Shown: positions 1 to 64,000 of the stretch, in pieces
How the letters are laid out: each line of letters opens with the position of its first letter
How positions within the stretch are numbered: the stretch's first letter is position 1
Assembly: GCF_035917975.1 (NCBI RefSeq)
Contig: NZ_CP109130.1
Span: 3,968,001-4,032,000, forward strand
DNA: 64,000 bases
Direction: 5' to 3'
Source: Streptosporangium sp. NBC_01756
GTDB taxonomy: Bacteria > Actinomycetota > Actinomycetes > Streptosporangiales > Streptosporangiaceae
Made by a program: the position numbers and the translations under genes
The notes under the pieces: model-generated
What the model was told of the DNA's origin: nothing
Database searches by the model: none
The model's input: only the letters and a program-made list of their open reading frames with translations

Positions 1-683
1 TCGTCCAGCCGGGAACCGAGGCGGAGCGGCGCGGCCAGGCCGTCCACCTCCAGCGAGGGTTCCCAGATGCCCGTCTGCTCGGGGGCGGCGGCGAGCACGT
101 CGCACAGGGAGAGCGCGGCGTGGAAACGCACCCCCTGGACCGTCGCGCCCACGGTCAGCTCGGCGTCGGGATGGTTACGGCGCAACGCGAGCCGCGCAAC
201 GCGCCGGGACTCGTCGTCGTCGAAGCCGGTGAAGGCCAGCAGGCCGGTGACCTCGAAGCGGCCCTCCCGGAACCAGACCGCACGGACCTCGGCGACCGGT
301 TCCGCGTCGTCGACCTTCAGCGCCAGGAAGCCGTTGCGCGTCCGGTAGGCCCGGTGGGCCAGCGTGCGGCGGCTCAGGGCGTAGGTGTCGAGCCGGTCGA
401 GGGAGAAACCCGGATCGACGCTCGGCAACCGGGTGCGGATCCCCTCCTGCTCCAGGTAGACGTCCCAGCGGCCGGGGGTGAGGGGCAGCGGTGCGAGCGA
501 GACCGCGAGGGTCGCGTCGCGCGCCTCGGCGCCCGGGGTGCCCAGCACCACCGCGCGCTCCACCGCGGTGGCGCGGTGCCGCAGCACGAGCCCGGTCCCG
601 CTCGCCAGCGGGCCGTCGAGGGACAGGCGGAGTGAGAGGACGTCGGTCAGAGTGACCTCGGCATCCGTGACGACGACATGCAT
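1..683 (-). CDS. partial protein of unknown function, beta-rich
   Basis: An open frame starts at an ATG at 683 with a clear purine-rich ribosome site (GGGAGGGAG) seven bases upstream and runs off the left edge of the window, so only about 227 N-terminal residues are visible. The protein begins MHVVVTDAEVTLTD and has alternating hydrophobic and charged residues typical of stacked beta strands; no signal peptide or membrane segment is seen. A phrase like GRWDVYLEQ recalls the beta-rich domains found beside glycosyltransferase or CDP-glycerol transferase modules in actinobacteria, but this is a weak impression only. I do not recognise the family. Confidence 0.6.
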   Translation of the reverse strand, partial: MHVVVTDAEVTLTDVLSLRLSLDGPLASGTGLVLRHRATAVERAVVLGTPGAEARDATLAVSLAPLPLTPGRWDVYLEQEGIRTRLPSVDPGFSLDRLDTYALSRRTLAHRAYRTRNGFLALKVDDAEPVAEVRAVWFREGRFEVTGLLAFTGFDDDESRRVARLALRRNHPDAELTVGATVQGVRFHAALSLCDVLAAAPEQTGIWEPSLEVDGLAAPLRLGSRLD

Positions 684-800
684 CGTCAGCTCCCTCCCCG
701 TCGAATGAGCTACGCGACGTTGAGGTTACCGTGATTTTTCCGTAATCGACAGAAAGACTTTTGGACCTAGTGTCGTTTTCTTGACATCTTTACCGATAGT

Positions 801-830
801 CAGGTACGGCCCCAAGACGGGCCGTACCTG
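801..830 (-). terminator. hairpin after the Fe-S oxidoreductase gene
   Basis: A perfect 12-bp inverted repeat (CAGGTACGGCCC / GGGCCGTACCTG) with a six-base loop begins nine bases past the stop codon of the gene at 839-3001. There is no clean T-run on the transcript side, as is usual for actinobacterial terminators. It could also protect the 3' end of the mRNA. Confidence 0.6.
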
Positions 831-838
831 AATCGGGG

Positions 839-3001
839 TCAAGAAGCCTCCACCGGCTGGCCCTTGATGGACTTGATCAGAAGCTGGGAGACGTCCACGA
901 CCTCCAGCGTCTCCTTTGCCTCGCCGGAGTTCTTCTTCTCGTTGATCGAGTCGCCCAGCATGACCAGACAGAATGGGCAGGCGGTGGAGATGGTGTCCGG
1001 ATCGGTGGTCAGCGCCTCGTCCACCCGCTCGGTGTTGATGCGCTTGCCGAGCCGCTCCTCCATCCACATCCGCGCGCCTCCGGCGCCGCAGCAGAAACCG
1101 CGTTCCTTGTGGCGGTGCATCTCCTGGGTCTGCACGCCCGGGACCTTGGCCATGATGTCGCGGGGCTGGGAGTAGACCTTGTTGTGGCGGCCGAGGAAGC
1201 ACGGGTCGTGGTAGGTGATCTTCTCCTCGATCGGCGTGACCGGGACCAGCTTGCCCTCGTCCACCAGCTTGGCCAGCAGCTGGGTGTGGTGGACGACCTC
1301 ATAGGTGCCACCGAGCTGCGGATACTCGTTGGCGAGGGTGTTGAAGCAGTGCGGGCAGGTCGCGACGATCTTCTTGACCCCGGCCTCGTTCAGCGTCTCG
1401 ACGTTCTGCTTGGCCAGCATGTCGAAGAGGTACTCCATGCCCAGTCGGCGGGCCGGGTCGCCGGTGCAGGCCTCCATCGGGCCGAGCACCGCGAACTTCA
1501 CGCCCGCGACGTGCAGCAGCTCCGCGACCGCCTTGGTGGTCTTCTTGGCCCGGTCCTCCAGGGCTCCGGCACAGCCGACCCAGAACAGGTATTCGGTGTC
1601 CTCGGGCATCTTCTCGTCGATGAGCCGGACCTCGATGGGATCGACGTCGCGGCTCGCGAGCTCCTCGATCCAGTCGGCCCGCTTCATCTCGGACATCCCC
1701 CACGGGTTGCCCTTGTTCTCCAGGTTCTTGACCATGACGCCGGCCTCGGACGGGAAGTTCGACTCCACCATCGCCTGGTAGCGGCGCATGTCGAGGATGT
1801 GGTCGATGTGCTCGATGTCCACCGGGCACTGCTCGACACAGGCACCGCAGTTGGTGCAGGACCACAGCACGTCCGGGTGGATGACGCCGTCCTCGCCGAC
1901 CAGCGGCTTGTCCAGCAGGGCGAGCACGTCCTCGTGCAGGTCGGCACGCTGCTCCTGGGTGGCCGTCAGGTACGGCGCGACCTTGAAGGCGTGGTCGCGC
2001 TGCTCCAGGATCAGCATCTTCGGCGACAGCGGCTTGTCGGTGTTCCAGGCCGGACACTGGTCCTGGCACCGGCCGCACTCGGTGCAGGTGTAGAAGTCGA
2101 GGAAGCCCTTCCAGGTGGTGTCCTCGATCTTGCCCCTGCCGAGCCGGTCGCCGTCGAGGTCCTCGTCCTCGAAGTCGACGAGCTTGCCGTCGATCCGCAT
2201 CGGCTGGGCCGGGCCGTTCCCGTCCGGGCGGCGGGAGAACGCCACGTTCAGCGGGGCGGTGAAGATGTGCAGGTGCTTGGAGTTCACCACGATCACCAGG
2301 AACACCAGCATGACGCCGATGTGCAGGAGCAGCCCGACGTGCTCGATCACCTCGTTGGCCGAGGCGCCCAGCGGCCGCAGCACGGCCGCGACGGCATCGG
2401 AGGCGAAGGCTCCCGACGCGTAGGGAAGGTTGCCGGTGTTGGACGCCGCGCCGCGGAAGAGGAACATCGTCCAGATCACGTTGAAGATCATGAAGAGGAC
2501 GAGCCAGGCGCCGCCGAGGTGCGAGCCGGAGAAGCGGGATCTGCGTCCGAGCTTCTTGGGCGAGTTCTTGACCCGGATGACCGCGAACGCGATCAGGCCG
2601 ACCAGGGCCGCGACCGCGATGAAGTCCTGCAGGAAGCCCAGCACGGCCCAGGTCCCGACGATCGGGATGTGGAAGTCGGGGGTGCCGGTGACCGCGCCCT
2701 GGATCAGCGAGCCGTACGCCTCCAGGTAGACGGTCGCCAGGATGAAGAACGCCCACATGACGAAGAAGTGCGCGGTGCCCGAAGCCGTCCACTTGAGCAG
2801 CTTCTTCTGACCGAAAACCTCGACGAGCTGGGCCTTGAGCTCGTCCCCCACGTTGTTCTTGGCGTATTCGATCCGCTCGGGCGCGGGTGGCCCCACGGTG
2901 GCGAGCTTGTAGAGGAACAGCACACGGCGCGCGGCAAGCGCGACCGCGACAGCTGTCATGACCAGCCCGATGATCGCTACCCAGAGCACGGGTCCTCCCA
3001 C
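839..3001 (-). CDS. membrane-bound Fe-S oxidoreductase (heterodisulfide reductase-like)
   Basis: 720 residues. The N-terminal ~260 residues hold several hydrophobic helices like the NarI-type cytochrome b subunit. Two ferredoxin motifs follow, CTECGRCQDQCP near residue 305 and CTNCGACVEQCP near 380, and then two cysteine-rich CCG domains (WVGCAGA near 477, CPHCFN near 550, HDPCFLGRHN near 596, FCCGAGGARMW near 632). This order is that of the fused reductases thought to pass electrons from acyl-CoA or other dehydrogenases to the quinone pool (FadF-like, and the Mycobacterium Fe-S reductase family). The electron donor is not shown by the neighbours. A palindromic operator lies just upstream, and a TetR gene in the same orientation follows upstream, so regulation by that TetR protein is plausible. 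Confidence 0.9.
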   Translation of the reverse strand: MGGPVLWVAIIGLVMTAVAVALAARRVLFLYKLATVGPPAPERIEYAKNNVGDELKAQLVEVFGQKKLLKWTASGTAHFFVMWAFFILATVYLEAYGSLIQGAVTGTPDFHIPIVGTWAVLGFLQDFIAVAALVGLIAFAVIRVKNSPKKLGRRSRFSGSHLGGAWLVLFMIFNVIWTMFLFRGAASNTGNLPYASGAFASDAVAAVLRPLGASANEVIEHVGLLLHIGVMLVFLVIVVNSKHLHIFTAPLNVAFSRRPDGNGPAQPMRIDGKLVDFEDEDLDGDRLGRGKIEDTTWKGFLDFYTCTECGRCQDQCPAWNTDKPLSPKMLILEQRDHAFKVAPYLTATQEQRADLHEDVLALLDKPLVGEDGVIHPDVLWSCTNCGACVEQCPVDIEHIDHILDMRRYQAMVESNFPSEAGVMVKNLENKGNPWGMSEMKRADWIEELASRDVDPIEVRLIDEKMPEDTEYLFWVGCAGALEDRAKKTTKAVAELLHVAGVKFAVLGPMEACTGDPARRLGMEYLFDMLAKQNVETLNEAGVKKIVATCPHCFNTLANEYPQLGGTYEVVHHTQLLAKLVDEGKLVPVTPIEEKITYHDPCFLGRHNKVYSQPRDIMAKVPGVQTQEMHRHKERGFCCGAGGARMWMEERLGKRINTERVDEALTTDPDTISTACPFCLVMLGDSINEKKNSGEAKETLEVVDVSQLLIKSIKGQPVEAS

Positions 3002-3067
3002 AGACGGCGTTGGCTGCCAGCGTACGACCGCCGGTCATCCACAGTGACGGCGGGTCACCTTGGATAC

Positions 3068-3091
3068 TACCGACCGGTAACTTGCTACCGG
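3068..3091. promoter_or_regulatory. TetR-type operator candidate upstream of Fe-S oxidoreductase
   Basis: Two overlapping dyads are present: TACCG-AC-CGGTA at 3068-3079 and CCGGTA-(6)-TACCGG at 3074-3091. On the minus strand a TAGTAT -10-like hexamer overlaps the edge (3064-3069), about 65 bases before the reductase start codon. Position and symmetry suit a repressor of the TetR class, and a TetR gene lies 90 bases upstream. The pairing of regulator and site is inference. Confidence 0.5.
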
Positions 3092-3177
3092 ACCGCAGAC
3101 CGCGGTGACCGTGGTCACCATATGGTCAATTCGGTATACAGAACAATGCTCTGCATATGTCAGCACATAGGTTGACG

Positions 3178-3819
3178 CTACCGGGAATCGTCGAGATAGC
3201 GCTGGATCGTGGGCGCGAGCAGCTCCACCAGCTCCTCGACGTCCACCGAGGCGAGCGGCTCCAGCTTGACGACGTATCTCATCAGGACCACCCCGAAGAG
3301 CTGCGCGAAGGCCGCCTCCGTCCGGATCGGCGGGATCTGGAGCGCCTCCGCCACCCGGTTCAGGATCGCGTGCGTGACGAACTCACGGATCATCGCGGCC
3401 ATCCGGTCGTTGGTCATCGCGGTACGGGCCAGCGCCAGCACCGGCTGGCGGGCCTCCGCGGCCGAGGTCATCGTCAGGACGAACCGGGTCAGCCGCTCGC
3501 CGACCTCCTCGCGCGGTCCAGAAACGATCATCGGGATGAGGGATTCGGGCTCGACCGGCAGCTCCATGGCCGCGACGAACATCCCCTCCTTGCTGGCGAA
3601 GTAGTGGTGGACCAGCGCCGGATCCACCCCCGCCTGCCGGGCGATGCCCCGGACGGTCGCCTTGTCGAACCCCTTCTCCGCGAAGGTCTCCCGAGCGGCC
3701 GCGAGGATCTGCCCGCGCGTGTCGGCCGAACCCGGCCTGCGCCCGGGACGCCTCCTGCCGTCCGGCTCACCCGCAGGCGGCTCACCCGCAGGCGGCCCGT
3801 CCGCCGGCTGCCCGCTCAC
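3178..3819 (-). CDS. TetR/AcrR family transcriptional regulator
   Basis: About 213 residues if started at the GTG at 3819, which has AGGA nine bases upstream; a GTG at 3843 is an alternative. After a proline/glycine-rich leader with a repeated PPAGE unit comes a typical TetR DNA-binding domain (RGQILAAARETFAEKGF, then VRGIARQAGVDPALVHHYF). The rest is a helical ligand domain without recognised specificity. It lies immediately downstream of the sugar isomerase-like gene in the same direction and upstream of the Fe-S oxidoreductase gene. Likely targets are itself or that reductase, whose promoter carries a dyad. Confidence 0.88.
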   Translation of the reverse strand: MSGQPADGPPAGEPPAGEPDGRRRPGRRPGSADTRGQILAAARETFAEKGFDKATVRGIARQAGVDPALVHHYFASKEGMFVAAMELPVEPESLIPMIVSGPREEVGERLTRFVLTMTSAAEARQPVLALARTAMTNDRMAAMIREFVTHAILNRVAEALQIPPIRTEAAFAQLFGVVLMRYVVKLEPLASVDVEELVELLAPTIQRYLDDSR

Positions 3820-3868
3820 CGGTCGTCCTGCCGCGTCGCGCACGGGTCGTGCGTCACCGGTCGCCCGC

Positions 3869-4681
3869 TCACACGTTGGAGGACGTGGCCAGGTGCAGGC
3901 GTGCGAACGCCAGCGCCTCGGTGAGGTCGGCGATCCGTTCCGTACGGCTCGCCGCCTTGCGCGTGTTGATCTCCAGCACGACCAGACCGTCGTAGCCGCT
4001 GCCCGCCAGGCGCTCCAGGATCGGCGCGCACGGCTGCCCGCCCCGTCCGGGGACCAGGTGCTCGTCCTTGTTCGCCACCCCGACGCCGTCGGCCAGGTGC
4101 AGGTGGGCGAGCCGGTCACCGAGCTTGGTGAACATCTCCATCGCGTCCACCCCGGACACGGCCGTGTGCGACAGATCCAGTGTCACCTGCGGGAAGGCGT
4201 AGTCGACCGGGTTCCAGTCCGGCGCGTAGGGCACGACCTCGTTGCCCCGGGCCTTCAGCGGGAACATGTTCTCCACCGCGAAGACCACGTCGGTCTCCTC
4301 CCGCATCCTGGCCAGACCGGTCTCGAAGTCGCGCGCGTAGTCGCGCTGCCAGCGGAACGGCGGGTGCACCACGACCGTCCTGGCGCCGACCCGCTCGGCG
4401 GCCCGCTGCGCCCGCTGGAGCTTGGCCCACGGGTCCTTGCCCCACACCCGCTGGGTCACCAGCAGGCAGGGGGCGTGGATGGCCAGGATCGGCAGCTCGT
4501 AGTGGTCCGACAGCCGCTCCAGCACGTCGATGTCCTGGCTCACCGGATCGGCGCCCACCATGATCTCGACACCGTCGTATCCCAGACGCGCGGCCAGCTC
4601 GAAGGCGTCAGGGGTGCGCTCCGGGTAGACGGACGCTGTGGACAGCGCGATCTTCGCCCTGGATCCTCGGACAACGCTCAT
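3869..4681 (-). CDS. sugar phosphate isomerase/epimerase family protein (TIM barrel)
   Basis: 270 residues from the ATG at 4681, chosen because GGAGGCGAGGAAG precedes it; upstream in-frame codons lack a site. The sequence has the AP endonuclease 2 / xylose isomerase-like TIM-barrel pattern: [10 protein letters not shown] near the start, [36 protein letters not shown] and VLEINT, which carry the usual Glu, His and Asp metal ligands. The substrate cannot be told from the sequence. The downstream TetR gene may be co-transcribed, since it starts within 50 bases of this stop codon. Confidence 0.85.
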
Positions 4682-4840
4682 ACGGCTTCCTCGCCTCCGG
4701 CTGGAGTTCCCGTGAGCGAACTCCGCCGCGCCACAGGCCTGCACGACCGGGTTCCCTCACCCTGCCAGCCTAAGCGCGGGCGCGGATGAGTGAGCCCGCC
4801 CGCGCTGACGCGTCGGAGATCACACGGCTACGGTGAAGGC

Positions 4841-5539
4841 ATGCCGCGGTTCACCAAGGGCGCCATCCCCAGCCCGAACATCTGGAACACGCCTCACATC
4901 TACGAACTGGAGAACCGGGCGGTGGATCCCGAGGGCCGGGCCGAGGCCGCGATGTCCGCCATCCGGTCGTGGACCGGCGCGACGGTCCTCGACATCGGCT
5001 GCGGCAGCGGTTACCACCTGCCGTCCCTGTCGGCCACCGCCGCCCGCGTGATCGGCGTGGAACCGCATGAGGACCTGGTCACACTGGCCCGGCGCCGGTG
5101 CGGTCCGCTGCCCAACGTCGAGATCCATCCGGCCACCGCCCAGGCCCTCCCGCTGCCCGACGCCTCGGTGGACGTGGCCATCGCCCGCTGGGCCTACTTC
5201 TTCGGCCCCGGTTGCGAGCCGGGTCTGGCCGAGCTGTCCCGGGTGATGCGGCGGGGCGGCGCGGCCTTCGTGATCGACCTCGACGCCACCCGCGGCGCCT
5301 TCGGCCGCTGGTTCGGCCAGTCCGTCCCGGTCTACTCCGTCCAGTCCGTGGAGAGGTTCTGGAGCGGCCAGGGCTGGCAGACCCAGCGCCTCGACCTGCG
5401 CATGGTCTTCGAACGCCGCGCCGACCTGGAGGCGGTGCTCCGCATCGAGTTCACCCCCGCGGTGGCCGACCAGGCCATCGCCGAGACCCCCGGGCTGGAG
5501 CTCGCCTACCCCAACGTCCTGCGCTGGCGACGTTTCTGA
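4841..5539 (+). CDS. class I SAM-dependent methyltransferase
   Basis: 232 residues from the ATG at 4841 (GGTGAAGG immediately upstream). The SAM-binding motif I is clear, VLDIGCGSGYH around residue 50, followed by an acidic motif II region (VIGVEPH) and DASVDVAIARWAYFF, the usual post-I pattern of UbiE/COQ5-like enzymes. No substrate-specific domain is visible. It is divergent from the isomerase-like gene and precedes the MerR-thioredoxin pair without overlap. Confidence 0.85.
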   Translation: MPRFTKGAIPSPNIWNTPHIYELENRAVDPEGRAEAAMSAIRSWTGATVLDIGCGSGYHLPSLSATAARVIGVEPHEDLVTLARRRCGPLPNVEIHPATAQALPLPDASVDVAIARWAYFFGPGCEPGLAELSRVMRRGGAAFVIDLDATRGAFGRWFGQSVPVYSVQSVERFWSGQGWQTQRLDLRMVFERRADLEAVLRIEFTPAVADQAIAETPGLELAYPNVLRWRRF

Positions 5540-5579
5540 CGGCGCCCGGCACCCGGGATGAAATGCCCTGCGAAACCGC

Positions 5580-5611
5580 TTGACCTTGACGTTGACGTCA
5601 ACGCTTAGCGT
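5580..5611 (+). promoter_or_regulatory. MerR-type promoter/operator
   Basis: A perfect 14-bp palindrome, CGTTGACGTCAACG at 5590-5603, sits between a TTGACC -35 (5580-5585) and a TAGCGT -10 (5606-5611) with a 20-bp spacer. Over-long spacers with a centred dyad are the signature of promoters twisted open by MerR proteins. The MerR gene starts 20 bases further on, so autoregulation of the merR-trx pair is likely. Confidence 0.65.
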
Positions 5612-5630
5612 GAACCCCAGGGAGGAACGG

Positions 5631-6011
5631 ATGCGGATCGGGGAGCTCGCGAGACGGGCCGGAGTCAGCACCCGCGCGCTGCGCTACTACGAGCAGCAGG
5701 GACTGATCACGGCACGGCGGACGGCCAACGGCTACCGGGAGTACGGCGAGGCGGACCTCAGGCTCGTCACCGAGATCAGGTCGCTGCTCGGTGTCGGGTT
5801 CACGCTGGAGGACGCCAGGCCGTTCGTGGCGTGCCTGCGGGCCGGCCATGCCTCGGGAGGCTCCTGCCCGGAGTCGGTGGAGGTCTACCAGCGCAAGCTG
5901 ACCGAGATCGACGACGAGATCCGCACGCTGCTCGCCCGGCGGGCCGAGGTGGCGGAACAGCTGACCGCGGCCTGTCCCGGATGCGTATTCAGAGAGCAGG
6001 GAAAATCATGA
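5631..6011 (+). CDS. MerR family regulator paired with thioredoxin
   Basis: 126 residues from the ATG at 5631, preceded by GGGAGGAA. It opens with the MerR winged-helix signature MRIGELARRAGVSTRALRYY, then a helical dimerisation region, and ends in a short tail with CPGC. Cysteines also occur mid-protein (VACLRAG, GGSCPES). Cysteines near the C terminus are where MerR proteins bind metals or sense redox state. The stop codon overlaps the start of the thioredoxin gene (ATGA), so both are one transcript; thiol stress sensing is a reasonable guess but not proven. Confidence 0.9.
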   Translation: MRIGELARRAGVSTRALRYYEQQGLITARRTANGYREYGEADLRLVTEIRSLLGVGFTLEDARPFVACLRAGHASGGSCPESVEVYQRKLTEIDDEIRTLLARRAEVAEQLTAACPGCVFREQGKS

Positions 6012-6322
6012 TCACTTTGACCGCCGACAACTTCGCCGAGCAGGTGCTCCAGAACGACAAGCCCGTCCTGGTCGACTTCTGGGCCGAGTGGTGCCCGCCC
6101 TGCCGGATGATCGCGCCGGTCCTGGAGCAGATCGAGGCCGAGTACGGGGACCGCGTCACGATCGCCAAGCTCAACTACGACGAACACCAGGAGATCGCGG
6201 CCCGTTACGGCGTCATGGGCCTGCCGACCCTCAACCTCTACAAGGGCGGCGAGGTGGTCCGGCAGATCGTCGGCGCCAAGCCCAAGCGCCTGCTCCTCGC
6301 CGACCTCGAAGACCACATCTGA
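6008..6322 (+). CDS. trxA: thioredoxin with WCPPC active site
   Basis: 104 residues, full length for a classical thioredoxin. The fold is easily followed: VDFWAEWCPPCRMIAPVLEQI at residues ~22-42, the cis-proline segment GVMGLPTL, and the end strand with GGEVVRQIVGA. The active site is CPPC instead of the usual CGPC, a change expected to alter redox potential. It reduces protein disulfides in the cytosol. The gene is translationally coupled to the upstream merR (four-base overlap). A large palindrome follows 28 bases after the stop. Confidence 0.92.
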   Translation: MITLTADNFAEQVLQNDKPVLVDFWAEWCPPCRMIAPVLEQIEAEYGDRVTIAKLNYDEHQEIAARYGVMGLPTLNLYKGGEVVRQIVGAKPKRLLLADLEDHI

Positions 6323-6350
6323 CCGCATCCGACCACCGGCCCGACCGCGT

Positions 6351-6408
6351 CCCGCCGACGATTTTCACCCGGTACGGCGCGCCGTACCGGGTGAAAGTTG
6401 TCGGCGGG
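6351..6408. terminator. 58-nt near-perfect palindrome between trxA and radA
   Basis: The core at 6363-6396 is a perfect 34-base palindrome with no loop. Outside it, after three unpaired bases per side, a further nine bases pair (CCCGCCGAC at 6351-6359 with GTCGGCGGG at 6400-6408). The structure begins 28 bases after trxA stops and ends 18 bases before radA. It is most simply a strong terminator of the merR-trxA unit; no T-run follows. It could also be an extruding cruciform or a large operator. Confidence 0.6.
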
Positions 6409-6426
6409 GACCTGTAACGTGCGGCC

Positions 6427-7827
6427 ATGGCTAAGAAGGTCGGCTATCGCTGTGGTGAGTGCGGTTGGCAGACCGCCAAATGGGTGGGGCGCTGCGGCGA
6501 GTGCCAGGCCTGGGGCACCGTCGAGGAGGAGACCGCCCGCGGGGGCGTCAATGTGGCCACCGCCGGGGCCGTGTCGGCTCCAGCCGTCCCGATCGGCCAG
6601 GTCAAGGCGGAGGTGGCGCACGCGCGCGGCACCGGGGTGCCCGAGCTCGACCGGGTGCTCGGCGGCGGCCTCGTGCCCGGCGCCGTCGTGCTGCTGGCCG
6701 GCGAGCCCGGCATCGGCAAGTCCACGCTCCTGCTGGAGGCGGCGGCGAAGATCGCGCGGCAGCAGACCGTGCTCTACATCACGGGCGAGGAGTCGGCTGC
6801 CCAGGTGCGGGTCAGGGCCGACCGGATCGGCGCGATCCAGGAGCAGCTCTACCTCGCGGCCGAGACCGACCTGAGCGCGCTGGTGGCCCATGTGGAGAAG
6901 GTCCAGCCGGACCTGCTCATCGTCGACTCGGTGCAGACGATCGGCTCGGCCCAGGCGACCGGGGTGCCCGGCGGGGTCACCCAGGTCAGGGAGGTCGCCG
7001 GCAACCTGGTCCGGCTCGCCAAGGAGCGCGGCATGTCCACCGTGCTGGTCGGCCATGTCACCAAGGAGGGCTCGATCGCCGGTCCCCGGACGCTTGAGCA
7101 CCTGGTCGACGTCGTGCTCCACTTCGAGGGCGACCGGCACTCCCGGCTCCGGATGGTCCGCGCGATCAAAAACCGGTACGGCCCCGTCGACGAGGTCGGC
7201 TGCTTCGACCTGCACGAGGGCGGCATCGAGGGCATCGCCGACGCCAGCGGGCTGTTCGTCTCCCACCGTGCCGAGCCCGTGCCCGGCACGTGCGTCACGG
7301 TCACCCTGGAGGGCACCCGGCCGCTACCCGCCGAGGTGCAGGCCCTGGTCGCGCGGACCGAGGCCCAGCAGCCGCGCCGATCCTCCTCGGGACTCGACAC
7401 CTACCGGGTGACGATGGTGCTGGCGGTGCTGGAGCGACGGCTCAACGCCAAGCTCGGGGGCTGCGACGTGTTCACCGCGACCGTGGGGGGCATCAAGCTC
7501 AGCGATCCGGCGGTGGACCTGTCGGTGATGCTCGCGGTGGCCAGCGCGGCCGGTGACAAGGCGCTGCCGGCCGGCCTGGTCGTGCTGGGCGAGGTGGGCC
7601 TGGCCGGAGAGCTGCGCCCGGTGCGCGACGTGCGACGCCGCCTGTCGGAGGCCGCACGGCTGGGCTTCACCCGCGCCCTGGTCCCGGCCGGCTCCCTCGA
7701 CACCGGCAGCAGACGCGGCGGCGAACGCTCCCTGGTCCCGGTCGGCGGCCGGAACACCACCCACATACCGGGGTTCGACATCGTCGAGGCGGAGAACGTC
7801 TGGGACGCGCTCACCCACGTCACCTGA
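6427..7827 (+). CDS. radA: DNA repair protein RadA (Sms)
   Basis: 466 residues, normal for RadA. A C4 zinc finger is at residues 9-26 (CGEC...CGEC), the Walker A motif GEPGIGKST near 93, Walker B LLIVDSVQT, the RadA-specific KNRYG motif near 248, and a C-terminal Lon-like domain. RadA is a RecA-related helicase that processes branched recombination intermediates. It lies 79 bases upstream of disA, the classic arrangement; in Bacillus RadA inhibits DisA's c-di-AMP synthesis. Confidence 0.97.
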   Translation: MAKKVGYRCGECGWQTAKWVGRCGECQAWGTVEEETARGGVNVATAGAVSAPAVPIGQVKAEVAHARGTGVPELDRVLGGGLVPGAVVLLAGEPGIGKSTLLLEAAAKIARQQTVLYITGEESAAQVRVRADRIGAIQEQLYLAAETDLSALVAHVEKVQPDLLIVDSVQTIGSAQATGVPGGVTQVREVAGNLVRLAKERGMSTVLVGHVTKEGSIAGPRTLEHLVDVVLHFEGDRHSRLRMVRAIKNRYGPVDEVGCFDLHEGGIEGIADASGLFVSHRAEPVPGTCVTVTLEGTRPLPAEVQALVARTEAQQPRRSSSGLDTYRVTMVLAVLERRLNAKLGGCDVFTATVGGIKLSDPAVDLSVMLAVASAAGDKALPAGLVVLGEVGLAGELRPVRDVRRRLSEAARLGFTRALVPAGSLDTGSRRGGERSLVPVGGRNTTHIPGFDIVEAENVWDALTHVT

Positions 7828-7906
7828 GGATGATCATCTGCCGATTCCGGACCTGGGAGGAGCTTCGCCGGTAAGCTGATGGTGATACGCGGACCACGGG
7901 GGTCAT

Positions 7907-8992
7907 GTGCCAGCAACCAACAGAGGGCTCGACGAACACCGCAGAGCCGTTCTGGCGGCGGTCGCTCCGGGCACTGCGCTACGCGACGGCCTGGAGCGCA
8001 TTCTTCGCGGTCAGACCGGTGGTCTGATCGTGCTCGGTTACGACGACACGGTCGCGGAGATCTGCAGCGGCGGTTTCGAGCTGGACGTCGAATTCTCCGC
8101 CACCCGGCTGCGCGAGCTCGCCAAGATGGACGGCGCCATCGTGCTGAACGCGAGCGACCTGCGGATCGTCCGCGCGGCCGTGCACCTGATGCCCGACCCG
8201 TCGATCGTCACCGACGAGTCCGGCACCCGGCACCGCACCGCCCAGCGGGTGGCCCTGCAGACGTCCCTGCCCGTCATCTCGCTCAGCAAGTCCATGCGGA
8301 TCATCGCCCTCTACCTGGACGGCTTCCGCTACGTGCTGGAGGAGTCGGCGGCGATCCTGTCCCGGGCCAACCAGGCCCTGGCCACCCTTGAGCGCTACAA
8401 GCTCCGCCTCGACGAGGTGTCCGGCACGCTGTCGGCGCTGGAGATCGAGGACCTGGTGACGGTCCGCGACATAGCGGTGGTCGCCCAGCGGCTGGAGATG
8501 GTCCGGCGCATCTCCGAGGAGATCACCGGTTACGTGGTCGAGCTCGGCACCGACGGGCGTCTGCTGTCCCTGCAGTTCGACGAGCTGGTGGCCGGGACCG
8601 AGACCGACCGTGAGCTGATCGTGCGTGACTACCTGCCCGTGGCGAGCCGCCGTCCGCGCAAGTTCGCCGACGCGCTGCACGATCTCGACCGGCTGTCCTC
8701 CAGCGACCTGCTCGACCTCTCGGTGGTCGCGCAGATCCTCGGCCACTCGGGCAACGACGCCCTGGACAGCCCGGTGAGCCCCCGGGGCTACCGCCTGCTG
8801 GCCAAGGTTCCCCGCCTGCCGGGCGCGGTGGTCGACCGCCTGGTCGACCAGTTCGGCAGCCTGCAGAAGCTGCTGGCCGCCAGCATCGGCGACCTCCAGG
8901 AAGTGGGCGGGGTCGGCGAGGCCAGGGCCCGCCACATCCGCGAGGGCCTCTCCCGGCTGGCCGAGTCCTCCATCCTGGAGCGCTACGTCTAG
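7907..8992 (+). CDS. disA: DNA integrity scanning diadenylate cyclase DisA
   Basis: 361 residues from the GTG at 7907. The DAC cyclase domain contains the catalytic DGA motif (KMDGAIVLN, ~residue 74) and the ATP-binding RHR motif (GTRHRTAQR, ~107). A helical linker leads to a C-terminal helix-hairpin-helix domain ([19 protein letters not shown]). It converts two ATP into c-di-AMP while scanning DNA for branched structures, which stop synthesis. The gene follows radA. A c-di-AMP-sensing riboswitch is present at 19119-19258 in the same window. Confidence 0.97.
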
Positions 8993-9188
8993 GCCCTCCG
9001 CCCGGACCGCCGCCACCGAAGCAGCGAGGAGACCGGGTCAGGGCCTTCGAAGGAACCCTTGATCGGTGGAAGGTCCGCGCTGGGCCGTACGGCGGCTGCC
9101 CGGGGTGGGCCTGATCGGTGCTGACACGCCTCTGGTTCCCGGGGAGGCCGGGTGGGCTCTGCCGACCGGGTAGCGGCCGTGGACGTGC

Positions 9189-9878
9189 TCAGCGGAGGTG
9201 GAAGACGGCCCTGCGGCTCTTCAGCCCGGGGCTGCGGACCACGGCGACGTAGGTGCCGGCCTCGGCGCCGTCACGCTTGGCCGTGCAGTCTCCGCCGGAC
9301 CGGCGACGGTCCCACTCGACCTCCCGGACGTAGGGGATGCCACGGTCAAGCCTGCGGATGTCGTCGGTGACACCGCTGACGCAGTCGGCCGAGGACCAGA
9401 CGCGGTCGCTGCCGGAGGTGATGCGGACCTCCATCGCCCGGGGTCCGACATCGGCCGTGCACATCACCTTGCCGATGTTCACCAGCGTGAGGAGGAACCG
9501 GGGCCGGCTGCCCGGCGCGTAGACGTCTCCCTGGCCCTGCATGTTCAGCACCAGGTCGGGTGCGTCGCAGGCGTCGCCGGGCCGTTTGGCCCTGGCAGCC
9601 GCCTTGGCCGCCCGACGGGGCGGCGACGGGCTCGGCGAGGGGGTGACCGTCACCGTGGGCAGCACGGTAACCAGGGGATCCGGCGTGAGCGACCCACCGA
9701 GCTGCGCCTGCGGCTTCGGCGTCTCATCCGGGCCGCCCGACGAGCAGGCCCAGGCGACGACGGCGACCACGACGAGCACACCGACGAGCGCGGCCATCCG
9801 ACGCCGCCAGTAGACGTCCACCCCTATATCACTACGGAACGTGTGCGGGTCCATACGCACAGTATGAAGATTTCTCAT
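9189..9878 (-). CDS. hypothetical membrane-anchored extracellular protein
   Basis: 229 residues from the ATG at 9878; an ATG at 9854 is another possible start. One transmembrane helix (MAALVGVLVVVAVVAWACS, ~29-47) is followed by a low-complexity proline/threonine/serine linker and an extracytoplasmic beta-rich domain (residues ~100-229) with four cysteines (GDACDAPD, GKVMCTAD, SADCVSG, GDCTAK) that could form two disulfides. The Cys just after the hydrophobic stretch (AWACSS) is not a good lipobox, so a signal anchor is more likely. The family is not recognised. The gene diverges from mutY. Confidence 0.75.
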   Translation of the reverse strand: MRNLHTVRMDPHTFRSDIGVDVYWRRRMAALVGVLVVVAVVAWACSSGGPDETPKPQAQLGGSLTPDPLVTVLPTVTVTPSPSPSPPRRAAKAAARAKRPGDACDAPDLVLNMQGQGDVYAPGSRPRFLLTLVNIGKVMCTADVGPRAMEVRITSGSDRVWSSADCVSGVTDDIRRLDRGIPYVREVEWDRRRSGGDCTAKRDGAEAGTYVAVVRSPGLKSRRAVFHLR

Positions 9879-9967
9879 GAGCCCTGAGGAACGACCCGCC
9901 GCTGCCGGTTCCGTTTCAGCAGGGGAGGGTGGGGAAAGCGGAGCGTGTTCGGCACTATCGTCGAAGG

Positions 9968-10843
9968 GTGCCCGAGCCGAACCTTCTCCTGGGACCTGTT
10001 CTCGACTGGTATGCCGAGAGCGCCCGCGATCTCCCCTGGCGCACCCCCGACGCCTCCCCCTGGTCGATTCTGGTCAGCGAGATCATGCTGCAGCAGACAC
10101 CGGTGGTCCGGGTGCTGCCCGTCTGGACGGAGTGGATGGAGCGCTGGCCGACGCCCGCCTCACTCGCCAAGGAGCCTCCCGGTGAGGCCGTGCGCCACTG
10201 GGGCCGCCTCGGCTACCCACGCCGGGCCCTCAACCTGCATGCCTGCGCCCGGGCGATAACCGACCATCACGACGGCGAGGTCCCCACCGACCACGACATC
10301 CTGCTGACGCTCCCCGGCATCGGCGAGTACACCGCGGCCGCGGTGGCGAGCTTCGCCTTCAAAGGCCGCCACGCCGTGCTCGACACCAACGTCCGCCGGG
10401 TTATCGCACGGGCCGTGCGCGGCGAGGAGTATCCCCCGAAGGCCACCACGTCCGCAGAGCGCAGGCTCGCCGAGTCGCTGCTGCCCGACGCCGTCGACGC
10501 CCCCGTCTGGGCCGTCGGCGTCATGGAGTTGGGGGCGCTGGTGTGTACGGCCCGCGCCCCCCGCTGCGCCGACTGCCCGATCAGTGGCCTGTGCGCCTGG
10601 CGGCTGGCGGGCAAGCCGCCCTACGACGGCCCCGCCCGCAAGGGCCAGACCTATGCGGGCACCGACCGCCAGTGCCGGGGCCGCCTCCTCGCCGTCCTGC
10701 GCCAAGCCCACGGCCCGGTCCCCAAGGATGCTCTTGACGTGGTCTGGGACGACGCCCCGCAGCGGGAGCGCGCCCTCGACGGCCTGGTGGCCGACGGCCT
10801 GGCCGAGGTCCTCGACGACGGCACCTACCGCCTCCCCGGATGA
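9968..10843 (+). CDS. mutY: A/G-specific adenine glycosylase
   Basis: About 291 residues from the GTG at 9968; a GTG at 9929 would add 13 residues, and neither has a well-spaced ribosome site. Family features are complete: catalytic Glu in EIMLQQTPV, helix-hairpin-helix TLPGIGEYTAAAV, the catalytic Asp in VLDTNVRRV, and the Fe4S4 ligands CTARAPRCADCPISGLC with C-X6-C-X2-C-X5-C spacing. It removes adenine mispaired with 8-oxoguanine. The C terminus is short, with a partial NUDIX-like recognition domain, as is common in actinobacteria. Confidence 0.93.
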   Translation: MPEPNLLLGPVLDWYAESARDLPWRTPDASPWSILVSEIMLQQTPVVRVLPVWTEWMERWPTPASLAKEPPGEAVRHWGRLGYPRRALNLHACARAITDHHDGEVPTDHDILLTLPGIGEYTAAAVASFAFKGRHAVLDTNVRRVIARAVRGEEYPPKATTSAERRLAESLLPDAVDAPVWAVGVMELGALVCTARAPRCADCPISGLCAWRLAGKPPYDGPARKGQTYAGTDRQCRGRLLAVLRQAHGPVPKDALDVVWDDAPQRERALDGLVADGLAEVLDDGTYRLPG

Positions 10844-10990
10844 CCGGCCGGGCGGCGCAGGCACCGTGCGGGGTCATCGCGCCCCCGGACCACCCCGAAC
10901 GGTGACCGGCCGGGACGGCTCCGGCACCGTGCGGGGGCATCTCGTTCTTTGCGGGCCCGGAGCGGTGACCGGCCGGGCGGCCCGGCTCTG
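10839..10990. repeat. 2.5 imperfect tandem repeats of about 61-64 bp
   Basis: A unit beginning TGACCGGCCGGG and continuing through GGCACCGTGCGGGG recurs at 10841, 10902 and 10966, the last copy being truncated. The first copy includes the mutY stop codon. The block fills the space between mutY and the convergent EboE-like gene. It may contain terminator hairpins or be a slipped duplication. Confidence 0.6.
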
Positions 10991-10999
10991 CGGAGTGGC

Positions 11000-11953
11000 T
11001 CAGGCGGCCAGGCGCAGGCCGAGTGCGGTGAGGTTGGTGCGGGCCCAGTCAAGCTCGCCGGCGAGCACGTCGACCAGGGCGCCGGGGCCCTTGGCCCGCA
11101 GCGGCGCGGCCAGGTCGTGGGCCTCGACCTCGATGTGCGCGGTGCCGTTCACCGCGCCGGAGATCATGGCACTGAGCGTGTCCCGCAGGACCGAGCGGGT
11201 GCTCGGCAGCTCCTGGCGCTGCTCCTGGCTCACGTGGTTGTGGACGTGACCGAGCTTCACCACAGGGGCGCCGGCGGCCGCCAGGCCGCGCAGCGCGGCA
11301 CCGGGCTCCTCCTCGCCACCGGCGAGGTGACAGGCGTCCAGGCAGACCCCGAGGTGGTCGGAGTCGATGTTGCACACCCGCTCCAGCGCCTGCTCGGTGG
11401 TCTCCAGCACACAGCCCGGCCACGGCTCGAAGCCGACCCTGATCGTCTTGCCGGTGACGCTGTAGAGGCCGCGCAGCTCGCGGGAGAGCCGCTCCAGGCG
11501 GCGTGAGGCGATCGCGTGCAGGTCTGCGGGCCAGTCACGGCGCCAGCCGATGGGAATGGTGGAGATGCTCCCGAAGCGGACATCCTCCGGCAGCAGGAAA
11601 GCCAGAATCCTGGCCAGTGCCATCGTGTAGCGGTAGCGCTCGGGCTTGGCCCAGTCAGGGCCGGGGGCATCCTGGTTGCGGCCGCCGGTGCCGTTGAGGC
11701 CGACGACCTCCAGGCCGCGCTCCTCAAGGGAACGGCGCAGACGCACCAGCTCGATCCGGTCGGCGGTGAGGTGGTCGGCGACGCTCGGGGAGAGCCACAG
11801 GCCCACCCCCATCCGCTCCACGCCGAGACGCTTGCGCACCGGTACGGCGTACCGGGTCAGGTGCGCGATCAGGTTCTCCAGGTCCTCGGCGGGATGCACG
11901 CCCGCGTTGTAGGACAGGTGAACGAGCGTCCCGCCCTCGTGTCGCAAACGCAT
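11000..11953 (-). CDS. EboE-like metabolite traffic protein (TIM barrel), orphan
   Basis: 317 residues from the ATG at 11953 with GGGAGG upstream. The opening HLSYNAGVHPAEDL and later GVGLWLSPS, VVGLNG, SISTIPIGWR, GFEPWPGCVLET and VCLDACHLA closely follow the EboE family, a xylose isomerase-like barrel encoded in ebo clusters that help export or traffic secondary metabolites to the cell envelope. No eboA, eboB, eboC, eboD or eboF gene is near: the neighbours are mutY and clpC. Assignment is from remembered family patterns, so the general class (sugar isomerase-like barrel) is safer than the name. Confidence 0.7.
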   Translation of the reverse strand: MRLRHEGGTLVHLSYNAGVHPAEDLENLIAHLTRYAVPVRKRLGVERMGVGLWLSPSVADHLTADRIELVRLRRSLEERGLEVVGLNGTGGRNQDAPGPDWAKPERYRYTMALARILAFLLPEDVRFGSISTIPIGWRRDWPADLHAIASRRLERLSRELRGLYSVTGKTIRVGFEPWPGCVLETTEQALERVCNIDSDHLGVCLDACHLAGGEEEPGAALRGLAAAGAPVVKLGHVHNHVSQEQRQELPSTRSVLRDTLSAMISGAVNGTAHIEVEAHDLAAPLRAKGPGALVDVLAGELDWARTNLTALGLRLAA

Positions 11954-12256
11954 CGGATGCCTCCCAAAGTGCTCCGTGTAAGTGAGGCCGGGTGCCCCAC
12001 GCCGACGGTTGTGGCGTCAGGGTCAACGGCCTTTCCCTGCCGGAACTCGGCCCGGCCCGGTGAGCATCCCGTACGGGCACCGATCTCCGCGTCACTCCCG
12101 GAGTTGATTCCTCGGTACGTCGCTGGGTTGACCTCGGGGCCGATCTCACCGCGGTACGCGCGATCTGTGGATCACTGGGTGAAACTAGGCCGGATTCACT
12201 CTACAGAGTGTAGTACTACCCATGGTGGCGGTGTACCTGATTGGGTAACAAATGAG
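11954..12256. other. intergenic region with a small dyad; no gene seen
   Basis: About 300 bases between the EboE-like start and the clpC terminator. No coding pattern is convincing. A dyad CTACA-GAG-TGTAG at 12201-12213, nested in CACTCT-AC-AGAGTG, could be an operator for the leftward EboE-like gene; its shape resembles BlaI/MecI-type sites, but this is a guess. Confidence 0.4.
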
Positions 12257-12292
12257 CAGACCCCGCCGTGAACATCGTCACGACGGGGTCTG
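12257..12292 (-). terminator. clpC terminator
   Basis: A 15-bp stem with one mismatch (CAGACCCCG... / ...CGGGGTCTG) and a six-base loop lies 14 bases past the clpC stop. On the clpC transcript it is followed by CTCATTTGTTA. Confidence 0.75.
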
Positions 12293-12306
12293 TTTTGCCG
12301 GTGAAA

Positions 12307-14811
12307 TCAGTTCTGGATCGGCTCCGCGATGGCGGCGGCCGAGTCCGGGACCTGGTCGGGGCCGGCCTCACCGACGAAGACGAACTTCGCGTCGTCGCCT
12401 TCACCCTCGATGCTGATCTTGACGATCTGACCGGGGCGGAGCTCGCCGTACAGGATCTTCTCCGACAGGGAGTCCTCCAGCTCACGCTGGATCGTGCGGC
12501 GGAGCGGGCGGGCGCCCATCACCGGGTCGTAACCGCGGTCGGCCAGCAGCTGCTTGGCGTCCTGCGTGATCTCCAGACCCATGTCGCGGTCCTTCAGACG
12601 CTCACCGACCTGCGCGAGCATCAGATCCACGATCTTGATGATCTCCTTCGGCGTGAGCTGGTGGAAGACCACGATGTCGTCGACACGGTTGAGGAACTCG
12701 GGCCGGAAGTGCTGCTTGAGCTCCTCCTGGACCTTGGACTTCATCCGGTCGTAGTTCGACTCGGTGTCGTTGGACTTCGCGAACCCGACGCCCTGCCCCT
12801 TGGAGATGTCCCGGGTGCCGAGGTTGGTCGTCATGATGATGACGGTGTTCTTGAAGTCCACCACCCGGCCCTGGGCGTCGGTCAGTCGACCGTCCTCCAG
12901 GATCTGCAGCAGCGAGTTGAAGATGTCCGGGTGAGCCTTCTCGATCTCGTCGAAGAGGACCACGGAGAACGGCTTGCGCCGCACCTTCTCGGTGAGCTGG
13001 CCACCCTCCTCGTATCCGACGTAGCCGGGAGGAGAGCCGAAGAGCCGGGAGACGGTGTGCTTCTCCATGAACTCGGACATGTCCAGCATGATCAGCGCGT
13101 CCTCGTCCCCGAACAGGAACTCGGCCAGCGCCTTGGACAGCTCGGTCTTACCGACACCGGACGGACCGGCGAAGATGAACGAACCACCCGGACGGCGCGG
13201 GTCCTTCAGACCGGCGCGCGTACGGCGGATCGAGCGGGACAGACCCTTGATGGCGTCGTCCTGACCGATGATCCGCTTGTGCAGCTCGTCCTCCATGCGG
13301 AGCAGTCGCTGGGACTCCTCCTCGGTGAGCTTGAAGACCGGGATGCCGGTGGCCGTGGCGAGCACCTCGGCGATGAGCTCCTCGGTGACCTCGGCGACGA
13401 CGTCCATGTCGCCGGCCTTCCACTCCTTCTCACGGCGTTCCCGCTTGAGCTGGAGCTGCTTCTCCTGGTCCCGCAGCGCAGCGGCCTTCTCGAAGTCCTG
13501 CGCGTCGATCGCGGACTCCTTGTCGCGCCGCACATTGGCGATCTTCTCGTCGTACTCGCGGAGGTCCGGCGGCGCGGTCATGCGGCGGATGCGCATACGT
13601 GAGCCGGCCTCGTCGATGAGGTCGATCGCCTTGTCCGGCAGGAACCGGTCGCTGATGTAGCGGTCGGCGAGCTGGGCCGCGGCCACCAGGGCGCCGTCGG
13701 TGATGGAGACCCGGTGGTGCGCCTCGTAACGGTCGCGCAGTCCCTTGAGAATCTCGATCGTGTGGCTGAGGCTGGGCTCGGCCACCTGGATCGGCTGGAA
13801 GCGGCGCTCAAGCGCGGCGTCCTTCTCCAGGTGCTTGCGGTATTCGTCGAGGGTGGTGGCACCGATGGTCTGCAGCTCACCACGGGCCAGCATCGGCTTG
13901 AGGATGCTGGCGGCGTCGATCGCGCCCTCGGCGGCACCCGCGCCGACGAGCGTGTGGAGCTCGTCGATGAACAGGATGATGTCGCCGCGGGTGCGGATCT
14001 CCTTGAGGACCTTCTTCAGGCGCTCCTCGAAGTCACCGCGGTAACGGGAACCCGCCACCAGTGCACCCAGGTCCAGGGTGTAGAGCTGCTTGTCCTTGAG
14101 CGTCTCCGGGACCTCGCCCTTGACGATCTTCTGGGCCAGCCCCTCGACGACGGCGGTCTTGCCGACGCCCGGCTCGCCCACCAGGACCGGGTTGTTCTTG
14201 GTCCTCCGGGAGAGGACCTGCATGACCCGCTCGATCTCTTTCTCACGACCGATGACCGGGTCGAGCTTGCCCTCGCGGGCGGCCTGGGTCAGGTTGCGGC
14301 CGAACTGGTCCAGCACGAGCGAGGTCGACGGCGCGGCCTCCTGCGGCCCGCCCGCGGCGGCCGGCTCCTTGCCCTGGTAACCGTGGAGCAGCTGGATGAC
14401 CTGCTGCCGTACCCGGTTGAGATCGGCGCCCAGCTTCACCAGCACCTGGGCGGCGACGCCCTCGCCCTCACGGATGAGGCCGAGCAGGATGTGCTCGGTG
14501 CCGATGTAGTTGTGACCCAGTTGCAAGGCCTCGCGGAGCGACAGCTCAAGGACCTTCTTCGCGCGCGGGGTGAACGGGATGTGCCCCGACGGCGCAGACT
14601 GTCCCTGGCCGATGATCTCCTCGACCTGCTGACGCACACCTTCAAGACTGATGCCGAGGCTCTCCAGAGCCTTGGCGGCAACGCCTTCACCTTCGTGGAT
14701 GAGACCAAGAAGGATGTGCTCCGTACCGATGTAGTTGTGGTTGAGCATCCGGGCTTCTTCTTGAGCCAGGACGACAACCCGCCGTGCGCGGTCGGTGAAC
14801 CTCTCGAACAT
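12307..14811 (-). CDS. clpC: ATP-dependent Clp protease ATPase subunit ClpC
   Basis: 834 residues from the ATG at 14811 ([11 protein letters not shown]), preceded at eight bases by GAGGAG; the upstream GTG at 14826 lies inside that site. Two N-terminal Clp repeats are followed by the first AAA+ module with Walker [10 protein letters not shown], an M-domain with a UVR-like stretch ([18 protein letters not shown]), the second AAA+ module with GPSGVGKTE, and the C-terminal D2-small domain. It unfolds substrates for ClpP in the cytosol. The gene sits downstream of lsr2 and lysS in the same order as in mycobacteria. Confidence 0.97.
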
Positions 14812-15076
14812 CTCGTCGCTCCTCACAGAGCGGTAAGGCAGGTCCGGGATATCCGGGCCCTGTCATCCCGCATGGTAGCCCCGACCCGGCGACCGCTCTA
14901 TGCAGAAGACGTTCCCCGAGAGCAGGGCGTTCACCCTCCATCCAACTACCTACGGGGGGTGGGATGTTCCCGATACGCCGCAAGCGAACGACGTTTATCG
15001 GCCACCCAAACGCGTCATGCGGTCATGGCCGCCACCGGACCCCACCGTGGCCGCCATAACCGCATGATTCAACGAT

Positions 15077-15409
15077 CTAGTGAGCCGCTTCGTACTGCTC
15101 GACGATCTTGGAGGCGATTCGACCGCGCTCGCTGACATTAAGGCCGTGCGACTTCGCCCATGCCCGGATGTCAGCACTCTTCTCCCGCGTCAGTGCCCGG
15201 GTGCCACCTGCACGGCGACGCCGAGGGGCCAGCGCGCCGGAACGGCGGGCGCTCTGCACGAAAGGCGACAGGGAGTCGCGGAGCTTCTTCGCGTTTACGT
15301 CACTCAGGTCAATCTCATAGCTGGTGCCGTCAATCGCGAAGGCGACAGTCTCATTGGCCTCGCCCCCATCGAGGTCGTCGATGAGAATCTCCTGGATCTG
15401 CTTGGCCAT
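15077..15409 (-). CDS. lsr2: nucleoid-associated protein Lsr2
   Basis: 110 residues. The N-terminal dimerisation domain (IQEILIDDLDGGEANETVAF, then SYEIDLSDVNA) and the C-terminal DNA-binding domain with the AT-hook-like RGRI core (SERGRIASKIVEQY) are typical. AAAGGA precedes the start. Lsr2 bridges DNA and silences AT-rich, often horizontally acquired genes, the actinobacterial counterpart of H-NS. It is encoded upstream of clpC as expected. Confidence 0.97.
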   Translation of the reverse strand: MAKQIQEILIDDLDGGEANETVAFAIDGTSYEIDLSDVNAKKLRDSLSPFVQSARRSGALAPRRRRAGGTRALTREKSADIRAWAKSHGLNVSERGRIASKIVEQYEAAH

Positions 15410-15527
15410 CTACGCAATCCTTTCGCGGAGTATTGTTTCATTCGCTAGCTAAACATATACCCGCAATCGGAGAGCGGCAATTCCGGGAGCCCGGCGATTC
15501 TCGTCGGTCACCGAGGCCACGAGTTGA

Positions 15528-15671
15528 TCAACTGTTCTCCGACTCAGCCCGGTCATGCTGTTTTGCCGGGCGGCGACCGGCGGCTTCACTGCGCAGAAGC
15601 TTGACAACTCCGTAGATGAAGGCGCTGCCGACGACCACTGGAGGTATCAACGCGGACAATACGTTGCTCAT
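15528..15671 (-). CDS. 47-residue single-pass membrane protein upstream of lsr2
   Basis: An ATG at 15671 with AGGA five bases upstream opens a 47-codon frame. The product has one membrane helix (NVLSALIPPVVVGSAFIYGV, ~3-22) followed by a positively charged, polar tail (KLLRSEAAGRRPAKQHDR), so the tail should face the cytosol. Codon use is ordinary and the layout (site, helix, basic stop-transfer) supports a real gene. It lies 118 bases upstream of lsr2 in the same direction and might be co-transcribed. I do not recognise a family. Confidence 0.6.
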   Translation of the reverse strand: MSNVLSALIPPVVVGSAFIYGVVKLLRSEAAGRRPAKQHDRAESENS

Positions 15672-16621
15672 TCGTCCTCGCTCCGCACCGGGGATGACTT
15701 TCTGGGAACCATGGATTTTTTGACGACGGCATCCCGGACCGCGCCGGGGCTCGCTGGATCACGACGGATCCACCCACACACGACCATAGCGTCACCGACG
15801 AGCCGTGGGCGTCACTGGGGCGGCCATGCCGGTCGTTCACTACCTTAATGCTTCTCTCCAGCCGTCTTACCGGTTGCGCCGTGTAAAGCCGGGCGGAAAA
15901 AACCGACAGGTCGATCACACGATGATCAACTTTGTCGGAAAACCAATGCCGGTCCGGGTCCCCGGCTCCGAGACCGCCTGCCACCCGCCACGGAATCCCT
16001 GGTGAAAGGGGGTGTCGGCCGAGGCGGAGGGGACCGCCGCGGAGCGGGGGTGCGCCATCACACTCTTCACCAAGGAATGTGCGCCGTGATGAGATGGCCT
16101 GGTTGGCGGGTCGTCGCTTCATCGGGCAGGTGGCCGGCCGTGCAGCGCCGTCGTCGACAAGAAGGCGGGGCTTCATCGCTTTCTTACCAAGAGTACGTCC
16201 GTCTCCGGCATACGGGGCATAGTCGTAGGCCGTATAACCACCAAACGCGCTCAGGTACGTCAACAACCCCGGCAACACCACAGGCTCCGCCCGGCGCGGT
16301 AGAAGGTCGTGCCGTGTCGGCCGGAAGGCGTCGGAGAAGGAGCGGAAGAGAATCCGGCGGAGGCGTCACGGCACCGGCGGTACAGGCGCTTCCACCATCA
16401 TTTGACCGATGGCTCGGGGAACTTCCGACCGCGGCAAGTGACCGCCCATTGGCCACCCATAGGAGACCGCGGTCGACGCCATGACCGACCGGGCGGTGAT
16501 TGTCGGCGCCGGAACGCGACGAGACGACCATAACCTTCCCCCCGGCGGCACGTATGGGTTTTGCACTTCCAACGCGCCGTGGCGGCGTGCCGTTACGGCG
16601 CCCGTTTTCCCACTCATACGT
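15672..16621. other. about 950 bases without a convincing gene
   Basis: Open frames exist on both strands but none combines a ribosome site, normal third-position GC and a plausible protein. The DNA is less GC-rich than its surroundings and contains AT-rich runs near 15890-15905. It may be a decayed gene region or long upstream sequence of the small membrane protein gene. Being AT-richer beside lsr2, it is a natural Lsr2-binding candidate. Confidence 0.4.
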
Positions 16622-16622
16622 G

Positions 16623-16660
16623 AAATCGGGGCCGGCGGTTCAACCCGCCGACCCCGATTT
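16623..16660. terminator. bidirectional-looking hairpin after the RDD gene
   Basis: AAATCGGGG pairs with CCCCGATTT, then after one mismatch CGGCGG pairs with CCGCCG around a six-base loop. Symmetric A/T ends allow it to act in both directions. It begins nine bases beyond the RDD protein stop codon. Confidence 0.75.
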
Positions 16661-16668
16661 TCGGAGAA

Positions 16669-18024
16669 CTACTTGGTCTTGACCACGACCGTCTTGGCCA
16701 CCTTGTCGTGCAGAGCCTGCTGCAGGGGCTTGTCCCACAGCGGCCACAGCACGTCCACCAGCACGAAAATTCCGAGCAGGTAGGTCAGCAGCGTGAGGAT
16801 GATTCCCAGCAGATTGCTGAACGCGGAGATGAGGTAGAAGCCGAACAGCACGAGGGCGCGCTTGGCGGCGCTCCCCATGTCGAGACCGCCGGCGAGTTGG
16901 CCTCCCACCCGGACGACCCTGATGCCGATGATCTGCTTGCCAAGGCTGGTGCCGTTGCGCGCCAGCATAAGGACTTCGTAGGCGATGAAGGCCAGCGCGA
17001 CGATGACCGTGGCCACGAATCCGCTCATGGCAAGGCTGCCGCTCTTGGTGAAGGTCTCACTGTCGAACGACGGCGCGAACGGCATCGCGGCCAAGAGACC
17101 CACGATGTAGGCCGGGACGCCCACGATCAGCGAGTCCAGAAGACGGGCCACCAGGCGCTGCCACCACTCCGCGAGGGGCGCCGGAACGCCGGGGGGTGTC
17201 ACCCCCTGGGGGGCGTAGCCCTGGCCGTAGGCGGGCTGCTGGCCGTACGGCTGCTGCTGGCCGTAGCCCGGCTGACCGTAGCCCTGCTGGCCGTAGCCCT
17301 GCTGAGGGGGTTGCTGGCCGTAGCCCGGCTGGCCGTAGGGGCCCGTCCCCGGCTGCTGGCCGTAACCCGGCTGCTGGCCGTAGGAGGGCTGCTGGCCGTA
17401 GCCCTGCTGCTGGCCGTAGTCCGGCTGAGCGGACTGCTGGCCGTACGGCTGCTGCTGGCCGTAGCCCGGCTGGGCGGGCTGCTGACCGTAAGGGGACTGC
17501 TCCTGCGACTGCTGGCCGTAGCCCGGCTGACCGTAGGGGGACTGCTCCTGCGACTGCTGCTGGCCGTAGCCCGGCTGACCGTAGGGACCCGTCCCCTGCT
17601 GCTGGCCGTAACCCGGCTGGGCGGGCTGCTGACCGTAGGGGGACTGCTCCTGGGCCGACTGGCCGTAGGCGGGCTGCTGGCCGTAGCCCGGCTGACCGTA
17701 GGGACCCGTCCCCTGCTGCTGGTCGTAACCCGGCTGAGCGGCCTGCTGGCCGTATGGCTGCTGCTGCTGGCCATAGCCCGGCTGACCGTAGGGGGACTGC
17801 TCCTGGGCCTGCTGGCCGTAGCCCTGCTGCTGGCCGTAGCCCGGCTGGGCGTTGCCCGGGCCGGTGTGCGGCTGTGACGCCTCCGCTCGATATCCCACGA
17901 TCGTTACATCGGGGTCCTGTCCGTCATGGTCTCGGCCTGCCTGATGCTGCCCGTACTCCGGCTGTCCCGACGGGGTGCGATCGCGGTCGGGATCATCCTG
18001 GTACGGCGGCTGTCCGGTGCTCAC
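16669..18024 (-). CDS. RDD family membrane protein with long YGQ-rich low-complexity N terminus
   Basis: 451 residues. Residues ~60-275 are built from dozens of irregular units such as [14 protein letters not shown] and QGTGPYGQ, extremely rich in Tyr, Gly, Gln and Pro. The last ~165 residues form an RDD domain: [20 protein letters not shown] begins the first helix, followed by further membrane helices and [18 protein letters not shown] proteins are poorly understood membrane proteins, some linked to ion exchange or stress. The cytosolic tail resembles prion-like, phase-separating sequences of eukaryotes in composition. The DNA under the repeats is itself repetitive, which favours length variation. 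Confidence 0.88.
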
Positions 18025-18148
18025 CGCGTCACCTCACTTCGACTGCGCATGTGCCGTATGTATGTGAGACGCACATGCTTGCTGCAGCACAAGGTATCGA
18101 CATAGTTATCAACAGTCATCTTTCCGATCAACGACCATCAAGACGGTG

Positions 18149-18781
18149 TCAGTGGTGTTCCTGGGTCAGATGAAGCAGCATCCGGGTGTTTCCCAGAGTG
18201 TTCGGCTTGACGTGCTCCAGGTCGAGGAATTCCGCGACACCCTCGTCGTATGAGGCGAGCAGTTCGGCGTAGACCTCCGGCGAGACCGGTGTGCCCTGGA
18301 TCTCCCGGAATCCGTGCCGGGCGAAGAATCCGACCTCGAAAGTGAGGCAGAAGACCCTGCGCAGCCCGAGTTCGCCGGCGGTGCGGAGGAGTTCCGAGAC
18401 GATGAGATTGCCGATGCCCAGCCCTCGGCAGCCGGGGTCGACAGCGACGGTGCGGATCTCCGCGAGATCCTCCCAGAGCACATGGAGCGCCCCGCAGCCC
18501 ACCACGGTGCCCGCCTGCTCGGCGACCCAGAACTCCTGGACGTCCTCGTACAGGGTGACCGTGGCCTTCTCCAGGAGGCGACGGCCGACTCCGCCGTAGG
18601 TGTCGACGAGCCGCCGGATGACGTGGACGTCCCGGGTGCGGGCACGCCGCACCCGGACCGCGGCCGGGTCCGGCCCGGCCTCCCCGCGGTCCCGTCCGGG
18701 GTCCGCGTCTCCGCCTCCCGGCCCGGCGTTCCCGGTGTCGTGTACGGCCGGCGTCGGGGAATGCTCCGCAACCTGCTCCAT
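18149..18781 (-). CDS. argA: amino-acid N-acetyltransferase (actinobacterial ArgA type)
   Basis: 210 residues: ~40 disordered N-terminal residues and then one GNAT domain. The acetyl-CoA loop is EIRTVAVDPGCRGLGIGNLIV, and the end FLDLEHVKPNTLGNTRMLLHL is characteristic of the short stand-alone N-acetylglutamate synthases of actinobacteria (Mycobacterium Rv2747 type). It would start arginine synthesis by acetylating glutamate or glutamine. No other arginine gene is nearby. The start has only a weak ribosome site. Confidence 0.8.
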   Translation of the reverse strand: MEQVAEHSPTPAVHDTGNAGPGGGDADPGRDRGEAGPDPAAVRVRRARTRDVHVIRRLVDTYGGVGRRLLEKATVTLYEDVQEFWVAEQAGTVVGCGALHVLWEDLAEIRTVAVDPGCRGLGIGNLIVSELLRTAGELGLRRVFCLTFEVGFFARHGFREIQGTPVSPEVYAELLASYDEGVAEFLDLEHVKPNTLGNTRMLLHLTQEHH

Positions 18782-19118
18782 GACCGATCAGCGTACGTCC
18801 TCGGTGCTTGTGAGTTACGGCTCACCCTTAACTCTCGCCCCGCAGACACCAGATGACCTGTGACATCTCAGCGGCCATACCGTGCCTGACGTGTCGGTGA
18901 GGGGTCGGAACTCGCCTTTCCCGTGGTTCTGGACCTGCGAAGACCTCTGCCATGAGCGCCCAAAGGACGGAGGGAGCCCGTCTTAATGGGTAAGTTGATC
19001 ATGAAGATGTGTGATCTCGCCGTGACGCGCAAGTTGTGAAACCTCTACCGACTTTGTAGTTCTGGTTGAGCATGAACCTCCAATTGCACTAATGTCCGTG
19101 CTCGATGTCAGCGATGGT

Positions 19119-19258
19119 AAAAAAGCTGACCCGCCGAATCCCCGGAACCGGGGAACCGGGGACCCACCCTCGTCCCTGGGGTGAATCCGAGGTGCCACCG
19201 GCACCCCGGTAGGGCTGCCTCCGGCCCGAACCCGTCAGCTAACCCGGTAGGCGGCCGA
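19119..19258 (+). ncRNA. c-di-AMP riboswitch (ydaO/yuaA class)
   Basis: The consensus blocks of this class appear in order: CCGCCGAATCC, GGAACCGGGG, TGGGGTGAATCC, CCGGTAGGGCT, CCGAACCCGTCAGCTAA and CCCGGTAGGCGG. GCTGAC at 19125 pairs with GTCAGC at 19234, and CCGCC pairs with GGCGG to close the element. It lies directly before the ribosome site of an NlpC/P60 hydrolase gene, the usual actinobacterial context, where ligand binding lowers expression. Confidence 0.93.
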
Positions 19259-19273
19259 GAGAGGAGCCTGTTG

Positions 19274-20320
19274 GTGAAGCGCACGCGCAACCTTGAGGGA
19301 AGGCGCGAGGGCGGACACGCCCGCCGGGAACACGTCTCACGTGGACTCACCCACCGAATGGTGGTCATCGGGCTGGCATTCGCCTCCCTGACCCTCGGTA
19401 CCCCTCTGGTCGCGGCCACCGCCGACCCGAAGCCCAACCTTGGAGAGCTTTCCAAGCAGGTCGAGAAGCTGCACACCGAGATCGAGACGCTGAGCGAGCA
19501 GTACAACGGCGAGCGGGTCAAGCTCAAGCAGGCCCAGCGGGCCTCGGAGGCGGCCAAGAAGACCCTCGCGGGCAGCGAGTCCGAGCTCGCGGCCCGGCGC
19601 ACCAGGGCCAGCCTCCTGGCGCAGAGCTCCTACATGACGGGGGGACTGGGCTCGGCCCTCGCCTTCACCCAGTCGAGCGATCCCGACGCCTTCCTCGACC
19701 AGGCCACCACGTACTACGCCCTCCAGCAGCAACAGAGCGAGGAGGTCGCCCAGGTCGCCCAGGCGATCAAGTCGGCCGAACGGGCGCAGGCCAGTGCCAA
19801 GGCGCGGACCGGTGAGGTGAAGAAGCTCCTCGCGGAGATCGGCACCAAGCGCACCAAGATCGAACGCCTGGTCACCAGGGTCGAGAGCAACCTGTTCAGC
19901 GAGGTGCGCAGCCGGGCCAAGACCACCATAGGCAGCAGGGTGCGGATCAGCGTGCCGATCGTCGGCGACGGCAAGGCCGCCGAGGCCGCCCGCTGGGCAC
20001 TCACCCAGCAGCTCAAGCCCTATGTCTGGGGGGCCGAGGGCCCGAACTCCTTCGACTGCTCCGGTCTGGTCATGTGGGCCTACCAGAAGGTCGGCATCAG
20101 CCTGCCGCACTACACCGGGGACCAGTGGACCGCGGGCACCCACGTGTCCAGAAACGAACTGCGCCCCGGCGACCTGGTCTTCTTCTACGGTGACCTGCAC
20201 CATGTCGGGATCTACGTCGGCGCGGGCATGATGATCCACGCCCCCCAGACCGGTGACGTCATCCACATCGCCTCGATCGACAACCGCCCCTTCGCCGGCG
20301 GCGTGCGGGTCGCGGACTGA
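19274..20320 (+). CDS. secreted NlpC/P60 peptidoglycan endopeptidase
   Basis: 348 residues from the GTG at 19274, seven bases after GAGGAG. A signal sequence (MVVIGLAFASLTLGTPLVAATA, residues ~36-57) follows a long basic leader. The middle is coiled coil (LSKQVEKLHTEIETLSEQYN and on, ~65-250). The C-terminal NlpC/P60 domain has catalytic Cys in FDCSGLV (~261), His in HHVGIYVG (~310) and the third polar His in IHAPQTG. It cleaves stem peptides in the wall, RipA-like. Expression is under the adjoining c-di-AMP riboswitch. Confidence 0.93.
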   Translation: MKRTRNLEGRREGGHARREHVSRGLTHRMVVIGLAFASLTLGTPLVAATADPKPNLGELSKQVEKLHTEIETLSEQYNGERVKLKQAQRASEAAKKTLAGSESELAARRTRASLLAQSSYMTGGLGSALAFTQSSDPDAFLDQATTYYALQQQQSEEVAQVAQAIKSAERAQASAKARTGEVKKLLAEIGTKRTKIERLVTRVESNLFSEVRSRAKTTIGSRVRISVPIVGDGKAAEAARWALTQQLKPYVWGAEGPNSFDCSGLVMWAYQKVGISLPHYTGDQWTAGTHVSRNELRPGDLVFFYGDLHHVGIYVGAGMMIHAPQTGDVIHIASIDNRPFAGGVRVAD

Positions 20321-20385
20321 GACAGCCGGCTGCGGACCGGACCTGGATCGGCTCTCGGGCCGAGACAGACCGCTGCGAGCCGGAC

Positions 20386-20634
20386 CTAGATCAGCCGACG
20401 ACGGGCGGCCCAGGCCACGGCTTCGATCGCCGTGGCCACGCCGATGCGATCACAGATCCCCCGGAGCCTGCGCCGGACGGTCCGGCCACTGATGTCGAGG
20501 CGACGCCCCACCCGGTCCACGGTGACGCCCTTGGCAAGCTCCGCCAGGAGCACGAGATCCTCGGCACTGAGACCGATCTCGCCCATGCCCAGGAGGCTGT
20601 CGCCACGACGGGAATCCACTTCCGGGTATGCCAT
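20386..20634 (-). CDS. small LuxR-type helix-turn-helix protein
   Basis: 82 residues, essentially a lone HTH domain: GLSAEDLVLLAELAKGVTVD then RVGRRLDISGRTVRRRLRGI and RIGVATAIEAVAWAARRRLI. This matches the GerE/LuxR output domain without any receiver or sensor part. It would bind DNA on its own or interact with another regulator. It diverges from a TetR gene; the 160 bases between hold promoters for both. Confidence 0.8.
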   Translation of the reverse strand: MAYPEVDSRRGDSLLGMGEIGLSAEDLVLLAELAKGVTVDRVGRRLDISGRTVRRRLRGICDRIGVATAIEAVAWAARRRLI

Positions 20635-20761
20635 CTAAAGCCGCTCCCCCGCACTGGAAATCAGGCGTGAGTATGTTGGAATCAATAACGCCCCTCAGGA
20701 ACGGTAAACGCCTTGTTCAAAGGTCGTCAAGTTCCCTTCTCCATAGAGGTGGCGGACGCCA

Positions 20762-20790
20762 TTGACATAGCGATCGCTACGTGAAGTACT
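20762..20790 (+). promoter_or_regulatory. TetR gene promoter with palindromic operator in the spacer
   Basis: A consensus TTGACA -35 (20762-20767) is followed at once by the perfect 12-bp palindrome TAGCGATCGCTA (20768-20779). A 17-bp spacer puts a weak -10 at 20785 and transcription near the ATG at 20797, so a leaderless mRNA is possible. The dyad between the promoter elements suggests autorepression. Confidence 0.5.
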
Positions 20791-20796
20791 CATGAT

Positions 20797-21417
20797 ATGT
20801 CGGTGCCTTTGCGGTTAAGTCGGAGCGAAGCCAAGACACGTACCCGTGGGCGGCTGCTGGCCGCCGCCGCCGAGGTCTTCACAGAACAAGGTTTCACCGG
20901 CGCCTCCGTCGATGAGATCGCCTCCAGGGCAGGTCACACGGTCGGCGCGCTCTACTCTCATTTCGCCGGAAAGGACGAACTCTTCCTCGCGCTCTTTGAC
21001 GACTACGCGGCCCACCCCCTTGATGACGCCGGGGAAATCGCCTCCCGGCAGGAGGGGGACGAGGCAACTTTTGCGGCATTTGGGGCGTATCTGGCTGGAG
21101 TGGCCGACCATCACACGGCGCGGAGCACCCTGGAAATGGAGTTTCTGCGCTACGCGCTGACCCGGCCGGAATTGCTCGACCGGCTGGCCGCCCGTTGGAG
21201 GGTGCCCCGGGCGACCGTCGCCCGGCTGGTGGCCCCGTACTGCGGGGGACACGATCCGGTCACCGTGGCGACCGCGATCATCGGGCTTTTCGAGGGGCTG
21301 GTCACCCAGCGCCGCATCGATCGCGCCGCGGTGCCGTCCGCGCTGTTCGCCGAGTCGCTGCGCTGGTTGATGGCCGGGCTCGCCCGCACTCCCGCACGAC
21401 CGGCCGGCACACCCTGA
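20797..21417 (+). CDS. TetR family transcriptional regulator
   Basis: 206 residues from the ATG at 20797; no ribosome site is visible, consistent with leaderless translation. The DNA-binding part is textbook TetR: TRGRLLAAAAEVFTEQGF, then VDEIASRAGHTVGALYSHF. The C-terminal helical domain (residues ~70-195) shows no recognised ligand signature. No obvious partner operon follows, since the next gene, lysS, runs the other way. It probably controls itself and perhaps the divergent LuxR-type gene. Confidence 0.9.
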   Translation: MSVPLRLSRSEAKTRTRGRLLAAAAEVFTEQGFTGASVDEIASRAGHTVGALYSHFAGKDELFLALFDDYAAHPLDDAGEIASRQEGDEATFAAFGAYLAGVADHHTARSTLEMEFLRYALTRPELLDRLAARWRVPRATVARLVAPYCGGHDPVTVATAIIGLFEGLVTQRRIDRAAVPSALFAESLRWLMAGLARTPARPAGTP

Positions 21418-21601
21418 ATGCGGGCGCCCGGTGCCGGCCGCCGCCGCCCGGTACACCGCACGTCGTACGGACGCACCCGGGGCCGCAGAACTTCGGGACG
21501 GCGGCACCGCGGCCGTCCCGGCGCCGCCGAGCCGTACGGAGCCCGGAGCGTGCCGGTGGTCCGGGGACCACCGGCACGGGAACGGTCACGTCCGGTGCGG
21601 C

Positions 21602-23104
21602 TCAGCCCGCCGGCTTGACGAGGGGGAACAGAATGGTCTCGCGGATGTTCTTGCCGGTGAAGGCCATCACGAGGCGGTCCACGCCGAGCCCCATGCCACC
21701 GGTGGGCGGCATCGCGTATTCCAGGGCGGTGAGGAAGTCCTCGTCAAGCTGCATGGCCTCGGGGTCACCCCCGGCGGCGAGCATGGACTGCTCGGTGAGG
21801 CGGCGGCGCTGCTCGACCGGGTCGACCAGCTCCGAGTAGGCGGTGCCGAGCTCGGTGCCGAACCCGATCAGGTCCCACTTCTCGGTGAGGAGCGGGTTGT
21901 CGCGGTGCTGGCGGGTCAGCGGGGAGGTCTCCAGCGGATAGTCCATGACGAACGTGGGCTGGATGAGGGTGTGCTCGACGAGCTCCTCAAAGATCTCCTG
22001 AACGAGCTTGCCCTGGCCCCACTTGGGATCCCAGTGGATGTCGTGCGCGTCCGCGTACTTGCGGACCTGCTCCAGCGGCGTCTCGGTGGTGATCTCCTGC
22101 CCCAGGGCCTCCGACACCGACCCGTAGAGGGTGATCCTCGGCCACTCGGGCAGGCCCAGGTCGATCTCCTGGCCCTCGTGGGTCACCACGGAGTGGCCGA
22201 GGGCGGCCACCACCGCGCTCTGGATCATCCGCTGGGTCAGGTCGGCCATGTCGTTGTAGTCGAGATAGGTGCCGTAGGCCTCGAGCATGGTGAACTCGGG
22301 GTTGTGGGTGGCGTCCGCGCCCTCGTTGCGGAAGTTGCGGTTGATCTCGAAGACCTTCTCGATGCCGCCCACCACGAGCCGCTTGAGGTAGAGCTCGATC
22401 GCGATACGGAGGTAGAGCTCCATGTTGTAGGCGTTGATGTGGGTCTTGAACGGCCGGGCCGTCGCGCCGCCGTGGATCGGCTGGAGCATCGGCGTCTCGA
22501 CCTCGAGATAGCCCTCCCCGTGCCAGAAGTCGCGCATCGCCCGCACCACGGCGCTACGGGTGTGGGCCGCCTTCCGCGCCTCGTCGTTGACGATGAGGTC
22601 CAGGTAGCGCTGGCGGACCCGCGCCTCGGGGTCGGTGAGCCCGGCGTGCTTCTCCGGCAGCGGGCGCAGGCACTTCGAAGTGATCGCCCAGCGGTCGGCG
22701 AGGATGGACAGCTCACCACGGCGGGAGGTGATGACCTCGCCCTCGATGCCGACGTGGTCACCGAGGTCGACGTCGCGCTTCCAGGCGGCCAGGGAGTCTT
22801 CTCCCACCCGGTCCAGCGAGATCATGACCTGGAGGTCGGCGGAGCCGTCGCGGAGGGTGGCGAAGCAGAGCTTGCCTCCGGTCCGGGAGAGCATGACCCG
22901 ACCAGCAACGCCCACTTTGTCGCCGGTCGCGGTGTCTACGGGGAGATCAGCATATTTTTCACGGATCTCGACGTTGGTCGCGGTGCGCGGAAAGTTCACC
23001 GGATAGGGGTCGACGCCTTCGGAGCGGAGGCGGTCGAGCTTCTCCCGGCGCACGCGCATCTGCTCGGGCAGATCCTCGGCTGGGTTCGTCACTTCATCGG
23101 TCAC
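21602..23104 (-). CDS. lysS: lysyl-tRNA synthetase, class II
   Basis: 500 residues from a GTG at 23104. An N-terminal OB-fold anticodon-binding domain (VGVAGRVMLSRTGGKLCF...) precedes the class II catalytic core with motif 1 around FWHGEGYLEVETPML, motif 2 FEINRNFRNEGADATHNPEF and motif 3 GMGLGVDRLVMAF. It charges tRNA-Lys. The order nadBC-coaX-lysS, followed by lsr2-clpC further on, is the conserved actinobacterial arrangement, here interrupted between lysS and lsr2. Confidence 0.97.
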   Translation of the reverse strand: MTDEVTNPAEDLPEQMRVRREKLDRLRSEGVDPYPVNFPRTATNVEIREKYADLPVDTATGDKVGVAGRVMLSRTGGKLCFATLRDGSADLQVMISLDRVGEDSLAAWKRDVDLGDHVGIEGEVITSRRGELSILADRWAITSKCLRPLPEKHAGLTDPEARVRQRYLDLIVNDEARKAAHTRSAVVRAMRDFWHGEGYLEVETPMLQPIHGGATARPFKTHINAYNMELYLRIAIELYLKRLVVGGIEKVFEINRNFRNEGADATHNPEFTMLEAYGTYLDYNDMADLTQRMIQSAVVAALGHSVVTHEGQEIDLGLPEWPRITLYGSVSEALGQEITTETPLEQVRKYADAHDIHWDPKWGQGKLVQEIFEELVEHTLIQPTFVMDYPLETSPLTRQHRDNPLLTEKWDLIGFGTELGTAYSELVDPVEQRRRLTEQSMLAAGGDPEAMQLDEDFLTALEYAMPPTGGMGLGVDRLVMAFTGKNIRETILFPLVKPAG

Positions 23105-23128
23105 AGGCCAAGGTTACCGATGTCCGCG

Positions 23129-23910
23129 CTAGGCGGTGTTGCGGTGATAGACCAGCCGGAGTCCGATCAGTGTGAGCCACGGCTCGTGCATGTCGATCGA
23201 GCGTGCCTCGCTGACCACCAGCGGCGCCGCGCTGCCGGTGGCGACCACCGTGACGTCGTCCGGGTCGTCGGCCAGCTCGGCGGCCATCCGCTCGACGATC
23301 CCGTCCACCTGACCGGCGAACCCGTAGATGATGCCCGCCTGGAGTGCCTCGACCGTGTTCTTGGCGATCACCGAACGCGGCCGGATCAGCTCCACCTTGT
23401 GCAGCTGCGCCCCGGCCGCGGCCAGCGCGTCCACCGAGATCTCGATGCCGGGGGCGGTCACCGCGCCGACGTACTCCCCCTTGGCCGAGACCGCGTCGAA
23501 GGAGGTCGCGGTGCCGAAGTCGACGATGACGCACGGCCCGCCGTACAGCTGGATGGCCGCCAGCGCGTTGACGATCCGGTCGCTGCCGACCTCCTTCGGG
23601 TTGTCCATCCTGACCGGCACCCCGGTGCGGATGCCGGGCTCGACGATCACCGCGGTGACGTCGCCGTAGTAGCGGCGGCACATCTCGCGCATCTCGTTGA
23701 GCACCGACGGAACCGTGGAGCAGAGCACGATGCCGTCGACGTCGGTGCCTTTGATCAGGGGCGACTGGCCGAGCAGACCCTGCAGGACGACGGCGATCTC
23801 GTCGGCCGTCCGCCGGGCGTCGGTGGCGATCCGCCAGTGCTCGATGACCTCGTCGCCCTCGAACAGGCCGAGAACGGTGTGCGTGTTACCGACGTCGATG
23901 GCAAGCAGCA

Positions 23911-23911
<1 letters not shown>
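23129..23911 (-). CDS. coaX: type III pantothenate kinase
   Basis: 260 residues from the ATG at 23911, which overlaps the nadBC stop (TGATG) and follows GGGGGAA. Phosphate-binding motif LLAIDVGNTHTVLGLF starts the protein; GSDRIVNALAA and VDFGTATSFD are the other ASKHA-fold motifs. It phosphorylates pantothenate, the first step of CoA synthesis, using a monovalent cation. Position between nadBC and lysS, with panC upstream in the same direction, ties it to the NAD/CoA cofactor block. Confidence 0.96.
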
Positions 23912-26544
<2,633 letters not shown>

Positions 26545-26578
26545 AACCGTCTCCTCGCGGGGGTTGAGAGGCTTCATT

Positions 26579-26593
26579 TCGTCAATGTGACGA
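26579..26593. promoter_or_regulatory. inverted repeat upstream of nadBC
   Basis: TCGTCA-ATG-TGACGA is a perfect dyad 35 bases before the nadBC start. It is preserved in the duplicated copy at 28345-28359. Its position fits an operator for NAD-biosynthesis control, but the regulator is unknown. Confidence 0.4.
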
Positions 26594-26808
26594 TAACGTG
26601 CGCCGCACAGCGGTTCTTCCCCGGGGTGCCTCTTCGTGCCCGTATCACCGCGAGGTCCACCGGCGGCGGCCCTCCGCGTCCGCAGGCCATGGGATCCGAA
26701 ACCCTGCGGCCCCGAGGTCGGAACGGCCACCGGAGCCTGGGAGACGTCGGTCCGAGGATCCGCGGCGCCGGAGCGGCCATTTCCAGGGCCTGCGGTTCAG
26801 AGCTGCCG

Positions 26809-26837
26809 TTGACATGGACGTAACAAAACTACATAAC
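26809..26837 (+). promoter_or_regulatory. promoter of first WXG-like gene
   Basis: TTGACA (26809-26814), 17-bp spacer, CATAAC (26832-26837). The region is strikingly AT-rich for this genome. It lies ~50 bases before the start codon and has a matching copy upstream of the paralogue. Confidence 0.6.
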
Positions 26838-26887
26838 ATGCATGCAGTCGATGATCACCCCCCAACCGTCTCAACGGAGGCATCGCC

Positions 26888-28003
26888 ATGGAACCTGAAC
26901 CAACACCGGAACGGTGGTACGCCTGGGGCAACAACCCCGAACTCTCCCGCTCGTGGCCCTCCCCGCACGCGGACATCGACGTCGACACCGACGGCCTCGG
27001 GAAGGTCGGCGACGCGATCATGCTGGAGGTGGACACCGCGGATGGCTACAACCAGGCCGACAACAAATCCCCAGCTCTGGGCTCCTGGCCGGACCTGGCC
27101 GATTCCGATCACGCCGGGCATCTCGGCAGGTTCAGAAAGTTCGACCCCCCGCGGTGGGATGCGCTCACCGCACTCGAGGAGACGCTGACGGGCATCAGCC
27201 GCTTCGTCGTGGGCGGAACCCATTGCGCCCTGGAGAGTTATAACAATTTCGGCAACATGATCTTCGCGACCTCGGCGAACTACGCCATGGCCGACAGCGT
27301 CTTCGACGAGCACATCTCCGTGCTGAGATACACCGTCAACGGCAAAGGCGTCCACCACGAGACCTGGGAAAAGAAGTCCTACATATGGCAAGAGGACAAC
27401 ATCTCGGACTACGACGCACCCAGGATCAAGGCCATGCTGGACAGCGTCGAGGTGGAGACCATGCTGCGCAAGGGCGGCGCGTGCACCGACCTGGCCGCAT
27501 GGTCGACCAACCTGCAGTCCCTCGTCGAGCAGCACGCCAAACAACTGGCCGGCGTCTGGCAGGGCGAGCCGGCCGAACTCGCCCTGGACGCCTTCCGCAA
27601 GATGCACGCCACTGTCAGGGCGCTGGCCCACTCCATCGGCACGACCGGTGACACGATCACCCGGCTGGCCGGCGCGATCCTCCAATATCAGCTGAACTTC
27701 GAATCCGTGGTCAAGCTGGGCGACTGGGAGTTCGACGACGACCTGCCGGACTGGCTGCTCCCCTCAGGCGGCGGCGCACACGACCGCGCCCGCGACTACC
27801 TGCGCGAACTCAACCAGCAGCTGAAAATCGCCTACGACATGCTTCCCGCAGAGATCGAGATCCTCCTCCCCACCACCCACAGCGCTAGCCCGAAGTACAC
27901 CTACGAGAAGCACGGGCTCAAGGACGGCAGCGACTACTGGGATTCCATGATCTCGTACACCCCGCCGTTCTCACTTCTGGACCACGACGGGCCGGCATCC
28001 TGA
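26888..28003 (+). CDS. WXG100-like / type VII-associated protein, paralogue 1
   Basis: 371 residues, start ATG at 26888 with GGAGG eight bases upstream. The N terminus has DIDVDTDGLGKVGDAI, the phrase that opens EspC/WXG100-type helical proteins in actinobacteria. Around residue 223 comes VWQGEPAELALDAFRKMH, a Trp-x-Gly turn between two long helices as in WXG100 proteins, followed by a Leu-rich amphipathic helix. Asp- and Tyr-rich segments and a loop with SGGGAHDRARDY follow; no signal peptide or catalytic motif is seen. Inference: an effector or structural protein linked to ESX/type VII secretion, though no secretion gene is near. The neighbour at 28654-29787 is its duplicate. Confidence 0.72.
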   Translation: MEPEPTPERWYAWGNNPELSRSWPSPHADIDVDTDGLGKVGDAIMLEVDTADGYNQADNKSPALGSWPDLADSDHAGHLGRFRKFDPPRWDALTALEETLTGISRFVVGGTHCALESYNNFGNMIFATSANYAMADSVFDEHISVLRYTVNGKGVHHETWEKKSYIWQEDNISDYDAPRIKAMLDSVEVETMLRKGGACTDLAAWSTNLQSLVEQHAKQLAGVWQGEPAELALDAFRKMHATVRALAHSIGTTGDTITRLAGAILQYQLNFESVVKLGDWEFDDDLPDWLLPSGGGAHDRARDYLRELNQQLKIAYDMLPAEIEILLPTTHSASPKYTYEKHGLKDGSDYWDSMISYTPPFSLLDHDGPAS

Positions 28004-28078
28004 CGGCGCCCGCTCGCATGCGTACGGCGGGGCGGGCGAGAGAGCCGGACAGGCCGCCGACCCCGCCGCCCACAACGA

Positions 28079-28309
28079 GGTGTCCCGCGGGTCGAGCACG
28101 GCGGCGATCCCGCCCTGCGCCCAGCGGGTGGAGCCCGACGACAGCACGTCCTTGGTGACGACCAGGACCTTCGCCGCGGGATCGAGGCCGGCGTACCGCA
28201 GCGCCAGGGTCAGTCCCGCGACACCGGAGCCCACCACCACTACATCCGCGTCGATCGTCCAGCCCGGGGCGGGCGCGGTCAACCTCTGGGGAATGGCAGG
28301 AACCGCCAT
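28079..28309 (-). pseudogene. nadB 5' fragment (duplication relic)
   Basis: The first ~76 codons of nadB are repeated here with essentially one residue changed (RYAD to RYAG), including VVVGSGVAGLTLAL and RWAQGGIAAVLDPRDT. Just after DPRDT the homology ends abruptly and an unrelated frame continues to a stop at 27971. The fragment keeps the start codon, ribosome site and upstream dyad, so a short useless peptide might be made. It marks the junction of the tandem duplication. Confidence 0.9.
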
Positions 28310-28574
28310 AACCGTCTCCTCGCGGGGGTTGAGAGGTCTTCATTTCGTCAATGTGACGATAACGCGCGCCGCCCAGCGGTTCTTCCCCGGGGTGCCCCTT
28401 CGAGCCCGTATCACCGCGAGGACCGCAGGCGGCGGCCTTCCGCGCCGGCAGGCCGTGGGATCCGAAACCCGGCGGCCCCGAGGCCGGAACGACCACCGGA
28501 GTCCGGGAGACGTCGGTCCGAGGATCCGCGGTGCCGGACCGGCCACTTCCGGGACCTGCGGCTTAGAGCTGTTG

Positions 28575-28603
28575 TTGACATGGATGTAACAGGACTACAT
28601 AGC
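28575..28603 (+). promoter_or_regulatory. promoter of second WXG-like gene
   Basis: TTGACA (28575-28580), 17-bp spacer, CATAGC (28598-28603). It is the duplicate of the 26809-26837 promoter with one change in the -10. Confidence 0.55.
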
Positions 28604-28653
28604 ATGCACGCAGCCGATGATCATCCCCCAACCATCTCAACGGAGGCATCGCC

Positions 28654-29787
28654 ATGGAACCTGAACCGACACCGGAACAGTGGTACTCGTGGGGGAACAA
28701 CCCCGAACTCTCCCGATCCTGGCCCTCCCCGCACGCGGACATCGACGTCGACACCGCCGGCCTCAGAAAGGTCGGCGAAGCGATCACGCTGGAGGTGGAC
28801 ACCGCGGGTAACGACCACTGGAACGACCCTAAATCCTCCGCTCTGGGGTACTGGGGGGTCCTGGACGATTACCTCGCCCGACTCAGCACGTTCAGGACGG
28901 ATGAGTACCCACGGTGGGATGCGGACGACCCCCCGCGGTGGGATGCGTTCGCCACACTCGTGAGGACGCTGTCGGGCATCAGTGACTTCGTCAGAGCCGC
29001 AAACAAGTGCACCTTGCAGAGTTACTGCGACTTCGGCCACATGATCTTCGCGACCTCGGCGAACTACGCCATGGCCGACAGCGTCTTCGACAAGAAGATC
29101 TCCGTGCTGCGGTACTCCGTCAACGGCAAAGGCGTCCACCACGAGACCTGGAAAAAGAAGCCCTACGTATGGCGAGAGGACAACGTCTCGGACTACGACG
29201 CACCCAAGATCAAGGCCATGCTGGACAGCGTCAGGGTGGAGACCATGGTGGACAAGGGCGGTGCATGCACCGACCTCGCCGCATGGTTGACCAACCTGCA
29301 GTCCGTCGTCGAGGAGCACGCCAGGCAACTGGCCGGCGCCTGGCAGGGCGAACCGGCCGAACTCGCCCTGGACGCCTTCCGCAAGATGCACGCCACCGTC
29401 AGGACTCTGGCCCACTCCATCGGCACGACCGGTGACACGATCACCTGGCTGGCCGGGGTGATCCTCCAATATCAGCTGAACTTCGAATCCGTGGTCAAGC
29501 TGGGCGGCTGGGAGTTCGACGACGACCTGCCCAACTGGCTGCTCCCCTCAGGCGGCGGCGCACACGACCGCGCCCGCGACTACCTGCGCGACCTCAACCA
29601 GCAGCTGAAAATCGCCTACGACCTGCTTCCCGCAGAGATCGAGATCCTCCTCCCCACCGTCCGCAGCGATAGCCCGCAGCCCGCCTACGAAAAGAACGGG
29701 CTCAAGGACGGCAGCGAATACTGGGATCGCATGCTCTTGCACGATCCGGCGTCCCCACTTCTGAGCCTCCTCGAGCCGCCATCCTGA
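28654..29787 (+). CDS. WXG100-like / type VII-associated protein, paralogue 2
   Basis: 377 residues, roughly 80% identical to the gene at 26888-28003 and equally intact, with the same GGAGG site. The helical core is best kept (AWQGEPAELALDAFRKMH). Differences cluster in residues ~45-115, where this copy has a short internal duplication (PRWDADDPPRWDAF), and at the extreme C terminus. Both copies retaining open frames after divergence suggests selection on each. The same tentative link to type VII secretion applies. Confidence 0.72.
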   Translation: MEPEPTPEQWYSWGNNPELSRSWPSPHADIDVDTAGLRKVGEAITLEVDTAGNDHWNDPKSSALGYWGVLDDYLARLSTFRTDEYPRWDADDPPRWDAFATLVRTLSGISDFVRAANKCTLQSYCDFGHMIFATSANYAMADSVFDKKISVLRYSVNGKGVHHETWKKKPYVWREDNVSDYDAPKIKAMLDSVRVETMVDKGGACTDLAAWLTNLQSVVEEHARQLAGAWQGEPAELALDAFRKMHATVRTLAHSIGTTGDTITWLAGVILQYQLNFESVVKLGGWEFDDDLPNWLLPSGGGAHDRARDYLRDLNQQLKIAYDLLPAEIEILLPTVRSDSPQPAYEKNGLKDGSEYWDRMLLHDPASPLLSLLEPPS

Positions 29788-29839
29788 CAGAGCCCGTTCG
29801 CATGCGTACGGCGGGGCGGGCGGCGGCGCCGGGACTCCG

Positions 29840-30697
29840 TCAGAGGACGACCGTCACGTTGTCGATCAACCTGGTGGAGCCGGCCTTGGCTGCCACGGCG
29901 AGGATCGCCGCACCCCTGTGCTCCTCGCCGACCTCCGCGAAGGTCGCCGGATCCACCAGCACCAGGTAGTCGACGGCCACCGCGGGCTCCGCCGCCAGCA
30001 CGGCGCGCGCAGCCCGGCGGATCTCCTCCGGCGTGCGCCGCGCGGCCCCCGCCGACAGGGCCCGCGACAGCGCCAGGGCCGCCCCGCGATCCTCCGAGGT
30101 CAGGTAGCGGTTGCGGCTGGACAGTGCCAGGCCGTCCGGCTCCCGGACCGTGGGCGCCCCGACGACGGCGATCGGCAGATCGAGATCCAGGACCATCCGG
30201 CGGATCATCGCGAGCTGCTGGGCGTCCTTCTGGCCGAACACGGCCACATCCGGCTGGACCAGGTTGAACAGCTTGATCACGACGGTCAGCACGCCGTCCA
30301 GGTGTCCCGGCCGGAACGCCCCTTCGACGACCGTGCCCATCTGCCCGGCCGAGACGCCGACCTGCCGGTCCGGCAGGTACATGTCCTCGGCCGCGGGGGC
30401 GAACACCACACTCACGCCCTCGGCCGCGCAGACCTCCAGGTCGGCGTCGAACGTCCGGGGATAGCGGGAGAAATCCTCGGTGGGGCCGAACTGCAGCGGG
30501 TTCACGAAGATGCTCACGGCCACGTGCTCGGCCTTCTCCCGGGCCAGCCGCATGAGCGAACGGTGCCCCTCGTGCAGCGCGCCCATGGTCGGCACCAGCG
30601 CCAGGGCCGCCTTCGCCCCGGACGATCCGCCGCCGATCCCCAGTGTCCGCCTCGCCTCGACCAGTTCGGTGCGGTCACCCGCCACGATCACGTCCAT
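29840..30697 (-). CDS. panC: pantothenate synthetase
   Basis: 285 residues from the ATG at 30697, preceded by GGGAGGAA. The HIGH-like motif is in VPTMGALHEGHRSLMR; VSIFVNPLQFGPTEDF, KDAQQLAMIRRM and LSSRNRYL complete the active site. It joins pantoate and beta-alanine with ATP. It overlaps the upstream DUF2520 gene by ten bases, so the pair is one operon. panD, which commonly follows in actinobacteria, is missing here; the WXG-like genes occupy that side. Confidence 0.97.
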   Translation of the reverse strand: MDVIVAGDRTELVEARRTLGIGGGSSGAKAALALVPTMGALHEGHRSLMRLAREKAEHVAVSIFVNPLQFGPTEDFSRYPRTFDADLEVCAAEGVSVVFAPAAEDMYLPDRQVGVSAGQMGTVVEGAFRPGHLDGVLTVVIKLFNLVQPDVAVFGQKDAQQLAMIRRMVLDLDLPIAVVGAPTVREPDGLALSSRNRYLTSEDRGAALALSRALSAGAARRTPEEIRRAARAVLAAEPAVAVDYLVLVDPATFAEVGEEHRGAAILAVAAKAGSTRLIDNVTVVL

Positions 30698-31578
30698 ATG
30701 TTTCCTCCCAGGGCGTCCAGGAGGCGCTCGGCGGCCTCGGGTTTGAGCAACCCGGCCGCCAGCGCCCGGTCCGCCGTGAGCCTAGCGAGGGCCACGTAGG
30801 CGTCCGCGGCCTCGGGTGCCGCCAGGATCAGCGCGTCCACGTGCTTGCGGACCGTGCCGGCGTCTCCGCGCACCACCGGACCGGTCAACCCGGCGATGCC
30901 GAGCCGCAGCACGTTGTCCAGAGCCGCGCTCAGCAACGGGCCGAGCATCCGGCCCGGCTGCTCCACCCCGATCTTCTGCAGCAGCTCCGAGGACTCCGCG
31001 ACCAGCGTAACCATGTGGTTGGCCGCGTTCGCCAGGGCGGCGTGGTAGAGCGGGCGGTCCTCGTCCGCGATCCAGACCGGCTCCCCCTCCATCTCGATGA
31101 CCAGGGCTTCGGCCACCGGCCGGAGCGGGTCGGGAGCGGTGACGCCGTAGGAGATGCCGACAAGCCGGCGGAGGTCGTCGTCCTTGCCGGTGAAGGTCAT
31201 CACCGGATGGAGCGCCAGTGGCAGCGCCCCCGCCTTGATCGCCGGGTTCAGCACGGCCAGGCCGTACGCCCCGCTGGTGTGCGCCACCAGTTTGCCCCGC
31301 AGGTCGGCGCCGGTGCCGACCAGACCGGAGACCAGGTCGGGGAGCACGTCGTCGGGGACCGCCAGCAGGACGAGGTCCGCGGCGGCCACCACGTCCTCCG
31401 GGCGGGTGGGGGTCAGACCGAGCCGCTCGGCCGCCCGCTCCCTGGAGGAGTCGGAGACCCCGCTGGCGGCCACGATCCGATGGCCCGCACGCGCGAGCGC
31501 GGCACCGAGCGCCGACCCGACCCGGCCCGCCCCGACCACTCCGACGGCCAGCCGTGCCGGGCGATCACCTGCGTACAT
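30688..31578 (-). CDS. Rossmann-like and DUF2520 domain oxidoreductase
   Basis: 296 residues from the ATG at 31578 (MYAGDRPARL). The nucleotide-binding motif GVVGAGRVGSALGAALARAG begins at residue ~13, followed by a Rossmann fold and a helical 6-phosphogluconate dehydrogenase-like C-terminal domain (YHAALANAANHMVTLV). Its constant place directly upstream of panC across actinobacteria suggests that it supplies pantoate as a ketopantoate reductase-like enzyme, which is inference. It is translationally coupled to panC. Confidence 0.88.
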   Translation of the reverse strand: MYAGDRPARLAVGVVGAGRVGSALGAALARAGHRIVAASGVSDSSRERAAERLGLTPTRPEDVVAAADLVLLAVPDDVLPDLVSGLVGTGADLRGKLVAHTSGAYGLAVLNPAIKAGALPLALHPVMTFTGKDDDLRRLVGISYGVTAPDPLRPVAEALVIEMEGEPVWIADEDRPLYHAALANAANHMVTLVAESSELLQKIGVEQPGRMLGPLLSAALDNVLRLGIAGLTGPVVRGDAGTVRKHVDALILAAPEAADAYVALARLTADRALAAGLLKPEAAERLLDALGGNIWT

Positions 31579-31748
31579 GACGTCCCGTCCTTCGACCACA
31601 TAGGAGGCTCCATGCCCAGTTGACCAGCGTAACGGGCCCGGAGGTCGCAACCACATGAAGCCACCTGTCCGGAAGCGGCCGGGGAAGCCGGGACCCCCCA
31701 CCGGCTGAGGATCCTCAGCCGCCGGGCGGGCGGAAAGCTGTAGCGTCT

Positions 31749-32720
31749 GTGGGCGTGTGGCTCACCTGGCGTGCCGCGATGGAGCAAGCGCTCTACGGCG
31801 AGAACGGCTTCTACCTGCGCGAGTGTCCCTCGGGGCACTTCCGGACCTCCGTCGGTGCCTCCCCCGTCTTCGCCGAGGCCGTGTTGCGCGAGCTCATCGC
31901 GGTGGACGACGCACTCGGCAACCCACCGGCGGTCGACCTGGTGGACATCGGCGCGGGCGAGGGCGAACTGGCGGCCGGGGTGCTCTCCGCCGCACCGCCC
32001 GAGCTGCGCTCCCGGTTGCGGGTGACCGGGGTGGACCTGGCCTCCCGGCCCGCCCGGCTGCCCGGGGAGATCGGATGGGCCGCCGCCGTGCCGGACGGGA
32101 TCTGCGGCCTCGTGGTCGCCAACGAATGGCTGGACAACGTGCCCGTGGACGTCGCCGAGCAGACGGCGGACGGCCCCCGCCTGATCCTGGTCGATCCCGC
32201 CACCGGCGCCGAACGGCTCGGAGACAGGCCGCAGGAGACCGACCTGGCCTGGCTGTCCCGCTGGTGGCCGATGCGGACGGTGGGCGAACGGGCCGAGATC
32301 GGCAGGCCGCGCGACGAGGCCTGGACCACGGTGATCGTACGGCTGGCACGCGGCCGGGCGATCGCGATCGACTACGCACACCCGGTGGACGACCGCCCGC
32401 CGTACGGGACGCTGACCGGCTACCGCGACGGAGCGGCCGTGGCGCCCGTGCCGGACGGATCGTGCGACATCACCGCCCATGTGGCCCTGGACGCCTGCGC
32501 CGCCGCCGGAGAGCGCGCCGGGGCCGCCACGACGGTCCTGACCACCCAACGGCAGGCGCTGCGCGCCCTGGGCGTCACCGGGACCCGCCCACCCGTCGAC
32601 CTCGCCCGTACCGACCCGCGCGGCTACCTCCAGACCCTGGCCAGATCCTCACAGGAGGCGGAGCTGATCGCCCCCGAGGGGCTGGGCGGCTTCGGCTGGC
32701 TCGCCCAGGACCGGCTCTGA
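31749..32720 (+). CDS. MidA/COG1565-like SAM-dependent methyltransferase
   Basis: 323 residues from the GTG at 31749 (a GTG at 31755 is possible). It opens ALYGENGFYLRECPSGHFRTS, typical of the family whose mitochondrial member (MidA/NDUFAF7) methylates complex I. The SAM motif is VDLVDIGAGEGELAAG (~62-77) and ANEWLDNVPVD is the family's second landmark. An orphan nuoD lies about 8 kb away, an interesting but loose association because NDUFAF7 acts on the NuoD homologue. The gene diverges from the DUF2520-panC operon. Confidence 0.85.
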   Translation: MGVWLTWRAAMEQALYGENGFYLRECPSGHFRTSVGASPVFAEAVLRELIAVDDALGNPPAVDLVDIGAGEGELAAGVLSAAPPELRSRLRVTGVDLASRPARLPGEIGWAAAVPDGICGLVVANEWLDNVPVDVAEQTADGPRLILVDPATGAERLGDRPQETDLAWLSRWWPMRTVGERAEIGRPRDEAWTTVIVRLARGRAIAIDYAHPVDDRPPYGTLTGYRDGAAVAPVPDGSCDITAHVALDACAAAGERAGAATTVLTTQRQALRALGVTGTRPPVDLARTDPRGYLQTLARSSQEAELIAPEGLGGFGWLAQDRL

Positions 32721-32883
32721 CCGATCGCCTCCAGGCGAGCCGAATCCATGTGATGCGGCTCGTCCAGGCCCGTCAGCCACCACCTGCACAGACCCGGCTC
32801 CGCAGTGAATCTCCGGTCGTGCGAAACCCCCGAGGTTCGCCGCGAAATGCCGCCCGGCGGCGTGCCGCCGGACAAACCCGCGA

Positions 32884-33087
32884 TCAGAGATCTCCGTCAC
32901 GGACGCTCTTGAGGAAGTCATGCCAGACCGCCGGGGTGAAGGCCAGCACCGGACCGGACGGATCCTTGCTGTCGCGCACGGCGACGACGCCGGGCAGGTT
33001 CGTGGCCACCTCCACGCAGTTGTCACTGCTTCCGCCGCTGTAGCTGCTCTTCCGCCATATGGCATCAGCCAGGTCAGAGGGTGGCAT
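32884..33087 (-). CDS. DUF397 domain protein
   Basis: 67 residues: AIWRKSSYSGGSSDNCVEVA, VRDSKDPSGPVL and WHDFLKSVRDG are the DUF397 signature. Such small proteins are encoded by the dozen in actinomycetes, next to an XRE regulator, and act as its antagonist or partner (WhiJ/AbaA-like pairs, BldB relatives). It overlaps the XRE gene by 14 bases and is made from the same mRNA. Confidence 0.93.
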   Translation of the reverse strand: MPPSDLADAIWRKSSYSGGSSDNCVEVATNLPGVVAVRDSKDPSGPVLAFTPAVWHDFLKSVRDGDL

Positions 33088-33922
33088 GGTCGCTCCTTAC
33101 CGCGACGATGAACGCCGCAGACTCCTCAGGGGACAAGCACACGCGAGCGAGGCGCTCGAACGTCAGCTTAAGGTTCCGCACCTGATCCGTCGCCTCCACA
33201 TAGACATCCCCGCCTGGGCATCCGGTGTAGCCCACGTCTGGATCTTCGGCGTCGAACGACAACAGAGAGAAGGCGCCCTCCAGGCCGCAATGCGCACCGA
33301 CCCGGAGTGGCAGAACCTGAATCGTGACATTGGGCCGGTCCACGACGTGGAGGATGTCTTCGAGCTGGCGAGCCATGACGCCGGGCGCCCCGACCGGGCG
33401 GCGCAGAGCGCATTCATCCAGGAGGACGTGCAGCCTGGGCGCCTGCGAACCGAGGAGACTGATCTTGCGTGCCATTCGAGCCGCCACGTACCGCTCCAGC
33501 TCGGCAGTGACCAGTTTCGGTCGGGCCGTGCAGATGAGCTCACGAGCGTAGTGCTCGTTCTGCAGCAGACCCGGCACCAGCAGCGGTTCCCACGTGCAGA
33601 TGGCCGTCGCCTCGGACTCCAGCCCGACGTAGGCACCGGCGAACACGTCACTGTAGGCGGTCCACCAGCCGCGACGGCCGGCGTCATGACCGAGCTGGAT
33701 CAGTCCCGCCTTCATGGACGGGTCCACTCCATACAGATCGCAGGCGCCGGCGATGTCCGTACCGCTGGGCATGGTCCGGGCGTTCTCGATGCGGCTCAGC
33801 TTCGCCGTGGACCAGCCAAGCCGCGTGGCCACCTCCTCCAGCGTGAGACCCGCCTTCTCGCGAAGCCCTCGCAATTCACGACCGAGGCGGCGATGCCGCA
33901 CAGTAGGACCCGTGGAAGCCAT
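33074..33922 (-). CDS. XRE family regulator with DUF5753 domain
   Basis: 282 residues. The N-terminal HTH (LGRELRGLREKAGLTLEEVA, LGWSTAKLSRIENART) is followed by the DUF5753 ligand-like domain (YVGLESEATAICTWEPLLVPGLLQ, ..., DVYVEATDQV). With the adjoining DUF397 protein it forms the common actinomycete developmental regulator pair. No target gene is evident; the 150 bases upstream are AT-rich (33950-34020) and contain its promoter. Confidence 0.94.
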   Translation of the reverse strand: MASTGPTVRHRRLGRELRGLREKAGLTLEEVATRLGWSTAKLSRIENARTMPSGTDIAGACDLYGVDPSMKAGLIQLGHDAGRRGWWTAYSDVFAGAYVGLESEATAICTWEPLLVPGLLQNEHYARELICTARPKLVTAELERYVAARMARKISLLGSQAPRLHVLLDECALRRPVGAPGVMARQLEDILHVVDRPNVTIQVLPLRVGAHCGLEGAFSLLSFDAEDPDVGYTGCPGGDVYVEATDQVRNLKLTFERLARVCLSPEESAAFIVAVRSDHATL

Positions 33923-34073
33923 GCCGCCAAGTCTGCCTGATTTTGGTCACCTCACGTAAAAGAAAAGTCACGCAAAGTTCTTGTGATCATGTAAATTGCA
34001 CGCAACACTTTGGGGAATCAACCGATCACAAGAGGTGATGGTGAAGTGAAGGCGCACGAGCGGCACTCCGTCA

Positions 34074-34331
34074 TCATTGATGATCTGCGGTCGGGTCCGC
34101 CACGAAGTTGCCCAACCCCCGAACGGCGTAGACGATCCCTTCTTCGCGTAGCCGCACCAGGACTTTGCGGGCCGTGCCGCGAGCGACACCGAACTCCTGG
34201 ACGATCTGATGCTCGCTCGGGACCTGCTCGTCGACGGCGTAGACACCCCCGTCGATGCGCTGTTTGATGACGGCCGCAATCTGAACCCATCGCGGCTGGT
34301 TAGCGCGCCATTCGATCACCACAAGGATCAC
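34074..34331 (-). CDS. short GntR family winged-helix regulator
   Basis: About 85 residues from the GTG at 34331, with GGGGAT seven bases upstream. The protein is a single GntR DNA-binding domain: WVQIAAVIKQRIDGGVYAVDEQVPSEHQIVQEFGVARGTARKVLVRLREEGI. No ligand-binding domain follows, as in the minimal YtrA/KorSA-like group. It diverges from the proline-rich gene at 34477, and the space between holds palindromes that it may bind. Confidence 0.8.
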   Translation of the reverse strand: MILVVIEWRANQPRWVQIAAVIKQRIDGGVYAVDEQVPSEHQIVQEFGVARGTARKVLVRLREEGIVYAVRGLGNFVADPTADHQ

Positions 34332-34347
34332 CGTAGATCCCCGTGAT

Positions 34348-34392
34348 GAACCTGAGATACCCAGGGAGAACTCAGGTTCACCATGGTGAACC
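34348..34392. promoter_or_regulatory. palindromic operators between GntR and the proline-rich gene
   Basis: GGTTCACCATGGTGAACC at 34375-34392 is a perfect 18-bp palindrome. Its left arm also pairs with GAACCTGAG at 34348, giving GAACCTGAG...CTCAGGTTC. Related half-sites (TCACCGTAG, GAACCGTAG) flank it. The placement in a divergent regulator promoter suggests GntR binding. Confidence 0.6.
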
Positions 34393-34476
34393 GTAGTGAA
34401 GATGCGACAAAAACCGGACCCGCCAGGACGCTTGCGACGCCTGACGGGCCCTTGATCAGGAAAGGCCTCCTGACCC

Positions 34477-35511
34477 ATGACCAACCCTACTGTTCCGGTC
34501 CTCGACCGGCAGGCGGTGAGCGGCTGCGGCTGCTTTGCCGACGATCCGCCGATGCCGATGGGATGTGCCCTCTGCGGCCACCCGCCCCACGCCCACGGCT
34601 GCCCCGGTCAGGCCGCCGATCACGACTACGCGCAGCCGTCGGGCGCGTTGCTGGCCGAGCGCCTGGAGTTGCGCCATCGGCTCGGCCTGGGCCGGGTCCT
34701 GCCCGCCTACCGGCCGCCCGCCACCGTGGCCCCCACCGAAGTGATCCCACTGGTGCCCGCCCAGCGCCGCACCGAACCGCCTGCGCTCCCCGCACCCGCC
34801 ATATCGGCGTCGGCACCCGTGCCCGCCGCACCAAAACCCGCTGTACCGGCGCCGGCACCCGTGCCCGCCATACCGACGCCTGCCGTACCGACACCACCCA
34901 CACCGACGCCTGCCGCACCGACGCCGCTGCCCAGGCCGACGCCCCGCCGCGTGCGGCACCCGGCGCCCGCGCTCCGGCCCGCTGCCGGCGCACCGCCCTG
35001 GCGCGATGACAGACGGCGACCAGCGAAGCGCAGCCCGCGAGCGGTCTCCCACCGCCACCGCTCTCACGACACCGGAACCGCTCCGCCCGCGCGCCCATCG
35101 CCCGTCTCGTACGGCGCGGCTCAGACGTTTTCGCCCGCCTCGTACGGCGTACCTCAGCCGTTTCTTCCTCACCCCACAGGGCGGGTCCGGCCGGTCGTCG
35201 CGAGCGCCGGCCGGACCCTCGACCGGACACAGGAGGTCCGATCCATGGAACACCCTGAATCTGCCGCACCCGCTTCGGCGATCCCCGGTTGGCGGGTGAT
35301 CCGCAGCGACGCCGGACGCTACTGGGCCAGCCGCGAGGAGCCCTTCGCCGACGACTCGGCCTGGGGCCGGCCGCCCTTCCGCACCGTGGACGCCGACACC
35401 TTCGACGGCCTCCGCGCTGAGGTCACCCGACAGGAAACGGCCGCCCAGGAGGCCTCCGGACACCAGGCCGGACAGGAGGCCGGAGCTGGTCGCTCTGGAG
35501 GTTCGGGGTGA
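34477..35511 (+). CDS. proline/alanine-rich protein with Cys-rich N terminus; possibly two genes
   Basis: A 344-codon frame starts at 34477. Residues ~15-45 hold CGCFADD and CALCGHPPHAHGC, Cys/His spacing that could bind zinc. Residues ~85-240 are low-complexity Pro/Ala with PAPVPA and PTPAVPTP units. At 35245 an internal ATG has a strong AGGAGG eight bases upstream and begins an 88-residue stretch with its own compact look (IPGWRVIRSDAGRYWASREE, TFDGLRAEVTRQE) known from small actinobacterial proteins. The region may therefore encode a long fused form and a short form, or two genes joined by loss of a stop. Function is unknown; control by the divergent GntR gene is likely. Confidence 0.65.
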   Translation: MTNPTVPVLDRQAVSGCGCFADDPPMPMGCALCGHPPHAHGCPGQAADHDYAQPSGALLAERLELRHRLGLGRVLPAYRPPATVAPTEVIPLVPAQRRTEPPALPAPAISASAPVPAAPKPAVPAPAPVPAIPTPAVPTPPTPTPAAPTPLPRPTPRRVRHPAPALRPAAGAPPWRDDRRRPAKRSPRAVSHRHRSHDTGTAPPARPSPVSYGAAQTFSPASYGVPQPFLPHPTGRVRPVVASAGRTLDRTQEVRSMEHPESAAPASAIPGWRVIRSDAGRYWASREEPFADDSAWGRPPFRTVDADTFDGLRAEVTRQETAAQEASGHQAGQEAGAGRSGGSG

Positions 35512-35520
35512 ACGGGTGAC

Positions 35521-36720
35521 TCAGATCCGCACCTCAAGGGAGGTGAGCCCCCGGATGACGTAGCCCGGCCCCCAGATCGGCTCGGCGGCGAGCTCCAGCT
35601 TCGGGGCCCTGCGCAGCAGCGCGCCGAACGACTCGGCCAGCTCGATCCTGGCCAGCGGGGCGCCCAGGCAGAAGTGGATGCCGGCGCCGAAGGAGATGTG
35701 CGGGTTGTCGGCCCGGCCGACATCGAGGCGGTCGGGGTCGGCGAACACCTCGGGGTCGCGGTTGGCCGAACCGAACAGCAGCGCCACCTCCGTACCGCGC
35801 GGGATGTCCACCCCGCCCACGGTGATGTCCTCCAGCACCCAGCGCTCGAACATCTGCAGCGGGGTGTCCCAGCGCATCAGCTCCTCGATCGCGGTGGGCA
35901 GCAGGCCGTGGTCGGCGCGGAGCCGTGCCAGCTCGGCCGGGTTGCGGAACAGCGACCACCAGCCGTTGCCGGTGACGTTGACGGTGGCCTCGTGCCCGGC
36001 GTTGAGCAGCAGCACACAGGTGCCGACCAGCTCCTCCTCGGTGAGCCGGTCGCCCTCGTCGGCCACCAGGGCCAGCGCGCTGATCAGGTCGTCGCCGGGG
36101 TCGGCCCGGCGGGCGCGGGCCAGCCCGACGAGGTAGTCGGAGAACTCTCCGGCGGCGCGCACCGCGGTGTGCTGGGCCTCGATCGACGGGCTGAGCTCGT
36201 ACATCCCGCAGATGTCGGCCGACCAGGGCCGCAGCAGGTGCCGGTCGGCCTCGGGCACGCCGAGCATCTCGGCGATCACGGTGACCGGCAGCGGCTCGGC
36301 GACCTCGGCGATCACGTCTCCGCCGCCGCGCTCGACGAACGCCTCCACCAGCTCCCCGGCCATCCGGGCGACCTTGGGCCGGAGCGCCTCGACCATGCGC
36401 GGGGTGAACGCCTTGGAGACCAGCCGCCGCAGCCGGGTGTGGACCGGTGGTTCGACGTCCAGCATCCCGGCCCGGATCACCCGCCAGAAGGGGTCCTGGA
36501 ACTCGGGGTCGTCCGGCCTGCCGAACTCGGCGTGGGTGGCGACGTGCAGGTAGGAGCGGCCGAGCCTGCGGTCGCGCAGCAGCGCGTTGACGTCGGCGTG
36601 CCGGGCGACCAGCCACTGGCCGGTCGGCTCGAAGAAGCTGACCGGCCGCTCCCGCCTCAGCTCGTCGTAGACGTCGTAGGGATGGGCGACGAATTCCGGA
36701 TTCCAGGGATCAAAGAGCAC
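35521..36720 (-). CDS. cytochrome P450
   Basis: 399 residues, normal for a soluble bacterial P450. Seen are the I-helix LLNAGHEATVN (usual AGxET/AGHEAT form), the K-helix EELMR, ERWVLEDITVGGVDIPRG, and the haem-ligand loop FGAGIHFCLGAPLARIE. It would hydroxylate an unknown substrate using a ferredoxin; no ferredoxin gene is adjacent. It converges on the proline-rich gene. Substrate and pathway cannot be told. Confidence 0.95.
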   Translation of the reverse strand: MLFDPWNPEFVAHPYDVYDELRRERPVSFFEPTGQWLVARHADVNALLRDRRLGRSYLHVATHAEFGRPDDPEFQDPFWRVIRAGMLDVEPPVHTRLRRLVSKAFTPRMVEALRPKVARMAGELVEAFVERGGGDVIAEVAEPLPVTVIAEMLGVPEADRHLLRPWSADICGMYELSPSIEAQHTAVRAAGEFSDYLVGLARARRADPGDDLISALALVADEGDRLTEEELVGTCVLLLNAGHEATVNVTGNGWWSLFRNPAELARLRADHGLLPTAIEELMRWDTPLQMFERWVLEDITVGGVDIPRGTEVALLFGSANRDPEVFADPDRLDVGRADNPHISFGAGIHFCLGAPLARIELAESFGALLRRAPKLELAAEPIWGPGYVIRGLTSLEVRI

Positions 36721-36775
36721 GTAAACATCGTAATGTTCGCCCAGGAGGGCTCCGCGCTGACCGGCTCGGAGCGGT

Positions 36776-37540
36776 TCAGGACTCGGTCTTCTGGTCCGCC
36801 TCGTAGCGCTGGTGCAGCTCGACCGGCTGCTCCCCGTTCGTCTTGCTGCGCAGCCGGATGTTCAGCAGCTCCACGGCGAGCGAGAACGCCATCGCGAAGT
36901 AGATGTAGCCCTTGGAGATGTGCTGTTCGAACCCCTCGGCGATGAGCACGACGCCGATCAGCACCAGGAACGACAGCGCGAGCATCTTGATGCTCGGGTG
37001 CTTGTCCACGAAGCGGCTGATCGGACCGGAGGCGAAGAGCATCACGATGACCGAGACGATGACGGCCGCGACCATGACGCCCAGTTCGTCGACCATGCCG
37101 ACCGCGGTGATCACCGAGTCGAGGGAGAACACGATGTCCAAGACCATGATCTGCAGGATCACCGCGGTGAAGGAGGAGGCGACCTTGGCACCGGCGTGAC
37201 CCGACTTGCCCTCAAGGCTGTCGTGCATCTCGAAGACGCTCTTGCCCAGCAGGAACAGCCCGCCGAAGATCAGAATCAGGTCCCGTCCCGAGATCGGGTG
37301 GCTGAAGACCTCGAACAGCGGCGCGGTGAGCTTCACCACCCATGACAGCGCCAGCAGCAGCGCCAGCCGACTGACCAGGGCGGCGAGAAGACCCAGCTTG
37401 CGGGCCTTGTCACGCTGCTCGGGCGGGAGTTTCCCGGCCAGGATGGAGATGAAGATGATGTTGTCGATGCCCAGGACGATCTCCAGGCCCACGAGGGTGA
37501 CAAACCCTATCCAGATCTCCGGGTTGGTCACCCAATCCAT
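36776..37540 (-). CDS. TerC family integral membrane protein
   Basis: 254 residues with seven or more hydrophobic helices. The two TerC acidic motifs are LEIVLGIDNIIFIS near the N terminus and LDIVFSLDSVITAVG mid-protein. TerC proteins are tied to tellurite resistance and to manganese or calcium export, often metalating exported proteins. The ends are free of extra domains such as CBS. No manganese (yybP-ykoY) riboswitch was recognised in the 100 bases upstream. Confidence 0.93.
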   Translation of the reverse strand: MDWVTNPEIWIGFVTLVGLEIVLGIDNIIFISILAGKLPPEQRDKARKLGLLAALVSRLALLLALSWVVKLTAPLFEVFSHPISGRDLILIFGGLFLLGKSVFEMHDSLEGKSGHAGAKVASSFTAVILQIMVLDIVFSLDSVITAVGMVDELGVMVAAVIVSVIVMLFASGPISRFVDKHPSIKMLALSFLVLIGVVLIAEGFEQHISKGYIYFAMAFSLAVELLNIRLRSKTNGEQPVELHQRYEADQKTES

Positions 37541-37678
37541 CGTCCGCTCCTTCGTCAGGCGTCACCGGGGTTACAGCCTCGACGAATGGGAGGCCTCACG
37601 AGTTCCTCAACAAGGATCACATCGCGCTCTTTTCGCATTTGCGGAGCCGGGCCAAGAGTCGGTTATAGTTCCCCTGTA

Positions 37679-37796
37679 GGTCATGAGTGCCAGTGACAAG
37701 CCCCGGCTCGCTGGCCGGCAACCCTCGCGTCCGCGGCGGGGTGCCCCGGGTGAGGACCTGGTCCGGCACGAGGTGTGTCGGGCAAGCGCGGGCTCC
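37679..37796 (+). ncRNA. SAM-IV riboswitch
   Basis: The element follows the SAM-IV consensus closely: GGTCATGAGTGCCAG, AAGCCCCGGCTCGCTGG, CCGGCAACCCTC, GGCGGGGTGCCCCGGGTGA, GGACC, and the distal pseudoknot strand GGCAAGCGCGGGCTCC. A TATAGT -10-like hexamer (37664-37669) sits ten bases upstream. It precedes a class V aminotransferase gene by ~50 bases, so S-adenosylmethionine should repress that gene. Confidence 0.93.
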
Positions 37797-37847
37797 ACGC
37801 ACCAACGCCATGGCTTGGGGTCCGATGACCTCTCAAGGAGCCTTGGC

Positions 37848-39155
37848 GTGTCCGCATTGACGATCTTCACTTCCGCCACCGCCGTCGAAACCGCCGAAAC
37901 GGCCGTCCCCGCGACCCGCGTGTCCGACGACCGGCGCATCCCCGCCGTGCTCGGCTCGGACCTGGAGGTCCCGGTCAAGGGCGGCCGGCTCGTCCGCTAC
38001 GCCAACCTCGACTACGCCGCCAGCGCGCCCTGTCTGGAGCCGGTCAGCGCCGCCGTCGCCGCCGCGCTCCCGGCCTACTCCAGCGTCCACCGCGGTGCCG
38101 GATACGCCTCCCAGCTCACCACGGCCCGCTACGAGCAGGCCCGGCACACCGTCCGCGCCTTCGCCGGGGCGCGCCCGGACGATGCGGTGATCTTCACCCG
38201 GAACACCACCGACGCGACCAACCTGCTGGCCCGCAGCCTGCCCGCAGGCACCACCACCGTGGTCTTCGACACCGAGCACCACGCCTCGCTCCTGCCCTGG
38301 GCCGACGCCGTACGGCTCGCGCCCCCCGCCTTCCCCGGCGAGGCGGTCCGCGCCGCCGACGAGACGCTGGCCGGGATCGACGGCCCCAAGCTGCTGGTCG
38401 TGACCGCGGCCTCCAACGTCACGGGCGAGCTCTGGCCGATCGCGGCCCTGGCCCACATCGCGCACCGCCACGGCGCCCGCATCCTCGTCGACGCCGCCCA
38501 GCTCGTCCCGCACCGCCGTCTCAACCTGACCGCGCTGGACCTGGACTACGTCGTCTTCTCCGGCCACAAGCTCTACGCCCCCTTCGGGGTGGGCGCCCTG
38601 ATCGGCCGTGCCGACTGGCTGTCGGAGGCGGAGCCGTACCTGCGCGGCGGCGGCGCGGTGAAGGCCGTCGACGACGACGGGGCCGAGTGGCACACCGACC
38701 CGGAGGCCCGGCACGAGGCGGGCACCCCCAACGTCCTCGGTGCCATCGCCCTGGCCGCCGCCTGCGACGCGCTGACCGCCACCGGCTGGACCACGTTGCT
38801 CCGCGAGGAGGAGCGCCTCATCGGCCGCCTCCGGGCCGGGCTCCGCACCGTCGAGGGCGTCCACGAGCTGGCCCTGTGGGGGCCGGACCACCCCCGCGTC
38901 GGCATCGTCTCCTTCGTGGTGGACGGCTTCACCGCCCGCGAGGTCGCCGAGGTCCTCTCCGGGACGTACGGCATCGGCGTGCGCGACGGCAAGTTCTGCG
39001 CCCACCCCTTCGTCCGCCACCTCCTCGGCGCCAAGGACGGCGGCTGCGACGACGTCACCGCCTCCGCCGTCCGCGCCTCGATCGGGATCGGCACCACCAC
39101 CGAGCACGTCGACCGTCTGGTCGCCGCCCTGCGGGATCTTGTCTCACGGAGCTGA
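37848..39155 (+). CDS. class V aminotransferase (cysteine desulfurase-like), SAM-regulated
   Basis: 435 residues from the GTG at 37848, seven bases after AAGGAG. Upstream in-frame codons fall in the riboswitch and are rejected. Features: YANLDYAASAPCLEPV near the start, FTRNTTDATNLLA, VFDTEHHASLLPW, VDAAQLVPH and the PLP lysine in VFSGHKLYAPFG (~245). A cysteine in DGKFCAHPFVRHLLG lies where desulfurases have their mobile loop. SAM-IV control argues for a sulfur-metabolism role, for example cysteine or methionine-related desulfuration. Confidence 0.9.
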   Translation: MSALTIFTSATAVETAETAVPATRVSDDRRIPAVLGSDLEVPVKGGRLVRYANLDYAASAPCLEPVSAAVAAALPAYSSVHRGAGYASQLTTARYEQARHTVRAFAGARPDDAVIFTRNTTDATNLLARSLPAGTTTVVFDTEHHASLLPWADAVRLAPPAFPGEAVRAADETLAGIDGPKLLVVTAASNVTGELWPIAALAHIAHRHGARILVDAAQLVPHRRLNLTALDLDYVVFSGHKLYAPFGVGALIGRADWLSEAEPYLRGGGAVKAVDDDGAEWHTDPEARHEAGTPNVLGAIALAAACDALTATGWTTLLREEERLIGRLRAGLRTVEGVHELALWGPDHPRVGIVSFVVDGFTAREVAEVLSGTYGIGVRDGKFCAHPFVRHLLGAKDGGCDDVTASAVRASIGIGTTTEHVDRLVAALRDLVSRS

Positions 39156-39172
39156 CGTGACAGCATGGTCGT

Positions 39173-40369
39173 ATGACTGACCGTCGTGCCACGGGCGCGC
39201 CCCGGGAGATCAGCGTGGGCCTCGGCGCCGGGGCGGACGCCGTGCACGCCACGTCCGGCAAGGAGCTGGCGACCGAGGACATGGTCCTCAACATCGGGCC
39301 GCAGCACCCGTCCACACACGGGGTGCTGCGGTTGCGCCTCACCCTGGACGGGGAACGGATCAGCGCGGCCGAACCGATCGTGGGCTACATGCACCGCGGT
39401 GCGGAGAAGCTCTTCGAGGTGCGCGACTACCGGCAGATCATCGTGCTGGCCAACCGGCACGACTGGCTGTCGGCGTTCGCCAACGAGCTGGGGGTCGTGC
39501 TCGCGGTGGAGCGGATGCTCGGCATGGAGGTGCCGGTCCGGGCCGTCTGGATGCGCACGCTCATGGCCGAGCTCAACCGGGTGCTCAGCCACCTGATGTT
39601 CCTCGGCTCCTACCCGCTGGAGCTCGGCGCGCTCACCCCGGTCTTCTACGCGTTCCGGGAGCGCGAGACCCTCCAGGCCGTGATGGAGGAGATCTCCGGC
39701 GGGCGGATGCACTACATGTTCAACCGGGTCGGCGGCCTCAAGGAGGACGTGCCCGAGGGGTGGACGCACCGCGCCTCGCGCGCCGTCGCGGACGTGCGGC
39801 GGCGGCTGCCCGACATCGAGAACCTGATCGCCGGGAACGAGATCTTCCTGGCCCGCACGCTCGGGGTGGGCGTGCTGGACCGCGAGACGATCATGCAGTA
39901 CGGCGTGAGCGGCCCGATCGCCCGTGCCTCCGGGGTGGACATGGACCTGCGCAGGGACGAGCCCTACCTCGCCTACGGCGAACTGCCGGTCCGGGTCGTC
40001 ACCCGGTCGGCCGGAGACTGCCACGCCCGGTTCGAGGTGCTGCTGGAGCAGGTGAAGGTCTCCCTGGACCTGGCCGACGCCTGCCTGGAACGGCTCGGGG
40101 GGCTACCGCAGGGGCCGATCAACCAGCGCCTGCCCAAGGTGCTCAAGGTCCCCGAGGGACACACCTACGCCTGGACCGAGAACCCGCTCGGCATCAACGG
40201 CTACTACCTGGTCTCCCGCGGCGAGAAGACCCCCTGGCGGCTGAAGCTCCGCTCGGCCTCCTACAACAACGTCCAGGTGCTGCGCGAGATGCTCCCGGGC
40301 AACCTGCTGGCCGACATGGTCGCCATCCTGGGATCGATGTTCTTCGTCGTGGGTGACATCGACAAGTAG
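39173..40369 (+). CDS. nuoD: orphan NuoD-like (complex I 49-kDa) subunit
   Basis: 398 residues, with [48 protein letters not shown] and [13 protein letters not shown], all conserved quinone-site and interface segments of NuoD. The rest of the nuo operon is absent: flanking genes are the aminotransferase and DUF3180. Actinobacteria often carry such a second nuoD alone; it may replace the operon copy or serve another assembly. The ribosome site is poor; the start is the first Met in frame. Confidence 0.9.
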
Positions 40370-40487
40370 CGGAAGCGGACGGCAGGGCGCATCGTCTCGA
40401 CCGGACGGCCGGACACGGTGGTGGGGCGGCCCCTGTGGCATCCGGACCACGGCGGGACATCGAGGAACGCCCCCGGCCGGCGGCCGT

Positions 40488-40955
40488 TCACATCGCGCCA
40501 GGGACCTGGCGATCCTCTTCGGGGTCCTTCGGCACCCTGCAGCAGTGCTCCAGGTAGAGGGCGGCGCAGATCAGCACCACACAGCCGAGGAACGAGCCTC
40601 CGGTGCTGAAGAAGTCGCGCTGGGGGATGCTCTGCTCCAGCATGTCGGCGGTGTAGAGGGCGAATCCGGCGAAGAGGCCGCCGAAGATCGCCCCGCCGTA
40701 CGCGGAGGCCTTGGCGAGGGCGGCCAGCCGCGCCACGGCCAGCGGCTCGACGGGCTTGGTGTCACCCCTGCGCTCGATCCTGGCCTTCGTCATCCAGCCG
40801 GTGTAGATCTCACCGATCGCCAGCAGCAGCACCGTGGGAGTCGCGGTCCACGGCATGGTCGGCAGGGATGAGTAGAGGGGCCTCAGCAGAGCCCAGGTGA
40901 CGACCGCGAACACGACGACAAGACCGACGAGCACGCCGGGACGGGTGGGCTTCAC
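40488..40955 (-). CDS. DUF3180 membrane protein
   Basis: 155 residues with four hydrophobic helices (GVLVGLVVVFAVVTWALLRP, TVLLLAIGEIYTGW, YGGAIFGGLFAGFALYTADM, FLGCVVLICAALYLEHCC). It starts at a GTG overlapping the folK stop (GTGA), the standard end of the actinobacterial folate operon. The GEIYTGW and EHCCRVPKDPE pieces fit DUF3180. Its role is unknown; constant linkage to folK suggests a folate-related or simply co-expressed membrane function. Confidence 0.9.
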   Translation of the reverse strand: MKPTRPGVLVGLVVVFAVVTWALLRPLYSSLPTMPWTATPTVLLLAIGEIYTGWMTKARIERRGDTKPVEPLAVARLAALAKASAYGGAIFGGLFAGFALYTADMLEQSIPQRDFFSTGGSFLGCVVLICAALYLEHCCRVPKDPEEDRQVPGAM

Positions 40956-41452
40956 ACGGGCCTCTGCAACGTCAGGTCGGCGCGGAGCCGTACGTCGTCC
41001 TGATCGAGCCCGGCCAGGAGGTCGGCGACCCGCCGACCGGACAGTGTCGCGTCGGGGTCGGCCTGCAACCAGGGCACCAGCACGAACGCGCGCTCGTGCG
41101 CCCTGGGGTGCGGCAGCGTCAGCTCGGGGTCGTCCGAGACGATGTCCCCCGCCGTGATCAGGTCGACGTCCAGGGTGCGCGCTCCCCAGCGCTCGGTACG
41201 GACCCGGCCGAAGGCGTTCTCCACGCCCAGAGCGCGTTCGAGGAGCGCCCGGGGCTCCACGGTGGTGGTCTGCGCGATCACCACCGCGTTGAGGTACGGT
41301 CCCTGCTCGGGACCGCCGACCGGCTCGGTCTCGTAGACCGGTGACACGGCGACGAAGTCGAGGCCGGGCGCGTCGAAGAGGGAGTCGAGTGCGCCCTGCA
41401 ACGTGTCGAACCGGTCACCCAGATTGCTGCCGAGCGCCAGCACGACCCTCAT
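40952..41452 (-). CDS. folK: 2-amino-4-hydroxy-6-hydroxymethyldihydropteridine pyrophosphokinase
   Basis: 166 residues. VVLALGSNLGDRFDTLQGAL opens the protein and RVRTERWGARTLDVDLI carries the metal-binding DxD; LPHPRAHERAFVLVPW completes the signature. It transfers pyrophosphate from ATP to hydroxymethyl-dihydropterin. It overlaps folB upstream by four bases and DUF3180 downstream by four. Confidence 0.96.
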   Translation of the reverse strand: MRVVLALGSNLGDRFDTLQGALDSLFDAPGLDFVAVSPVYETEPVGGPEQGPYLNAVVIAQTTTVEPRALLERALGVENAFGRVRTERWGARTLDVDLITAGDIVSDDPELTLPHPRAHERAFVLVPWLQADPDATLSGRRVADLLAGLDQDDVRLRADLTLQRPV

Positions 41453-41811
41453 GTCCGGCTCCGGGTGATCGTCACGATCACGTCGTCGAACGGTAGGGGG
41501 ATCGGCGCAGACGGTTTGTGCACACTCACCTCCGCCGACAGGACCTGCTCGCGGGCCAGGCAGACGTCCGCCAGGCGCTGGGCCAGCGTCTCGATCAGAT
41601 CGACCGGCTCGCCCTCCACGACCTTGACCAGGTCCTGGGCCAGCTCGCCGTAGTGCACGGTCCGGGTGAGGTCGTCGCCGGCCGCGGCGGGCGCCGTGTC
41701 GAGGAAGAGCGTGGCATCGACGACGAACTCCTGGCCGAGCTCACGCTCGGCGGCCAGTACGCCGTGCCGTCCCCGTGCCCGCAGACCCTTCACCGTGATC
41801 CGGTCCGTCAC
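41449..41811 (-). CDS. folB: dihydroneopterin aldolase
   Basis: 120 residues from the GTG at 41811, which overlaps the stop of the upstream gene (GTGA). RITVKGLRARGRHGVLAAER, the catalytic Glu/Lys region (YGELAQDLVKVVEGEPVDLIETL and VSVHKPSAPI) and normal length identify FolB. It makes hydroxymethyl-dihydropterin for FolK. Tight coupling on both sides fits one folate operon. Confidence 0.95.
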   Translation of the reverse strand: MTDRITVKGLRARGRHGVLAAERELGQEFVVDATLFLDTAPAAAGDDLTRTVHYGELAQDLVKVVEGEPVDLIETLAQRLADVCLAREQVLSAEVSVHKPSAPIPLPFDDVIVTITRSRT

Positions 41812-42245
41812 GCGGCCTCCTCCTCCTCTTCCTCGTCGCCTTGCAGCACCGGCGAGCCGTGGTGCAGCCAGAGCCGCCATCCCGCCGACGTCCTGATGAA
41901 GGTGTTGCTGGCCACCACTTTGCCCGCGGCGAAGCTGGAGTCGCCCTCGTCGCCCGCGGTGAGGATGTTCTCCTCACAGGTGAGCACGGCGACGTCGCCC
42001 AGGACCATGACCCGGACGTCGGTCAGCACGAACTGGATGTAGGGGGTGTTGGCCATGATGAGCGCCCAGGAGCGCAGCACCTCCTGCCGGCCGTTCACGA
42101 TCGGCCATCCCGGATGCACGCAGCTCACCTGCTCTCCGTCGATCTCCTCGGCCCAGATCTCGGTCATCCGGTCGAGGTCGGCGTTCTCGATCGCGGTGTA
42201 GAACGCCTGGTTGACCGTCTCGACGGCGGTGGTGTCGACGCTCAT
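41808..42245 (-). CDS. NTF2-like (SnoaL/DUF4440) protein in the folate operon
   Basis: 145 residues from the ATG at 42245, with AGGGAG upstream. The NTF2 fold pattern is clear: VNQAFYTAIENADLDRMTEIW, HPGWPIVNGRQEVLRSW, RVMVLGDVAVLTCEENI and GWRLWLHHGS. It ends in an acidic run of seven Glu/Asp. This gene regularly sits between folP and folB in Streptomyces and relatives. Its task is unproven; a missing phosphatase or helper in pterin synthesis is a guess. Confidence 0.88.
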   Translation of the reverse strand: MSVDTTAVETVNQAFYTAIENADLDRMTEIWAEEIDGEQVSCVHPGWPIVNGRQEVLRSWALIMANTPYIQFVLTDVRVMVLGDVAVLTCEENILTAGDEGDSSFAAGKVVASNTFIRTSAGWRLWLHHGSPVLQGDEEEEEEAA

Positions 42246-43093
42246 GCTCTCGCTCCCTGAACTGCGGCAGCCACACGGACGGCGTCCGCGTTCGGGCCTA
42301 CGTTGTGCACCCGCACGCACCATGCCCCGGCCTCTGCGACAAGGGCGGTCACGGCGAGCGTGGCGTCGTCACTACGACTGAAAGGGCGCGGCGTACCGTC
42401 CGGGTCGGCGAGCAGCCGGCCCAGGAAACGCTTCCGCGAGGCCCCGATGATGAGCGGGTAGCCCAGCTCGGCGAGCCGGCCGATCCCCGCGATCAGAGCC
42501 CAGTTGTGCTCGGGGTTCTTGGAGAAGCCCAGTCCAGGGTCCAGCACGATCTGATCTTCGGACACCCCCTCGGCGAGCACGGAGGCGACCCGCTTGGAGA
42601 TCTCCTCCCGCACCTCGGTCACGACGTCGCCGTAGACCGCCCTGCTGTTCATGGCATGGCTGTGTCCCCGCCAGTGCATCACCACGTACGTCACTCCGGA
42701 CTCGGCGACGACCCGTGGCATCGCCGGGTCGGCCAGGCCGCCGCTGACGTCGTTGACCAGCTTCGCACCGGCCGCCACGGCCGCCTGCGCCACCTCGGCC
42801 CGCATGGTGTCGACACTGACCGTGACACCTTCCCGGCTCAGCTCCCTGATGACCGGTTCGACCCGGGCCAGCTCCTCCTCAAGCGACACCCGCGCCGCCC
42901 CGGGCCTGGTGGACTCACCGCCCACATCGACGATGTCGGCGCCCTGCTCGACCAGCTCCAGGCCGTGCCGTACGGCTGTCGCCGGGTCGAACCACCGGCC
43001 GCCGTCGGAGAACGAGTCAGGGGTCACGTTGACCACGCCCATAACCAGGCATCGGCCCTCATCGGGCATGCCGGGCACATTCCACGTAGTCAT
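42242..43093 (-). CDS. folP: dihydropteroate synthase
   Basis: 283 residues from the ATG at 43093 (MTTWNVPGMPDEGRC); an upstream ATG at 43129 in frame is possible. LVMGVVNVTPDSFSDGG, IVDVGGESTRPGA, VNDVSGG, LDPGLGFSKNPEHNW and IIGASRKRFLG are the sulfonamide-target active-site loops. It condenses pABA with the pterin pyrophosphate. No good ribosome site precedes, so leaderless initiation is possible. It overlaps the NTF2-like gene by four bases. Confidence 0.95.
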   Translation of the reverse strand: MTTWNVPGMPDEGRCLVMGVVNVTPDSFSDGGRWFDPATAVRHGLELVEQGADIVDVGGESTRPGAARVSLEEELARVEPVIRELSREGVTVSVDTMRAEVAQAAVAAGAKLVNDVSGGLADPAMPRVVAESGVTYVVMHWRGHSHAMNSRAVYGDVVTEVREEISKRVASVLAEGVSEDQIVLDPGLGFSKNPEHNWALIAGIGRLAELGYPLIIGASRKRFLGRLLADPDGTPRPFSRSDDATLAVTALVAEAGAWCVRVHNVGPNADAVRVAAAVQGARA

Positions 43094-43296
43094 GCGGATA
43101 AGCCTAGGCGTTGCGCGCTCTTCGCCCATCCTGCGGGTCCAGCTTGTGCCATAACCAATCTTCCCGCCCTTATCTGTCCCGGTCAGCTGATCGGAGAGCG
43201 TTCGGATCCTGCTGGACTTGGCAAGTGTGGAGATATTAGCCCGAGCACGGCGAGCCTGGAGGGTTTTCGGATCGTGGCATAACGCAGAAACCCCGC

Positions 43297-43318
43297 CCGG
43301 GCCGCCGTAGCGGCCCGG
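43297..43318 (-). terminator. hairpin between folE and folP
   Basis: CCGGGCCGC-CGTA-GCGGCCCGG, a perfect nine-base stem with four-base loop, lies 40 bases past the folE stop. On the transcript side GGGGTTTC follows. It separates ftsH-folE from the folP operon. Confidence 0.7.
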
Positions 43319-43357
43319 AACAGGGCAGATGTCTGCGGGCAACGACTCGGCTCGGAC

Positions 43358-43939
43358 TCAGCGGAGGATGAGGGCCATCGCTTCGGCGCGGGTCTTGTCG
43401 CTCTTGCGGAAGTCACCGCGCACGGCCGAGGTGATGGTCTTGGCGCCGGGCTTGCGGACACCGCGCATGGTCATGCAGAGGTGTTCGCACTCGACCACGA
43501 CGATGACCCCGCGGGGCTCCAGCACCCTCATGAGCGCGTCGGCGACCTGGGAGGTCATCCGCTCCTGCACCTGAGGGCGGCGGGCGTAGACGTCGATCAG
43601 CCGGGCGAGCTTGGACAGGCCGGTGACCTGACCCTTCTCGTTCGGGATGTAGCCGATGTGGGCGACGCCGTGGAACGGCACCAGGTGGTGTTCGCAGGTG
43701 GAGTAGACCTCGATGTCGCGGACGAGCACCATCTCGTCGTGATCGACGTCGAAGACCGTGGTCAGCACGTCTTCCGGGGTCTGCCCCAGCCCGGCGAACT
43801 GCTCCGCGTAGGCGCGGGCGACGCGGGCCGGGGTGTCCTGCAGACCGTCCCGGTCCGGATCCTCACCGATCGCGAGCAGAATCTCGCGAACGGCCTTCTC
43901 GATCCGGGCCGAGTCGACCTCCAACGGCTTGGCACTCAC
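43358..43939 (-). CDS. folE: GTP cyclohydrolase I
   Basis: 193 residues. Zinc ligands and active site are visible in [20 protein letters not shown] and [38 protein letters not shown] is the family's helical signature. It turns GTP into dihydroneopterin triphosphate, the entry to folate. The start lies two bases past the ftsH stop, so both are one transcript, followed by a hairpin. Confidence 0.97.
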
Positions 43940-43941
43940 GC

Positions 43942-45912
43942 TCAGTTACCGTCCCTGGGCACGGAGTCCGCGTGGCTCGTACCCGCGGGGAGTGCGCCGT
44001 TGCCGGACTGCTCCTTCGGGGTCAGAATCGGCGGGCGGTCCGAGGGGAGCCGCTTGCCGTAACCGGAGTAGGAGGGGCGCTTCTCCCTGACGACCACCGG
44101 CGCGAAGATCTGCAGCACCTGGTCGCGGGAGAGCGTCTCCTTCTCCATGAGCTCCAGCACGAGGTTGTCCAGCACGTCGCGGTATTCGACGAGGATCTCC
44201 CAGGCCTGGTCGTGGCCGGCCTCGATCATGCGGCGCACCTCCTCGTCGATCGTGGAAGCGATCTTCTCGGAGTAGTCGCGCTCGTGACCCATCTCCCGGC
44301 CGAGGAAGACCTCGGCGTTGCCGGAGCCGAACTTGCGGGCGCCGAGCTGCTCGCTCATGCCGTACTCGGTGACCATGCGGCGGGCGATGGAGGTGGCCTT
44401 CTCGATGTCGTTGGAGGCACCGGTGGTCGGCTCGTGGAACACGAGCTCCTCCGCCGTGCGACCGCCCAGCAGCATCGCGAGCTGGTCCATCATCTCCGAG
44501 CGGGTCGCGAGGAACTTGTCCTCCATCGGCAGCGTCATCGTGTAACCGAGGGCACGGCCGCGGGACAGGATCGTGATCTTGTGAACCGGGTCGGAGTTGG
44601 GCAGCGCGTGCGCGACCAGGGCGTGACCGCCCTCGTGGTACGCGATCATCTTCTTTTCCTGATCCGACATGACGCGGGACTTGCGCTCCGGCCCCGCCAT
44701 CACCCGGTCGATCGATTCCTCGAGCATCTCCATCGAGATCAGCTTCTGGTCCGCGCGGGCGGTGAGCAGCGCGGCCTCGTTGATCACGTTGGCCAGGTCG
44801 GCACCGGTGAAACCGGGCGTCCGGCGGGCGATGACGTCGAGGTCGACGCCCTCGGCGAACGGCTTGCCGCGGCCGTGCACCCGGAGGATGCCCTTGCGGC
44901 CCTCCAGGTCGGGGCGGTCGACGGTGACCTGCCGGTCGAAGCGGCCCGGGCGGAGCAGCGCCGGGTCCAGGATGTCGGGCCGGTTGGTCGCGGCGATCAG
45001 GATCACGCCGCCCTTGACGTCGAAGCCGTCCATCTCGACGAGGAGCTGGTTCAGCGTCTGCTCGCGCTCGTCGTGCCCGCCGCCGAGACCGGCGCCGCGG
45101 TGACGGCCCACCGCGTCGATCTCGTCGATGAAGATGATCGCCGGTGCGTTCGTCTTGGCCTGCTCGAACAGGTCGCGGACCCGCGAGGCGCCGACACCGA
45201 CGAACATCTCGACGAAGTCGGAGCCGGAGATCGAGTAGAACGGCACGCCGGCCTCACCGGCGACGGCCCTGGCGAGCAGGGTCTTGCCGGTTCCGGGGGG
45301 GCCGTAGAGCAGGACGCCCTTGGGGATCTTCGCGCCGATCGCCTGGAACTTGGCCGGGGCCTGCAGGAACTCCTTGATCTCCTGGAGCTCCTCGATGGCC
45401 TCGTCCGCGCCCGCGACGTCGGCGAAGGTGGTCTTCGGCGTGTCCTTGGTGATGAGCTTGGCCTTCGACTTCCCGAAGTTCATCACCCGGGAGCCGCCGC
45501 CCTGCATCTGGTTCATGACGAACAGGAGGAGCAGCACGATGACGACGATCGGCAGGAAGCTCACCAGAAGACTGAGGAGGAAGCTGTCCCTCGGCACGTC
45601 GACGGTGTAGCCCTTGCTCAGCTTCTGCGCCTTGGCGGCGGTCTGGAGCCGGTCGGCGAGCTGAACGCCCTGCCCGGTCACCCACGCGGAGTAGTAGCGC
45701 TTGCCGTCGGTCGTGGTGACCTCGATGCGCTGATCCTTGTCGATGATCGTGGCGTTGGAGACCTTGCCCTCGTCGATCAAGCTGACGATCTTCGAGGTGT
45801 CGGTCTTCTCGTAGTTGCTGTCGCCGCCCCACATCGTGGTGACGAGCAGGAGCAGTACGACGATGCCCAGGATCCACAGCAGTGGCCCACGTGTAAATCG
45901 CTTGAGATCCAT
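43942..45912 (-). CDS. ftsH: ATP-dependent zinc metalloprotease FtsH
   Basis: 656 residues from the ATG at 45912 (MDLKRFTRG). Two membrane helices ([37 protein letters not shown]) flank the extracytoplasmic domain. Next come Walker [20 protein letters not shown], Walker [32 protein letters not shown], and the protease zinc site HEGGH. It degrades membrane and some soluble proteins. The adjoining hpt-ftsH-folE order is conserved in actinobacteria. The start has only weak purine pairing. Confidence 0.97.
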
Positions 45913-46194
45913 CCGATGCGGAACCCCGGCGGGCCCGTCCCTTCCTGACCAAGGCCTGGCACCCCGGGCGAACCCGGGGTTCGCGGTATCCCTAACCGCT
46001 CCAACTGACTCCCCGGAGATGCCCTTGAAGGTCATCTCTTCGGAGTCCGAAGGTACACCGGTGTGCCGCGCGGAGTAACCGCCCAGGCGTTACCGGCTTT
46101 GCCCTACCAACGTACGTCAAGTAGGCCGGTGTTCCCCGCCGGTATGACCAATGTCGCCTCCTGTGGAGGGTGCGCTTCGCGCAGGGCGTACTTT

Positions 46195-46752
46195 TCAGCC
46201 CGCTCCATATACGTGCGGGGCAAGGGTCCCGATGAAAGGAAGATTGCGGTATCGCTCTGCGTAGTCGAGGCCGTAACCGATGACGAACTCATTCGGAATG
46301 TCGAACCCGACGTATTTCACGTCGATCGGCACCTTGACCGCGTCCGGCTTGCGCAGCGCGGCGCAGATCTCCACCGAGGCCGGATTCCGCGACTTCAGGT
46401 TGTGCACCAGCCACGACAGGGTCAGTCCGGAGTCGATGATGTCCTCGACGACCAGCACGTGGCGGCCGGCGATATCGGTGTCCAGGTCCTTCAGGACGCG
46501 TACGACGCCCGAGGACTTGGTGCCCGCGCCGTAGGACGAGACGGCCATCCAGTCCATCTGAACCGGCAGGTGCAGGGCCCTGGCCAGATCGGCCATGACC
46601 ATGACCGCCCCCTTGAGGACACCGACGATCAGCAGGTCCTTGCCCGCGTAATCCTCGTCGATCCGGCTCGCGATCTCCTTGATCTTGGCCTGGAGCTCTT
46701 CCTCCGGGATGAGGACCTTGGAGATGTCCTTGCCCATGTCGGCTGCGTCCAC
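46195..46752 (-). CDS. hpt: hypoxanthine phosphoribosyltransferase
   Basis: 185 residues. The PRPP loop [18 protein letters not shown], the flexible loop region [14 protein letters not shown], and [32 protein letters not shown] are diagnostic. It salvages hypoxanthine and guanine. It begins 11 bases after tilS, the usual tilS-hpt-ftsH arrangement. Confidence 0.97.
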
Positions 46753-46763
46753 CTGGGATTTCC

Positions 46764-47786
46764 TTACGAGACGGGGCTGACTGACTGTCTGGCGAGTATC
46801 AGGGTGTCATACCGGCGGACCGCCCCAACCCCCCCGGGGACCTCTATCCGCCGCTGTCCGTGCCAGTCGGTGACGAGCCGGTCCAGTTGGCGGACGTGCG
46901 ACGCGGCGAGCGTGCCCGCCGGGGCTCCCGCCTCGATCGCGGCCCGCCGCAACACCCGCCGCCGCACCGCGGCGGGCAGGTTCTCCAGTGCCGGTACGGC
47001 CACCATCACCGCCCCGATATCGCTTAAAGCTGAATCGGTGACGACCGTCCGCGCGTAGACCTCCTCGGCCCAGCCGTCGAGGGCGTCGGCGTCGTCCCGG
47101 CACAGGGCCGCGGTCCGGGCGAGCGCCTCGGCGACCCCGGGACCGAGCTCGTCCTCCAGGGCCGGCAGCAGCCGGTCGCGGACCCGGACACGGGTGTAGC
47201 GAGGGTCGAGGTTGTGCGGGTCCTCCCACGGAGAGAGCCCGAGCGCCGTGCAGGCCGCCACGGTCGTCCGGCGGCCGAGCTCCAGCAGCGGGCGCCGGTA
47301 GAGCCCCGTCCGCGCGGGCATCCCCGCCAGCGACCGCGTGCCGCTCCCCCGGGCCAGCCGGAGCAGCACGGTCTCGGCCTGGTCGTCCCTGGTGTGCCCG
47401 AGCAGCACGGCCACCGCCCCCAGCCTCCCCGCGGCCTCCGACAGCGCCGCGTACCGTGCCTGCCTGGCCGCCGCCTCGGGGCCGCCGAAGACCCCCACGG
47501 AGACACTCAGCGGTTCGGCGGGGACGAGCCCGAGGGTGGCCGCGAGCCGTACGACATCGGCGGCCTGGTCCGCGGAGCCCGGCTGAAGACCGTGGTCGAC
47601 CGTCAGCAGGCCGGCGCGGAGCCCGGCACGGGACGCCACGAACCCCAACCCGGCCGCGAGCGCCAGGGAGTCGGCGCCACCGCTGCACGCGACCAGCACG
47701 AGGGCGCCGGGCTCCACATCGTCCAGGGCGTGCCGTACGGCACGGCGGACGTCGGCGACGGCGGGAGGCGGACCCATGCCCGCCAT
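46764..47786 (-). CDS. tilS: tRNA(Ile)-lysidine synthase
   Basis: 340 residues from the ATG at 47786, preceded by GGAGGCGGGACA. The PP-loop motif [16 protein letters not shown] is followed by VDHGLQPGS and [20 protein letters not shown], the typical TilS N-terminal domain; the C-terminal part is reduced, as in other actinobacteria. It modifies C34 of the AUA-reading tRNA-Ile and is essential. Confidence 0.96.
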
Positions 47787-47801
47787 TGTCCCGCCTCCAC
47801 C

Positions 47802-49121
47802 TCAGTCCGTGGTGCCGCCGGCCTCGGTCGCGCTGTCGGCCGCGTTGCCGGTCGGGCTGGTCGGGCTGCCGGCCGCGCTGCCGGTTTCGCTGCCGGTCGG
47901 GCTGGTCGGGCTGCCGGTTTCGCTGCCGGTCGGGCTGGTCGGGCTGCCGGCCGCGTTGCCGGGCGGGCTGTCGGTCGCGCTGTCGGTCGCGCTGTCGGTC
48001 GTGTTGGCGGCCGGGCTGGTCGGGCTGTCGGTCGGAGCCGAGGGAAGGGCCGGGACACCGATCACCCGGTCGATCCAGCGGTCGGGGCTGCTGATCTCGT
48101 CCTGGGTGGGGAGCGTCTCGGGAGAGGTCCAGACCTTGTTGAAGCCGTCCATGCCCACGCGGTCGACGACGGTGCGGACGAAGGCGGACCCCTCGGCGTA
48201 CTGCTTCATCTTGAGGTCGATGCCGAGCAGCTTGCGGACCGTGCGGTCGAGACGGGATCCCCCCTCCCGGCGGTGGTGGAACTTGGCCCGGATGTCGGCG
48301 ACCGAGGGGACCACCGAGGGGCCCACCGCGTCCATGACGTAGTCGCCGTGGCCCTCGACCAGGGTCATCACCGCGGTGATCCGGTCGAGGATCTCCTTCT
48401 GCTCGGGGGTCTGGATCGCGTCGATCAGGTTGCCCTCGCCGCCCCGGACGGCGTCGGCGACCGCGTCGGCGGCCGAGCGGAGCCGGTCCAGCAGCACGGG
48501 CAGATCCATGTCGGAGGCGAGCAGGAACTCGGTCATCTGGGAGCGGACATAGTCACGCAGCCAGGGGACGCCGGTGAACTGCACGCGGTGAGTCTCCTCG
48601 TGCAGGCAGACCCAGAGGCGGAAGTCGCGCGGATGGACGTTGAGCTCCTGCTCGGCGTGCACGATGTTGGGCGCGACCAGGGTGAGGCGGCCGACGGCCG
48701 ACTGGCCCGAGGGGTCGGGCGGCAGGAACAGCTCGTACTGTCCGAGGACGCGGGAGGCGAGGAAGGCCAGCACGGCGCCGACCTCGACCCCGGTGATGCG
48801 TGAGCCCACCGCGGACACGATCGCCGGCGCCTGATCTCTGCGCGCGGCCATCCGCTCGGTCAGCGGCTCCAGGACCACCCGGAAGCCCTCGACATTGGCC
48901 TTGATCCAGCCGGGCCGGTCGACGATGGTGGCGGGTTCCGGAGCGGTCTCGGTGTCGATCCGGGTGAACTCGCGGACATGCCCTTCGGCCTCACGGGAGA
49001 GCTGTCGCAACTCTGCGACGGCCTGCCGGGCCTCCTCTCGGCTCACTTGCGGTCCGGGGCGCACCAGGCGCGTTCCGGTTGTCACGGCGAGATCCCAGTC
49101 GATCACCTGCATACCGTCCAC
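47802..49121 (-). CDS. zinc-dependent metalloprotease family protein with Ser/Thr/Pro repeat tail
   Basis: 439 residues from a GTG at 49121 with AAGGAG ten bases upstream. The HExxH site is [16 protein letters not shown] (~174-178), with the third ligand probably in [14 protein letters not shown]. This belongs to the actinobacterial family annotated as zinc metalloprotease or F420 biosynthesis-associated protein. The last ~85 residues are an irregular tandem of [17 protein letters not shown] and NAAGS units encoded by repetitive DNA. No signal peptide is seen. It sits between dacB and tilS in the same direction, as in relatives. Confidence 0.88.
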
Positions 49122-49164
49122 CGTACGTGCTCTCCTTCCGAGTCGCGCGCTCCGAGCACGCCGA

Positions 49165-50547
49165 TCAGCTCGCGGCGACGACGGCGGCGAGCCTGTCGAG
49201 GGCCGCCTCCGCCTTCCCCCAGCCGGGTGGGACGTCGTCGGCCATGAAAGCGAACGTGACCAGTCGGCCGTCCTGCGTGGCCGTCAGGCCGGCCAGCGTG
49301 CTGACCCCGTTGAGGGTGCCGGTCTTGGCGCGGATCAGGCCGTGGACCGCGTCGTCCTTGCCGAACCGGTGGCCCAGGGTGCCGGTGAACCCGGCGATGG
49401 GCATGCCGGTGACGATCGGGTGCAGGGCGGGGTTCGCCGGGGAGGCCGCCACCGCCAGCAGCCGGGCCAGGCCCGCGGGGGTGATGCGGTTCTTGGGCGA
49501 CAGGCCGCTGCCGTCGAAGACCTGCACGCCCTGACCCGCCTTCAGCCGCGTCAGCACCTGACGGACGGCCGCGGCGGCCCCGTCGAAGGAGGCGGGCTTG
49601 CCCTCCTTGACGGCCACCTGCCTGGCCAGGGCCTCCGCCATGTCGTTGTCGCTCAGGGTCAGCGTCCGCTCGGCCAGGGCGTAGACGGGTGCGGATTCGA
49701 CCCGGGCGATCTCCCGGGCGGTGGCGGGCGCCCTGAACCGGCCGCCCGACTTGGAGACCGTCACGCCGTACTTCGACAGCAGCGAGACGAAGGCGTTGTA
49801 CGCGGTGCGGGAGGGGTCGGCGACCCGCTGGCGGCTGTCGGGGGCGACCCTGCCCTCGTCGACCGTGAGCGCCGTGATGGGGGCGGCCTCACCGTCGGGC
49901 ACGTAGTTGGGCTTCCACGTCGAGGAGATAGCCGGCCCGGTGTAAAGGCTGTCGTCGTAGGTCACCGTGACCTTGGTGGTCCCGGCGGCCTTCAGAGCCC
50001 TGGCCGTCCGCAGGGCGAGGGAGGCGAGCGAGGCCGGCTGGGGGTAGGCGGGGACCGCGGACGGCTTGCGGGCCGTCAGGGTGGGGTCGCCCCCGCCGAC
50101 CAGGACGATCGAGCCGGGCGCGGACCCCTGGACCACGCGGGTGCGGAGCCGGGTGTCCGGCCCCAGGGAGGCGAGCGCGGCGACCGTGGTGGCGATCTTG
50201 GTGGTGGAGGCCGGGGTGATGCCGTCGTCCGCGCCGCTGCCGAACAGCACGGCGCCGGTCGCCGCGTCGATGACCGCCGCGCCGACGTGCCCGCCCAGTG
50301 CGGGGTCCCCCAACGCCTCGGTGAGCCTCCCGGCCAAAGTACCCTTGGCGGGGAGAGGTCCGTTCCCCCCCGCGACCAGCACCGGACCCGCGGTGACGAC
50401 CGGGACGGGAGGCGGCTCCGCCGGAGCGGCCGATCCGGGCGCCTTCTCCACCAGCAGATCGCTGGTGAGGAGGTGGACCCCGGCCGCGACGACGAAAAGT
50501 TGCAGCAAGACGAGAGTGACCAAGGCCACCCACCGCTCGCGCAGCAT
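49165..50547 (-). CDS. dacB: D-alanyl-D-alanine carboxypeptidase/endopeptidase (PBP4, S13)
   Basis: 460 residues. A signal anchor ([20 protein letters not shown]) is followed by a proline-rich linker. The three penicillin-binding motifs are present: SxxK in [10 protein letters not shown] (~114), SxN in [11 protein letters not shown] and KTG in [14 protein letters not shown]. It trims or cuts cross-links in peptidoglycan outside the membrane. It diverges from ppa, an arrangement common in actinobacteria. Confidence 0.95.
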
Positions 50548-50652
50548 GACGTCGCCGACCTTTCATCAATCGGTATTTCAACAGGTATTAACGCTTACGA
50601 GACACTAACGCCCAGCCGGGGGTCCCCGGAGGGGTTGAGCGGAGGAACAGCG

Positions 50653-51141
50653 GTGGAGTTCGACGTTCTCGTTGAGATTCCCAAGGGGCAACGGAACAAG
50701 TATGAGGTGGACCACGAGAGCGGCCGGATCAGGCTTGACCGGATGCTCTTCACGTCCACGCAGTACCCCGCCGACTACGGCTTCATCGAGAACACCCTCG
50801 GTGAGGACGGCGACCCCCTCGACGCCCTGGTGCTGCTCCAGGAGCCGACCTTCCCCGGTTGCCTGATCAAGTGCCGCGCCGTCGGCATGTTCCGCATGAC
50901 CGACGAGAAGGGTGGCGACGACAAGGTCCTGTGTGTCCCCGCCACGGACCCCCGGATGGAGCACATTCGCGACATCCACCACGTGGCGGAGTTCGACCGC
51001 CTGGAGATCCAGCACTTCTTCGAGGTCTACAAGGACCTGGAGCCCGGCAAGTCCGTCGAGGGCGCCAACTGGGTGGGCCGGATCGAGGCCGAGGAGGAGA
51101 TCGTCCGCTCCGTCGAGCGTGCCAAGGAGCACGAGCACTGA
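50653..51141 (+). CDS. ppa: inorganic pyrophosphatase, family I
   Basis: 162 residues from the GTG at 50653, with GGAGGAA eight bases upstream. [31 protein letters not shown] and the metal-binding [19 protein letters not shown] identify it. It hydrolyses pyrophosphate released in biosynthesis. It stands alone, divergent from dacB and convergent with the NlpC/P60 gene, whose stop is three bases away. Confidence 0.97.
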
Positions 51142-51144
51142 GCC

Positions 51145-52590
51145 TCACGTCGGACGGGTCGCACCGATGAGGTCTCCGCGCCATATCGGCGCGACCCGCA
51201 CCACGTCCCCGGTCTGCGGAGCGTGCACCATCAGCCCCCTGCCGATGTAGATCCCCACATGGGTGATGTCACCCGGGCTGCGGGCACCCGTGCCGAAGAA
51301 CAGCAGGTCTCCGCGACGGAGCCGGGTGATCTGCACGTGCTGCCCGGAGGTCCACTGGGTGCCCGTCCAGTGGTCGATCCTGACCCCGGCCCGGGCCCAG
51401 GCCTGCATGGTCAGCCCCGAACAGTCGTAGCCGAGCGGCCCGGTGGCCGCCCACACGTAGGGCTTGTCGAGCTGGGTGAGCGCCCAGTCGGCGGCGATGT
51501 CGCCCCGGGCGGCCTGCCAGGTCGACCCGGCCTGCCTGCGAGCCGCCACGAACCTGGCCCTCTTCCTCGCGACCGCCGAACTCCGCCGATTCCCCATCCG
51601 GGCGCGCTGGCGGGCGATCCTGGACCACTTGTGTACGGCCTGCCGCCTGCCGGCGAGCCGGTCGGCGGCGCTCGTGTCCGCCCTCACCCGCCGCTCCAGC
51701 CGCGCCTTCTCCGCGACGATCCGCTTGATCTCCGCGGTCTGCCCGGCCACGGCCTCCTTGGCCGCCCGCTCCGCGGTGGCCGCCCGCTCCGCCGCTTCCC
51801 GCTGCGCGGCGTAGGCGGCCTCCGCGTGGAGCCGCCGGGCCTGCAAAATATCCATCGCGGCCTGGACAGGAGCACTCACCTTGACGTCCATCGCGGCCTG
51901 GACGGGGGAACCCGCCTTGACGTCCATCGCGGTCTGGACGGGGGGACTCATCATGACCGCCTGCGCGGCGCCCACCGCGACACCCCGCGCGAGGACGCCC
52001 GGCGCCGTCCGGGCGGAGCCTGCGGCCGTCTCTCCGTCGTGGAAGAGCGTGCCGCCGGTGGTCTGGAGTGGAATCGCGGCCGCGCCGCCGGTGGTCTGGA
52101 GTGGAATCGCGGCCGCACCATCGGCGGCCTGGAACGGAATCGCGGCCGCACCATCGGCGGCCTGGAACGGGATCACGGTGGCCCGGCCGCCCGGCTGGAG
52201 CGGGATCGCGGTGGCCCCGCCGCCCGGGGTGGCGAACGCCACCAGCCGACGGGTCTCCGCCGTCCCGGTTGCGGGGATCGACTCCCTCGCCTTCCGGAGA
52301 AGCTCCTCAGCCCGGGCCGCCTTGATCCGTTCGCGGTTGTACACCTCGACCAGTTTCCTGGCCTCGCCGGTCAGCTTCCCGAGCGTGGTCCGCGCCTTCG
52401 CCAGCAGGGCCGTGGTCTCGCCCAACTGTTTACCCCGCTCGACGGCTTTTGACCGGGCTCTGGCGACCTCCTCGCGCGAGGGGCCCAGCCGGTCCCGCAT
52501 GGCGACCGCCGGGGCGGCCACTCCGGTGACCAGGCAGCAGACCAGGCCCACCACCACCCCGGTGCGACCGCACCTTTCCACGGACTGCAT
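51145..52590 (-). CDS. NlpC/P60 wall peptidase with internal repeats
   Basis: 481 residues from the ATG at 52590 (GGGAGG seven bases upstream). A signal peptide (VVVGLVCCLVTGVAAPAVAM) is followed by coiled coil, then two repeat blocks: AIPLQTTGGA / VIPFQAADGA units (~120-180) and SPVQAAMDVK units (~215-250), then more coiled coil and the NlpC/P60 domain with catalytic Cys in YDCSGLTMQAW (~388), His in DITHVGIYIGR and VHAPQTG. The catalytic part closely resembles the riboswitch-controlled enzyme at 19274-20320. No riboswitch was found upstream here. Confidence 0.92.
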   Translation of the reverse strand: MQSVERCGRTGVVVGLVCCLVTGVAAPAVAMRDRLGPSREEVARARSKAVERGKQLGETTALLAKARTTLGKLTGEARKLVEVYNRERIKAARAEELLRKARESIPATGTAETRRLVAFATPGGGATAIPLQPGGRATVIPFQAADGAAAIPFQAADGAAAIPLQTTGGAAAIPLQTTGGTLFHDGETAAGSARTAPGVLARGVAVGAAQAVMMSPPVQTAMDVKAGSPVQAAMDVKVSAPVQAAMDILQARRLHAEAAYAAQREAAERAATAERAAKEAVAGQTAEIKRIVAEKARLERRVRADTSAADRLAGRRQAVHKWSRIARQRARMGNRRSSAVARKRARFVAARRQAGSTWQAARGDIAADWALTQLDKPYVWAATGPLGYDCSGLTMQAWARAGVRIDHWTGTQWTSGQHVQITRLRRGDLLFFGTGARSPGDITHVGIYIGRGLMVHAPQTGDVVRVAPIWRGDLIGATRPT

Positions 52591-52812
52591 TCCATTGCCT
52601 CCCGAACCATCACATGTCACTGCATGTCATTCTGTGACGAATGATCTAACTCAGGATTCCCCTTAGTCACTCTTCGCACACATGTAACTCACATAACGTG
52701 ATCAGTACAGGTGAGGGCAGCTTTAGGCCATGCCTCCGTATCCGGGCACGACCGATGCGCGGCCTCCACGGCGGATGCGGTGGCCGCGGGCACAGTGACG
52801 AGCCCTTCGCAA

Positions 52813-52905
52813 GGCACCCGTGGGAGGTGCGACCACGGCAGGACACCGGCGGGAAGGGCGGGCGCCGCAGGGCACCCGCGGAAGATGCGGCTACGGCCGG
52901 ACGGG
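52813..52905. repeat. two imperfect 58-bp direct repeats in an intergenic region
   Basis: GGCACCCGTGGGAGGTGCGA at 52813 recurs as GGCACCCGCGGAAGATGCGG at 52871 and continues in parallel for ~30 bases. The second copy runs into the end of the lipoprotein gene. The 300-base gap 52591-52890 also holds the promoter of the NlpC/P60 gene; nothing coding is seen. Confidence 0.5.
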
Positions 52906-53691
52906 ACCGGCCGCCACGGACTGGCTGCCCCGGTCCTTGGCGAACGGAGCCGTGGTCGGCTTGACCGTGCGCTCCTGGACGATGCCCCCGAGGGCCAGTT
53001 CCTCGTAGGGACGGCTGCTCGACCCCCAGGTGCGCGCGACCAGGTCGGCCTTGGCGATCTTCTTGGCGTCCGGCACGCTCTCGATGTTCATGATGAAGCG
53101 GCGCTTGCCCCCCACCCGGACGTCGTCCACGAACGTGCTCCCACCCCCGAGCAACTTCCCGCTCTTGTCCCGCAGCAGCGCGGTGACCGCGAGGCTGCTG
53201 GCCGGCAGCCGGTACGGCGTGCCGACGTACCCGGTGATCAGGTAACTGTCGCTCTTACCCTCGGTCAGCACGTCCGAGATGGGGAACGGGGCGAAGGCCG
53301 AGACGATCCGGCCGGCCAGGCGCCACTCGGCCGGGCGGTACTGGATGCTCACCTTGGCCGGCTTCTCGGTGGCGACCACCTGGCCGGTGAAGGAGAGCGA
53401 GCCGGCGGGCGGCACGGCGTCCAGCGGCTGTTCCATCCGGACGACCTCCTTGCCGTTGGCGTCCTTGGCGGTCACCGTGGCCACCACGTGCTCGCCGAAG
53501 TGCCACGGGTTGCTGTTGGACAGCACCCCCGCCCAGTTCACCACATATCCGTCATTTCCCTTGAGAATGGAGGATGCCTCCTCCACGACCGAGAGCGGCT
53601 TGAGCGCGGCGACCTGCTCCTGCTCGGGGCTGGAGCATCCAGCGAGGAGGAGCAGGGCGAGAACGCCGACGATTCGGGTGCTGTACGTCAC
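52891..53691 (-). CDS. putative lipoprotein of unknown function
   Basis: 266 residues. The signal ends in a good lipobox (VLALLLLAGCSS), so the mature protein would be attached to the outer face of the membrane. The body is beta-rich with an Ig-like feel (HVVATVTAKDANGKEVVRME, FTGQVVATEKPAKVSIQYR), a pattern of FxxG/TxxK strands seen in FxLYD-type domains. No catalytic motif is visible. It lies between the ABC-F gene and the NlpC/P60 gene, all leftward but with gaps. Confidence 0.8.
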   Translation of the reverse strand: MTYSTRIVGVLALLLLAGCSSPEQEQVAALKPLSVVEEASSILKGNDGYVVNWAGVLSNSNPWHFGEHVVATVTAKDANGKEVVRMEQPLDAVPPAGSLSFTGQVVATEKPAKVSIQYRPAEWRLAGRIVSAFAPFPISDVLTEGKSDSYLITGYVGTPYRLPASSLAVTALLRDKSGKLLGGGSTFVDDVRVGGKRRFIMNIESVPDAKKIAKADLVARTWGSSSRPYEELALGGIVQERTVKPTTAPFAKDRGSQSVAAGPVRP

Positions 53692-53754
53692 CTAGTGGTG
53701 ATAACCCGTGAACGCGACCCTCTCCAGCGGACACGCCCAGGTCGGGCGGACTCT

Positions 53755-55365
53755 TTAACGCACCCGGGCCACCCTGGCCTCGTCCCAGACCGGTTCGGGC
53801 GATTCGTACACTTTTCCATCCGCACCGAAAACGAGATAGCGGTCGAAGTCGTCGGCGAACCAGCGGTCGTGGGTGACCGCGACCACGGTGCCGTCGAAGG
53901 CGTTGAGCCCCTCCTGCAGCGCTTCGGCACTGGCCAGGTCGAGGTTGTCGGTCGGCTCGTCCAGCAGGAGCAGCGTGGTGCCGGACAGTTCGAGCAGCAG
54001 GATCTGCAGCCGCGCCTGCTGACCGCCGGACAGCGTCTCGAACCGCTGCTCGGCGATGGTCCCGGCCAGCTCGTAGCGGGAGAGCGCCTTCATCGCCTCG
54101 TTCTTCAGCCGGGCGTGCTCGGTCATGACGATCTCACAGGGCGTCCGGCCGACGAGCTCGGGGCGGGCGTGGGTCTGCGCGAAGTGACCGGGGACGACCC
54201 GGGAGCCGAGCCGGCACACGCCGGTGTGCCGGACGTCCTCCCCGGCGACCAGGCGCAGGAAGTGCGACTTGCCGGAGCCGTTGGAGCCCAGCACCGCGAC
54301 TCGCTCGCCGTACCAGATCTCCAGGTCGAACGGCTTCATGAGCCCGGTGAGCTCCAGCCCCTCGCAGATCACCGCGCGCTTGGCGGTCCGGCCGCCCTTG
54401 AGCCGCATGTTGATGAACTGCTCCTTGGGCGCCGCCTCCGGCGGTCCGGCCTCCTCGAACCTGCGCAGCCGGGTCTGGGCCGAGTGGTAGGCGGCGGCCA
54501 TGGTGTCCATGTACTTGGCCTTCTGCTTGAGCATGAGGACCAGTCGCTTGATCTTGGCGTGCTCCTCGTCCCAGCGTTTCTTCAGCTCGTCGAGGCGCTC
54601 GTTGCGGTCCCTGCGGGCCTGGGCGTAGGTGGTGAACCCCCCGCCGTGGATCCAGACGCTGCCCGACTCGACGGTGACGATCCGGTCGGCCGCGTTGGCC
54701 AGCAGCTGCCGGTCGTGGCTGACCAGCACCACCGTCTTGGGCGTCTCACGCAGTGCCTGCTCCAGCCAGAGCTTGCCCGGCACGTCCAGGTAGTTGTCCG
54801 GCTCGTCCAGCAGCAGTGTCTGGTCCGGCCCCCGCAGCAGCGCCTCCAGCACCAGCCGCTTCTGCTCACCGCCCGACAGCGTGTTGACCTCACGGTATTT
54901 GCAGTCGTCGTACGGCATGCCGAGCGCGGCCATCGTGCAGGTGTCCCAGAGCACCTCGATGTCGTAGCCGCCCGCGTCGGTGTAGTCGGTGATGGCCTGC
55001 GCGTAGCGCATCTGGGCCTTCTCGTCCTCGCGCTCCATCATCACGAGCTCGGCGGCGTCGAGCCGTTCGGCCGCCTGCCGTACACGCTCGGGGGCGACGC
55101 CGACCAGCAGGTCGTGCACCGTCCGCCCGTCGCGGATGCTGCCGATGAACTGGCGCATGATCCCCAGTCCGCCGGAGCTGGCGACGCTCCCGTCGACCGG
55201 CTGCAGGTCCCCCGCGATCAGCCGCATCAGCGTCGTCTTGCCCGCTCCGTTGGGCCCGACGAGCGCGGCCTTGACACCCTCGCCGATCCGGAAGGACACG
55301 TCGTCCAGCAACGGCCGCCCATCCGGCAGTACGTATGTCAGATGCCCGACCTCAACGTGCGCCAC
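53755..55365 (-). CDS. ABC-F family ATPase
   Basis: 536 residues from the GTG at 55365, with AAGGGA upstream. Two ABC modules in one chain: Walker A GPNGAGKTT and signature LSGGEQKRL in the first, GSNGSGKSH and LSGGQQARL in the second, with a charged linker (ELKKRWDEEHAKIKRLVLML) between. There is no membrane domain. ABC-F proteins act on ribosomes, either as translation factors or antibiotic-resistance proteins; which applies here is not evident. The first ~11 codons are partly duplicated at 56312-56344. Confidence 0.92.
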   Translation of the reverse strand: MAHVEVGHLTYVLPDGRPLLDDVSFRIGEGVKAALVGPNGAGKTTLMRLIAGDLQPVDGSVASSGGLGIMRQFIGSIRDGRTVHDLLVGVAPERVRQAAERLDAAELVMMEREDEKAQMRYAQAITDYTDAGGYDIEVLWDTCTMAALGMPYDDCKYREVNTLSGGEQKRLVLEALLRGPDQTLLLDEPDNYLDVPGKLWLEQALRETPKTVVLVSHDRQLLANAADRIVTVESGSVWIHGGGFTTYAQARRDRNERLDELKKRWDEEHAKIKRLVLMLKQKAKYMDTMAAAYHSAQTRLRRFEEAGPPEAAPKEQFINMRLKGGRTAKRAVICEGLELTGLMKPFDLEIWYGERVAVLGSNGSGKSHFLRLVAGEDVRHTGVCRLGSRVVPGHFAQTHARPELVGRTPCEIVMTEHARLKNEAMKALSRYELAGTIAEQRFETLSGGQQARLQILLLELSGTTLLLLDEPTDNLDLASAEALQEGLNAFDGTVVAVTHDRWFADDFDRYLVFGADGKVYESPEPVWDEARVARVR

Positions 55366-55375
55366 CGCGATTCCC
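55343..55375. repeat. 33-bp direct repeat, left copy (ABC-F 5' end)
   Basis: The bases spanning the ABC-F start codon and its first codons recur at 56312-56344 in the same orientation with two mismatches in 33. The pair brackets the toxin-antitoxin module. Confidence 0.85.
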
Positions 55376-55522
55376 TTCTTAGGTCCTCGCGCAGGGTACC
55401 CGCGAACCGGTCTCCCGGACATTTCGATTTCCGCCGTCACAGCGCCGCACGACCACACCGGACCCGAGCCCGTGATCGACAAGGCGCCGGCTGCACGATC
55501 CGACCTCGGTGACCGGGTGAGG

Positions 55523-55963
55523 TCAGATCTCTCCCACGCCTCGGAGTAGTTCGGTCTTCACCACACCTTCGACCGCGTGACGGAGCTTGGCATCCGTCGT
55601 GAGCAGGGGGACTCCACAATCGAGTGCCAACGGGGCGAAGACGGCGTCGTACATGCGCAACGTCAGCCGTACGGCCAGCCCGGCAGCCCGCTCCAGATGG
55701 TCGGCACCGATCGGATGAACCGTCACACCGAGATCGTCGATGACGCGTACGGCCATTGCGAACTCCTCCGCCGTCAGGCGGCCCGCCAGAAGCCCCTTCT
55801 TCCGCAGCACCCCGGCCACCTCGATCCGGGCGAAGTCCGCCGTCTCCAACCCGACGAGATCGTCCAGGAAGGCCTCCTGGATCTCGCGGGCATGCTCGAA
55901 CCCAGGTTGATCGACGAACCAACGCAAAAAGACACCGGTGTCGACGACGTAGGCGTCAGCCAC
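55523..55963 (-). CDS. PIN domain toxin (VapC-like)
   Basis: 146 residues from the GTG at 55963. The PIN acidic residues are found in AYVVDTGVFLRWF, the middle Glu in ARIEVAGVLRKKG, and Asp in TLRMYDAVFAPLAL and LLTTDAKLRH. It would be a Mg-dependent RNase. It overlaps the upstream small gene by eight bases, the classic antitoxin-toxin layout. Confidence 0.9.
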   Translation of the reverse strand: MADAYVVDTGVFLRWFVDQPGFEHAREIQEAFLDDLVGLETADFARIEVAGVLRKKGLLAGRLTAEEFAMAVRVIDDLGVTVHPIGADHLERAAGLAVRLTLRMYDAVFAPLALDCGVPLLTTDAKLRHAVEGVVKTELLRGVGEI

Positions 55964-56168
55964 GTGGCTCGTCCCGGAGCCGGTCCAACTCCTCGTCCAC
56001 CCCGGTCACCCCTCGCATCTGGTTACGGATGCCTTCCAGAGCCACCGCGGCCTTCTCACGCCGACGGGATGACGACACGTTCTCCCTGACGAGCGCGAGC
56101 ACCGGCAACACCCGGCTCTCCGGCAACTCGTCCACCAGCAGATGGAGTTCCTCCCGCATCGCGCCCAT
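55956..56168 (-). CDS. VapB-like antitoxin
   Basis: About 70 residues from the ATG at 56168 (an ATG at 56159 is close by; no ribosome site, so perhaps leaderless). MREELHLLVDELPESRVLPVLALVRENV is a helical pattern common in actinobacterial PIN-partner antitoxins; the tail is charged and probably binds the toxin (GVDEELDRLRDEPRG). Its stop overlaps the toxin start. Confidence 0.82.
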   Translation of the reverse strand: MGAMREELHLLVDELPESRVLPVLALVRENVSSSRRREKAAVALEGIRNQMRGVTGVDEELDRLRDEPRG

Positions 56169-56311
56169 AACCGCAGGGTACGACCCTGTTCCGGCCGAAC
56201 GCGGGATTACCGCCACCGGGCAGGCTCGGCTTTCTCGGTCGTGAAGGACGAAACCCGTATCGGGCTGATCAAATCACTGGAGTTCATGGGGGTCATAGGT
56301 TGCAAGTGGGC

Positions 56312-56344
56312 TGCCCGACCTTTACGTGCGCCACCGCGATTCCC
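56312..56344. repeat. 33-bp direct repeat, right copy
   Basis: Second copy of the ABC-F 5' end. Read leftward it encodes VAHVKVGQP before diverging, so it is a relic of that gene start. The DNA between the two copies is 936 bases and holds little beyond the PIN toxin-antitoxin pair. Confidence 0.85.
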
Positions 56345-56732
56345 CTCCAAAGGTCTCCTCATCGAAGGCCGTCACGAGAAAGGACTCACCTGTTCCGGCA
56401 AGCTCCTCCTGTGCGAAAGGCTAGACCTCAAGGATTCCCGCGCGCCCGGCAAGCGACTCGCTCAACGACGGCGTGGACAGAAACCTCGTGGAACCCGCCA
56501 GAACGAACTGCCCTCGCTCGGTCCTCCGATCGACCTCCGCCTTGATCGCCAGGATCAGGTCGTCTCCCCCTCGCCGAATCTCGTCGATCATCATCGGGCG
56601 CGCCCCGTCGGCGATGAAGACAGCGGGATGGAACGTCAACCTTGCCTTTGGTGCCGTGGCCAGGGCGCGGTGCCCTCCCGTCCTGCGGTCGTACGCCACG
56701 AGCGGGCGAGCGTGCACGATTCCGAGTGGCAT
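56322..56732 (-). pseudogene. AAA-ATPase (DUF4143-type) remnant with a nonsense codon
   Basis: The frame from 56732 reads MMIDEIRRGGDDLILAIKAEVD, then GQFVLAGSTRFLSTPSLSESLAGRAGILEV, the Walker B/sensor region of AAA proteins with a C-terminal DUF4143 domain. A TAG at 56421-56423 stands where relatives have Trp (EVWPF...); the same frame then continues PFAQEELAGTGESFLVTAF to a TAA at 56322. The N-terminal Walker A part and the C-terminal half are missing, so it is a dead fragment. Its lost end runs into the 33-bp ABC-F repeat. Confidence 0.8.
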
Positions 56733-56735
56733 GAT

Positions 56736-56758
56736 TACTTAAAGTAGCAAGTTTGCTA
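56736..56758 (+). promoter_or_regulatory. AT-rich double dyad upstream of the HTH-nucleotidyltransferase pseudogene
   Basis: TACTTAAAGTA (56736-56746) is a perfect palindrome and overlaps TAGCAA-GT-TTGCTA (56745-56758). The AT-richness and place, 24 bases before the ATG, suggest a promoter with an operator for the winged-helix domain of the downstream gene. Confidence 0.5.
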
Positions 56759-56781
56759 TAGGTGCACAGTAGTATGCGGGT

Positions 56782-57375
56782 ATGAGGGCCACTCCTCCCT
56801 TGCTGCTACCGCTGCTCCGCTCCAACACCGTCGGCGAGCTGTCCGCCTGGCTGTACCTCCATCCGGAGATGGGAATACTCGACGACCGACCTCGCCGCCC
56901 GGACGGGCGCGTCCCATTCGACGGTGAGTCGTGAGGCGGACCGGTTCGCCGCCGCCGGGCTGACCAAGGAGAGACGGCACGGCAACCTCCGCCTCATCCG
57001 CGCCGACACCGACAGCTCGTCGCGAAACCACTCACCGATCTGCTGGCCGTGACCTTCGGACCGGCCGCCGTCCTGCCACCATTTCTCCAACGGATCGCCG
57101 GCATCGACGAGGCGTACGTCTACGATTCGTGGGCCGCCCGATATGCGAACCAGTCCGGGCCGCCGCCCCGCGACATCGACGTCCTCGTCGTGGGATCCGC
57201 GGACGATGACGAGCTCTACGACGCGGCACGGGAGGCTGAACGAGTCCTTGGCCGCGAGGTGAACATCAACCGGATCTCGCCGACATCATGGACCGCCGAT
57301 CCGGGCGACCCGTTCGTGGCATCTCTGCGGAGCAAGCCGCTCCACCCCCTGATTCAGAAACGGGACACCCTATGA
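56782..57375 (+). pseudogene. winged-helix/nucleotidyltransferase gene broken by two frameshifts
   Basis: From the ATG at 56782 the product starts TPPLLLPLLRSNTVGELSAWLYLHPE. At ~56872 the homologous reading moves to another frame (EYSTTDLAARTGASHSTVSR, a winged-helix) and at ~57012 back to the first (LVAKPLTDLLAVTFGPAAVL, then AYVYDSWAARYANQ and RDIDVLVVG). The two shifts compensate. The nucleotidyltransferase GS motif is also altered: YDSW replaces the usual FGSW. Related intact proteins combine an HTH with a MNT-like domain, as in some antitoxins. Sequencing error cannot be excluded, but the motif change argues for decay. Confidence 0.75.
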
Positions 57376-58144
57376 GATGGATGCAGGGACGCAACCAGAT
57401 CGATGCTTCGACCTCGGCCTGCGTGATCGGCGCATCCCGATCCGGCGGCGGGCCGTCGAACTCCGCCGTGAAGACGCGCCCCGGGGTCGACGTGATGAGG
57501 CCGCGCGGCGTTCGCCGCCACCCCTTCGTGAGTTTCTCGGGCGCATCGAACTCGACGAGAGCCTGATAGCCGGTGATGGTCGGATCCGTGCCGGGGAACT
57601 CGAAGCCGGCGAGCCTGCGGACGCGACTCCGGCCGCCGTCGCAGCCGACCAGGTACTTCGCGCTCAGCGGGCCCGCGCTCGTCCGCGCGGTCACGCCGTC
57701 GTCGTCCTGCTCGAAACCTTCCACCGCGACGCCGCGACGGATCTCGATCCCGAGCTCGCTCGCGCGCGCGGTCAGGATCCTCTCGAGCGCCTCCTGCGGC
57801 ACCATACGGCTGTGGCGCTCCGGGTCGCGCTGGAGATCCTGGTCGATCACGAACAGCGCGGAAAAATGGCCTCCCGGCTTCTTCACCGGTCCGGATCCGG
57901 CACGCGCCGCCTTCGTCATCGGCATCGTCACCTGTTCCTCGTCGAGCGTACGCGCGAACCCGCGTCGCGCCAGTGCCTCGACTCCCACTGCGCCGATTGC
58001 GGCGGCCTTGATCCCGCGGTCGGGCTCCACGAGCCGCTCCAGCACGAGCGGCTTCACGCCCGCGGTCTCAAGCTCGATTGCGAGGAAAAGCCCGACCGGG
58101 CCGGCGCCGGCGATGACGACGTCGTGCACCACAGGATCGCTCAT
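57266..58144 (-). pseudogene. FAD-dependent monooxygenase, 3'-truncated
   Basis: From the ATG at 58144 (GGAAGGACGG upstream) the protein starts with the FAD motif VVIAGAGPVGLFLAIELETAG and includes LVGCDGGRSRVRRLAGFEF, the second FAD motif of PheA/TfdB-like aromatic hydroxylases. Homology stops after about 250 residues (ITQAEVEASI); the remaining residues are antisense reading of the nucleotidyltransferase pseudogene. Such enzymes normally need ~480-540 residues, so substrate binding and the C terminus are lost. The junction is near 57390-57410. Confidence 0.8.
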
Positions 58145-58323
58145 GTGTCCGTCCTTCCGTCTCGGATCGAGGCCGTGCAGGCTCCGCCCTCGACATGCAG
58201 ACTGCTGCGGCCCTCTGGCATCGCCCGCACATGCCGCTGGCACGCTCCTGGCAGCCCGTGGAGGCCGGGCGCCCGACGCTCCGGGGTCGAGGCGAGGAGC
58301 GCCGAGCTGGGCTCAGCACTGGC

Positions 58324-59628
58324 TCAACGACCTGGTGAGCCCTGAACGGCACTCTCCTGAACGAGATCCAAGGATTCCGGGTGATCTGGATCATCGGCCG
58401 TGGCGGCGGCACGCAGCGCCGCCTCGACCCGGCGGTTGCTGGTCATGGTCGCCGTGACGGCGGTCATGGTGAGGAGGAGGCCGGCGGCGGTGTAGAGCGG
58501 GGTGCGTACGTCGTAGGTGGTGGCCAGCCAGCCGCCGACGAAGGCGCCGAACGGGGCGGCGCACATGGCGAGCATGCGGGAGGTGGAGGCGACCCGGCCC
58601 ATCAGGTGGGCGGGGACGATCGCCTGTCGGAGGGAGGGGCCGAGCACCATCGTGGCGCCCATGCCCGCTCCGCAGACGGCGAGCGCGAGGCCGGCGACGT
58701 ACGGGTTCGGGGCGACGGCAAGGCCCAGGACGGCGAGTCCTTCGACTGCGGCCGTGCAGGTGAGCGCGGTGCCGGTGCCGAGTCGTCGGCCGAGGAAGGA
58801 GGCGATGCCCGCGCCGAGCAGACCGCCGGTGGCCTCCGCCGTGAGGAGCAGGCCGAAGCCGTAGGTGTCGATGCCGAGACGATCGTGCGCGAAGAGGGCG
58901 AGAACGGTCTCCACGGCGATGAAGGCGACGTTCCCGATCGCCGGACGCAGCGCGAGCCCGAGCAGCAACTGATCCCGGAACACGTACGAGGCGCCGGCCC
59001 GCGCCTGCCGCAGCAGCGACTCACGGGCCTGCGGTACGGGCCGGGGCGCGGCAGGCAGCGACCGTACGAGCAGTGCGGAGAGCGCGAACGACACCGCGTC
59101 GGCGAGCAGCGGGACCGCCCGCCCGAGCGCGAGCAGGGCGCTGCCCAACGGCGGCCCCGCGAAGCCGGACGCGGCGGTCTGGGCGCCGCGCAGGCGGGAG
59201 TTGGCGCGCTCCAGGAGCGCGGGGTCGCGGCCGAGCAGATCCGGCAGATAGGCCGTGGCGGCCGTGTCGAAGAAGAGTCCGCCGAGGCCGAGCAGGAAGG
59301 CGAGGGCCGCGAGCAGTGGAATGCTCAGCACGTCGAGTGCGGCCGCCGCCGCCGGTATCGCGAGCAGTACCGCACGCGCCGCGTCCGTGACCCACATCGT
59401 GCGCCGGCGGTCCCAGCGGTCCACCAGCGCACCGCCGAGCACCCCGAAGAGCAGCCACGGCAGCGTTCCGGCGGCCGTGACGACGGCGAGCGCCATCGGA
59501 TCCCGTGTCAACGTCAACGCGAGCAGCGGCAGCGCGGCATGTGACACCCCGTCACCGAGCGAGGACACCGTCTGCGCGGTCCACAGCCGTCCGAACCCGG
59601 TCGGCAACTTCCGAATGCCTGAGGTCAC
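58324..59628 (-). CDS. MFS transporter
   Basis: 434 residues with about 12 hydrophobic segments. The MFS motif A loop is GALVDRWDRRRTMWVTDAAR after helix 2. Features such as LWTAQTVSSLGDGVSHAALPLLAL at the start place it with the drug- and enterobactin-type exporters of actinobacteria. The start overlaps the stop of the ArsR-like regulator (ATGA), so the pair is a regulated efflux unit. The substrate is unknown. Confidence 0.92.
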   Translation of the reverse strand: MTSGIRKLPTGFGRLWTAQTVSSLGDGVSHAALPLLALTLTRDPMALAVVTAAGTLPWLLFGVLGGALVDRWDRRRTMWVTDAARAVLLAIPAAAAALDVLSIPLLAALAFLLGLGGLFFDTAATAYLPDLLGRDPALLERANSRLRGAQTAASGFAGPPLGSALLALGRAVPLLADAVSFALSALLVRSLPAAPRPVPQARESLLRQARAGASYVFRDQLLLGLALRPAIGNVAFIAVETVLALFAHDRLGIDTYGFGLLLTAEATGGLLGAGIASFLGRRLGTGTALTCTAAVEGLAVLGLAVAPNPYVAGLALAVCGAGMGATMVLGPSLRQAIVPAHLMGRVASTSRMLAMCAAPFGAFVGGWLATTYDVRTPLYTAAGLLLTMTAVTATMTSNRRVEAALRAAATADDPDHPESLDLVQESAVQGSPGR

Positions 59629-60164
59629 TTGGCGTCTCCTTCGGCCTGCTCGCGCGGTGCCGGGTGGAACAGTGCGAAGACGAGTGACGCGTCCGGCAGC
59701 GACGGATCGGACAGCTCCTGGTACTCGTCCGCCAGTGCCTGCAGCCGCGCCCCCAGCTCCGCGAACTGCTCCTCGGTGAGCCGCAGGTGCGCCATCCGTA
59801 CGTGCCGCTCGCCAGCCGCCGGCGCTGCCTCCAGGTCCGCCACCGCGTGGCGCATCAGCACATCCGGTCCTCCCTCGCCCGGATCCGGCAGCTCGATCGA
59901 CCGCGCGGCCATCGCGTAGTACCGCTCGGTGACCCCTCTCACTTTCCGTGTTCGCACCACCTTCACCAGGCCGGCCCGCTCCAGCAGCCGCACGTGATAG
60001 CTGGAGCTCCCCTTCGCAAGGCCCACCCGCTGGGCGATCTGCGTGATCGTCGCGGGCTCGAAGCGGAGCACGGCCATGATCCGGTGGCGCGTGAGATTGG
60101 AAACGGCGCGTAGCTGCTCGCCAGTGGTGACGTGGAACGTCTCGGGAACATCATCGGTAGGCAC
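59625..60164 (-). CDS. ArsR-type winged-helix repressor of the MFS gene
   Basis: 179 residues from the GTG at 60164, with a G-rich site just upstream. The HTH is SNLTRHRIMAVLRFEPATITQIAQRVGLAKGSSSYHVRLLERAGLV, followed by VRGVTERYYAMAARS. The C-terminal half is helical. It is coupled to the exporter by a four-base overlap, and a 9-bp inverted repeat lies at its start: a simple self-repressing drug-response module. Confidence 0.92.
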   Translation of the reverse strand: MPTDDVPETFHVTTGEQLRAVSNLTRHRIMAVLRFEPATITQIAQRVGLAKGSSSYHVRLLERAGLVKVVRTRKVRGVTERYYAMAARSIELPDPGEGGPDVLMRHAVADLEAAPAAGERHVRMAHLRLTEEQFAELGARLQALADEYQELSDPSLPDASLVFALFHPAPREQAEGDAK

Positions 60165-60170
60165 GCCCCC

Positions 60171-60194
60171 AATGGTCAACGATTCTTGACCATT
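60171..60194. promoter_or_regulatory. ArsR-family operator
   Basis: AATGGTCAA-(6)-TTGACCATT is a perfect inverted repeat with nine-base arms, ending seven bases before the regulator's GTG. A further TTGCCAAATGG follows. The site covers the likely -10 and start of transcription of the regulator-exporter operon. Confidence 0.7.
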
Positions 60195-60370
60195 TGGCAA
60201 GGGGGTTCTGTTCCGACTTCCGGAATCGGCCGTCCAGCACGTGAGGCCTACGCTCCTGCGCTCTCCTTCCCGACCTCGTTCAACCCGCACCCGGGCGCCT
60301 TCGCTCCGCCCGTCGCGGAAGCTCATCCGCACCGCCCGCGATCCGCTGCCCGACGCCGGCCGCTCGATAG

Positions 60371-61221
<851 letters not shown>

Positions 61222-61237
<16 letters not shown>

Positions 61238-64000
61238 GCGCGGGTCACGGTCTGGGTGACCGAACCTCCCGCCGTATCCGAGGCTCCGACCCGCAGCGAC
61301 ACGTAACCGTTGGTACCCGTCAGCGGAGGGTGCGCCACCTCGACCTGGAAGCGGCCACCGGCCCGCTTCCTGACGTGCTTGGCCTCCTGCCAGGTGGCTC
61401 CGTCGTCGACCGAGTACTCGACCCGGACCTGGCGTACGGCCGGCGCCCGGCGGAGGACGGAGTGCGCGGCGGCTTGGACGTCGAAGGTGAACGCCCGCCC
61501 GGCCGGTGCCCGGTTGAGCAGGTCGAGCGGGAGGTCGTAGGTGAGCCGGATGGCCGGCTGGAACGCGCAGGCGGGCCCGAAGGTGCAGGAGTACCCGCCG
61601 GGCGTGCCCGACGGCGGCGCGGAGGTGAACCGCGAGCCCGTGGTCACCTGCTTGGACAGGGCCCGGCCGGTGACGTCCACGGTGTCCAGCCGATAGGCGG
61701 TCGCGTCCCCGGGAACGGTGAAGGAGCGGGGCCGCCGCCCCTGCGCCTTGATCTCCTGGTCGTCGGCGAACAGCCGGGGAGTGGACGTGACCGGGCTCAA
61801 ATTGCTGTAGTGGCGGGGGTCGGAGTCCAGCCACTGCTCCGCCGGGACGAACCTGTCACCGTCCCGGCACAGCGCGCACGGCAGCGTGACCGGGTGGTCG
61901 TCGGGCACGTCGGCGGCGCCGGGCACGAGCGGCGCCTTGAACCACCGCTCGGTCAGCCGGTCGTCGTGGCGGGTGAACCGGTCGTCGGAGCGCAGGTCCA
62001 GGCTCTGGTTGGTGATCGTGCGCGACCAGGTCACCTTGCCGTCGGCCGGGCCGAAGTACTCGGTGCGGGAGACCGGCATGCGCAGTGCCCCGCCGTACGG
62101 CATGCGGCCCGGCTCCTCACCGGTGGAGGACTCCCCGTACTCCCAGCCGCTGGTGTCCGGCTGGTCGGCGTGGTAGTTCGCGTCGATCCGGACGAGATCC
62201 TTGGCGTCGACCTTCTCCGGTCTGGCGGGCACCTTGCCCCGTTCGTCGTAGCGCAGCCGGTAGACGACGTCGGGCCCGCTGTACGGCTCCAGCCGGAGCG
62301 AGACGGGTCCCTTGTCCAGTGCGGCGCGCAGGTCGCGCCCTTCCGCCGCGCTCAGACCGAGGCTCCGGAACGCAGACCAGCCGCCGGCCGGTATGCGCGG
62401 CCGCCCTCCCTTGACGTCGAGGTAGCCGAGCACACCCGCCGCGCCGCGCCGGGAGGCGTTCCGGGCCGCGTCGTCCATCATCGCGCCCGCGTCGACGTAG
62501 GGGGTGGCGCCGTCGGCGACGGGGATCCCGGCCAGTACGAGCTTGCCGGTCACGTCGAGGCCGTCGAAGTCCTCCGCTCTGCCCTGCCCCACGGAGACCA
62601 CGGGTTGGGTCGTGACGCCCGTCAGGCTGTCACGCATGGTGTCGAGGTCGTAGGCGGGATGGAGCGCGAGCCTGCCCGCCGTGGCGGCGGCCAGCACGGT
62701 GGGTTCGAGGGTCCACTGGTGCGACAGCCGCAGCTTGCCCGTCTTGACCGAGGGGACCGGGGTCACGTAGAGGTCCTGGCCGCCGGCGGCACCGCCGTAC
62801 AGCGAGACGGGGTAGGTACGGTCGGTGAACGTCCGCACGTACCACGTGTGCCCGCCGCCGTCGGTGGGCTCTTTGGTGATCGGCCTGGTCGGCACGGTCT
62901 TGCGGGCGTCCAGGGTGAGGTCCTGGTCCCCGTCCAGGGTCACGTTCTCGATCACCCAGCTGTTGCGGTTGCTGATCCGGGTCTCCCCGGCGACGCCGAT
63001 CACCTCGTAGTCGCCCGCGGGGAGGTAGAGCTCACCGGTGCCGGAGAAGTCGAGGTGGAGGACGTAGTAGCCGTACGGGTTGAACGGGTCTTCCGGACTG
63101 TTCGGCCGCTTCAGCGGGATCGCGTAGACGACGGGCTCGGCCTGGTAACCGGGGAAGAACTCCTTGGTCCCGTAGGAGTTGACCAGCGAGATCCCGAGGC
63201 GGTGCGTGGCGGGGCCGGTGTAGTAGCTGAACGGCGTGACGAGCCGGATGTCGCCGCTGTTCGCGGTGACCCAGCCGCCGTAGGCACCCATCGGTCCCGC
63301 GGTGGGGTCGATCGTGAGATCGACGGTGGCGGTGCCGTTCGCGGGGACGGTGACACTCTGGGAGCCGAGGCGGATCGCCCCGTCGGGTGCCGGCTTGCCG
63401 CTCCAGCCGCGGGTGACCGGCGCGACGGCGAGCGTGACGGCCTCGGTGCCGGTGTTGCGGTAGGTGACCTGCCGGGTGACGGAGGTCTTGCCGAGGATGT
63501 GGAAGTCGACGACGGAGGTCGCGAACACCTGCTGGGTGACCGCGCGGGCCACGTTCACCCGGCCGCCGCCCTGCTCGAACCAGTTGTGGTCGTCGTTCCG
63601 CTCGGCGGTCGAGACCAGCGCGTCGCGTAGTTCCCCGGCGTTCCACTCGGGGTGCTGCTGGGCCAGGATCGCGGCCGCTCCGGCCACGTGCGGGGTCGCC
63701 ATGGAGGTGCCGCTGTTCGCGGTGTACCGGTCGCTGCCCGGGACCGGTGGCACGGTGGAGTCGGCCGAGCGGGCGGCCACGATGTTCACCCCCGGGGCGA
63801 CGATGTTCGGCTTGACCGCCGCGTCGCCGAGGCGCGGGCCCTTGCTGGAGAACTCGGCCAGGGTCGTCCCGGTGGTCTTGTCCACGGCGCCTACGGCGAG
63901 GGCCTGCTCGGCCGCCGCGGGAACGCCCACGGTGAGCGGGTCGGAGTCGTTGCCCGCCGCGGTGACGAACAGCGTGCCGTATTTCTTGGTGAGCTCGTTG
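61222..64000 (-). CDS. subtilisin-like serine protease (S8), N-terminal part outside the window
   Basis: At least 926 residues to the stop at 61222. The visible part begins in the catalytic domain: LFVTAAGNDSDP (oxyanion Asn region) and the Ser motif NSGTSMATPHVAGAAAILA. After the domain come Fn3-like and beta-sandwich regions (VVDFHILGKTSVTRQVTYRN; PVTRGWSGKPAPDG) and a long C-terminal extension with two distant repeats of unclear kind. It is surely secreted, though signal peptide, Asp and His lie beyond 64000. No LPXTG or other anchor is seen at the C terminus (VTRAYALR). Confidence 0.92.

Follow-up and report, generated by a model that had tools for sequence, protein, structure and literature searches.

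The window analysed here is a stretch of 64,000 nucleotides from the genome of Streptosporangium sp. NBC_01756, a single contig of 9.0 Mb that has other Streptosporangium species as its best named relatives. The gene at 16669..18024 (minus strand), termed RDD1, encodes a protein of 451 amino acids from a GTG start that has GAGGTGA ahead of it (18029..18035, minus strand), a likely ribosome-binding site judging from inspection of the sequence. The first-pass annotation described the product as an RDD membrane protein with a low-complexity tail of Tyr, Gly, Gln, and Pro, and this description holds. The reading frame is genuine. The upstream neighbor is an amino-acid N-acetyltransferase (18149..18781, minus strand; NF005921, 285.4 bits against a cut-off of 180). 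The downstream neighbor is Lsr2 (15077..15409, minus strand; PF11774 and PF23359), and farther downstream lies a Clp AAA+ ATPase (12307..14826, minus strand; Clp_N, AAA_2, UVR, and ClpB_D2-small), for which none of the best NCBIfam models scored above its cut-off and which is taken here to be ClpC. This gene order is conserved. In the 30 named loci of the kept orthologs, which together with the window make up locus set A2, the acetyltransferase is present in 30 of 30, Lsr2 in 29, and ClpC in 27, and the loci without Lsr2 or ClpC are all 7.1 kb or shorter.

At 16093..16362 (minus strand) lies what is left, in decayed form, of a second RDD gene (RDD2). This remnant was identified by tblastn with the RDD2 proteins of relatives (best E 1.6e-15, 40% identity over 87 amino acids); the match spans just part of the RDD domain, and relatives keep RDD2 open at this place. 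Pfam and NCBIfam searches with the frame that lies over the remnant (15586-16281) gave no match. Of the 49 kept loci, at least 27 contain a second RDD frame; several of these frames carry P/G/Y-rich tails, and others have short or different N-termini. The four other places in the same genome that encode RDD domains are without a YGQ tail, and a search of a plasmid collection gave a single distant match, which lies in an 11.9 Mb record of Nonomuraea.

The RDD domain of RDD1 contains four membrane helices and spans residues 285-444 (16693..17172, minus strand; PF06271, E 1e-21, 78.1 bits against a gathering score of 24.1). It is the single domain that Pfam finds in the whole protein, and an NCBIfam search at E 0.01 returned nothing. 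R290, R294, D297, D431, and D440 are invariant in 49/49 orthologs, and the Arg and two Asp residues that are conserved in the RDD family appear to be among them, with the exact assignment being our reading. In the full-length model, residues 1-276 have pLDDT values that are nearly all below 50 and the helices of the RDD part are confident; modeling of the RDD domain by itself gives a mean pLDDT of 95.7. The hydrophobic stretches and the Lys/Arg pattern favor a topology in which the N-terminus and C-terminus are both cytosolic, as Lys and Arg cluster at 290-294, 356-389, and 432-451 and the loop between helices 1 and 2 holds one Lys (327) and two acids. RDD1 is a four-helix inner-membrane protein with an N-terminal arm of ~280 residues that is predicted to be disordered and is most likely cytosolic. 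Among proteins of the family, the RDD protein of Halobacillus andaensis, described as a Na+(Li+,K+)/H+ antiporter, and SppI of B. subtilis, described as an inhibitor of the protease SppA, share with RDD1 a domain with conserved Arg and Asp residues; the account of both that is available in excerpt covers the membrane domain and does not describe a Tyr-rich arm or a Thr motif (PMC7568657).

It is very unlikely that the arm is instead directed toward the cell wall, where it would bind components of the envelope. The charge pattern favors an N-in orientation, and the observation that would speak for a wall-facing arm comes from the mycobacterial RDD protein known as "proline rich antigen" (Pra, MAP_1025), which is bound at an N-terminal epitope (HPGGQQP, residues 28-34) by an antibody that came from work on mycobacterial antigens. 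The same source, in the part available, gives the location of this antigen as the cytoplasmic membrane (PMC6313528). With a listed size of 25.0 kDa, Pra must have a far shorter arm than RDD1.

The YGQ spacer of RDD1 comprises residues 57-282 (17179..17856, minus strand), nearly all of which have pLDDT values below 50. These 226 residues include 75 Gln, 53 Gly, 34 Pro, and 30 Tyr (192/226, 85%), with one Tyr per ~7.5 residues, and the whole protein contains 29 YGQ triplets. Lys and Arg are absent between residues 46 and 290, and the tail is almost uncharged (FCR 0.027). At the DNA level, GC content at the third codon position is 0.907 in the tail and 0.899 in the RDD part, and the synonymous codons for Gly and Pro vary inside the repeat. 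Tandem Repeats Finder reports 15 overlapping rows, the best of which is a 117-base unit present in 1.8 copies with a 90% match. The occurrence of a like-composed tail at the same place in the 49 retained orthologs indicates that the tail is not the product of chance.

The earlier description of this tail as prion-like is borne out in one sense of the term and not in another. Prion domains are expected to contain 30 or more Gln and Asn residues in 80, and proline is unfavorable for amyloid. The best 80-residue window of the tail has just 30 Gln and Asn residues, almost all Gln, and proline makes up 15% of the tail (34/226), so the evidence for an amyloid nature is weak. By composition, the tail is prion-like in the sense of FUS, with no claim to amyloid: its richness in Tyr, Gly, and Gln, its few charges, and its evenly spaced aromatic residues resemble those of eukaryotic low-complexity domains, to which the first reading had likened its composition. 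Tyrosine is named in the accessible text of PMC9748015 as the primary sticker of FUS-type prion-like domains, and such domains have in common with the RDD1 tail Tyr stickers, Gly/Gln spacers, few charges, and even aromatic spacing. In contrast to these domains, the RDD1 tail is membrane-anchored, bacterial, and proline-rich and contains little Ser and almost no Asn. The word RDD is absent from the main text of a survey of bacterial prion-like proteins (PMC4606120), and the portions of the literature consulted on RDD phosphorylation, actinobacterial disorder, and bacterial prion-like or phase-separating membrane proteins contained nothing on the arm.

Comparison did not bear out the view that bacterial membrane proteins rarely carry a tail of this kind. 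N-terminal tails rich in Pro, Gly, Tyr, and Gln are common on RDD rows and were found in Nocardia, Kribbella, Kitasatospora, Streptomyces, Actinomadura, and Amycolatopsis; consequently, the trait is less odd than was first held. Long low-complexity arms are a common and little explained property of actinobacterial RDD proteins. When the tail was used as a query against its own genome, it matched itself and gave two weak matches. One of these (E 0.054) is a sensor-kinase-like protein with S-F-G-Q repeats, and the other (E 0.139) lies on the strand opposite to a P450-like frame and is probably non-coding. The S-F-G-Q repeats of the kinase-like protein (L114, C1:6093534-6093896) are a Phe counterpart of the Tyr tail.

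Evolution of the arm was examined using 128 matched RDD frames, 48 with fewer than five YGQ triplets and 80 with at least five. From the latter, 31 rows were dropped (5 duplicates, 3 with N-runs in the tail, and 23 that do not begin with the pattern G[DE][TA]V...PPY), leaving 49 orthologs. Among the 23 rows dropped for their start, L007 and L015 do carry the Thr motif described below, L019 and L056 are cut by the start of a contig, L025 is a second RDD gene, and the remaining 18 belong to other families and lack the motif. Selection of the 49 orthologs on a conserved start and on five or more YGQ triplets biases this set toward conserved N-termini. In three assemblies of relatives, the YGQ repeat is interrupted by N-runs (L008/L038, L016) or contains the start of the contig (L019/L056), and the tail lengths of these rows are unreliable for this reason.

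The proposal that repeat length varies is borne out across species, as the span from the Thr motif to the RDD domain ranges from 164 to 315 amino acids in the 49 orthologs. Equal spacer length is seen in none of the 36 pairs (which are not independent) that share at least 75% identity in the RDD domain, and in one pair with 96% identical RDD domains the spacers differ by 94 residues. In the close Streptosporangium genomes L023 and L039 (92% identity between the RDD domains), the spacers measure 252 and 270 amino acids and are built of similar units, which makes these two well suited to the study of repeat turnover. The Tyr fraction of the spacer is 0.138 with a standard deviation of 0.009, which by our arithmetic lies under the binomial expectation of ~0.023, and the number of Tyr residues correlates with spacer length (0.94). 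Over the same orthologs, the Gln fraction ranges from 0.18 to 0.46 and the Pro fraction from 0.06 to 0.23, while Lys and Arg together have a mean fraction of 0.006 and Phe and Trp of 0.001. Taken together, these spacer comparisons indicate that tail length turns over fast and that Tyr density is held, such that the RDD1 group separates a held property from drifting ones (length, Gln, and Pro). The aromatic residues are also evenly spaced, with a mean coefficient of variation of the gaps of 0.38 compared to 0.88 for random placement. The gaps are more even than random in 48 of 49 orthologs, in each of which at most 14 of 500 shuffles were as even; the lone exception is L061 (152/500).

These comparisons bear on the rather unlikely explanation that low-complexity sequence expanded here in a largely neutral way, or that the tail is a plain entropic spacer, with a composition that stems from repeat slippage of an ancestral unit. 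The fast change in length, the tandem arrays in the DNA, and the similar tails on many actinobacterial RDD proteins are as such an explanation would have them. Furthermore, even spacing could arise unselected from a tandem unit of ~7 residues with one Tyr, which weighs against the tether explanation given below. A tandem-unit origin does not account for the constancy of Tyr alongside drifting Gln and Pro. Also at odds with neutral expansion are the limits on other residues in each of the 49 orthologs (at most 2.4% Lys and Arg, and at most 0.9% Phe and Trp) the variation of Gly and Pro codons within the repeat of the window, and the maintenance of an open frame.

The first reading of this gene saw the composition of the tail and overlooked the conserved N-terminal 46 residues with their invariant Thr motif, which are the most informative part of RDD1. 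In an alignment (A1) of the 33 distinct N-termini of the 49 orthologs, M1, P6, P7, and Y8 of the starting segment MSTGQPPY (residues 1-8; 18001..18024, minus strand) are invariant in 33/33. A Thr-motif segment follows at residues 37-46 (17887..17916, minus strand), with the core DP[DE]xT[IVR][VIM] at residues 37-43, which reads DPDVTIV in RDD1. Each of the 49 orthologs has exactly one copy of this core, and D37, P38, and T41 are invariant in all 33 distinct N-termini though the segment that precedes them varies in length. The codon of Thr41 (17902..17904, minus strand) is ACG in 28 orthologs, ACA in 10, ACC in 9, and ACT in 2, with no replacement in any of the 49, a count to be read with the fact that the search pattern itself demands Thr. 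Thr41 is thus fixed despite the use of all four Thr codons, and this among orthologs whose RDD domains fall to 39% identity in some pairs. The pLDDT values around Thr41 are below 50, placing the conserved Thr in a predicted exposed, disordered segment.

The distribution of the motif is narrower than that of the tail. Without the start filter, the motif is present in 56 of the 80 RDD rows with at least five YGQ triplets, and the other 24 comprise 18 rows from other families, a single second RDD gene, and five rows whose assemblies are cut or N-filled; none of the 48 RDD frames with fewer than five YGQ triplets has it. The YGQ-tailed RDD rows of Nocardia, Kribbella, Kitasatospora, Streptomyces, Actinomadura, and Amycolatopsis are all without the motif, indicating that tail and motif are separable. 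Among the rows examined, the Thr motif is confined to Streptosporangiaceae. A profile of the N-terminus matched 126 of 297 genomes of this family, in 24 of 68 genera, with one match each; the match in G115 stops at model position 37, before the motif, and the rest reach at least position 44 of 48. Within its own genome, the profile has no match below E 1 besides RDD1. A set of RDD rows (A3) was made from 73 of 88 stretches, the other 15 having been removed by eye because they were nearly identical copies or, in the case of some Amycolatopsis rows, had long ends. A tree of 93 RDD rows, in which the bootstrap had not settled and long branches meet, does not show a single origin of the motif and calls for five changes, three of them forced by starred branches.

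The motif was also considered as a genome-wide signal and rejected as such, since it occurs at five places in the genome, just one of which is in RDD1 (the reversed-pattern control gave 0). The other places are in three frames that were read as folded proteins and in one frame of 95 amino acids. In ten relatives, the DNA pattern of the motif was found at 38 places (reversed control, 0). Thirty of these were examined with their loci; 8 are the RDD1 ortholog and 22 lie elsewhere, and none of the 22 is then followed by YGQ repeats, with L147 located in a repetitive frame of 124 amino acids.

The conserved tip motif points to an arm that works as a flexible tether and not to repeats without meaning. 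It is tentatively proposed, with somewhat less than even confidence, that RDD1 is a cytosolic, membrane-anchored sticker-and-spacer tether that presents a Thr docking motif, which is possibly phosphorylated and read by an FHA domain. The spacer would act as a chain of Tyr stickers and Gly/Gln/Pro spacers. Such a chain would have reach and would associate weakly with itself, bringing copies of RDD1 together at the membrane. Uniform aromatic spacing has been proposed, in the accessible text of PMC7865556, to favor liquid over solid assembly. Near the free end of the arm, the tip motif could serve as the docking site for a cytosolic partner. In the least certain step, Thr41 would be phosphorylated by a Ser/Thr kinase and read by an FHA-domain protein, such that a kinase signal may recruit the FHA protein to RDD1 and tune the activity of the RDD domain, which could be ion exchange or control of a membrane partner. 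The reading of the arm as a tether with a docking site is held more firmly than the phosphorylation step. As YGQ tails without the motif are found on the RDD proteins of other families, the tail and the motif need not act together.

The phospho-Thr/FHA switch is a first guess that follows from the acidic residues, central Thr, and hydrophobic pair of the motif together with the many kinases and FHA proteins of the genome (57 Pkinase matches, two of them below the cut-off, and 8 FHA matches). Excerpts of two reports describe comparable arrangements. In Agrobacterium, Thr14 in the cytosolic N-terminus of the membrane protein TssL is phosphorylated and then bound by Fha (PMC3953482), and in Mycobacterium, FhaA binds phosphorylated CwlM and is recruited by MurJ (PMC6180346). 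Both systems use a phospho-Thr on a membrane or membrane-associated protein to recruit an FHA protein; these proteins are unrelated to RDD1, and the phosphate and FHA partner of RDD1 are putative. Phospho-docking by this motif, if real, would link an RDD protein of unknown role to kinase signaling. A single fixed Thr motif offers a precise residue to mutate.

Alternatively, the motif may be a constitutive docking peptide that acts independently of phosphorylation, for example by adding a strand to the sheet of a partner, with Thr41 kept for packing. This is possible but on balance unlikely. It would account for the conserved hydrophobic [IV][VM] pair beside the Thr and for a misfit to named phosphorylation motifs that also weighs against the phospho-Thr/FHA switch: of the four Thr motifs of M. 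tuberculosis, the three named in the available part of PMC5845002 are E-x-x-pT, pT-x-P, and P-pT, and the Thr41 motif, with Pro at -3, fits none of them. Packing sits less well with a Thr that is kept in 33/33 aligned N-termini and is never Ser or Val, or with a genome in which kinases and FHA proteins are plentiful. The word RDD does not occur in that part of PMC5845002, nor in the main texts of phosphoproteome papers on M. tuberculosis and Streptomyces rimosus.

The spacer could also act chiefly by self-associating into membrane clusters through FUS-like condensation, with the tip motif being secondary, as the first reading suggested for clustering, a view that overlaps with the tether proposed above and is possible but on balance unlikely. 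The 29 YGQ triplets, even Tyr spacing, and near absence of charge are what such clustering would call for, and YGQ tails do exist without the motif. However, the spacer is without Arg to pair with Tyr, and PMC7865556 states that isolated low-complexity domains driven by Tyr-Tyr contacts need much higher concentrations.

The predicted fold of the RDD domain (window positions 16672-17199) has a structural match in Pex2, Pex10, and Pex12, the RING peroxins of the peroxisome, namely in their membrane core. This likeness raises the possibility, regarded as quite unlikely, that the RDD domain is a prokaryotic relative, perhaps an ancestor, of the Pex2/Pex10/Pex12 core, forming a translocon-like module that in Streptosporangiaceae is gathered or switched by the tether. 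If true, RDD1 would be a translocon-like membrane module that is gathered and switched by a disordered, signal-reading tether made of the Tyr-sticker arm and the Thr motif. Unlike RDD1, which has no RING in the Pfam search (PF06271 alone), the peroxins carry a C-terminal RING finger.

Support for this link at the level of sequence is weak and inconsistent. PF04757 matched 6 of 73 RDD rows at E values up to 1 (best 1.9e-4), and in the two of these rows that were examined the matches are below the cut-off and aligned in different registers. No PF04757 match was obtained in ten further RDD2 rows at E 0.1 or in 149 genomes at E 0.01, where the control likewise gave nothing. An RDD row is also matched by an unrelated family, PF08122 (E 1.2e-4), and chance can therefore account for Pfam matches this weak. 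Against PDB sequences, the RDD profile gave four matches at E 10, none of them a peroxin, and the best (a helicase, E 0.012) was taken as chance; phmmer with full-length RDD1 gave none at E 1, and one of the RDD rows that match PF04757 gave none at E 10.

The top three Foldseek matches are the Pex2, Pex10, and Pex12 chains of 7t92 for the full-length and domain models alike, with E values of 0.07-0.18 for the full model and 0.02-0.07 for the domain (probability 0.99-1.00), none of which reaches 0.001. In VIA, where helical bundles below about Z 13 can share just a common arrangement, 7t92_A has Z scores of 10.7 (full model) and 10.5 (domain), and the next entry has 5.0 and 4.5, respectively. 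Chains at Z 8 or above number 3 of 231 for the full model and 3 of 281 for the domain; because each entry is given a single row, these are taken to be the chains of the three peroxins. The domain model aligns with 7t92_A over 143 of 176 residues with an rmsd of 3.7.
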